Below, piece after piece: positions 1 through 40,714 of a stretch of 40,714 nt of DNA. Within the stretch, counting starts at the first letter, position 1. Each line of letters begins with the position of its first letter. The notes below the pieces were generated by a model. The model saw nothing but the letters and a program-made list of their open reading frames with translations. It searched no databases and was not told the DNA's origin. Source of the DNA: Candidatus Ornithospirochaeta stercoravium (GTDB lineage Bacteria > Spirochaetota > Spirochaetia > Sphaerochaetales > Sphaerochaetaceae); assembly GCA_017694915.1 (NCBI GenBank), contig JADIMF010000002.1, positions 1 to 40,714 of the forward strand, read 5' to 3'. Position numbers and translations under genes: made by a program.

Positions 1-326
1 GCATCTGATTCCGGGAAATATCTCGTTCTGAAAGCCTCAGTGTTTTTGTATGCAAAATAGAATCTGTCTTCTTCAACGAAAATAGGGAAGTATAACTCAT
101 TTGATACTTCAGCTATTTTTGTCATCTTTGTTCCGTCGAATTCATAGACATCCCTGTTTGCATAGAGGATAATCTTATCTCCAGCAGTGCCGAGAACAGT
201 CTGAATCATCTCGTAGTTCTTCTTTGAAGCATTGAATGCCTGCTGGAATACACCCTGTCCTGAATCGAGGTTACAGGATGATATAAGTATAAGAACCGTT
301 AGGATTAAAAGTAATGCTTTCTTCAT
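1..326 (-). CDS. Putative lipoprotein, truncated at window edge
   Basis: Reverse complement from 326 reads MKKALLLILTVLILISSCNLDSGQGVFQQAFNASKKNYEMIQTVLG...; signal peptide with lipobox-like LISSC; open to the window edge; not in the ORF track. Confidence 0.75.
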   Translation of the reverse strand, partial: MKKALLLILTVLILISSCNLDSGQGVFQQAFNASKKNYEMIQTVLGTAGDKIILYANRDVYEFDGTKMTKIAEVSNELYFPIFVEEDRFYFAYKNTEAFRTRYFPESD

Positions 327-334
327 CTTTCACC

Positions 335-961
335 TCAATGCCTATATGATACCGTAAGCGTGACTGGCATATACATCATCGTCGACATCTTAACTGTATT
401 GGAGGAATAAAGCTCCGGGATGACGAGGAATGATGCATTCAGTCCAAGTCCCCATTCATCTGTGATGAAGTATCTTGCGCCGACTTCAAGCTCACATCCG
501 AATGTAAGCTTGGAGCTTCCATCGTAGCTTATGTATGCCAGACCAGCTCCAAGTGACAGAGGAACTTCGAATCTTCCCTGTACCGGAACATAGGTCGCCT
601 TAACGAAAATCGGGACTACCGTTGAAACGAGTCCTGAATTTACGAAATCAAACTGGAATCCAAGCTGTCCGCCTATCGCGAAATATGGATTGATGAATAC
701 CTGATACGAAATGGCACCCAGTCCACCGAATGTATGATGAGTGTTGTTCTCACCGCTACCGGGGAAGAATGTCAGCTCAGGGCCTTCATACCCCTGCGCG
801 TTCCTTCCCGGATTGTAATACATCATCGGTGTTGTAAAGCCTGCTGTGATATTGAATATCTGAGAGCCCGAATCATAATAAGGCTCAGCAGCAAAAAGCA
901 TACCAGGCAATAACAGCAAGAGAAGTATGAATCTCAGTGGTTTTCTCATTGAAATCTCCAC
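335..961 (-). CDS. Putative outer-membrane beta-barrel protein; likely start at the internal MRKPLRF
   Basis: 208 aa ORF, signal peptide MRKPLRFILLLLLLPGMLFA, alternating aromatic/glycine strands typical of small barrels. Confidence 0.6.
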   Translation of the reverse strand: MEISMRKPLRFILLLLLLPGMLFAAEPYYDSGSQIFNITAGFTTPMMYYNPGRNAQGYEGPELTFFPGSGENNTHHTFGGLGAISYQVFINPYFAIGGQLGFQFDFVNSGLVSTVVPIFVKATYVPVQGRFEVPLSLGAGLAYISYDGSSKLTFGCELEVGARYFITDEWGLGLNASFLVIPELYSSNTVKMSTMMYMPVTLTVSYRH

Positions 962-1041
962 CTTCGATTATAGCTGAGATAGGCATATTGATTCAAACCT
1001 CTTGTTGCGTTTAAGGAGTGTTTCATTTATCTTTCTCCTGT

Positions 1042-1914
1042 ATGATTAGACTAGGCTGTAAAAGCGTTGCTGAGAATGTAATGGAAAAGGTCGCTAAAGA
1101 GACCGAATTATTCATATCAGAAGGAAATAGAGCGCCGTCCCTTGCTGTTGTGCTCGTTGGTTCCGATCCTGCAAGCATGACTTATGTCCGCAAGAAGAAG
1201 GAGGCATGCGAGAAACTAGGCTTTCTGCATTTTCAGTATAATTTTGATGAAGATGCTGCAGAGGGCGATGTTCTCGCGCTTCTTGATGAGCTGAATGAAC
1301 GTGATGACGTAGACGGAATTCTTGTCCAGCTTCCACTTCCAGAGGGCATAAATGAAAGAAAGATAATCGAGCATATAAATCCTGAGAAGGATGTTGACGG
1401 CTTTTCACCTATAAACATCGGCAGGCTTCTCATCGGAGAGGATTGCTTTGTTCCATGTACGCCGAAAGGGATTCTTGAGATTCTCCGATATTTCTCAGTT
1501 GATACTGCAGGAAAGAAGGTTGTTGTCATCGGAAGAAGCAACATAGTCGGTAAGCCTATGGCCGCGCTTCTCATGCAGAAAGGGCTAGACGCCACTGTCA
1601 CCGTCTGCAACACGAAAACCCCAGACCTGAGGAAGGAGACAGAAGATGCAGATATCGTCATCGTCGCCACAGGGCACCCCGATACAATCGATTCGTCATA
1701 TGTGAAAAATGATGCTGTCGTTATAGATGTAGGTGTGAACCGCATTGCAGACGCCTCAAGAGAGAAAGGCTTCAGGCTTACAGGTGATGCAGATTACGCT
1801 TCGTTTGAGAATACAGACGTGAAGATCACTCCTGTTCCTGGTGGTGTCGGTCTGATGACTGTCTCAATGCTTATGATGAATACTCTTGAAGCTGCGAAGA
1901 GGAGAAGAGGATGA
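1042..1914 (+). CDS. folD: Bifunctional methylenetetrahydrofolate dehydrogenase/cyclohydrolase
   Basis: FolD motifs YVRKKKEACEKLGF, DGILVQLPLP, PEKDVDGFSPINIGRL, VIGRSNIVGKPMAALL, ITPVPGGVGLMTVSML. Start ambiguous (GTG 1018 or ATG 1042). Confidence 0.95.
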   Translation: MIRLGCKSVAENVMEKVAKETELFISEGNRAPSLAVVLVGSDPASMTYVRKKKEACEKLGFLHFQYNFDEDAAEGDVLALLDELNERDDVDGILVQLPLPEGINERKIIEHINPEKDVDGFSPINIGRLLIGEDCFVPCTPKGILEILRYFSVDTAGKKVVVIGRSNIVGKPMAALLMQKGLDATVTVCNTKTPDLRKETEDADIVIVATGHPDTIDSSYVKNDAVVIDVGVNRIADASREKGFRLTGDADYASFENTDVKITPVPGGVGLMTVSMLMMNTLEAAKRRRG

Positions 1915-3200
1915 AGTTTCTTATTGAATCATATGGCTGCCAGCTGAATATGGCAGAGAGTGCTGCTATCGAGACGATGCTTATCGGCCGAGGACTTGAG
2001 AAGACTGAGAATCCCGATGAAGCTGACGCTGTCATTCTCAACACCTGTTCCGTCAGGAAGACTGCAGAGAACAGAATATGGGGCAGACTCGGATTTTATA
2101 GCAGCGAGAAGAAAAAACATAAGCTTATCCTGATTGTCACAGGATGCATGGCAGAGAGGATGCAGGAGGAGCTAAAGAAGGAAGCTCCATATATTGATGC
2201 TGTAATAGGAACCAATGAGAAAGCAGAGATCCCTGATTTCATCATCGGAGAACCTCTTGAGCACCTCGATGGATACAGATTCCTCTCATCATATTATCGT
2301 GAGGGCGATTACTCGAGTTATGTTCCTATCATGAACGGCTGCAATAACTTCTGTTCATACTGCATCGTACCGTATGTACGCGGAAGGGAAGTCTCGAGGC
2401 CTGTTGAGGAGATTCTGAAGGAAATCTGCTTCCTTGAGCAGCAGGGGGTTAAGGAGATAACGCTCCTAGGTCAGAATGTTAATTCCTATTCTGCTGAATA
2501 CAATGGGGAACATGTAGATTTCCCTCGTCTTCTTGAGTTGATCCTTCCATACCTCAGGAATATCATGTTCGTCAGATTCGAGTCCCCCCATCCGAAGGAT
2601 TTCTCAGATCATCTCATTTCCGTCATTGCTGATAACGACAGGATTTCAAAACATATCCATCTTCCTGTTCAGTCGGGATCGACAAGGATCCTTCAGCTGA
2701 TGAACAGGAAAACAACAAGGGAGAAAACACTCGAGCTCATTCGGAAGATGAAGGAGAGGATTCCCCATCTGACACTATCAACAGATGTTATGACGGGATT
2801 CCCGACTGAAACCGAGGAAGAGTACGAGGAAACGCTGTCTCTTATGGAAGAGATGGGATGTACAGAGGCTTTCATGTACTACTTCAATCCGAGAGAAGGT
2901 ACTAGAGCTGCCTCTATGGATGGTCAGATAGAGGAGAGCGTGAAGATAAAGCGTCTTGAACGCCTTATCGATGAGCAGATAAAAAGGCAGGCTGTCATCA
3001 AGGAAGCAATGCTTCCTTTCACAGCTCTTGCTATTGTTACAGGTAAAAGCCGCGATGATGAGGACAGGTATCTTGCAAGAGGCGAGCACAATGATTATTT
3101 CTCATTCTCATCAAGCGCCAGCCACAACCCTGGAGATGCTGTTATAATCGATGCAGAGGAGCTGAAAGGAAATACCTTCAGAGGAAAGGAACGTGTCTGA
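1911..3200 (+). CDS. miaB: tRNA-2-methylthio-N6-dimethylallyladenosine synthase (radical SAM methylthiotransferase)
   Basis: ESYGCQLNMAES N-terminus, NTCSVRKTAENR, radical SAM CNNFCSYCIVPYVRGRE, QSGSTRILQLMNRKTT. Confidence 0.95.
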   Translation: MKFLIESYGCQLNMAESAAIETMLIGRGLEKTENPDEADAVILNTCSVRKTAENRIWGRLGFYSSEKKKHKLILIVTGCMAERMQEELKKEAPYIDAVIGTNEKAEIPDFIIGEPLEHLDGYRFLSSYYREGDYSSYVPIMNGCNNFCSYCIVPYVRGREVSRPVEEILKEICFLEQQGVKEITLLGQNVNSYSAEYNGEHVDFPRLLELILPYLRNIMFVRFESPHPKDFSDHLISVIADNDRISKHIHLPVQSGSTRILQLMNRKTTREKTLELIRKMKERIPHLTLSTDVMTGFPTETEEEYEETLSLMEEMGCTEAFMYYFNPREGTRAASMDGQIEESVKIKRLERLIDEQIKRQAVIKEAMLPFTALAIVTGKSRDDEDRYLARGEHNDYFSFSSSASHNPGDAVIIDAEELKGNTFRGKERV

Positions 3201-3954
3201 TTTCTCGTCTTTCATCGATTTATACAGGAAAGCCGGTCGTATCGTCGTACTGACAGGTGCCGGCGTCTCTACGCTATCTGGTATCCCTGATTTCCGCTCG
3301 TCAGATGGCCTCTACAGCAAGGAGTTCGGGAATATGAGAGTGGAGGAGATCCTCGATATAGATTTCTTCCGCGCTCATCCTGATGTCTTCTATCAGTGGT
3401 CAAGGGATTACTGGTTTCAGATGGAGAAGTTCCAGCCGAACATCATTCACAGAACTCTTGCTGAGATGGAGAGGCGAGGGAAACTGAGCGAGGGCATATT
3501 CACGCAGAATATTGATGCGCTTCACCAGAGAGCCGGATCGAAGAAGGTCTATGAGCTTCATGGAAGCATCGCTAACGGGTACTGCATGAACTGTCACAGG
3601 CATTACGACTACAAGTACATGGCAGATGCGGTCAACAGCGGTATCAAGCCGATATGCTCAAGCTGTGGTGGACTTGTGAAGCCCGATATCGTCTTCTACG
3701 GTGAAAGCCTGAATACGACGACCTTGATGAGAGCTGAGAATGCATTTTCCTATGCAGATCTCGCTATTGTTCTCGGTTCATCGCTCGTGGTTAATCCCGC
3801 GGCATCTCTTCCGTATATCTCTGCGCGGAGCGGAAAGGATATCGTCATCGTCAATCGCGATAAGACTTATATCGATGATTATGCTGTGTTGAAGTTCAAT
3901 GATCTTGAATCATTCTTCGATGAGTTTAATCAGTATTTAAATAATAACAAATAA
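3193..3954 (+). CDS. cobB: NAD-dependent protein deacylase, Sir2 family
   Basis: GAGVSTLSGIPDFRS, TQNIDALHQRAGS, HGS, and two CxxC zinc pairs (CMNC, CSSC). GTG start overlapping miaB. Confidence 0.9.
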   Translation: MSDFSSFIDLYRKAGRIVVLTGAGVSTLSGIPDFRSSDGLYSKEFGNMRVEEILDIDFFRAHPDVFYQWSRDYWFQMEKFQPNIIHRTLAEMERRGKLSEGIFTQNIDALHQRAGSKKVYELHGSIANGYCMNCHRHYDYKYMADAVNSGIKPICSSCGGLVKPDIVFYGESLNTTTLMRAENAFSYADLAIVLGSSLVVNPAASLPYISARSGKDIVIVNRDKTYIDDYAVLKFNDLESFFDEFNQYLNNNK

Positions 3955-4019
3955 TAAATAGTATAATTACTATATTGTAATTTAAAATAACTAAATTATA
4001 ATAATATATGTTTAAAGAA

Positions 4020-4054
4020 AACACTACCGTATTCATATGAAAAACGGTAGTGTT
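4020..4054. terminator. Bidirectional hairpin terminator between convergent cobB and GH31 genes
   Basis: Perfect 11-bp stem AACACTACCGT ... ACGGTAGTGTT; T-rich run on the minus side. Confidence 0.75.
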
Positions 4055-4080
4055 CATTTCGTAATTATCTTAGAACGATA

Positions 4081-6255
4081 TCAAAGGACATTAGAGCCTT
4101 TTCTGATTGATATCGTTTTCGATGAACTTGAATTACCTTCCGATACTGTAACAACCAGCTCTGAATAGTTATCGTCATGAAGAATGCATTCACCATTCTT
4201 AATCTCTGCAATTCCTTCAAGTTCTGCTTCAGAGACGTTGTACGCATGCAGGATATGCTTTCCATCTTTTTCCATCGGTATGATCGAGTTCTCCCTTGCA
4301 TATAGAGGAAGAGAGAAGAAGTCATAGTTCTTCCTGATCCAGCATGGTCCTTCTGCGGATGTACCATCGAGTATTGAAGTCCATCTGCCTTCCGGAAGAT
4401 AGAAACTGCACTCGCCGTTTTCCTTCATTACCGGTGCTACAAGAAGCGATGGTCCGAGCATATATTCCTTGTCGATGTATCTGATCATCTCATCATCTGT
4501 GCCGAATTCAAGAATAAGTGGTCTCAGGATAGGAATACCTGTATTGTGTGATTCCTCCGCATATTTCCAGAGGTATGGGAGAAGCGATTTCTTGAGGTTC
4601 GTGAAGAACTCCGTAACCCTGCATGCTTCTTCATCGAATGCCCATGGAACCCTGTATGAAGAACTTCCATGCAGTCTCGAGTGCGATGAAAGAAGTCCGA
4701 ATGCAACCCATCTCTTGAATAGGTCAGGGGAGGTTGTGTCCTCAAATCCTCCGATATCATGGCTCCAGAATCCGAAACCGGATAGGGCAAGGGAAAGGCC
4801 TCCTCTGAGAGTCGATGCCATCGAAGAATAAGTTGCCACATTGTCACCAGCCCAATGTACAGGCATGGTCTGGCTTCCGATTGTAGCAGAGCGCGTGAAT
4901 ACCATGGCATCGTCACCCTTCATTTCCTTCAGAAGTGAGAAAACTGCCTCATTGTAGATGTATGTATACCTGTTATGCATTAAAGCAGGATCGGAACCGT
5001 CATACCATACGACATCGTCAACAGGTATATTCTCTCCGAAATCTGTCTTAAAGCAGTCAACACCCATCTCAACAAGCTTCCTGAGCTTATCCTGATACCA
5101 CTTCACTGCATCCGGGTTTGTGAAGTCGACAATAGCCATTCCAGCCTGCCATACATCGCACTGCCAGACATTGCCGTCTTTTCTCCTTAGGAAATATCCT
5201 TTAGAAGCACCTTCATCGAACAGTGGCGATTTCTGTGCGACATATGGATTGATCCAAACGCTGACATGAAGGCCTCTGTCATGAAGCTTCCTCAGCATTG
5301 AAACAGGATCAGGGAACATTTCTGGATCCCATGTGAAGTCGACCCACTGGAAGCCCTTCATCCAGAAGCAGTCGAAATGCATTACAGATAGCGGGATATT
5401 CTCCTTTGCCATCCTGTCGACGAACGAAAGGACAGTCTTCTCGCTGTAGTCAGTCGTGAATGATGTTGAGAGCCAGAGTCCGAACGACCATTTAGGAGGA
5501 AGTGCAGGGCGACCTGTTATCTTAGTGTACCCTGAAACGACATCTTTCAGTGTGTCGCCTGCAATGATGCAGTATGACAGCTTCTCTCCAGGAACAGAGA
5601 ACTGTGCACATTCAGTCACCTCGCTTCCCATCTCGAATGAGACCTTTGAATAACTGAGGACAAAAATTCCGTAATTCTTCGAGGAAATGAAGAAAGGGAC
5701 ATTCTTATGTGACATCTCGCTTGAACAGCCACTGTCAAGGTTCCACATTTCAACCTTCTGACCGTTTTTCACGAATGACGTGAACCTCTCTCCAAGGCCA
5801 TAGTAATTCTCTCCGATATCAGTATTAAGATATTCGGTCATGAATCTTCCGTCCGGTGTTGTCATACACCCAGAAAGCCTTGAGAACCGCTTTGTCAGTT
5901 TGTTGCCCTTGTAAGAGAATACAAGCGTACCATCTGCATACTCTGCCTTCAGATTACCGGATGTGATTGAATTATCTCCGACAATTCCACGGAAAGTAGA
6001 GGTTATAGCAGGAAAAGGCTTTTCCTCAACAGCACCCTTGTGATGATAGACATCAACCCTGAGAATATTCTCCGCTACAGGATATATCTCTGTAGTGATG
6101 ACAGGATTGTTGAGCGTATCATTCCTGCAGGTAATGGGGTAGGATGCGGCGTAAAGCGATAGCTTGTTATCCCTTGCGTCAGTTTCGAAATACTCCTTAT
6201 GTGAATAAAGAGTCACGTTGCCATCAAGATGCCAGAAACCGTTTCTAAATCTCAT
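4081..6255 (-). CDS. yicI: GH31 family glycosidase, alpha-xylosidase (YicI/XylS-like)
   Basis: 724 aa; GH31 nucleophile region CFKTDFGENIPVD followed by VVWYDGSDPALMHNRYTYIYNE; PPKWSFGLWLST; WSHDIGGFEDT. Confidence 0.88.
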   Translation of the reverse strand: MRFRNGFWHLDGNVTLYSHKEYFETDARDNKLSLYAASYPITCRNDTLNNPVITTEIYPVAENILRVDVYHHKGAVEEKPFPAITSTFRGIVGDNSITSGNLKAEYADGTLVFSYKGNKLTKRFSRLSGCMTTPDGRFMTEYLNTDIGENYYGLGERFTSFVKNGQKVEMWNLDSGCSSEMSHKNVPFFISSKNYGIFVLSYSKVSFEMGSEVTECAQFSVPGEKLSYCIIAGDTLKDVVSGYTKITGRPALPPKWSFGLWLSTSFTTDYSEKTVLSFVDRMAKENIPLSVMHFDCFWMKGFQWVDFTWDPEMFPDPVSMLRKLHDRGLHVSVWINPYVAQKSPLFDEGASKGYFLRRKDGNVWQCDVWQAGMAIVDFTNPDAVKWYQDKLRKLVEMGVDCFKTDFGENIPVDDVVWYDGSDPALMHNRYTYIYNEAVFSLLKEMKGDDAMVFTRSATIGSQTMPVHWAGDNVATYSSMASTLRGGLSLALSGFGFWSHDIGGFEDTTSPDLFKRWVAFGLLSSHSRLHGSSSYRVPWAFDEEACRVTEFFTNLKKSLLPYLWKYAEESHNTGIPILRPLILEFGTDDEMIRYIDKEYMLGPSLLVAPVMKENGECSFYLPEGRWTSILDGTSAEGPCWIRKNYDFFSLPLYARENSIIPMEKDGKHILHAYNVSEAELEGIAEIKNGECILHDDNYSELVVTVSEGNSSSSKTISIRKGSNVL

Positions 6256-6295
6256 TCTTCAAATCAGCTGAAGCTGCCTCCTTATTGGCAAGCCG

Positions 6296-6324
6296 AGTAT
6301 CAGAAATAAGCCGTAAAAAGTCAA
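6296..6324 (-). promoter_or_regulatory. Predicted sigma70-type promoter for the GH31 gene
   Basis: Minus strand TTGACT (6324-6319), 17 nt spacer, GATACT (6301-6296). Confidence 0.5.
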
Positions 6325-6335
6325 TTGTTTTTCCA

Positions 6336-6354
6336 TTGTTTTCTTTGAAAACAA
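6336..6354. promoter_or_regulatory. Operator-like palindrome upstream of the GH31 promoter
   Basis: TTGTTTTC-TTT-GAAAACAA, perfect 8-bp arms, 11 nt upstream of the predicted -35. Confidence 0.5.
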
Positions 6355-6384
6355 AATGAAATTTTCGTTAGTTAATATTGCATC

Positions 6385-6413
6385 TTGATGATTGCCTTCC
6401 ATTCTGATATTTT
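6385..6413 (+). promoter_or_regulatory. Predicted promoter for ssrA
   Basis: TTGATG, 17 nt spacer, TATTTT with upstream TGA (extended -10); mature tmRNA 5' end about 15 nt downstream. Confidence 0.5.
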
Positions 6414-6428
6414 TACATGAGAACACTT

Positions 6429-6796
6429 GGGGGTGTTCTGGTTTCGACTGGCTTTGCCATGCCGTAGACTGCGGATCAAGAGCTGACTTGTAAAACCGGC
6501 AAAGAAAAATTAAATGCAAAGAAAGAAGACGAGTACGTCTCTGACGAAGCATTTGCTCTTGCTGCTTAATCGTAGCTGAGAGCGGGAAGCATCGGATTAA
6601 GTTCCTGGTCTGATACTTCCTTTACCAAAGGGGACTTGCTTCTCTCCATTGCACCGGGGAGGGTGGGACTTTTAGGTGCTGCACTGCGAGAACGCCTGTT
6701 CCGTTGCCGAATCGTAGCTAAGACTGAAATGGAACTACATCCGTAGACGTTTATGGGTGGACTGTCAGGACGGGAGTTCGAGTCTCCCCACCTCCA
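6429..6796 (+). ncRNA. ssrA: tmRNA; tag (A)AKKEDEYVSDEAFALAA encoded at 6516-6569
   Basis: 5' GGGGGTGTTCTGGTTTCGAC; ORF ending in ALAA-stop; 3' GAGTTCGAGTCTCCCCACCTCCA. GGGGGUG pairs with CACCUCC over 7 bp with a G3-U70 wobble. The final A is the discriminator; CCA does not appear to be encoded. Confidence 0.95.
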
Positions 6797-6809
6797 GAAG
6801 GGAATAGCG

Positions 6810-7385
6810 ATGCCAAGACAGACAGATGTCAGAGTACAGAAGACAAAGGAGAGGCTTTCCGCCTCTCTGCTGTCGCTATTGAAAGAGAAGAGCATCGAGA
6901 AGGTATCGATATGCGAGATATGCAACAGGGCAGGGGTGAACCGCAATACCTTCTATTCCCATTATTCAGATATAAAGGAACTGCTTGCGGAGATAGAAGG
7001 CGGTTTCATGGAGGAGATCATCTCTTCCATCGCGATATCAAAGAATACCGTTGAATCTGTAGAGGATCTCTTTCTTCTCATCCTCGATATCGTTGAGTCG
7101 AATCAGGATATGTGCACGCTTCTCTTCTCAGATAACGGTGACAAGAATTTCCTTCATAATATCCTGATGTTCGCCATGCCGAGCGCGATACAGAACTGGA
7201 TGGCTGAGCTTGGAATCAGCGAGGACGATGCGACGCTCCTCTATTATTTCGTCATGGGGGGTGCTGTCCATACGCTCGAAGCTTATGTCAAGAAAGGTAT
7301 TTCGCTCTCGAAGAAGGATCTCGCTTCAAAGCTCAATGATATGGTCATGAAAGCACAGGAAGCTCTTTCCATCAGTAAGAATTGA
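6810..7385 (+). CDS. TetR family transcriptional regulator (start corrected; the track start lies inside tmRNA)
   Basis: N-terminal HTH KTKERLSASLLSLLKEKSIEKVSICEICNRAGVNRNTFYSHYSDIKEL; AGAAGGG SD before ATG 6810. Confidence 0.85.
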   Translation: MPRQTDVRVQKTKERLSASLLSLLKEKSIEKVSICEICNRAGVNRNTFYSHYSDIKELLAEIEGGFMEEIISSIAISKNTVESVEDLFLLILDIVESNQDMCTLLFSDNGDKNFLHNILMFAMPSAIQNWMAELGISEDDATLLYYFVMGGAVHTLEAYVKKGISLSKKDLASKLNDMVMKAQEALSISKN

Positions 7386-7833
7386 GCTCACGCAGCTGAC
7401 GCCTTGTATCCCTGTTCATATCGCGTTCCTTGATCGCTTCCTTCTTGTCTCTAACATTCTTTCCACGTGCAAGTGCGATTTTCATCTTCACGAGATTTCC
7501 CTTGAGATAGATTTCAAGCGGCACGATAGTGAAGCCTCTTTCGTTTACCTTTCTCGTGAACTTCTTTATCTCCATCTTATGGGCAAGAAGGCGTCTTGTC
7601 CTGTCCGTCTTATGGTTGAAGATGTTTCCATGTGTATAAGGCTGGATGAGAAAGCCGATGAGCATCAGGCTTCCGTTCTTCGGAACGATGTAGCTGTCTG
7701 AGAATGAGCACTTACCCTCCCTGACGGACTTTACTTCCGTTCCTACGAGAGAGATTCCTACCTCAAGCTCCTCTATGATTTCATAATTGAAGAACGCTTT
7801 CTTGTTCTTCTGTATCAGTTTTACCGAACTCAT
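7372..7833 (-). CDS. smpB: SsrA-binding protein SmpB
   Basis: NKKAFFNYEIIEELEVGISLVGTEVKSVREGK, SFSDSY, GNIFNHKTDRTRRLLAHK, ALARGKN.DKKEAIKERD; start set at MSSVKL. Confidence 0.96.
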   Translation of the reverse strand: MSSVKLIQKNKKAFFNYEIIEELEVGISLVGTEVKSVREGKCSFSDSYIVPKNGSLMLIGFLIQPYTHGNIFNHKTDRTRRLLAHKMEIKKFTRKVNERGFTIVPLEIYLKGNLVKMKIALARGKNVRDKKEAIKERDMNRDTRRQLRELNSY

Positions 7834-9260
7834 TTCCTTACTACCCTGAAACCAGCTGTCTCCGAACACATGTTCTTCGGCATTGCTCCGACTGTGTCGA
7901 TTGTTATCTCATCGAGCGCGTTGAGATAGCTTCCGCCTTTAACGACAGCATCATCATAAGGATAACTCTTTCCAAGCTCAATGGCGGTTTCATAATCAGA
8001 GATACGCGAAAGCGGGATATATGGTGTTGAAGTGAATTCCCAGAGCTGACCCATCATCCCTGATGGTGATGAGAGATCGTTATCAACGACAACAAGAGAG
8101 GTGGAATATGGTTTGTCAGATGCTGAAAGCGCTGCTCTGTACCATTGAGCTTCTGTCGGCAGGGAATATTCATTGCCTGTCTTCTCTGAAAGCCATCTGC
8201 AGTATGCTTCAGCTGCATGCACAGATATATTCCTTACAGGACGTGTGGAAATTACCGATACAGAGAGTGCTGTTCCCTTGAGATAATTCTCATCGACCAT
8301 GCCATCTTCGATGAGCTTTTCTCTGTTTGAAGCGCTCCAGTAGGGATTTTCATCAACAAACAGGGCATATTCATATTCCGAAACTGGATGCGCGGCGATT
8401 GAGAACGCTGGAACATCGATAGTAACAGAGCTTTCATTTATTTCCGGATACGACAGACTTCTCTTTCCACCCATCGTGATACTGGAGTCATCAAAGAGAT
8501 AGAATCCATCGCTGTAGCGTGGGGAAGAAAGGGTATATGACGTGGAATCTGAACCTGTAGATTCTTCTGCTGAAGAGAAAAGCGCTGAAAGTCTCGCATC
8601 GAGCGCCAAGCTCTCTTCCGATTCAAAGCCTGTGCTGCTTCCGAGAAGAATTTCCCTTGCTGCAAGGTAATCTGCGTAAATCGTCTCAGATGTAATATGC
8701 ATCATCCCGTAGAGCCATTCTGCGGAGATGTCATCAAAACCGAGCACCGCCGCATTCTTTGCGAATGACTGGAAGAGCGGTGGATAATTATATCTTTCAG
8801 AATAGGTAAGCACCTTTGATCTGGAAGCTATGGATGAGACGAATCTTTCCCTTACAGTGCTTTCTATTTCAATGCTGTTTTCCGGATTGAATGAGATTAC
8901 TGCAGGTTTATGAGAGAAAAGCGTGAAGAATATCCTTCTCGGAATCCTTGCACCGATACTTCCTGCATCTGCTCCTGAGATGGTGAATGAGAATTCATGC
9001 TCTCCTGAAGGTATCCTGTAAATGCTTCCCTCCGATGATCCCAGGTAAACACCATCCATGTAGATTGCTGTATCAGATGTCGGGATGCTGAACCTGACAT
9101 AGCTGTTTTTTGATACGAGTCCCGGAAGTACACAGAGAATGAAGAATGCTGCAAGTATGATTATGATTATCCCGATAAGGATGAATACGCCAGGTCTTAT
9201 GCCGTTTATCGGCTTGAGATGGACCGGCTCAACCTCCGGGAGCTTATTTTTCCTGATCAT
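7830..9260 (-). CDS. Membrane-anchored PEGA plus SUMF1/FGE-like domain protein (start corrected to 9260)
   Basis: N-terminal TM FILIGIIIIILAAFFILC, PEGA-like AIYMDGVYLGSSEGSIYRIPSGEHEF, C-terminal SUMF-like AAEAYCRWLSEKTGNEYSLPTEAQWYRAA ... VKGGSYLN ... TAGFRVVRK. The upstream track extension overlaps lepB and looks spurious. Confidence 0.8.
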   Translation of the reverse strand: MIRKNKLPEVEPVHLKPINGIRPGVFILIGIIIIILAAFFILCVLPGLVSKNSYVRFSIPTSDTAIYMDGVYLGSSEGSIYRIPSGEHEFSFTISGADAGSIGARIPRRIFFTLFSHKPAVISFNPENSIEIESTVRERFVSSIASRSKVLTYSERYNYPPLFQSFAKNAAVLGFDDISAEWLYGMMHITSETIYADYLAAREILLGSSTGFESEESLALDARLSALFSSAEESTGSDSTSYTLSSPRYSDGFYLFDDSSITMGGKRSLSYPEINESSVTIDVPAFSIAAHPVSEYEYALFVDENPYWSASNREKLIEDGMVDENYLKGTALSVSVISTRPVRNISVHAAEAYCRWLSEKTGNEYSLPTEAQWYRAALSASDKPYSTSLVVVDNDLSSPSGMMGQLWEFTSTPYIPLSRISDYETAIELGKSYPYDDAVVKGGSYLNALDEITIDTVGAMPKNMCSETAGFRVVRK

Positions 9261-9288
9261 AGCCTTATAGTCTGGAAAACAAAATCCC

Positions 9289-9317
9289 TTGTCAACAAAC
9301 GTCTTGCGGTGTACTTT
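9289..9317 (+). promoter_or_regulatory. Predicted lepB promoter (possible leaderless start)
   Basis: TTGTCA (9289-9294), 17 nt spacer, TACTTT (9312-9317); ATG at 9324. Confidence 0.5.
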
Positions 9318-9323
9318 GTCGTT

Positions 9324-10331
9324 ATGAACCGTTTTCTTGCATTTCTTGAGAAGCGCGTGGAGCACCATCTGACGAAAAGGAAGAGGATAAAGGCATTTGA
9401 AAGCGAAAGGAAGCATACCATCCTCTCCGAGATATGGAGCTGGGTCGATGCGCTTATCTTCGCCATATTCTGGGTGATAATAATCAATCAGTATCTCTTC
9501 CAGCTTTTCGTCATACCATCCCCATCCATGGTCGGGACTCTCGATGTGGGTGACAGGGTCATCGTGAACAAGGATGCATATGGTGTGGAGCTTTATCCTG
9601 CAGGAAAGAAGGTTTTCTCGGACAACAGGCGTGTCCAGCGTGATGAGATAATAACTTTCTATAACCCTGAGTATGAATCGAAAGGACCTCTCTTCGATAT
9701 CCTCTCGCAGGTCGTGTACATGGGAACGCTGACACTGGTCAACATCGATAAGAATGATGATGGAACACCTGCAGAGAGACTCTATGTCAAAAGAGCAGTG
9801 GGAATGGGTGGCGATGAGATAAACTTCCAGAACGGCAATGTCGTCATAAAAGCATCTGGAACTGATGAGTATCTGAAGGAAGAGGACTTCAGAGATGCTC
9901 TTTCCCTTGCGGAAGGGCCTCACAGAAGCGTTGATCCTGTCTATTACGATGGCCTCAAGGCTGCCGCAGCTTTAACATCATATGATGAGAACGGATATGC
10001 ATCCTATGCTCCGCAGCATCTGATAAGGGATTATTCCGAGCTCCGCGGCTCAGGGTATGACTATATCTTCGACAGATATGAGTTTGAACGCTCCAGAACC
10101 AGAACTGCCTATTCATTCAATCCGTCTGATATGAATAAACGATCCGATGCGGCTGTATATGATAACGGTATCTATGTTCCGGAGGGTAAGGTGCTTCCTC
10201 TCGGTGACAACAGGGATAATTCCAACGATGGCCGTTATTTCGGTCCTGTCGATGAGACGAGGATAAACGGAAGGGTAATAGGAAGATTCTGGCCTATTAC
10301 GAGAATATCGTCGCTTCTGGATAACCATTGA
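9324..10331 (+). CDS. lepB: Signal peptidase I
   Basis: Ser motif IPSPSMVGTLDVGDRVIVNK, Lys motif LYVKRAVGMGGDEI, GDNRDNSNDGRYFGPV; start MNRFLAFL chosen. Confidence 0.93.
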   Translation: MNRFLAFLEKRVEHHLTKRKRIKAFESERKHTILSEIWSWVDALIFAIFWVIIINQYLFQLFVIPSPSMVGTLDVGDRVIVNKDAYGVELYPAGKKVFSDNRRVQRDEIITFYNPEYESKGPLFDILSQVVYMGTLTLVNIDKNDDGTPAERLYVKRAVGMGGDEINFQNGNVVIKASGTDEYLKEEDFRDALSLAEGPHRSVDPVYYDGLKAAAALTSYDENGYASYAPQHLIRDYSELRGSGYDYIFDRYEFERSRTRTAYSFNPSDMNKRSDAAVYDNGIYVPEGKVLPLGDNRDNSNDGRYFGPVDETRINGRVIGRFWPITRISSLLDNH

Positions 10332-11449
10332 TGGAAGGACTCGACTATTCAAGACCGCTTTCACTGTATATCCATGTTCCTTTCTGTGAGAGGAAATGCG
10401 ATTACTGTGCCTTCTACTCGGTACCGTATTGCCGCTATGAGGAGAAGACAGAACGATACATCGATATGCTCCTTGGGGAGATAGATGCGCTCAACAGGGA
10501 TTATAAGAAAGCTTATAAGACGATATTCATAGGTGGAGGAAATCCGGGAATACTGGGCGTGGAGAATCTTCGCCGCATTCTCCTCAAAGCTTCGGAAAAC
10601 GGCATGGCCGAAGAGACGACGATTGAGATAAACCCCGAGAATCTTGATGAGAGCATCCTCTCTCTCGGTAATCTCATAACCCGCATATCGATCGGGATAC
10701 AGAGCATGAGCGACAAGTCGTTGAGGATTCTCGGAAGAAATTCTGACAGGGAGAATAATCTCAGGGCATTGTCTCTTCTCTCATCATCTCCGTACAGATG
10801 GAATGCTGATATAATCACGGCAATTCCCGGTACATCACCTGAAGATACGCTTTCTGATATAGAGGAGATTGCTTCATACAATCCCGGGCATATTTCCTTC
10901 TACTGTCTCACATTCGAGGAGAACACCCCGCTTGTGAAGCGTATAAAACCTCTCGACAGCGATACTGAGGCTGACTTCCTGGAAAAGGGCTGGGAGAAGC
11001 TGAGAAGCCTTGGCTACGAGCATTATGAGGTGTCGAACTTCGCGAAGAAAGGGGCGAGATGCCGCCATAACGAGGTTTACTGGCACCTCGGGCAGTATGT
11101 CGGATTCGGGCCGGGAGCTGAGAGCAGCGTGGGCTATGAGAGGATTATCTCAATGAGGGATTCCGAGACTGTGGATGAGTACCTGAAGCGCCCTGTGATG
11201 ACATGCTCAAGGCTGAGCAAGGAGGAGAGTGAGGAGGAGTTCATGCTCGTCTCCCTCCGCACATCTGACGGAATAGACAAGAATGAATTCGGAAAGAGGT
11301 TCTCACATTCATTCGATTTCCGGTATGGGGATGCAGTGAAGACGATGAATGAGGAATTCTATATCGATGACAATGAGCATTTTGCCCTTACAGAGAAGGG
11401 ATTCATGATGCTTGACTGGGTGATTCTGCACCTTGTAGCGGGAATATAG
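10328..11449 (+). CDS. hemW: HemW-like radical SAM protein (coproporphyrinogen III oxidase-like)
   Basis: YIHVPFCERKCDYCAFYS, FIGGGNPGIL, IEINPENL, RISIGIQSM, YEVSNFAKKGARCRHNEVYW. Confidence 0.9.
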   Translation: MMEGLDYSRPLSLYIHVPFCERKCDYCAFYSVPYCRYEEKTERYIDMLLGEIDALNRDYKKAYKTIFIGGGNPGILGVENLRRILLKASENGMAEETTIEINPENLDESILSLGNLITRISIGIQSMSDKSLRILGRNSDRENNLRALSLLSSSPYRWNADIITAIPGTSPEDTLSDIEEIASYNPGHISFYCLTFEENTPLVKRIKPLDSDTEADFLEKGWEKLRSLGYEHYEVSNFAKKGARCRHNEVYWHLGQYVGFGPGAESSVGYERIISMRDSETVDEYLKRPVMTCSRLSKEESEEEFMLVSLRTSDGIDKNEFGKRFSHSFDFRYGDAVKTMNEEFYIDDNEHFALTEKGFMMLDWVILHLVAGI

Positions 11450-11516
11450 TCGGGAAAATATATCTTTGCACTCAAGACAATTGATTTTGTACCGTGATAT
11501 GCGGTATAAGCAATTG

Positions 11517-11546
11517 TTGACAGCAAGGATGCCCTTGTGGTAATTT
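11517..11546 (+). promoter_or_regulatory. Predicted promoter for the yebC-ruvCAB cluster
   Basis: TTGACA (11517-11522), 18 nt spacer, TAATTT (11541-11546). Confidence 0.4.
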
Positions 11547-11590
11547 GTTTCGGGATTCAACAGATATATTCTATATAGTGAGAGGTATTT

Positions 11591-12331
11591 ATGTCTGGCC
11601 ATAGCAAATGGGCAACAATAAAGCACAAGAAGGGAATCGCTGACGCAAAGCGCGGTCAGAAATTCACAAAGCTTATCAAGGAAATCACAGTAGCAGCAAA
11701 GAGCGGCGCAGATCCTGAGGGAAATGCAAGACTCAGAACTGCAATCCTCAAGGCAAAAGCAGAGAACATGCCTAAGGATAACATCGATCGTGCTATCAAG
11801 AAGGGAAGCGGAGAGCTTGGAAACGCAACTTTCTATGAGCTGACATACGAGGGATACGCACCAGGTGGTGTTGCTATCATCATCGATACTCTTACTGATA
11901 ACAAGAACAGAACAGCTGCGGACGTAAGATCTACTCTTACAAAGCTCGGTGGTTCACTTGGTGCAACTGGCTGCGTAAGCTACATGTTCCAGACAAAGGG
12001 TGTCATCACATATGATGGTGAGAAGTATACAGAGGACCAGATCCTTGAGGCTGCTCTTGAGAATGGCGCTGAGGATGTATCTTCAGAGGATGGAGTGATT
12101 GAGGTCACAACAAGCCCTGCAGATTTCGCTCAGGTTCTTGAGGCAATGCAGGCTGCAGGCTTCGAGCAGGATAGCGCTGATATTTCCCGTGTCGCTGATC
12201 AGATGGTCAAGCTCGATAACGAGAAGGCTAACAAGGTCATGAACATCGTCAACAGACTTGAGGATCTCGATGATGTTCAGCAGGTTTCAACCAACCTTGA
12301 GCTTCCGGACGATTTCCAGGAAGAAGAGTGA
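11591..12331 (+). CDS. yebC: YebC/PmpR family protein
   Basis: MSGHSKWATIKHKKGIADAKRGQKFTKLIKEI, GYAPGGVAIIIDTLTDNKNRTAADVR. Confidence 0.96.
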   Translation: MSGHSKWATIKHKKGIADAKRGQKFTKLIKEITVAAKSGADPEGNARLRTAILKAKAENMPKDNIDRAIKKGSGELGNATFYELTYEGYAPGGVAIIIDTLTDNKNRTAADVRSTLTKLGGSLGATGCVSYMFQTKGVITYDGEKYTEDQILEAALENGAEDVSSEDGVIEVTTSPADFAQVLEAMQAAGFEQDSADISRVADQMVKLDNEKANKVMNIVNRLEDLDDVQQVSTNLELPDDFQEEE

Positions 12332-12819
12332 TTGTCCTCGGTATAGATCCGGGACTTGCAGATACAGGCTGGGGTGTTGTCGAATTCGATGGGCAGCATT
12401 ACCGGCCTGTTTCTTTCGGTATAGTCACGACCCCTGCAGGTGAGGATCTTCAGAAACGCATCTATACTATCGGGCAGGATCTGGGAGAGCTTGCTCTTAA
12501 ATACAATGCCTCCGTTGTATCGATGGAGGATATCTTCTTCACGAAGAACATCTCATCTGCAATACCGGTTGCAAAGGTAATCGGGGCTGCCCTGTATCGT
12601 TTCTCAGAGCTCGGTATTCCTGTTCATCTCTTTTCACCGCTTCAGATCAAGACCGCTGTCACCGGAATGGGCAGGGCCGATAAATTCCAGGTTCAGGAGA
12701 TGGTGAAGGTCATTCTGAAGCTCAAGTCGATACCTCGCCCCGATCATGCAGCCGACGCCCTTGCAGACTGCATATGCTATTGCTCCTCATTGTCACTGAA
12801 AGATAAGATAGGGCTATGA
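12328..12819 (+). CDS. ruvC: Holliday junction endonuclease RuvC
   Basis: VLGIDPGLADTGWGVVE, MEDIFF, DHAADALADCICY; GTG start overlapping yebC. Confidence 0.94.
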   Translation: MIVLGIDPGLADTGWGVVEFDGQHYRPVSFGIVTTPAGEDLQKRIYTIGQDLGELALKYNASVVSMEDIFFTKNISSAIPVAKVIGAALYRFSELGIPVHLFSPLQIKTAVTGMGRADKFQVQEMVKVILKLKSIPRPDHAADALADCICYCSSLSLKDKIGL

Positions 12820-13457
12820 TCAACGCAATTCATGGACGACCTGTAGAGATACGTCCGGACTACATAACCATCCTTACTCCGGGAGGGGTGGAATATCGCC
12901 TGGAGGTCACGAGGAATACCTCTGAGCGTATTTCCGCGATTCCCCAGGAGGAGAGGGAGAATATAAGGGTATTTGCATACCTTCAGCACAGGGAGGATGC
13001 GATGACTCTCTTCGGATTCTATTCCGAGGAGGAGAGATTCTGCTTCGAGCAGCTCCAGACAGTACCAGGAATAGGTGCGCGTCAGGCACTGAGGATTCTT
13101 TCAGGAATCACTGTCGCAGCTCTTATCAAGGCTCTCGATGCCCAGGATGTGAAAACACTTGCAAAGGTTCCCGGTGTCGGACAGAAGACGGCGCAGAAGC
13201 TCATTCTCCAGCTCAAGAATGTCCTTGTTCTCGAAGAGGAGGAGACAGGTAGTGCTGAAACCTCCGATGGGATGGTACCTCTTCAGGAATACAGGGATAT
13301 GATAGATTCTTTTGCCGCGATGGGACATGACAGGAGAATCGTCGTTAGGACTCTGTCAGAGGTGATAAAAGAGAACGAGGAGAAGCTCAGAAGCAGTGAT
13401 TACCGCACGCTTGAGCCTGTCATCTTCTCGATAATGCTTAAGAGGCTTTCCAAATGA
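12816..13457 (+). CDS. ruvA: Holliday junction branch migration protein RuvA
   Basis: [22 protein letters not shown] and [17 protein letters not shown] HhH motifs; between ruvC and ruvB. Confidence 0.94.
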
Positions 13458-14515
13458 TACAGGATAAAAGCGAGGATATGAAAATAGAGGAGACTGCCGT
13501 TTCCAGACCCGTCGATGCGGCATTCCAGGAAGAGGACAGGCAGGAGAATATTCTCCGTCCACGCTATCTTACCGATTTCCAGGGACAGCAGTCGATAAAG
13601 GATAACCTCTCTGTTTTCATCAAAGCTGCAAAGAACAGAGGAGACGCGCTCGATCACACATTCATTGTCGGCCCACCAGGACTTGGAAAGACGACGCTTG
13701 CATCGATTATCGCGAACGAGATGCATAGCGAGATAAGAATGACATCAGCTCCGGCTCTCGATAAGCCGAAGGATCTTGCTGGAATCCTGACGAATGTCTC
13801 TGAGAACTCCGTTTTCTTCATCGATGAGATCCATCGTCTGAAGCCTGCTCTTGAGGAGATGCTTTACATAGCGATGGAGGATTTCGAGATTGACTGGGTC
13901 ATCGGGCAGGGACCAGCGGCAAGAACGATGAGAGTTCCTCTTCCGCGCTTCACGCTAATTGGTGCGACAACGAAAGCAGGTTCTGTATCATCTCCGCTTG
14001 CATCGAGATTCGGAATCAACATACATATCGATCTTTATAGTCCTGAGGAGCTCATGACCATCATCTCACGCTCGGCGCGTATCCTGAATACAAGCATCAC
14101 AGACGATGCCGTTGCCGCTCTTGCACGCTGTTCGAGGGGAACTCCACGTATTGCGAACAGACTTCTGAGGAGGCTTCGTGATTTCGCGGCGGTATTAGGG
14201 GATGGAACGATTACCGGTGATATCGTGAGGGAAGGCCTTACTAGGCTTGGAATAGATGAGAACGGCCTTGAGAAGATGGATAGACAGATACTCAAGACAA
14301 TCATCGATTTCTATAATGGAGGTCCTGTCGGAGCCGATACGCTCTCGATTTCCGTGGGTGAGGCTGTTGAGAGCCTTGAGGATTATTATGAGCCGTATCT
14401 CATTCAGCAGGGATATCTCAAGCGTACCCAGCGGGGCCGCTGTGTCACAGATAAGGCTTATGAACTGCTGAAGAGAAGGAGAACAGGAGATGCTGACCAA
14501 GGATTACTATTTTGA
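13454..14515 (+). CDS. ruvB: Holliday junction branch migration helicase RuvB
   Basis: [19 protein letters not shown], Walker [40 protein letters not shown]. Confidence 0.97.
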
Positions 14516-15533
14516 TCTGCCTGAGGAACTGATCGCCCAGGAGCCTTCAGAGAGAAGAGGCGAGGATCGTCTTCTTCTCATCGATAAGCTTACAGGCGCA
14601 TATGAAGATCATATGATGGCCGATTTCCCCTCTCTCATACATCCCGATTCTGTTATCGTTGTTAATAACTCGAAGGTCAGGAAAGCGCGTGTTTACGGAG
14701 AATCTGAAACAGGTGGTATCGTTGAGTTCCTCTTTCTCGGAATGGAGGAGGATGGAACATGGAAATGCATGGTCACGAAGACGAAGAAGCAGAGAAAAGG
14801 TAAAGGTTATGTATTTCTTCTCAAGGATGGCACCAAAAGCGATATAACAGGTGTCATAGAAAGGGAGAATCCTGACGGAACGAGATCAGTAAGACTCGAC
14901 AGGGTAGTTGATGAAAGCTTCTTCTCAGAGTGCGGCCATGTTCCGCTTCCGCCTTATATCAAGAGGGATGACAACTGGAACGATGAATCTAGATACCAGA
15001 CTGTATATGCAAAGAACATAGGCTCTGTCGCATCTCCGACAGCCGGCCTTCATTTCACCGTTCCTCTGATGGAGAAGGTGAAGTCGATGGGTATTCCGAT
15101 CTATGAGGTCACGCTTCATGTCGGAGCGGGTACATTCCTTCCTGTGCGTACGGAGAACATCGAGGATCATCATATGCACACTGAGCATTATGAGATTACA
15201 GATGAGACTGCGGATGCGCTCAACAGGGCAAAAAGCAGCGGGAAGAGGATTGTCGCCATCGGCACCACGTCTGTAAGGACTCTTGAGAGCGCTGCTGATG
15301 AGAACGGGCGTCTGTCAAAGCTTTACGGCAATACCGATATCTTCATCCATCCTGGATACAGCTTCCGCTTCATCGATGATCTTCTGACGAATTTCCACAC
15401 ACCGGAGTCAACGCTTCTGATGCTTGTATCAGCACTCGCGGGAAGAGAGCATATACTCTCTGCGTACGAGCATGCGATAAAAGAGCGTTATCATTTCTTC
15501 AGCTACGGCGATGCCGTGTTCATCAGAGGCTGA
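14490..15533 (+). CDS. queA: S-adenosylmethionine:tRNA ribosyltransferase-isomerase
   Basis: [85 protein letters not shown]. Confidence 0.96.
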
Positions 15534-16140
15534 AGGAAGAGAGGTATTTCCTTATCTCCATCTCGACGGTGTCAATCGGCTTTGAGCCATCGACGACGAG
15601 CAGGTTGACGCCTTCTGGGAGATTCTCGAATTCCCTGAGATAATTGTTGCGGACTGAGGTAAGGTACTCAGCTCTGTCGAAAAGCTCCTTCACACCGCCT
15701 CTTTTCTCGATTCTGTTCATGCATTCCTCGACAGGAGTGTCGACGAATATGATGAATTCAGGTGATGGGAAGGCTGAATTTATCGTTCTTACGAAATCTG
15801 GATTGCACTGTACGCTCTGGTATGCGATGGATGAGTAGAAGTATCTGTCGGACATCACGACTCTTCCTTCCTCTGTTATCCTCTCGATACCGTATGAAGG
15901 ATTGTAGAGATGGTCATGCCTGTCGGAGGCATAGAGTAGGGCAAGCGCTTCCGGAGTGGTGACAACCTTCTTCTGTAGCACATCCCTGATCAGAAGTCCT
16001 ATCGGATTCGATGTCGGCTCATTTGTTATGTAATATGGCCTTCTGTTGAACTCATAATAACGCGCAAGGTTCTTTATCTGCGTTGTCGTTCCGGCTCCGT
16101 CGAGGCCTTCGAATACGATGAATGATCTGAGTATGCTCAT
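15523..16140 (-). CDS. tmk: Thymidylate kinase
   Basis: FIVFEGLDGAGTTTQIKNLARY, TNEPT, SDRYFYSSIAYQS; SD GGAGG before ATG. Confidence 0.93.
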   Translation of the reverse strand: MSILRSFIVFEGLDGAGTTTQIKNLARYYEFNRRPYYITNEPTSNPIGLLIRDVLQKKVVTTPEALALLYASDRHDHLYNPSYGIERITEEGRVVMSDRYFYSSIAYQSVQCNPDFVRTINSAFPSPEFIIFVDTPVEECMNRIEKRGGVKELFDRAEYLTSVRNNYLREFENLPEGVNLLVVDGSKPIDTVEMEIRKYLSSFSL

Positions 16141-16212
16141 AAAACCTCCATTTTCCGAGAGTAGCTGAATGTGCTATCCTAAAGAACGAGTATAGTACAG
16201 GACACAGGATAG

Positions 16213-19200
16213 ATGAAATACCATTCGCCATTCTCCGTAATCGCAATATCAATATCTGTCCTTCTTCTCTTCGCAGGAGTTGCGCTTGTTGCTGTATTCT
16301 CAATCGGTATGACATCCCCGACGCTGATCGTCGCAGATATCATAATGGATAAGCTTTCGTCTGCTCCCGGTCCTGTTTCCGTCTCATTTGACTCGATAGA
16401 CAGGAATCTCCGGGATGGCGTGTTCATAAACGGTCTTGATATATCTCTCGAAGGTGAAGAGGTTCTTACAATTGATCAAGTGACTGTGAAAATGGGGTTT
16501 TTCAGCCTGATCAGGTACGCGGTTCTTGGAAATGGGAGCCTCTCTGTTGAGGGAAGCAATGCAAGAATCATGATTCCTGATATCGAAGGAGGCGGAGGAG
16601 GGAGTTCCGGTACTTCTACCTCATTTGAATTCCCATCCTTCCTTGAGCCATACTCGATATCCCTGGAACTTGCAGATACCGTCATCTCATATTCAGGAAC
16701 AAACCTCACTGAGAGTGCAGATCTCTTTCTCTATCTCGACGGCGATGAGAGAACAATCGGACTGGATGCCGTTATCGACGAGGTTATCTTCTCCGATGGT
16801 GAGTTCTCTGCACGCCTTGATAACACCCTCCTCAGCGCTGCTATAGGCGATTCAGTCAGCGTCTCCGTTTCCCTCGATTCCTTAGAAGCCGGAAATGATT
16901 CATTTGATTTAACCCTGTCACGTCCTGCTCTTGTGTTCAGCGATGGAAGCCTTGCCGCATCGTTCTCATCAGCCAGTGGAAAATATGAGGATGCTGAGTT
17001 CTTGCTCTCATCGTCATCAGTTTCGCTTGCTGATGAGAGAATCGAGACTGTCCTTACATCGCTTTCGCTCGGATATGGTGAATACTCCGTGTATGCAGGT
17101 GAAATCGATGCAGTCGGCAGCAAAGATGAACTTTCCATCATCCTCTCATCAGTACGCGCTGAGGATTCTGTTTCGAGGCTTCTTTCCGGAGGCAGGATAA
17201 ACATACTTCTCGATATTCCTTCAAGGAACGTCGACATAACGATACCTTCTGTTTCATCTGAAGTTCTCAGCCGCTTCGATTCCGTTCTCACTCTTGAAGG
17301 CGAGAATCTCCACTTCATCGCTTCGCTTGCAGACAACTGGTCGCTGGATGCTGATGGCGATCTCTTCCTGAGAGGGGAGGATTCAGCGATGAACGGTACT
17401 TCAGGATCGTTCGAGATTGATGCAGGTGGTACTGGAAGCGATGTATCCTTTGCCGACATAGCAATTACCGGAATACATCTTCCATCAATCGAGGATGAGG
17501 CACTCCTGTCGCTCTCGTATGACGGAGAAGGATTCTCTGCTGTCGGTTCATTCGGAGACTATCTGAGAATACGCGCATCCTACAGGAACAGGCTCTCTGT
17601 AGATCTTCTCGCATCGGAGCTGCCTATTTATCCATTCAGGCCATTTGCGGAAGAATATCTTCCAGTGATAACGAATTACATCGGTACCGATACAAGACTC
17701 ACGGGATCTGTAAGCCTTCACCTCGATGAGAATATGACGGGACCGGCGGCATTTGCATTCACTTTATCTGATATGCTCTTCAGGGGAATACCGTTCTCCA
17801 TCGCAGCCTCGCTCAATGGTAATGCTACTGAAGATCATCTCTCGATATCATCGCTTGCACTCACCACTGATTTCGTCAGAGCATCATATGACGGAAGGAT
17901 TTCATACAGAACACTTCTTCCAGAGGGCAGGTTCGTCATCTCGGCAACGGAGACGGGTCGCGAGCTCTTTGTCGGTACGCTCACGCTCACTGATGATACA
18001 GAGTATGCATTCTCCGCAGAGATTCCTCGCTTTGATAACAGCTGGCTCCGGGGCTATGTGAACTGGAGCGAGAGCGGCCTTATTTCCTCTGCCGCAACCC
18101 TGAACAGCGGCGGATATTACTATCCGTTCGCCATCACTGTTGATTTCCATGACAATACGCTCTCCCTTGATAACGAGATGCTCCATATATCGGGTTCATT
18201 CGGCGAGGAGATTGAAGCTTCGATCGAGGCAGATGACTTCACGCTTCCTGTATTCTCCGAAGAGGGGGGTGAACCGTGCACGATCAATGGAGATATATCA
18301 TTCCTCTTCAGTTTCAGCAGACAGGAATTCACAATCGACTCTGAGGACTTCCTCGTAAGCAATATAAGGGGGCTGCCGGAATCTCCTGAGCTCATATTCT
18401 CATTCCACGGATGGAATGACGGAATCGATTTCAATGAGATTACCTTCAGAGGACCGGGTTATCCTGATCTCTCCGGAGCGATGAACATCAATTTCAAGAA
18501 ACCGTCACTCGCTGTATATCTTGGCGACGATGCAGGTGATGAGCACATGATGATAAGCGTCATCAGGATGGATGACGGCATGTTCTCCGGAATACTGAGG
18601 ATGGATTCATTCAACCTCGGAAGAGTCGGTCTTGAAGGTCTTGTCTCAGATGTGAACCTCTCAGCCCGCGCAGGTACATGGGAAACGCTCTCATTCTCCG
18701 GTGACATAAACGCATACAGCACCGATATGATCAACAGGCCGCAGTCGCTCTCAGCTTTCCTCTATATCGACAGCAGTGTTATAGAGGTGAGAAATCTCTC
18801 ATATGTCGGCGGAAATCTCTCTGTGATCAGCCCGGAGGTATCATATTCAGCCGATAGCGGCAGATACACATCATCCTTCACGATTGATTACCTTATCGAG
18901 AAGCCTGACAGGAATTATCCAGTGCATTCATCATTCATGCTATCCGCGGATCTTCCGAGCGGGGAGAACCTGTATGAAGCTGCCCGGAAGATGATTGACG
19001 ACAAGTTCAGAGGTGTTTCCGCATCCCTTGTCATGGATACCCTTGATATTGATGGAAGACTTGTGACGGGCAGAAGGGATCTTGATGTGATCTATGATGG
19101 CTCAGTCCTCGACTTCTCCGGAAGCCTCGTGTCAGGAATGGCTGATATATCGAGCGGAATATTCGATCTCAGTATCGATCTTTCCCCGATTGCGGCATTC

Positions 19201-20751
19201 TCTGTCGATGGAAGCATCGGAGGAGACCATGATACATCGCTTCATTTCGATATAGATCAGTTCGAGATCTCGATTGCAGATCTTTCGCTCGATCCTTCTA
19301 TCGTATTCTACGATCCAGCTCCGGCAAGCGGTGAGATCTACGCGATTAACGACGGAATGAACTGGAATCTCTTCGGTTATCTTGAAGCTGAGGAGGTTGC
19401 GTTCGATGTATTCTGGCTGCCGAACCAGAGGGTAGTGCTTCATAATCCGTACTTCGTCATCTGGGACAACACATTCTCATCCTTGATTGATGACTGCACG
19501 GTTATCTCCCTTGATGATCTTTCAAGGACTCCTGCACGCGTTACCCTCGATATCCCTCTCGGTGAATCGCTCTCGATGCTCAGCTGGGATGTCAATGTAT
19601 ATGTTGAGGATGGAAACTGGGTCGGCATAAGACTTCCGATGGCATCAAGCAACACCGATCTCTGGGCTGATGTCACAGGTCATGTATATGTAGGCTCTCA
19701 TACAGAGGGTGTTGTAGATCTCACAGGCGATGTAAAGGCGTCCAATGTCACGCTTTCGATAGGAATGGAGCCGATGCCTGAGTGGATGCTCGAAGCAACA
19801 GGTGAGACAACTGCTGATATCTCGATTCTCCTTACAGAGAATGCAAGATTCCTCTTCCCGCTCGGCGCGGATCCTATTCTTCGTGCAGATGTCGCGGAGA
19901 ATCAGAGGCTCCGTGTCGTCGTGGAACGCAATGGCGATATGGACATAACAGGTTCGCTTGATATCAGATCGGGTGAGTTCTTCTACTTCCAGAAGAATTT
20001 CTATATCACAGAGGGAAATATCGGATTCAGATCCGGATTGATGAGCCAGGGTGGATTCGATCCTGTTATAAATCTCCGCGCGCGTCTCCGTGACTTCGAT
20101 TCCGATGGCAATGATGTCGATATCTACCTCATCCTCCGCAATGCGACACTGGATAACATTAGCCCGTCCTTCGAAAGCTCACCGTCGAAACCTATCAGCG
20201 AGATCATGCAGATACTCGGACAGTCCATACTCCCGACAAGCGTGTATGGCGATCTTTCAGTGTCGTCGATGGTATCGCTTGTCACGGCATCCATGGATAT
20301 CCTCACGCGTCTTGGTATCGTGAACACCAGAAGCAGTAACACCACGCTTGAATCCGCGATAAGGAACTCGCTCTCGCTCGATACGTTCTCGCTGCATTCC
20401 AACATCCTTGAGAACCTCATCTTCGACACAGTTGCATACGCTTCATCGAACATAAGCACCGATGCCCTCTCTCCGATGGCGAGGTATCTTAATGGAACGA
20501 CGCTCTATCTTGGAAAATACCTCTCTCCAGAGCTTTACCTGGAGGGTATGATACATCTTGCCGCTAACCCTGATCAGACTGAGAGAAGCCATACATTCCT
20601 TGCCGATGACCTCAATCTCGATATCGAGATATCGCTTGAATGGGATAACCCTCTCGCAGTCTTCACATTCTTCATACAGCCTGTGAACCTGACGCTTTAT
20701 GATGTCATGGACTCATTCGGTTTCGGTGTTTCCAAGCGAATTGTATGGTGA
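16213..20751 (+). CDS. tamB: TamB-like translocation/assembly protein (DUF490 type)
   Basis: 1512 aa, one N-terminal TM, repetitive beta-rich body, TamB-like C-terminus (SGEFFYFQKNFYITEGNIGFRS...PVINLRARLR); directly upstream of bamA. Confidence 0.8.
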   Translation: MKYHSPFSVIAISISVLLLFAGVALVAVFSIGMTSPTLIVADIIMDKLSSAPGPVSVSFDSIDRNLRDGVFINGLDISLEGEEVLTIDQVTVKMGFFSLIRYAVLGNGSLSVEGSNARIMIPDIEGGGGGSSGTSTSFEFPSFLEPYSISLELADTVISYSGTNLTESADLFLYLDGDERTIGLDAVIDEVIFSDGEFSARLDNTLLSAAIGDSVSVSVSLDSLEAGNDSFDLTLSRPALVFSDGSLAASFSSASGKYEDAEFLLSSSSVSLADERIETVLTSLSLGYGEYSVYAGEIDAVGSKDELSIILSSVRAEDSVSRLLSGGRINILLDIPSRNVDITIPSVSSEVLSRFDSVLTLEGENLHFIASLADNWSLDADGDLFLRGEDSAMNGTSGSFEIDAGGTGSDVSFADIAITGIHLPSIEDEALLSLSYDGEGFSAVGSFGDYLRIRASYRNRLSVDLLASELPIYPFRPFAEEYLPVITNYIGTDTRLTGSVSLHLDENMTGPAAFAFTLSDMLFRGIPFSIAASLNGNATEDHLSISSLALTTDFVRASYDGRISYRTLLPEGRFVISATETGRELFVGTLTLTDDTEYAFSAEIPRFDNSWLRGYVNWSESGLISSAATLNSGGYYYPFAITVDFHDNTLSLDNEMLHISGSFGEEIEASIEADDFTLPVFSEEGGEPCTINGDISFLFSFSRQEFTIDSEDFLVSNIRGLPESPELIFSFHGWNDGIDFNEITFRGPGYPDLSGAMNINFKKPSLAVYLGDDAGDEHMMISVIRMDDGMFSGILRMDSFNLGRVGLEGLVSDVNLSARAGTWETLSFSGDINAYSTDMINRPQSLSAFLYIDSSVIEVRNLSYVGGNLSVISPEVSYSADSGRYTSSFTIDYLIEKPDRNYPVHSSFMLSADLPSGENLYEAARKMIDDKFRGVSASLVMDTLDIDGRLVTGRRDLDVIYDGSVLDFSGSLVSGMADISSGIFDLSIDLSPIAAFSVDGSIGGDHDTSLHFDIDQFEISIADLSLDPSIVFYDPAPASGEIYAINDGMNWNLFGYLEAEEVAFDVFWLPNQRVVLHNPYFVIWDNTFSSLIDDCTVISLDDLSRTPARVTLDIPLGESLSMLSWDVNVYVEDGNWVGIRLPMASSNTDLWADVTGHVYVGSHTEGVVDLTGDVKASNVTLSIGMEPMPEWMLEATGETTADISILLTENARFLFPLGADPILRADVAENQRLRVVVERNGDMDITGSLDIRSGEFFYFQKNFYITEGNIGFRSGLMSQGGFDPVINLRARLRDFDSDGNDVDIYLILRNATLDNISPSFESSPSKPISEIMQILGQSILPTSVYGDLSVSSMVSLVTASMDILTRLGIVNTRSSNTTLESAIRNSLSLDTFSLHSNILENLIFDTVAYASSNISTDALSPMARYLNGTTLYLGKYLSPELYLEGMIHLAANPDQTERSHTFLADDLNLDIEISLEWDNPLAVFTFFIQPVNLTLYDVMDSFGFGVSKRIVW

Positions 20752-20867
20752 ATCGTGTAGAATAGGTGTAGTTTCTCTGAAATGGGAATTCATAAAGAGG
20801 ATTATCCTCTCATTCCATGTAGATGGAAATCCGGCATTCTGATAGTATCGAACAAGGAGTTTAACGA

Positions 20868-23399
20868 ATGATAAAGAGCAGAGTGCTGCTTCTCATCCTC
20901 ATACTCGCCATGATTTTCTCGTCAGCAGTATATTCAGCTGACGATAGCGGCGTATGGTGGGATGGGATGCCAATGACAGCCTTCAGATATACAGGACTGA
21001 GAAACGTCAAGGAGATCACCATCGACCGTCTTCTTCAGCCATATCTCGGCGAACCGTATTCAGATGCGGAGTTCTCCGAGATGATGAGCGTTCTTTACGC
21101 TCAGGACTGGCTGAGCTATGCTTCCGCGGAAGCGCTCCGTGACGGAGAGACAGGAAATCTCATCATCCGTTTCGACATACAGGAAAATCCGATGATATCC
21201 TCAGTGACTGTCGAAGGCGAGAACAGGATAGGCGAGAGGCCTCTTGTCAGGGCTCAGGGTTTTGCCGTTCATGACTTCTTTACTCCTGGAAGCCTGAATG
21301 CAAACCGTTCGCTCGTGCTCGATTACTATCTCTCCCGTGGTTATAGGGATGCCACAGTAGATGTCTCGTATACGGAGAATGAGGAAGACAACACAGTTCA
21401 GATTCTCTTCACTGTCTCCGAAGGCAAGCAGTACAAGGTCCGCGATATCCTTTACGAGGGCATCAACGGACTGAGTGCTAAGGAGATAAACTCCGTTCTC
21501 ACACAGAAGAAGAAATCCTTCTTCAGTTCCGGAAACCTCGTCATGTCCAATCTCGACACTGACCGTGATGCAATCGTCATGCTTTACGGAACGGAAGGCT
21601 ATCCGGATGCAGCTGTCGTGAATATCGAGGTAGTTCCTACAGAGGAAGAGGATGAGAACGTAAAATACGTCAACATCATATACACGATCGAGGAAGGCGA
21701 CAGATGGCTTATTGGAGATATCTCATTCAGCGGTAATGAGGTATTCAGCGATGAATCAATCCAGTCCCTTATCTCCATAGAGCCGGGAGATCCGTATGAC
21801 GCCACGGAAATCCTGATGCAGCAGGAGGCGCTGAACTCGCTTTATTACGACAATGGATACATCAGGGCATATATCGCGATGAATGAGACACGACACAGTG
21901 AAACTCATGTCATCGATTACGATATCTCGATTACCGAAGGTCCTCAGTCAGTTGTTGAGGCGATAATAATCAACGGACTGACGAAGACGAAGCCTTATGT
22001 ACTCGAGAGAGAGCTCACGATGAAAGTCGGCGATGTATTCTCACGCTCTGCTCTTATCAGAAGCCAGCAGAACATGATGAACACTGGTCTCCTTGCAACG
22101 GTCAAGGCTGATCTTCTCTATGGAAACACCGAGAATGGTGTAATCATCGAGTTCACCGTGGAGGAAGGAAACCAGATGGAGCTTCAGTTCGGAGCTACAT
22201 TCGGCGGTACTGTCGATGGGTTTCCCATCTCGGGATTTCTTCAGTGGGCTGACAGAAATCTCGCGGGAACTGCCAGGGATCTGGCTATCGCCACGACTCT
22301 TTCTCCCGATACACAGTCTGTATCTATATCACTTTCTGATGATTGGGTGGGGGATAAGAGATGGTCAAATTCAGTCTCCCTCTCCGTAGAGAGAAGCGCC
22401 AGGGATGATACGCTCCAGCTTGGAACCGGATCAGAGATGTATGACGGCTATGATGAGAATCATCAGACATATCCATTAGGTTATAACTCTGCTTCCGAGT
22501 GGTATGCTTCTGACAATCCGCTCTATCCTGCGGACGCATATCTCATGAAATATGATTACTACAGGATCGCACTTGGATATACCACAGGTTATACATTCAC
22601 ATTCGATCCAGGTAATCTCACCCTCTCTGCTGGCATATCGCTGGGTATTAACCAAGCTGTCTATGATGATCAGCGCTATACTCCGTATGAGGAGCTCATA
22701 TACAAGTATCATCAGGGATGGAAGTTCTCCAACAGGCTCACGCTCTCCGTCACATGGGATGGACGTGACCTCAGACAGAACACTACAAGAGGCTATATCC
22801 TCTCCGCATCCTGGACGTACGCGGGCGGTATCCTCGGAGGTCTTTCGAACTACAACAAGCTCACCCTTTCCGGAGCTGCATATCATTCGCTCTATACATA
22901 CATGAACGAAGATGAGCAGCCTATAAGCCTCGTGCTCTCATTCTCATCATCCGTCTCGTTCATGTTCGACCAGTACTGGAAGAATGATGGAGAGTGGGGC
23001 TGGTATAACCCGAGGGAAGGAGCTACGAGATACGAGATGCTCTACATGGATGGAATGAACATCGGACGTGGCTTCGATGTCATCTACAACAAAGCGTTCA
23101 TGTGGCATAACCAGATTGACCTCACGTATCCGCTTGTATACCAGATGCTCGCTGTTGAGGCGTTCGGCTCGGCAACAGGTGTCACGCGCACCCTCTCCGA
23201 TCTTTCCGATTTCGGGAATATCGACTGGTATTTCGCAGCTGGCATAGGTCTCAAGATGCAGATTCCTGGATTCCCTCTCGGTCTCTATCTTGTTGAGAAC
23301 TGGACATACAAGAGAGCTTCTGGATTCCAGTGGGTACAGACAGGTATCGGACAGACAGGTCTTAAGCTTGTACTTGCCATCACTACATCTTATTATTGA
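20868..23399 (+). CDS. bamA: Outer membrane protein assembly factor BamA (POTRA repeats plus Omp85 barrel)
   Basis: Signal peptide, tandem POTRA-like repeats (e.g. GDRWLIGDISFSGNEVFSDESI), barrel (DGRDLRQNTTRGYILSASWTYAG), C-terminal aromatic residue. Confidence 0.92.
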   Translation: MIKSRVLLLILILAMIFSSAVYSADDSGVWWDGMPMTAFRYTGLRNVKEITIDRLLQPYLGEPYSDAEFSEMMSVLYAQDWLSYASAEALRDGETGNLIIRFDIQENPMISSVTVEGENRIGERPLVRAQGFAVHDFFTPGSLNANRSLVLDYYLSRGYRDATVDVSYTENEEDNTVQILFTVSEGKQYKVRDILYEGINGLSAKEINSVLTQKKKSFFSSGNLVMSNLDTDRDAIVMLYGTEGYPDAAVVNIEVVPTEEEDENVKYVNIIYTIEEGDRWLIGDISFSGNEVFSDESIQSLISIEPGDPYDATEILMQQEALNSLYYDNGYIRAYIAMNETRHSETHVIDYDISITEGPQSVVEAIIINGLTKTKPYVLERELTMKVGDVFSRSALIRSQQNMMNTGLLATVKADLLYGNTENGVIIEFTVEEGNQMELQFGATFGGTVDGFPISGFLQWADRNLAGTARDLAIATTLSPDTQSVSISLSDDWVGDKRWSNSVSLSVERSARDDTLQLGTGSEMYDGYDENHQTYPLGYNSASEWYASDNPLYPADAYLMKYDYYRIALGYTTGYTFTFDPGNLTLSAGISLGINQAVYDDQRYTPYEELIYKYHQGWKFSNRLTLSVTWDGRDLRQNTTRGYILSASWTYAGGILGGLSNYNKLTLSGAAYHSLYTYMNEDEQPISLVLSFSSSVSFMFDQYWKNDGEWGWYNPREGATRYEMLYMDGMNIGRGFDVIYNKAFMWHNQIDLTYPLVYQMLAVEAFGSATGVTRTLSDLSDFGNIDWYFAAGIGLKMQIPGFPLGLYLVENWTYKRASGFQWVQTGIGQTGLKLVLAITTSYY

Positions 23400-23402
23400 T
23401 AT

Positions 23403-25970
23403 ATGGCTGAAAAGGAAACACTGACGCCGATGATGCGTCAGTATATGGATATAAAGGAAAAGCATCAGGATATGGTGCTTTTCTTCCGTTTAGGTGACTT
23501 CTATGAGATGTTCGGCTCCGACGCTGAGGATGTGTCGAAGCTTCTCAACCTCACGCTTACACACAGGGCGAAGATGCCTATGTGCGGTATTCCATATCAT
23601 GCGGCAAAGAATTACCTCAAGCGCCTCCTCGATGCAGGACGCAAGGTCGCGATATGCGAACAGCTCTCCCTTTCAGATAACCCCAGGGAGCTCGCTAAGA
23701 GAAGCGTCACTGAAATCTACACCCCCGCGACTGTTGTGGACGAGGAGTATCTTGATTCCCTTTCAGCTTCATATGTGATGGCCGTACATGAGGACAGGAA
23801 AGGCCTTTATGCCGCCTGGGCCGATATTACAACAGGAGAATTCCTTGTAAGGACATTACCTCTGGAGAAGGATTATTCGACACTTGAGTCACTTCTTTCA
23901 TCTGTTTCTCCGAAGGAGATTGTCGTATCAGATGATGTCTACTTCACTGAGAAAGGCCTCAGAGCTGTACTCGACAGATCCGGTGCGATGGTGACAAAGC
24001 TTCCTTCCTGGTATTTCTCCCTGAAGGAAGGACTAAGAGAAGCGGAGAAACAGTTTCCTGCATCTTCCTTGTCCCTTTCTGGAATCGGAGAGAAGGATCC
24101 GATACTCACGTCAATCGGCGCGCTTCTGAAGTATATCGGGGATAATATAAAAACGGAGCTTCCACAGCTGAGGACTATAGAGAAGGTGGAGGATGAGACA
24201 TATCTCTTCCTCAACTCAGCTGCTGTGAGGAACCTTGAGCTTGTCTCATCGCTTGCTGATGGAAGGAAAGAGGGCTCTCTTTTCAATGCCATTAACAGGA
24301 CGAAGACAGTATCCGGCGGAAGATTCCTAAAAGATGCTATTCTCCATCCTCTCCAGGATAAGGCGAAGATAGAGAAGAGACTTGATTGGGTTTCGTTCTT
24401 CTTCTCAGATCAGAATGAGATGAGAAGAGTGAGGGAACTCCTGTCAGCTGCATCGGATCTTGAGCGTCTTGCCTCTAAAGCGTCGATGAAGAAGCTCACC
24501 CCCCGTGATCTTCTTGCGATTGCAGATACATCGGTCTCGTTCTTCTCGCTGGTATCTGAGAGAAATGAATACCTTGGCATGGCTGAGGATTTCTCCTCAA
24601 GCTTCGACACGATAATCTCATTCGCGTCCGATACGATTAACGCAATAAACCGCGACTGCACGAACATACAGAATGAGGGAACTATAATACTCTCCGGCTT
24701 CGATCCGGAGCTTGATGAGGCGAGGGATTATCAGGGGAAGGGTGAGGATATCCTCTCCTCATACATGAACCGAATCAAGGAAGAGACGGGAATACAGAAT
24801 CTTAAGACCGGCGATAACAGGATAATCGGCGCATACTTCGAGGTATCCAAAGGACAGATTGACAAGGTTCCTGAGACTTTCATCCGACGTCAGACGCTTG
24901 TGAATGGCGAACGGTACACGACGAAGGAGCTGGAGGAGATAAAAGCAAAGCTCGCGGAGTCTAAGGACAGAGCATACCAGAGGGAGAGGGAAGTCTTCTC
25001 CGAATTCCTTGACAGGGCTGAGCGCATCAATCGTGAAATCGAGATGATGGGAAGAATCATATCCCTTCTCGATTACTACTCTTCGCTGGCATATCTGGCA
25101 TTCGAATGCGGCTATGTGCGTCCGGAGATCATTGAAAATGGCGATATCGATATCATCGATGGCCGTCATCCCGTCGTTGAGGCATATACAGGAAGAAGCG
25201 AGTATACAGCAAATTCATTCTCCTCAGCGTCATCGCGCTTTGCCCTCATAACAGGCCCTAACATGGCTGGTAAGAGCACATATCTCAGGGAAATAGCGAT
25301 CATAGCACTCCTTGCGCATATGGGTTCATTCGTACCAGCAGCCAAGGCCGTGATACCGCTTATAGACAAGATCTACTGCAGAGTCGGAGCAAGCGACAAT
25401 CTTGCACGTGGAGAATCGACATTCCTTGTCGAGATGAGCGAGACTGCGGCAATACTACGCGGAGCGACAGAGAAGTCCCTTGTCATCATGGATGAGATAG
25501 GACGTGGTACATCCACACAGGACGGCATGTCGATCGCATATGCCGTGATGGAGTATCTCAAAGAGCTTCATTCGATAACCCTCTTCGCGACACATTATCA
25601 TGAGCTTACGATGCTCGACAGCACTGGCATACAGCTTCTGCACATGTCTGTAAGAGAGGAGAAGAGCTCGATAACCTTTCTCAGGAAAGCAGAGCCCGGA
25701 GTTGCGGCATCTTCTTATGGTATACATGTCGCGAAGCTTGCGGGCATTCCGAGAAATGTCATCAAGGAAGCATCATCATTCCAGAAAAAGCATTTCGCAG
25801 ATTACTCCTTCGATACCTCCCAGGGTGATCTCTTCATCGACAGCTCCGAGGAGAAGGAAGAAAGCCTCATGGATGAGATAAGGGATGAGATACTCTCTTT
25901 CGATACCGATTCCTCGACGCCTCTTGAGGCTCTGATGTTCATATCTGAGATAAGAAATAAGCTGCTGTGA
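23403..25970 (+). CDS. mutS: DNA mismatch repair protein MutS
   Basis: TPMMRQYMDIKEKHQDMVLFFRLGDFYEMF, ITGPNMAGKSTYLRE, ASDNLARGESTFLVEMSETA, DEIGRGTSTQDG, FATHYHEL. Confidence 0.98.
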   Translation: MAEKETLTPMMRQYMDIKEKHQDMVLFFRLGDFYEMFGSDAEDVSKLLNLTLTHRAKMPMCGIPYHAAKNYLKRLLDAGRKVAICEQLSLSDNPRELAKRSVTEIYTPATVVDEEYLDSLSASYVMAVHEDRKGLYAAWADITTGEFLVRTLPLEKDYSTLESLLSSVSPKEIVVSDDVYFTEKGLRAVLDRSGAMVTKLPSWYFSLKEGLREAEKQFPASSLSLSGIGEKDPILTSIGALLKYIGDNIKTELPQLRTIEKVEDETYLFLNSAAVRNLELVSSLADGRKEGSLFNAINRTKTVSGGRFLKDAILHPLQDKAKIEKRLDWVSFFFSDQNEMRRVRELLSAASDLERLASKASMKKLTPRDLLAIADTSVSFFSLVSERNEYLGMAEDFSSSFDTIISFASDTINAINRDCTNIQNEGTIILSGFDPELDEARDYQGKGEDILSSYMNRIKEETGIQNLKTGDNRIIGAYFEVSKGQIDKVPETFIRRQTLVNGERYTTKELEEIKAKLAESKDRAYQREREVFSEFLDRAERINREIEMMGRIISLLDYYSSLAYLAFECGYVRPEIIENGDIDIIDGRHPVVEAYTGRSEYTANSFSSASSRFALITGPNMAGKSTYLREIAIIALLAHMGSFVPAAKAVIPLIDKIYCRVGASDNLARGESTFLVEMSETAAILRGATEKSLVIMDEIGRGTSTQDGMSIAYAVMEYLKELHSITLFATHYHELTMLDSTGIQLLHMSVREEKSSITFLRKAEPGVAASSYGIHVAKLAGIPRNVIKEASSFQKKHFADYSFDTSQGDLFIDSSEEKEESLMDEIRDEILSFDTDSSTPLEALMFISEIRNKLL

Positions 25971-25975
25971 AAAGA

Positions 25976-25990
25976 TGTGATATAATCACA
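25976..25990. promoter_or_regulatory. Palindrome TGTGATATAATCACA containing an extended -10 promoter
   Basis: Perfect 15-nt palindrome; contains TGATATAAT (extended -10) with TATAAT at 25981-25986; ATG at 25993. Confidence 0.5.
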
Positions 25991-25992
25991 GC

Positions 25993-26916
25993 ATGAAAAA
26001 GCTTATCACGATTCTGGCGATGCTGATGATGGTATTATCCATCCATGCATCCGATCCTGTTGTATTATTCGGACTTCTATCTCCGACAGCTTCATATTCC
26101 GGTTCGATGGAAAGTGAATCGATAGATGCCGATTTCCTCAATCACGACACGATAACAGGCCTTATAGCAACAGCTGAGCTTGAAAGAAAGGACATTACTA
26201 TCGAAAAGCTTCTTTCCGATAAGATCTTCACAAGCTCAAAAGCTCTTATCGATGCAGGAATGATAGGCCTTTCCCTTGAGGATGCCGGGGCCATCGGAAC
26301 TGACGGCACTGTGATAATCACACCGGATATGTCATCAATGTCATCTCTCGAAGGCTCAATTACTGTTGAATATGATGATTTCAAAATGCTCTATTCAATC
26401 GGAGCGAGAACCGAGAGCATAACGCTTGATGGAAAGGTGACAGTTTCCATCAACCTTTCGGATGAATCGCTTCTCTATCTCTCTGTCAGAACAGATGATT
26501 TCCTCTTCAATGGTGACTCATCGTACAGTAACAGCAGTGCAGGAATAAGAATCTTCTTCGAGTATGACAAAGTAGGTCAGTGGCTGAGCTACATGGGCTA
26601 TGACTTTGATGAGCTGAGGTATATGACAGCATATATGCTTCTGGATATACCGGAACTGCAGGAAGCTGGTATCGATGCAACATCACCTGAAACTGTAATC
26701 TTTTCGCTTGAGGAGATAAAAGCGCTTGATATCCTCGATGCAGTCGCTTTCGCACTTACTGCAGATTCTGCAGAAGGAATCGATACGATGCGCATGGCAT
26801 CGATGGCATTGAAGCCAGTGCTTTATATCGATGAGAAGGAAGCTGAGGATATAAACCTCAAAGCTCTCATGGATACAGCTCTTGATGTCGCATATGTCTT
26901 CTCAGATATGATGTGA
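25993..26916 (+). CDS. Secreted/periplasmic protein of unknown function
   Basis: 307 aa; signal peptide MKKLITILAMLMMVLSIHA; no recognised domain. Confidence 0.7.
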   Translation: MKKLITILAMLMMVLSIHASDPVVLFGLLSPTASYSGSMESESIDADFLNHDTITGLIATAELERKDITIEKLLSDKIFTSSKALIDAGMIGLSLEDAGAIGTDGTVIITPDMSSMSSLEGSITVEYDDFKMLYSIGARTESITLDGKVTVSINLSDESLLYLSVRTDDFLFNGDSSYSNSSAGIRIFFEYDKVGQWLSYMGYDFDELRYMTAYMLLDIPELQEAGIDATSPETVIFSLEEIKALDILDAVAFALTADSAEGIDTMRMASMALKPVLYIDEKEAEDINLKALMDTALDVAYVFSDMM

Positions 26917-26937
26917 TACTGCAATGAATTAAAACAC

Positions 26938-26989
26938 AAAGCCTGATGCCCGGATGAGTGGATTCATCAATGAGATCAGGCTTTTTGTA
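26938..26989 (+). terminator. Rho-independent terminator downstream of the 307 aa gene
   Basis: AAAGCCTGAT ... ATCAGGCTTTTT, inner GATGA/TCATC pairing, T-run. Confidence 0.85.
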
Positions 26990-27000
26990 TAATTTATGGT

Positions 27001-27135
27001 TTTGGTAGTTTAAATAGACCTGCTGATTACTGGCCGGTATACTGGCGCTTCAATGCTGATGTGCTGAATACTCTCAGGGCCAATGGTCTCGATATGCCTT
27101 TCAATCAGATGGATGTGCATCTTATTAAAGACTGA
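27001..27135 (+). pseudogene. C-terminal relic of an MscS-family mechanosensitive channel gene
   Basis: Frame from 27025 encodes DYWPVYWRFNADVLNTLRANGLDMPFNQMDVHLIKD-stop, matching the MscS C-terminal pattern (DYW.VYW...(P)FPQMDVH). No start or body upstream; too short for the ORF track. Confidence 0.75.
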
Positions 27136-27193
27136 TGGCTTGACACTTTCCGAGATAATCGTTAAAGAATAATCAGTTTCATTTAAAGTGATT

Positions 27194-27220
27194 TAAAGGG
27201 ACCGGCTAAGGGTCCCTTTA
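27194..27220 (+). promoter_or_regulatory. Leader hairpin before rimP-nusA-infB
   Basis: Perfect 10-bp stem TAAAGGGACC-GGCTAAG-GGTCCCTTTA ending a few nt before the rimP SD; possible attenuator or processing site. Confidence 0.55.
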
Positions 27221-27238
27221 TTCATGAAATGGAGGAAT

Positions 27239-27733
27239 ATGCTGACAGAAGACGGAAGAGATTCATCTTTATTCAAGGAAGTGGACAGCTTCGTTAAGGA
27301 GCTCGGTCTTGAGACTGTTGAGGTCACTGATAGTATCCATCAGGGTAATCATTCGATGCGCGTCATCGTAGCGAGGAAGGATGGAGAGATAACAACCGAT
27401 GATCTTGCGGAGATCTACAATATCATCTATCCGCGTTATTCGGTTATCTATTCGGACAGGGATCTTCAGCTTGAGGTTTCATCACCTGGTCTTCAGAGGG
27501 CTTTCAAGGATGTTCTCGAATTCAGCGTATTCGAAGGTAAGCTTGTTAGGGCATACAGTGTTTCACGGTCTCAGTATGTTGTCGGAAAGATCGAGAAGGC
27601 CGGTGAGAATTCCGTTATCCTTTCCGATTATTTCATAGAGGACGGTAACGAGAAGGGAGAGTCCATCTCCCTTCCATACAGCGATATAGCAAAGGCAAAG
27701 CTGGAATACAGATGGGAGGCAAATAATGCTTGA
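27239..27733 (+). CDS. rimP: Ribosome maturation factor RimP
   Basis: Position before nusA; LEVSSPGLQRAFK motif, VRKxG-like IVARKDGEITTDDLAEI. Start at ATG 27239 (GGAGG upstream) or 27224. Confidence 0.9.
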   Translation: MLTEDGRDSSLFKEVDSFVKELGLETVEVTDSIHQGNHSMRVIVARKDGEITTDDLAEIYNIIYPRYSVIYSDRDLQLEVSSPGLQRAFKDVLEFSVFEGKLVRAYSVSRSQYVVGKIEKAGENSVILSDYFIEDGNEKGESISLPYSDIAKAKLEYRWEANNA

Positions 27734-29237
27734 CTTGACAGAAGAAATCAGTTCGATGATTACCGAAAGACATATGGATGAGGAGAAGGTTCTCTCCCTC
27801 GTCCGTGATATGCTCGTCAGCGCATATAAGAGAAAGTTCGGTACAGATGAGAATGCCGTTGTCAGATTCTTCCCTAACCAGAGGGGAGAAGAGAACAGGA
27901 TGGTGGAGATCTACTCGGTTAAGGAAGTTGTCGAGGAAGAGAACTGGTATGACAGGGTAAGGCAGATTCCTCTCGATGAGGCTGAGACTCTTGCTGATGG
28001 CGTAGAGGTTGGTGACTCACTTGAGATTCCTCTCGATCCGAAGAGCTTCGAGTATTCAGCTGTCCAGTCTGCCAAGCAGCGCTCACAGCAGGTTGTTAAG
28101 GAATACAATACAGACCGCGTATATGTCGATGCCAAGGCTATGGAAGGAAAGCTCGTCATCGGAGAGATCAAGAAGTCCCTCAGGAATGGTGATTTCCTTG
28201 TTAACCTCAACCTTGAGGAGACAGATGCGATCTTCCCTGTCCGTGGACAGTCGCCAAGGGAGAGCTATGAGATTCAGGAAAAGCTCAAGTTCTTCGTTGA
28301 GAAGGTCGACAGAGGCGAGGAGAACAGAGGTCGCGATGCAATGCGCGGCAAACAGCAGAAGAAAGGTGGTGTAAGGATTCTCCTTTCCCGTGCTTCAAAA
28401 GAATTCGTAAAGGCTCTTATCGAGAACGAGGTTCCTGAGATTTCCTCCGGTGATGTAGAGATCAAGGCTATCGCAAGACATGCCGGTATCAGGACGAAGG
28501 TCGCTGTAGATACAAGAAAGACTGATATCGATCCAGTAGGTTCCACAGTCGGTAAGGCTGGTACAAGAATCCAGACTGTCATGACTGAGTGTGAGGGTGA
28601 GAAGATCGATGTCGTGAGATACTCCGATGATCCTCTTGTATTCATCGCGAATGCACTCATTCCTGCTCAGGTAAGACGTGTTGTAACAATCGATCCTGCA
28701 ACAAAGCATGTTGTTGCAATCGTTGATGACAACCAGCTCGGTATCGCTATCGGACAGAGCGGTGTGAACGTAAAGCTTGCGAAGATGCTCTGCGACTGGA
28801 ATATCGAGGTAAAGACACAGGATCAGTTCAATGAGATGGAGCAGACTATGGAGATCTACAGGAATGTCGATAGTCTCTTCAAAGCAGAGGATGAGGAAGG
28901 CGTTGAAGAAGGTGAGGAAGCACCTGCTCTCACTAACTCCGAAATCGGTATCGATCCTGATGACACACCGCTTACAGACATCGGGCTTGACGAGAAGCTT
29001 ATCAGGAAGCTGCATGATGTAGACATCTGGTCAATCCAGGAGTTCTTTGATTACACTGATGAAGAGCTCAGGGATAAAGGCCTTGATGATAATGATATAG
29101 CAACTGTTAGAAATAGCGTTGAAGTCGAAGAAGAAGAGGAAGAGGGTGGCGTATTCGAATGCCCGATCTGCCATACAGAGCTTCCTGCTGGAACAGAAGT
29201 CTGCCCGAACTGCGGTGCTGAGTTTGAATTCGAGTGA
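27726..29237 (+). CDS. nusA: Transcription termination/antitermination factor NusA with C-terminal zinc-ribbon extension
   Basis: S1/KH NusA architecture: VGSTVGKAGTRIQTVMTECEGEKIDVVRYSDDP, IAIGQSGVNVKLAKML; C-terminal CPIC-x11-CPNC. Confidence 0.95.
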   Translation: MLDLTEEISSMITERHMDEEKVLSLVRDMLVSAYKRKFGTDENAVVRFFPNQRGEENRMVEIYSVKEVVEEENWYDRVRQIPLDEAETLADGVEVGDSLEIPLDPKSFEYSAVQSAKQRSQQVVKEYNTDRVYVDAKAMEGKLVIGEIKKSLRNGDFLVNLNLEETDAIFPVRGQSPRESYEIQEKLKFFVEKVDRGEENRGRDAMRGKQQKKGGVRILLSRASKEFVKALIENEVPEISSGDVEIKAIARHAGIRTKVAVDTRKTDIDPVGSTVGKAGTRIQTVMTECEGEKIDVVRYSDDPLVFIANALIPAQVRRVVTIDPATKHVVAIVDDNQLGIAIGQSGVNVKLAKMLCDWNIEVKTQDQFNEMEQTMEIYRNVDSLFKAEDEEGVEEGEEAPALTNSEIGIDPDDTPLTDIGLDEKLIRKLHDVDIWSIQEFFDYTDEELRDKGLDDNDIATVRNSVEVEEEEEEGGVFECPICHTELPAGTEVCPNCGAEFEFE

Positions 29238-29248
29238 TAAAGGAATAT

Positions 29249-31900
29249 ATGTCTGAAGAGAACAAGAACGACGAGAAAATCAAAGTAAATGTCATCAGAA
29301 AGCCTCAGAGTGCAAAGAAGCCAGAGGCTCATGACGGGGATGCTGAGGTCGAGAAGAAGGTCATCATCCTTAAAAAGAAGCCTACGATTGTCGTGAAGGT
29401 CAAGGAGAAAGAGGAAGACAAGAAGGCACCTGTTCAGAAGAAAGAGGATGAGCGTCCGCTTTCCGAGAGCCGTATTGTCTCTGGACCTAAGATCATTTCA
29501 TATGACAAGTCAAAGCTTCCCCCGATAAACCCGGAACCGAAGAAGAAGGCAGAAGAGAAAGGTGCTGAGAAGAAGGAAGCGGTAAAGGATACAACTGTCC
29601 TTACCGGAAAGAGCTTCATGACGAACACCGCTGTTCATCATCAGAACTCGAGAATCATGTCTCCTCTTCATAACGGACCGGTCATCATCAAGAGTGCTGA
29701 CCTTCCACCTGTTCCAGGACAGAAGGTCGAGGAATCTTCCGATGCTCCACATAAGCCGAGGGTTGCCGGTATCGTAGGCGGAAGGCCTGCAGGCGGATAC
29801 GGCAGAAACGGCCAGAGACAGAGATTCCAGCCGAAGAATGCTAACGGACAGCCACGTCAGGGCGGGCAGAGAATGCCTCGTCCGGGCCAGAGCTATACAC
29901 CGCAGGGAGATAGAGGCTCATTCAAGCCAGGTCAGAGACCGGGCTTCCAGCGCCCTGGATTCCAGCGTCCGGCTCCTGGTGCAGGCAGTCCTGAGATCAA
30001 CCAGAAGGGACCTGGAAAGAAGCCTCAGAATGCTTCTAGGAAGAAGGATTACGATCGCTATCAGAAAGATGAAGAGCTCGATTTCCAGTTCCAGAAGAAG
30101 AAGAGGGAAGAGCAGAAGCTTCAGGCTGTTCCGAAGTCTATCGATATAATGGAGAGCATCACAGTCGCAGATCTTGCGAAGAAGATGAATCTCAAGGCTT
30201 CAGACATCATTTCGAAGCTCTTCAACATGGGACTGATGGTCACCATCAACCAGCAGATCGATCACGAGACTGCTGAGATCATCGCTTCTGAGTATGGTTG
30301 CTCTGTACATCTTGTCTCCCTTTACGATGAGACGATCATCGCACAGGAAGAGGATAAGCCTGAGGATATGGAACCGAGAGCTCCTATCGTAACTATCATG
30401 GGTCACGTAGACCATGGTAAGACGAAGCTCCTCGATGCCATCAGGTCATCACATGTCGCTGAAGGTGAGTTCGGTGGAATCACACAGCACATCGGTGCAT
30501 ATAAGGTATCGGTACCTGAGAAAGGCGATGTAGTATTCCTCGATACCCCGGGTCACGCAGCATTCTCAATGATGAGAGCCCGTGGTGCTCAGGTTACGGA
30601 TATCGTTGTACTCGTTGTCGCGGCTAATGACGGTGTCATGCCTCAGACGAAGGAAGCTATCGATCATGCGAAGGCAGCGAAAGTACCTATCATTGTTGCT
30701 ATCAACAAGATAGATCTCCCGGATGCTAACCCGGATCGCGTAATGCAGCAGCTTTCAGAGCTCGGACTCGTTCCTGAGGAATGGGGTGGTCAGACGCTTT
30801 ACTGCCGCATTTCCGCACTGAGGAAGGAAGGTATCGATGATCTTCTGGATACGATTCTTCTCCAGGCTGAGATGCTTGAGCTCAGGGCCAATCCGCACTG
30901 CCGCGCAGTCGGAAAGATCCTTGAGTCACGTATCGACCAGGGAAGAGGTACCGTCGCTACTGTCATCATCGAGAAGGGTACTCTCAATCAGGGCGATTAC
31001 TATGTTGCCGGAATCTATCCGGGACGTGTTCGTGCTATGTTCGATGACAAGGGCCGCAGGATAAAGAGCGCAGGACCTTCGGATCCTGTCGAGATCATCG
31101 GTCTTTCAGATATCCCGTCAGCAGGCGATCCGTTCCAGGTCACTGAGGATGAGAAGCAGGCAAGGATGGTTGGTGCAAAGCGCCAGGAACTTGAGAGGAA
31201 CTCCGAGGGAAGCAAGGGCAATAAGATTACCCTTGAGAATATCAACGAGAAGATCAGGGAAGGTCAGATTACGGACTTCAATGTCATCATCAAGGGTGAT
31301 GTTCAGGGTTCTGTCGAAGCTCTTCAGGGTGTTCTCGAGAAGCTTTCAACAAGCGAGATCAGGCTCAATGTACTCCGTGCTTCAGCTGGTGCGATCATCG
31401 AATCCGATATCACTCTTGCTGCAGCTTCAAAGGCTATCGTCATCGGCTTCAATGTACGTCCGACACCGAAGGCACAGGCACTTGCTGAGCGCGAGAAGGT
31501 CGAGATCAAGAAGTACAACATCATCTACGATGTACTTGATGATATCCGCGACGCGATGGAAGGCAAGCTTTCGCCTGAGATCAAGGAAGTCGATATCGGA
31601 AAGGCAGAGGTCAGGGATACATTCAAGGTACCTAAGGTCGGCATGATTGCCGGATGCTATGTAACTGAAGGCAAGGTAAAGAGAAACAGCCTCGTACGTG
31701 TCATCCGCGATTCGATCCAGATCAACAAGGATATGATCCGCATCTCCTCTCTCAGAAGATTCAAGGACGATGCAAAGGAAGTCGCGGAAGGATTCGAATG
31801 CGGTATCGGTCTCGAGAACTGGCAGGATCTCCAGGTCGGCGATGTTCTTGAGATAGTCGAGACTGAGGAAGTGAGAAGGAAGCTTGAAGTAAATGAGTGA
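29249..31900 (+). CDS. infB: Translation initiation factor IF-2
   Basis: [76 protein letters not shown]; start MSEENK chosen. Confidence 0.97.
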
Positions 31901-32249
31901 GTTTTCACAGAAAAGACTTGAAAGCAGGATAGCAGAGGCAATCGGAGAGCTGATTGTCTCTGGCGCTATCAAGAATCCGCACCTCTCACCGTTCACATCG
32001 GTGACCCGTGTTGTGCTTTCCCCTGATAACGCACAGTGCTCAGTGTATGTCTCCGCTCTCCCTGATAACCGTATAGATCCATCGGTCAAGGCGCTCAACA
32101 GCGCTAAGGGATTCATACAGTCGAGGCTTGGTGCTGTGCTGAAGACGAGGAACACACCTGTTCTCACATTCTTCCGTGATGATTCCTACAGGGAAGCGGA
32201 GAGGGTGAACAGGCTCATCGATGAGGCGATGAAGGATATAGATGGCTGA
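31893..32249 (+). CDS. rbfA: Ribosome-binding factor A
   Basis: 118 aa, RLESRIAEAIGELI...LSPFTSVTRVVLSPDNAQCSVYVS; between infB and truB. Confidence 0.88.
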   Translation: MSEFSQKRLESRIAEAIGELIVSGAIKNPHLSPFTSVTRVVLSPDNAQCSVYVSALPDNRIDPSVKALNSAKGFIQSRLGAVLKTRNTPVLTFFRDDSYREAERVNRLIDEAMKDIDG

Positions 32250-33081
32250 TTCTTTTGCCATCCGCTTAATGGATAAGGAACCTGGCATGACCTCTTTCAG
32301 GTCCCTTTCTTCGGTCAAGAAGGAGAACAGGGGACAAAAGGTAGGCCATGCAGGTACTCTTGACAGCTTTGCGTCGGGGCTCATGATAGTACTCATAGGA
32401 GGGGCTACAAAGCTCACTCCTATCTTTTCGTCTTTCGACAAGGAGTATATTGCGGAGATTACCTTCGGAAAGGAGACAGATACCCTCGATCCTGAAGGAG
32501 CTGTGATAGCAGAGGCTCCTGTTCCTTCAAGAGAAGCCCTTGAAGCTGTAATCCCATCATTTATGGGAAAGCAGAAGCAGGTTCCTCCTGTATATTCAGC
32601 TGTGCATGTCGATGGAAAGCGGGCCTACAGGGAAGCAAGAAGCGGAAAGGATATTGAGATGCCTGAGCGCGATATCGAGATAACAGCGCTAGAGCTGCTC
32701 TCCTATGAGAGCGGTAAGGCTGTCATACGCACATCTGTATCGAAGGGAACATACATAAGGTCGCTTGCAAGGGATATCGCGAAACGAGCTTCCTCAAGAG
32801 GTTATCTGACAGCGCTCAGAAGACTGAGAATCGGGCCATGGTCGCTTGAGGACAAGGAGAAGTCTACGGATGAGCTTCTTGATATGACAGGGCTTTTCTC
32901 CGTCTCTGTCCTCAATCCATCTGAGAAGACAAGGATCCTTAATGGTAACATCAGGGATAACGCCGTTCTTTCAGACACTGACAGTACCAGACCTTATACG
33001 AAGCTTATGATGGATGGAGAGCTTTTCGGATACGGTGACAGGACATCCGGACGCCTCAGGATCATGACGAGGCTGATATGA
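32242..33081 (+). CDS. truB: tRNA pseudouridine(55) synthase
   Basis: DKEPGMTSF, VGHAGTLDSFASGLMIVLIGGATKL, QVPPVYSAVHVDGKRAYREAR, GTYIRSLARDIA. Confidence 0.95.
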   Translation: MADSFAIRLMDKEPGMTSFRSLSSVKKENRGQKVGHAGTLDSFASGLMIVLIGGATKLTPIFSSFDKEYIAEITFGKETDTLDPEGAVIAEAPVPSREALEAVIPSFMGKQKQVPPVYSAVHVDGKRAYREARSGKDIEMPERDIEITALELLSYESGKAVIRTSVSKGTYIRSLARDIAKRASSRGYLTALRRLRIGPWSLEDKEKSTDELLDMTGLFSVSVLNPSEKTRILNGNIRDNAVLSDTDSTRPYTKLMMDGELFGYGDRTSGRLRIMTRLI

Positions 33082-33896
33082 GAATACTTTCATTTTCCGA
33101 ATACATAGATGAAGGGAAAAAGAATCCCCAGAGAACGGTATTCTCGATAGGGGTATTCGATGGTGTTCACTTCGGTCATAAGGCGATTCTCGAGGATCTG
33201 AGGAGACTCAAAAAGGAGAGTGGAGCTGAATGCTCCGCAGTCTTTACATTCTCAACGAATCCGAAAGGGAGGAAGGGAGACTTAGATACGCTCCGCCTCA
33301 GGGCAGAGAACATCGCGGAGTATGACGTGGATGTTCTTGCTGTGATTGACTTTTCTACTGATTTCAGTATGATTACAGCCGTTGGCTTTGTGGATATGCT
33401 TTCATCATCCATGATAGCCGTCGGTGCAGCTGTCGGAGATGATTTCCGCTTCGGCAATCCTCATGAGGAGGGCAGCGGGAGGGACCTTGGTCTTCTTCTC
33501 AGGCGGAAAGGCTTTGACTGCACTATAGATATCGTTGATTCCGTTCTCACGGAAGACGGGGAGAAGATCTCCTCGACTTACATGAGACAGATGATAAACA
33601 AAGGGGAGCTCGGGTGTATCCCGGGTCTTTCCGGTCAATTCTACAGGGTTGATCTTGTGCCGTTACCTTACAGATCGTGCTCTGGAGAACTGATTATCAG
33701 CAGGGCTTTGATTCATCAGCTCCTACCGCCACTAGGAACTTATGATGCCGCTCTTCTTTTCAGAGATGGAAAAAGGACTGTATGTACTGCATTGCTTTAC
33801 GAGGATTTCCTTCGAATCGCATTGCCGTCTTCTGGAATGGATAACGGGAAAGAGGAACTGCTGCTGGATTCTTTATATCTGGAGAAAAGAAGATGA
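33078..33896 (+). CDS. ribF: RibF-like FAD synthetase (FMN adenylyltransferase domain; kinase domain not recognisable)
   Basis: [34 protein letters not shown]-terminal ~90 aa lack the riboflavin kinase GRxxGxPTAN motif. Confidence 0.8.
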
Positions 33897-34159
33897 TCAC
33901 AAAGGAACAGAAGAAAGAAATCGTGGTCAAGTTTGGCAATGATGCCAGAAACACAGGTGACGAGAAGGTGCAGGTAGCACTTCTGACGGCTAGAATCAAT
34001 GATCTGCAGAAGCACTTCAAGGCTAACCCGAAGGACCATGCATCAAGACGCGGACTATTGAAGCTTGTCGGACAGAGAAGACGTACTCTCAAGTACATCA
34101 AGGACCGCAACATCGATGAGTACCGCCAGCTTATTGCTGAGCTCGGACTCAGAAAATAA
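33893..34159 (+). CDS. rpsO: 30S ribosomal protein S15
   Basis: 88 aa, [46 protein letters not shown]. Confidence 0.97.
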
Positions 34160-34167
34160 AGCAAGAT

Positions 34168-34194
34168 GGAAAGCCAGCTTATGCCTGGCTTTCC
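34168..34194 (+). terminator. rpsO-pnp intergenic hairpin (terminator or processing site)
   Basis: Perfect 10-bp stem GGAAAGCCAG-CTTATGC-CTGGCTTTCC followed by TCTGTGTTT. Confidence 0.6.
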
Positions 34195-34250
34195 TCTGTG
34201 TTTAATCAAAGAACAAAAAAAGAACATAAAAGAACTAAAGAAGGATTATT

Positions 34251-36386
34251 ATGGCAGATGTAAAATCAGTTTCGGTAAGAATCGGGGATATCGACCTCGT
34301 ATTCGAGACCGGAAAAATCGCAAAGCAGGCTAACGGTGCTGTCTATGCTCACTATGCTGGCTCTGCGGTCATCGCTACAGTATGCTGTGGCGAAGCTCCA
34401 TCAGAACCGATCGACTATGTACCTGTATCGGTTGAATACAACGAGAAATACTATGCAGCTGGAAAGATCCCTGGAGGATTCCTGAAGAGGGAATCAAGGC
34501 CTAAGGACAAGGAGATTCTTGTATCCCGCCTTATCGACCGCCCTATGAGACCTCTCTTCGACAAGGCTTTCGGACGTGAGATCCAGATCGTTCCTACTGT
34601 TGTTTCATCAGATATGTCGCATACTCCAGACATTGTCGCTATCAACGCAGCATCCTGCGCAGTAACGATTTCGGATATCCCATTCTATGGTCCTATTGCA
34701 GCTGTACGTGTTGCTAAAATCGGTAACGAGTATGTGATCAACCCGACATTCCAGCAGATGCCATCTGCTTCCCTCGATATCGTAGTTGCGGGAACACATG
34801 ATGGAATCACGATGGTTGAAGGCGGCGCTAAGGAAGTTTCCGAGGATGATATGCTCGGAGCAATCGCTGCTGCACAGCCTGTTATCGCAAAGATCTGCGA
34901 GGCTCAGGATGAGCTCAGAAAGCTCTGTGGAAAGGAAAAGCTTCCTCTCATGGAAATCGAGGAACGCGACCTTTCATGGCTTGAGCCAGTGAAGGAATAT
35001 GCTTATCCGCTCGAGAAGGAGGCTTCCTTCGTAAAGGGCAAGCAGAACCGCTATGAAGCTCTTGAGCGCGTTCATAACGATGTCAGGGAGAAGTTCAGCG
35101 ATCTCATCGCAGAGGACGAGAAGAGAGACGGAGAGATCTCCGCTATGTTCGAGGATATGGAATACAACATCCTCCGCTCCTCGATTCTCAACGATGGAGT
35201 GAGAACAGACGGAAGAAAGGTCACGGAAATCCGTCCTATCACATGCGAGGTAGGTCTTCTTCCATGCACACATGGTTCTGCACTCTTCACAAGAGGCGAG
35301 ACACAGTCACTTGCTGTCACAACTCTCGGAACAGTTCAGGACGAGCAGCTCTTCGACACAATCGACGGCGAGAAGACATATTCAAACTTTATGCTTCATT
35401 ACAACTTCCCTCCGTATTCGGTAGGTGAGGTAGGACGCCTTACGACAGGACGCCGTGAAATCGGTCACGGACATCTTGCACAGCGCGCTCTTGAAGCAGT
35501 TATCCCGCCGAAGGATGAGTTCCCGTATACAATCCGCGTTGTATCCGAGATCATGGAGTCCAACGGATCTTCTTCAATGGCCTCAGTCTGCGGTGGATGT
35601 CTTTCACTCATGGACGCAGGTGTTCCTATCAAGAAGCCTGTTGCAGGTATTGCAATGGGTCTCATCACAGAGGGTGCTGATTACGCACGCTACACTATCC
35701 TTTCCGATATCCTCGGAGAAGAAGATCACCTCGGTGATATGGACTTCAAGGTAGCAGGAACAAAGGATGGTATTACAGCATTCCAGATGGATATCAAGAT
35801 TGCTGGCGTAACACCGGAGATCATGAAGAAGGCACTTGCTCAGGCAAAAGAGGGCAGGATGCACATCCTTGGTATCATGCAGGAGACTCTTGCAGGACCA
35901 CGCTCAGAGATTTCCGAGCTTGCTCCTAAGATTCTCACAGTAAAGGTTCCTGAGGATAAGATTGGTGCTGTTATCGGAACTGGCGGAAAGACAATCAAGT
36001 CCATCGCAACACAGTCCGGTGCAGAGATCAACATCGAGGATGATGGAACAGTTATGATCTATGGCCGCAACAACGCTTCCGCACAGGAGGCAAAGCGCCT
36101 TGTTCTCTCGATTATCGAGGAGCCAGAGGTAGGCAAGATCTACAACGGAACTGTCAAGAGAATCGTTGATTTCGGTGCATTCATCGAGATCCTCCCAGGA
36201 AAGGAAGGCCTCTGCCACATTTCCAAGCTTGCACGCACTAGAGTGAAGAACGTCTCCGATGTTCTCTCCGTAGGTCAGCAGGTTGATGTCAAGCTCATCG
36301 AGATTGACAGGATGGGCAGACTCAATCTTTCATACATCGACGCTCAGCCAGATAACGGCAAGAACGAGAAGAAAGAAGAGAAATGA
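34251..36386 (+). CDS. pnp: Polyribonucleotide nucleotidyltransferase (PNPase)
   Basis: PGGFLKRESRPKDKEILVSRLIDRPMRPLF, MLHYNFPPYSVGEVGR, KH IGTGGKTIKSIA, S1 domain GTVKRIVDFGAFIEILPGKEGLCHIS. Confidence 0.97.
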   Translation: MADVKSVSVRIGDIDLVFETGKIAKQANGAVYAHYAGSAVIATVCCGEAPSEPIDYVPVSVEYNEKYYAAGKIPGGFLKRESRPKDKEILVSRLIDRPMRPLFDKAFGREIQIVPTVVSSDMSHTPDIVAINAASCAVTISDIPFYGPIAAVRVAKIGNEYVINPTFQQMPSASLDIVVAGTHDGITMVEGGAKEVSEDDMLGAIAAAQPVIAKICEAQDELRKLCGKEKLPLMEIEERDLSWLEPVKEYAYPLEKEASFVKGKQNRYEALERVHNDVREKFSDLIAEDEKRDGEISAMFEDMEYNILRSSILNDGVRTDGRKVTEIRPITCEVGLLPCTHGSALFTRGETQSLAVTTLGTVQDEQLFDTIDGEKTYSNFMLHYNFPPYSVGEVGRLTTGRREIGHGHLAQRALEAVIPPKDEFPYTIRVVSEIMESNGSSSMASVCGGCLSLMDAGVPIKKPVAGIAMGLITEGADYARYTILSDILGEEDHLGDMDFKVAGTKDGITAFQMDIKIAGVTPEIMKKALAQAKEGRMHILGIMQETLAGPRSEISELAPKILTVKVPEDKIGAVIGTGGKTIKSIATQSGAEINIEDDGTVMIYGRNNASAQEAKRLVLSIIEEPEVGKIYNGTVKRIVDFGAFIEILPGKEGLCHISKLARTRVKNVSDVLSVGQQVDVKLIEIDRMGRLNLSYIDAQPDNGKNEKKEEK

Positions 36387-36817
36387 TTTCCATCCGGTTT
36401 GATGCAGAAGAGGGAGCAATGCTCCCTGAATATGGGACAGATGGTGCCGCTGGTGCTGACATCAGGGCATTCATCCCATCTCCCATCACGCTGCATCCCG
36501 GAGAACGTATTGCAGTCCCGACAGGGCTGAAGATGGAGATACCACCGGAGTATGAAGTGCAGATAAGGCCTCGCTCCGGTCTTGCTCTTAAAAGCGGTAT
36601 CACCGTTCTCAATGCCCCCGGGACGATTGATTCAGATTACAGGGGAGAGGTCAAGGTGATTCTCATCAACCTCTCTTCTGAAGACTTCATCATCCATTCT
36701 GGTGACAGGATTGCCCAGATGGTAGTGCATGAAGTGAAGAGACTGCCTTTCGAGCGTGTCTCTGGCCTCTCTTCTACAGACAGGGGAGAGGGAGGTTTCG
36801 GTTCCACAGGTGTCTGA
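36383..36817 (+). CDS. dut: dUTP diphosphatase
   Basis: GAAGADIRA, PRSGLALKSGITVLNAPGTIDSDYRGEVKVIL, GDRIAQMVV, RGEGGFGSTG. Confidence 0.96.
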   Translation: MISIRFDAEEGAMLPEYGTDGAAGADIRAFIPSPITLHPGERIAVPTGLKMEIPPEYEVQIRPRSGLALKSGITVLNAPGTIDSDYRGEVKVILINLSSEDFIIHSGDRIAQMVVHEVKRLPFERVSGLSSTDRGEGGFGSTGV

Positions 36818-38096
36818 ACGAAGGAAAGGAAGCTACAGTATCCTATACAGATATATGATGAAGGAATTCGCTGCGAATTTCGCAGTCGCGTTTTCCTTCT
36901 TTTTCTGCATCTTCTTCATCAATTCGATATTGCTCCTTGTTCAGCGTATTCTTCTCAAGAATATTGATTTCATGACGATGCTCGAGATGGTGGCACTCTC
37001 GATGCCTCAGTTCCTGATCTATACATTCCCGTTCGCATCCCTTGCAGCTTCTTCCATGGTTCTCGGTGATCTTGGCTCATCAAATGAGCTTCTGGCGATG
37101 AGAAGCTCCGGTATCGCATCATCATATGTCTATCGTCCGCTGATCTTCGCTTCGATACTGCTCTCTTTCGTGACATTCTTCTTCGCAGATGCTGTCCTTC
37201 CATGGTCATCGGTTGTCTATGAGGAGAGGCTCACGGAGCTGATGCAGGAGATGCCTACATTCGAAATCGAGTCGAATACCGTCAACACAGTCGGTAATAT
37301 CGTTCTTTCCAATGGTGAGAGCGTCGGAAATGAGATTCATGATATCGTGCTCCTCTCATCTGACGAATCTGGACAGAACCGGACGGTCCTTTCGGACAGA
37401 GGCGTGCTGAATCTCATCGACAGCTATAACTACATCTACTCCCTTGAGCTCGATAACCCGACGATTCTCATATCTGAAAGCGATGATATAGAGTCATATG
37501 GATTGTCGAAGGCAGATAGAGCAACATTCTTCCTTGACTTCTCGGAGCAGATTCCATCACTCACATCCTCAGCACCTGTCAATCTCTCATCGCGTGACCT
37601 CATCGAGGGTATCCAGTCAAGAAGCGAAGGTGAGAGAAATGACATGAGGATGTGGCATGAGAGAGGAGAGGATTCTAAGCTTCTTCTCTCCGATGCGATC
37701 AAAGCGGCAAACAGGGGAGAGGGAAACAGAAGCTCGATAGAGTCGAGGGCAATAGAGGCATCCGATGTCATCGCTTCAAGAGGCGACAGTGCACCTCGAA
37801 ACTTCTATTCGCAGTACTACAAAGCGGAACTCACGAAGAAATTCGTGCTCTCTGCAGCCTGCTTCTGCCTCACGCTCATCACGCTTCCGCTATCGATGTT
37901 CCGCGTAAAGCACGGAAAGCTCACAGGCTTTGCTATCTCGCTTCTCATAGCGGTTGCGTACTGGTACATGCTCTTCGGAGTACAGCTAGAGATATTCAAT
38001 ATATCATCATCGCCATATCTCCTGATTGCGCTCCCTGATATAGTCATACTTGTAATCGCTCTGGCGCTTATCATGAGGTTCAGGAAGGCAAGATGA
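36810..38096 (+). CDS. lptF: LptF/LptG-family permease (first of pair)
   Basis: N-terminal TMs, FLIYTFPFASLAASSMVLGDLGSSNELLAMRSSGI; GTG 36810 start likely, overlapping dut. Confidence 0.85.
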   Translation: MSERRKGSYSILYRYMMKEFAANFAVAFSFFFCIFFINSILLLVQRILLKNIDFMTMLEMVALSMPQFLIYTFPFASLAASSMVLGDLGSSNELLAMRSSGIASSYVYRPLIFASILLSFVTFFFADAVLPWSSVVYEERLTELMQEMPTFEIESNTVNTVGNIVLSNGESVGNEIHDIVLLSSDESGQNRTVLSDRGVLNLIDSYNYIYSLELDNPTILISESDDIESYGLSKADRATFFLDFSEQIPSLTSSAPVNLSSRDLIEGIQSRSEGERNDMRMWHERGEDSKLLLSDAIKAANRGEGNRSSIESRAIEASDVIASRGDSAPRNFYSQYYKAELTKKFVLSAACFCLTLITLPLSMFRVKHGKLTGFAISLLIAVAYWYMLFGVQLEIFNISSSPYLLIALPDIVILVIALALIMRFRKAR

Positions 38097-39172
38097 AGAT
38101 TCTCACTCGTTACACGATCTCATCGATACTCAAGACCGCGATAGTCACCATCATGATCTTCGCGATGATTCTTGCTGCCGTAGAGCTTTTCTCTAAGATG
38201 GATCAGATCATGCACGGCAATGTCGCAGTTCCATCTTTGATTCTTTACATAATACTCTCGCTTCCTGAGTATCTCTTGATGGCGGCTTCCATCTCATTCC
38301 TGTTTGCCGTTACATATTATCTTTCAACGCTCACGGCTAATAATGAGATGATACCGATACTCAACGCAGGCGTCAGTCCTGTGCGTATAAGACTTCCTAT
38401 CATAATCCTTGCAGTGATTCTTACCATCCTTGGCTCTCTTTTCCAGGAACATACGGTAATAAGCGCGGTGAACATGCATGATGAATTAGAGACAGAGCTG
38501 TTCGGTGCTTCATCAACAAGGGATACGAGAAACATCGTCCTGACAGATGAGGACGGCTTTCTCATCTACACACAGCGCTTCTCGGAAGCGACAGGTGAGA
38601 TATATTCACCTGTTCTCGTGAAGACGGAGAACGGAATCATAGAGGAAAGAATAGAATCTGACAGAGCACGTTATGATGAGGAGAAGGGCTGGTGGGTCTT
38701 TGAGAATGCACGTATCTACCACATCTCCGGAAAGGATGTGGAGACGGAGACGATGAGTACTTTCGAGGAGCCTCTTTTCAATCCTGAGCCGCGTCTCTTC
38801 AGAAGCCAGAATACCCAGATTGATACGATGGACAGGGCGACTGCGAAGGATTACCTTGCGCGTCTTCTCCAGTCTGACCGTACGACATGGCAGGAGAAGG
38901 CCACAGATTACTACAGAAGGCTGGCAAAACCGATTGCCATCTTCGTACTGATGGTAATCTCAGTCTGCATCAACTACAGATTCAAGAAGAATGTTCTTCT
39001 CTTTTCAGTGATACAGTCATTATCCATAGCGGTCGTTTACTATGTTGCCGACATGGTTTTCTCGATAATGGGACATCAGGGTGCTGTCACGCCTCTTCAG
39101 GCTGTGATACTCCCCATGATTCTTACCATAGCGCTCTCCGCGGTTATTTCTCTTTTAGGAAGGAAAGCATGA
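38093..39172 (+). CDS. lptG: LptF/LptG-family permease (second of pair)
   Basis: LPEYLLMAASISFLFAVTYYLSTLTANNEMIPILNAGVSPVRI; ATGA overlap with lptF. Confidence 0.83.
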   Translation: MKILTRYTISSILKTAIVTIMIFAMILAAVELFSKMDQIMHGNVAVPSLILYIILSLPEYLLMAASISFLFAVTYYLSTLTANNEMIPILNAGVSPVRIRLPIIILAVILTILGSLFQEHTVISAVNMHDELETELFGASSTRDTRNIVLTDEDGFLIYTQRFSEATGEIYSPVLVKTENGIIEERIESDRARYDEEKGWWVFENARIYHISGKDVETETMSTFEEPLFNPEPRLFRSQNTQIDTMDRATAKDYLARLLQSDRTTWQEKATDYYRRLAKPIAIFVLMVISVCINYRFKKNVLLFSVIQSLSIAVVYYVADMVFSIMGHQGAVTPLQAVILPMILTIALSAVISLLGRKA

Positions 39173-40302
39173 ATAAGATTCTGAACGTAATAAAGAAAGA
39201 CAGGGATACTGAAGCAAGGCTTGGAATACTCTCGCTCCCGCATGGGGATGTGGAGACTCCCGCATTCATGCCGGTCGGTACCAATGGAACTGTAAAGGGA
39301 ATCTATCATGACAGGATAAAGGAGATGGGGTATGGGATAATCCTCGGAAATACCTACCATCTCTATCTCAGGCCGGGTACGGAAGTCCTTTCAGATTTCG
39401 GAGGACTCCATAAGTTCTCAAACTGGGACAGGAACATACTCACCGATTCAGGTGGCTTCCAGGTGTTCTCCCTTTCAGGACTGAGAAAAATAAAGGAGAA
39501 CGGTGTGACATTCCAGAGCCATATCGATGGCTCAAAGCATATATTCACACCTGAGAAGGTTGTCGATATCCAGAGCGTAATCGGTAGCGATATAGCGATG
39601 TGCCTCGATGTCTGCACACCTCCCGGAATCGACTACAAAGCAGCTGTTGAGGCGATGAAGATAACCCACAAGTGGGCTGACAGGGCGATAAAGGAGAAGG
39701 AGAAGCTAGGAGAGAGTTTCCCCGGTAATCTCTTCGGAATCGTTCAGGGCAACTTCTACGAAGATCTGAGAAAGGAAAGTGCTGAAGTCATATCAGGAAT
39801 GGATTTCCCTGGAATCGCCATCGGAGGACTTTCCGTAGGCGAGGAGAAGAGCGCTTTCTGTGATTTCCTTGCGCTTACAGCTTCACATGTGACAAAGGAA
39901 AAGCCCAGATACGTAATGGGTATAGGAAGCCCAGACTATATCCTCGAAGCTGTTGAGAATGGAGTTGATCTCTTCGATTGCGTGCTTGCAACGCGTATGG
40001 CGCGTAATGGTGGTCTCTTCACCGATGATGGAGTTATTGCCCTGAAGAAAGCTGAGTTCAAATTCGACCATGGCCCGATTCAGGAGGGATGCCAGTGCAC
40101 CTGCTGCCAGAAGTACTCGAGAGGCTATATGCACCATCTCATCAAATGCAATGAGATGCTTGGAGGAATGCTTGCAACTGAGCACAACCTCCAGTACCTC
40201 TATGACCTGATGATAAGAATACGCAAGGCGATTGCAGAGGATAGGTTCAAGGAATTCAAGAGGGATTATCTTGATAGATTCTACAGGAATAAGAAGAAAT
40301 GA
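39169..40302 (+). CDS. tgt: Queuine tRNA-ribosyltransferase (start corrected)
   Basis: TPAFMPVGTNGTVKG, GNTYHLYLRPG, LTDSGGFQVFSLS, GGLSVGE, zinc site CQCTCC; ATG 39169 overlapping lptG. Confidence 0.95.
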   Translation: MNKILNVIKKDRDTEARLGILSLPHGDVETPAFMPVGTNGTVKGIYHDRIKEMGYGIILGNTYHLYLRPGTEVLSDFGGLHKFSNWDRNILTDSGGFQVFSLSGLRKIKENGVTFQSHIDGSKHIFTPEKVVDIQSVIGSDIAMCLDVCTPPGIDYKAAVEAMKITHKWADRAIKEKEKLGESFPGNLFGIVQGNFYEDLRKESAEVISGMDFPGIAIGGLSVGEEKSAFCDFLALTASHVTKEKPRYVMGIGSPDYILEAVENGVDLFDCVLATRMARNGGLFTDDGVIALKKAEFKFDHGPIQEGCQCTCCQKYSRGYMHHLIKCNEMLGGMLATEHNLQYLYDLMIRIRKAIAEDRFKEFKRDYLDRFYRNKKK

Positions 40303-40714
40303 ATCAGGAAGAGATACTGAAGCTCCTTGATGAAAAGAAGATAGAATACACTCTTGTACATCATAAGCCTGTGTTCACCATAGATGAGATGAATGAGGTC
40401 GATGTTCCCAACAAGGATAGAATAGCGAAGAACCTCTTTCTCCGCGATGATAAGAAGCGCTCGTATTATCTTGTCTCGATTGAAGAGACAAAAAGGGCGG
40501 ATCTCAAAGCTCTCCGTACGCTTCTTTCATCACGTCCTCTCTCATTTGCTTCAGAAGATGATCTAGTGTATATTCTTTCGCTGAAGAAAGGTGAGGTTAC
40601 ACCATTCGGGCTTCTCAATGACAAGGAGCATAAGGCTGTATTCATCCTCGATTCATACTTTGAGGGTGGAATCATCGGAATACATCCGAATGACAATACA
40701 GCGACTGTTTTCCT
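40299..40714 (+). CDS. YbaK/ProX-type aminoacyl-tRNA deacylase, truncated at window edge
   Basis: Reads MNQEEILKLLDEKKIEYTLVHHKPVFTIDEMNEVDVPNKDRIAKNLFLRDDKKRSYYLVSIEETKRADLKALRTLLSSRPLSFASEDDLVYILSLKKGEVTPFGLLNDKEHKAVFILD..., matching the YbaK deacylase pattern (KNLFLRD, GxVTPFGL). Not in the track on this strand. Confidence 0.85.
   Translation, partial: MNQEEILKLLDEKKIEYTLVHHKPVFTIDEMNEVDVPNKDRIAKNLFLRDDKKRSYYLVSIEETKRADLKALRTLLSSRPLSFASEDDLVYILSLKKGEVTPFGLLNDKEHKAVFILDSYFEGGIIGIHPNDNTATVF

Follow-up and report, generated by a model that had tools for sequence, protein, structure and literature searches.

A 5'-truncated mscS remnant beside the native rimP promoter of Candidatus Ornithospirochaeta stercoravium

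The spacer ahead of the rimP-nusA-infB operon of Candidatus Ornithospirochaeta stercoravium contains a reading frame that has a stop codon and no start, and the question it raises is what this frame once was and how it came to lie there. The window analyzed here is the whole stretch of 40,714 nucleotides (assembly GCA_017694915.1, contig JADIMF010000002.1), and we refer to the genome that holds it as G000; C-numbers denote contigs, L-numbers denote loci, and G006 is the sister genome, from the closest species. The local order is mutS, a gene for a protein of 307 amino acids (aa), a terminator-like stem, the fragment in question, the rimP promoter, a hairpin leader, rimP, nusA, and infB. A first-pass annotation had read the frame at 27025 to 27135 (DYWPVYWRFNADVLNTLRANGLDMPFNQMDVHLIKD and a stop) as an MscS-family C terminus lying between a terminator and the rimP promoter, and both parts of that reading are borne out by our comparisons. 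The fragment is probably what remains, without function, of a second mscS copy that once occupied the gap from the 307-aa gene to the rimP promoter and has lost its 5' part.

Positions 27019 to 27135 of the forward strand hold the last 38 codons (PADYW...HLIKD) and the TGA stop (27133 to 27135) of an MscS channel gene; the full window frame that ends at 27135 translates as PADYWPVYWRFNADVLNTLRANGLDMPFNQMDVHLIKD and a stop. The same genome carries an intact mscS of 290 aa on another contig (G000:C31; L001, 913 to 1785), and the fragment matches its 3' end at 99 of 108 nt (92%; E = 3e-41), which rules out a chance match. At the protein level, identity is 89% over 38 aa (E = 5e-22). The 108 nt of DNA identity precede the final codons, which read KD-TGA in the fragment and QG-TAA in the intact gene (PF00924/PF21082); the two share the C-terminal motif DYWPVYWRFN...NGLDMPFNQMDVHLI, and the fragment keeps all 17 residues that are invariant among nine aligned MscS C termini. 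The intact protein scores 52.9 bits on PF21082, above the cutoff of 21. The family-model check envisaged by the first-pass annotation nevertheless failed on the fragment itself: a Pfam hmmscan of a 48-aa piece alone gave no family match, and a phmmer search of the piece against the PDB returned a single MscS structure (7dlu) at an E value of 0.09. With the fragment silent in these searches, its identification comes from its relatives, family search alone being insufficient.

The fragment represents 38 of ~290 codons. Homology begins at 27019, in-frame stops lie upstream, and neither a start codon with a ribosome-binding site nor a channel body precedes it, in agreement with the earlier reading. 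The intact G000:C31 gene is whole; the fragment lacks the start, the membrane helices with the pore-lining helix, and the beta domain. Significant in-frame homology that runs through the stop codon, with the start and most of the gene gone, marks it as an mscS pseudogene by sequence origin. Truncated pseudogenes in prokaryotic spacers form a general class, the detection of which is the subject of two reports (PMC9336565, PMC10682499), and the fragment resembles its members in being a short, decaying gene end easily overlooked by gene callers; it is an individual case and in kind no different from them. Our literature search found no paper that combines mscS, a pseudogene, and a spirochete, and no phage or virus carrying the fragment turned up when we looked for one.

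Upstream, the neighbor gene (25993 to 26916, forward strand) encodes a predicted, uncharacterized 307-aa protein with a signal-peptide-like start and no Pfam match. It also sits between mutS and rimP in G006, at 47% aa identity. Weak matches to it occur upstream of rimP in G015, G017, G023, and G044, highly diverged at 24 to 29% outside G006. The gene is followed by a terminator-like stem-loop and T-run (26938 to 26988, forward strand; stem, 26938 to 26984) with a predicted fold of −20.1 kcal/mol over 26935 to 26992; a simple terminator scan misses it because the loop is longer than the scan rule allows, and the G006 spacer has no such stem. From there to the homologous part runs a 30-nt linker (26989 to 27018, forward strand) with the in-frame text IIYGFGSLNR. 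The first-pass annotation took its GFGSLN for a preceding MscS segment with small deletions, a proposal that we cannot sustain. Against the corresponding segment of the genome's own intact mscS, the linker gave P values of 0.59 as DNA and 0.46 as protein; its DNA fell below 0.05 against only 1 of 29 mscS copies, which does not exceed chance expectation, and a DNA search of its own genome found no second copy.

The further suggestion that the fragment carries the operon promoter is contradicted by the conservation of that promoter across the genus. The −35/−10 pair, TTGACA (27140 to 27145) and TAAAGA (27163 to 27168) separated by a 17-nt spacer, begins 4 nt past the fragment's stop codon (27140 to 27168, forward strand). 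A promoter of this form (TTGACA-17-TAAA/TATA) and its leader lie directly 5' of rimP in all 25 genus genomes aligned, whichever gene precedes, and because genomes that lack mscS at this position also conserve it in the same place, it is native to rimP and not inherited from mscS. A consensus promoter scan omits 27140 to 27168, whose −10 element does not satisfy the scan rule. A candidate promoter within the fragment (TAGACC-17-TATACT, 27015 to 27043, 9/12 matches) was rejected as being at chance level, with one found and 1.2 expected.

The leader pattern conserved across the 25 genomes is AGTTTCATTTAAAG..ATTTAAAGGGACC..GGTCCCTTTATTC. In the window, the strongly conserved part (27172 to 27238; TTTCATTTAAAG..ATTTAAAGGGACC-loop-GGTCCCTTTATTC) fills the space between promoter and ribosome-binding site, and it contains a hairpin, TAAAGGGACC...GGGTCCCTTT (27194 to 27220, forward strand), that is conserved in the genus. 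The hairpin folds at about −24 kcal/mol, and just two of its pairs have changes on both sides. It may attenuate or otherwise regulate the rimP-nusA-infB operon; an Rfam search that included the leader gave no credible match. The rimP gene itself (27239 to 27733, forward strand) most likely starts at ATG 27239, behind GGAGG, the ATG at 27224 in the open reading frame list not being conserved.

Having established what the fragment is, we compared the rimP site across relatives, with one genome per species; the named ones are mostly metagenome-assembled, uncultured Spirochaetaceae or Spirochaetales. A single genome, G024 from the same genus, has an intact mscS (290 aa) between mutS and rimP (L045, L102). 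It occupies the same position as the fragment, with its stop beside the rimP −35 box at a distance of 5 nt from TTGACA versus 4 nt in the window, an agreement that is weak evidence, given that many genomes have no more than a few bases between the −35 box and the gene upstream of it. Unlike the fragment, it is a whole gene, has no 307-aa gene upstream, and groups with the G037a copy. In G006 the order is mutS, the 307-aa gene, and rimP, with neither fragment nor terminator; in many other genomes mutS is directly ahead of the rimP promoter, and the genomes between G000 and G024 on the species tree have no mscS before rimP. In the DNA tree the fragment's partner is the intact G000:C31 mscS (97/93). 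Grouping it with the G024 site copy is rejected (p-AU 0.028) and pairing it with G006 is not (p-AU 0.228), the AU test applying one model to a small fragment and the DNA comparison covering 36 to 38 codons. The expectation that a related genome would show an intact mscS in this interval thus held for G024 and failed for G006, and the copy that was found does not cluster with the fragment. Because the fragment stands apart from the G024 copy, either mscS entered the gap before rimP on two occasions or there was exchange between copies.

The substitution pattern bears on when the gene was cut. Between the fragment and the genome's own intact mscS, five codons differ silently and two by replacement, giving a dN of 0.024, a dS of 0.41, and a dN/dS of ~0.06 over only 36 aligned codons, on which dS is noisy. 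This is a signature of purifying selection, and it answers the dN/dS comparison that the first-pass annotation had proposed. Among the codons that could be polarized, roughly one replacement (A for S) can be attributed to the fragment; one of the two replacements is more simply assigned to the branch of the intact copy, and both replacement states are known in intact relatives. A segment dead since the divergence should show mainly replacements, and so the mostly silent differences point to a fragment cut late from a gene that was still functional, here or in a donor.

These data are best explained if a whole gene once lay exactly at this site in this lineage, as we infer. The second mscS copy would have come from the clade of copies found at scattered sites in the genus, with the intact G000:C31 copy as its closest relative. 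The body of the gene before rimP would have been deleted recently, by a deletion that stopped short of the stop codon, beside the rimP promoter, leaving the stump. Deletions reaching into that promoter are perhaps selected against, which may be why the stump persists. The remnant probably has no function of its own, and its sequence gives no reason to expect expression, since it has neither a start nor a ribosome-binding site and is preceded by a terminator-like stem. Parallel mscS 3' fossils in G019 and G014 count in favor of this explanation. Against a whole-gene ancestor stand the absence of a grouping with G024 and the empty sites of the intervening genomes and of the sister G006, and by orthology such an ancestor is therefore not established. 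As for the earlier proposal that a whole channel gene was lost, the silent differences and the same-site mscS of G024 fit the loss of a whole gene copy, but the species still has the channel, since an intact and closely related mscS is retained elsewhere in G000.

A possible though considerably less likely alternative is that just the 3' end of mscS ever arrived, by illegitimate recombination or template switching from the genome's own copy or from the DNA of a relative. That the fragment is nearest to its own genome's copy and not to the G024 site copy, and that G006 shows no trace of it, would both follow, and the terminator and 30-nt linker, which are also new relative to G006, could be the junction. 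The low dN/dS, however, requires coding constraint over most of the divergence, whereas a dead piece would have accumulated mostly replacements; partial copying can be reconciled with it if the piece came from an intact copy in another strain that had diverged beforehand.

We consider it improbable that G000 and G024 inherited mscS at the rimP site from their common ancestor, with losses in every other lineage and with the second G000 copy derived from, or homogenized with, the one at this site. Measured from the −35 box, the positions of the two genes differ by no more than 1 nt, and the rimP leader of G000 is most like that of G024 (96%, versus 70 to 92% for the others), as such an ancestor would predict. 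The AU test speaks against it, however, many independent clean losses would be required on the species tree, and the coincidence in spacing carries little weight for the reason given above. A role for the 38 codons, whether as a small conserved gene or as an element acting upstream of the rimP operon, is very unlikely: the frame is intact and its invariant residues are kept, but recency explains that intactness, and no counterpart lies before rimP elsewhere to set against the missing start and ribosome-binding site. A chimeric join in a metagenome-assembled genome of 165 contigs, compared largely with other such assemblies, is scarcely credible, since the order mutS, 307-aa gene, rimP, nusA equals that of G006, so that two false joins ~117 nt apart would be needed, and comparable stumps occur in independent genomes. 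A 5'-truncated mRNA retrocopy is not favored either, because the homology stops at the last codons and does not extend to the terminator that follows the intact gene.

Across the genus, the usual home of mscS is between htpG and rlmE, where ~20 genomes carry it. In G000, G006, G011, G020, G028, G036, and G037 that site is empty, with rlmE directly following htpG. The empty loci (L265 on G000:C142, L264, L261, L262, L258, L266, and L267) belong to genomes that carry mscS of the other clade elsewhere. Home-site loss together with gain at scattered sites is the pattern of mscS in the genus. The copies at scattered sites form one clade (SH-aLRT 98) from ten genomes, and G021, G024, and G026 have both kinds. 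The scattered copy of G011 groups with that of G000, although the species tree places G011 with G023, a conflict that suggests transfer between species.

Solitary mscS 3' ends were found in only 3 of the 139 family genomes, namely, G000 (in the window), G019, and G014. The G019 stump has 28 codons (L035, 5181 to 5267, on G019:C2) and is flanked by an unrelated gene on one side and a transporter gene on the other. It recurs in G014, a close relative of G019, where another 51 nt have been deleted from it (L212, G014:C78), and in G007 the site is present without a stump. An additional stump of 20 codons occurs in G014 (L036, 3320 to 3382, on G014:C133), on a small contig, where it immediately follows the terminator of an additional HU-like gene. 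The series is one of graded decay of gene ends, and with three cases it is not statistically notable that all of them are 3' ends. We found no clear 5' or middle fragments of mscS in the genus to balance them; G025 and G026 gave partial matches that resemble contig-split genes or distant MscS paralogues. By eye, no shared flanking repeats that would mark a transposable unit were found at 14 scattered copies, and no mobile gene explaining relocation was found near the scattered copies, in both cases at a divergence too high for exclusion. Adjoining the intact G000 mscS is a gene for a helix-turn-helix and membrane-like protein of patchy distribution (L001, 1887 to 3245); it is absent from G006 and 84% identical in G012, where no mscS lies beside it.

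Only tentatively do we suggest that mscS is a wandering single gene in this genus, cleanly lost from its home in several species, with a separate lineage landing alone at new intergenic sites that include the pre-rimP gap twice, and leaving 3' stumps behind by a mechanism that may favor certain sites or the 3' end. The fragment itself is an ordinary gene fossil. A 38-codon stump that a Pfam scan misses can still be identified through an intact copy elsewhere in its genome, and graded fossils such as the 28-codon stump and its 51-nt-shorter counterpart could be used to time gene decay. The part of wider interest is the pattern of gain, loss, and relocation, which points to unusually fast turnover of a stress-release channel gene inside a single genus.
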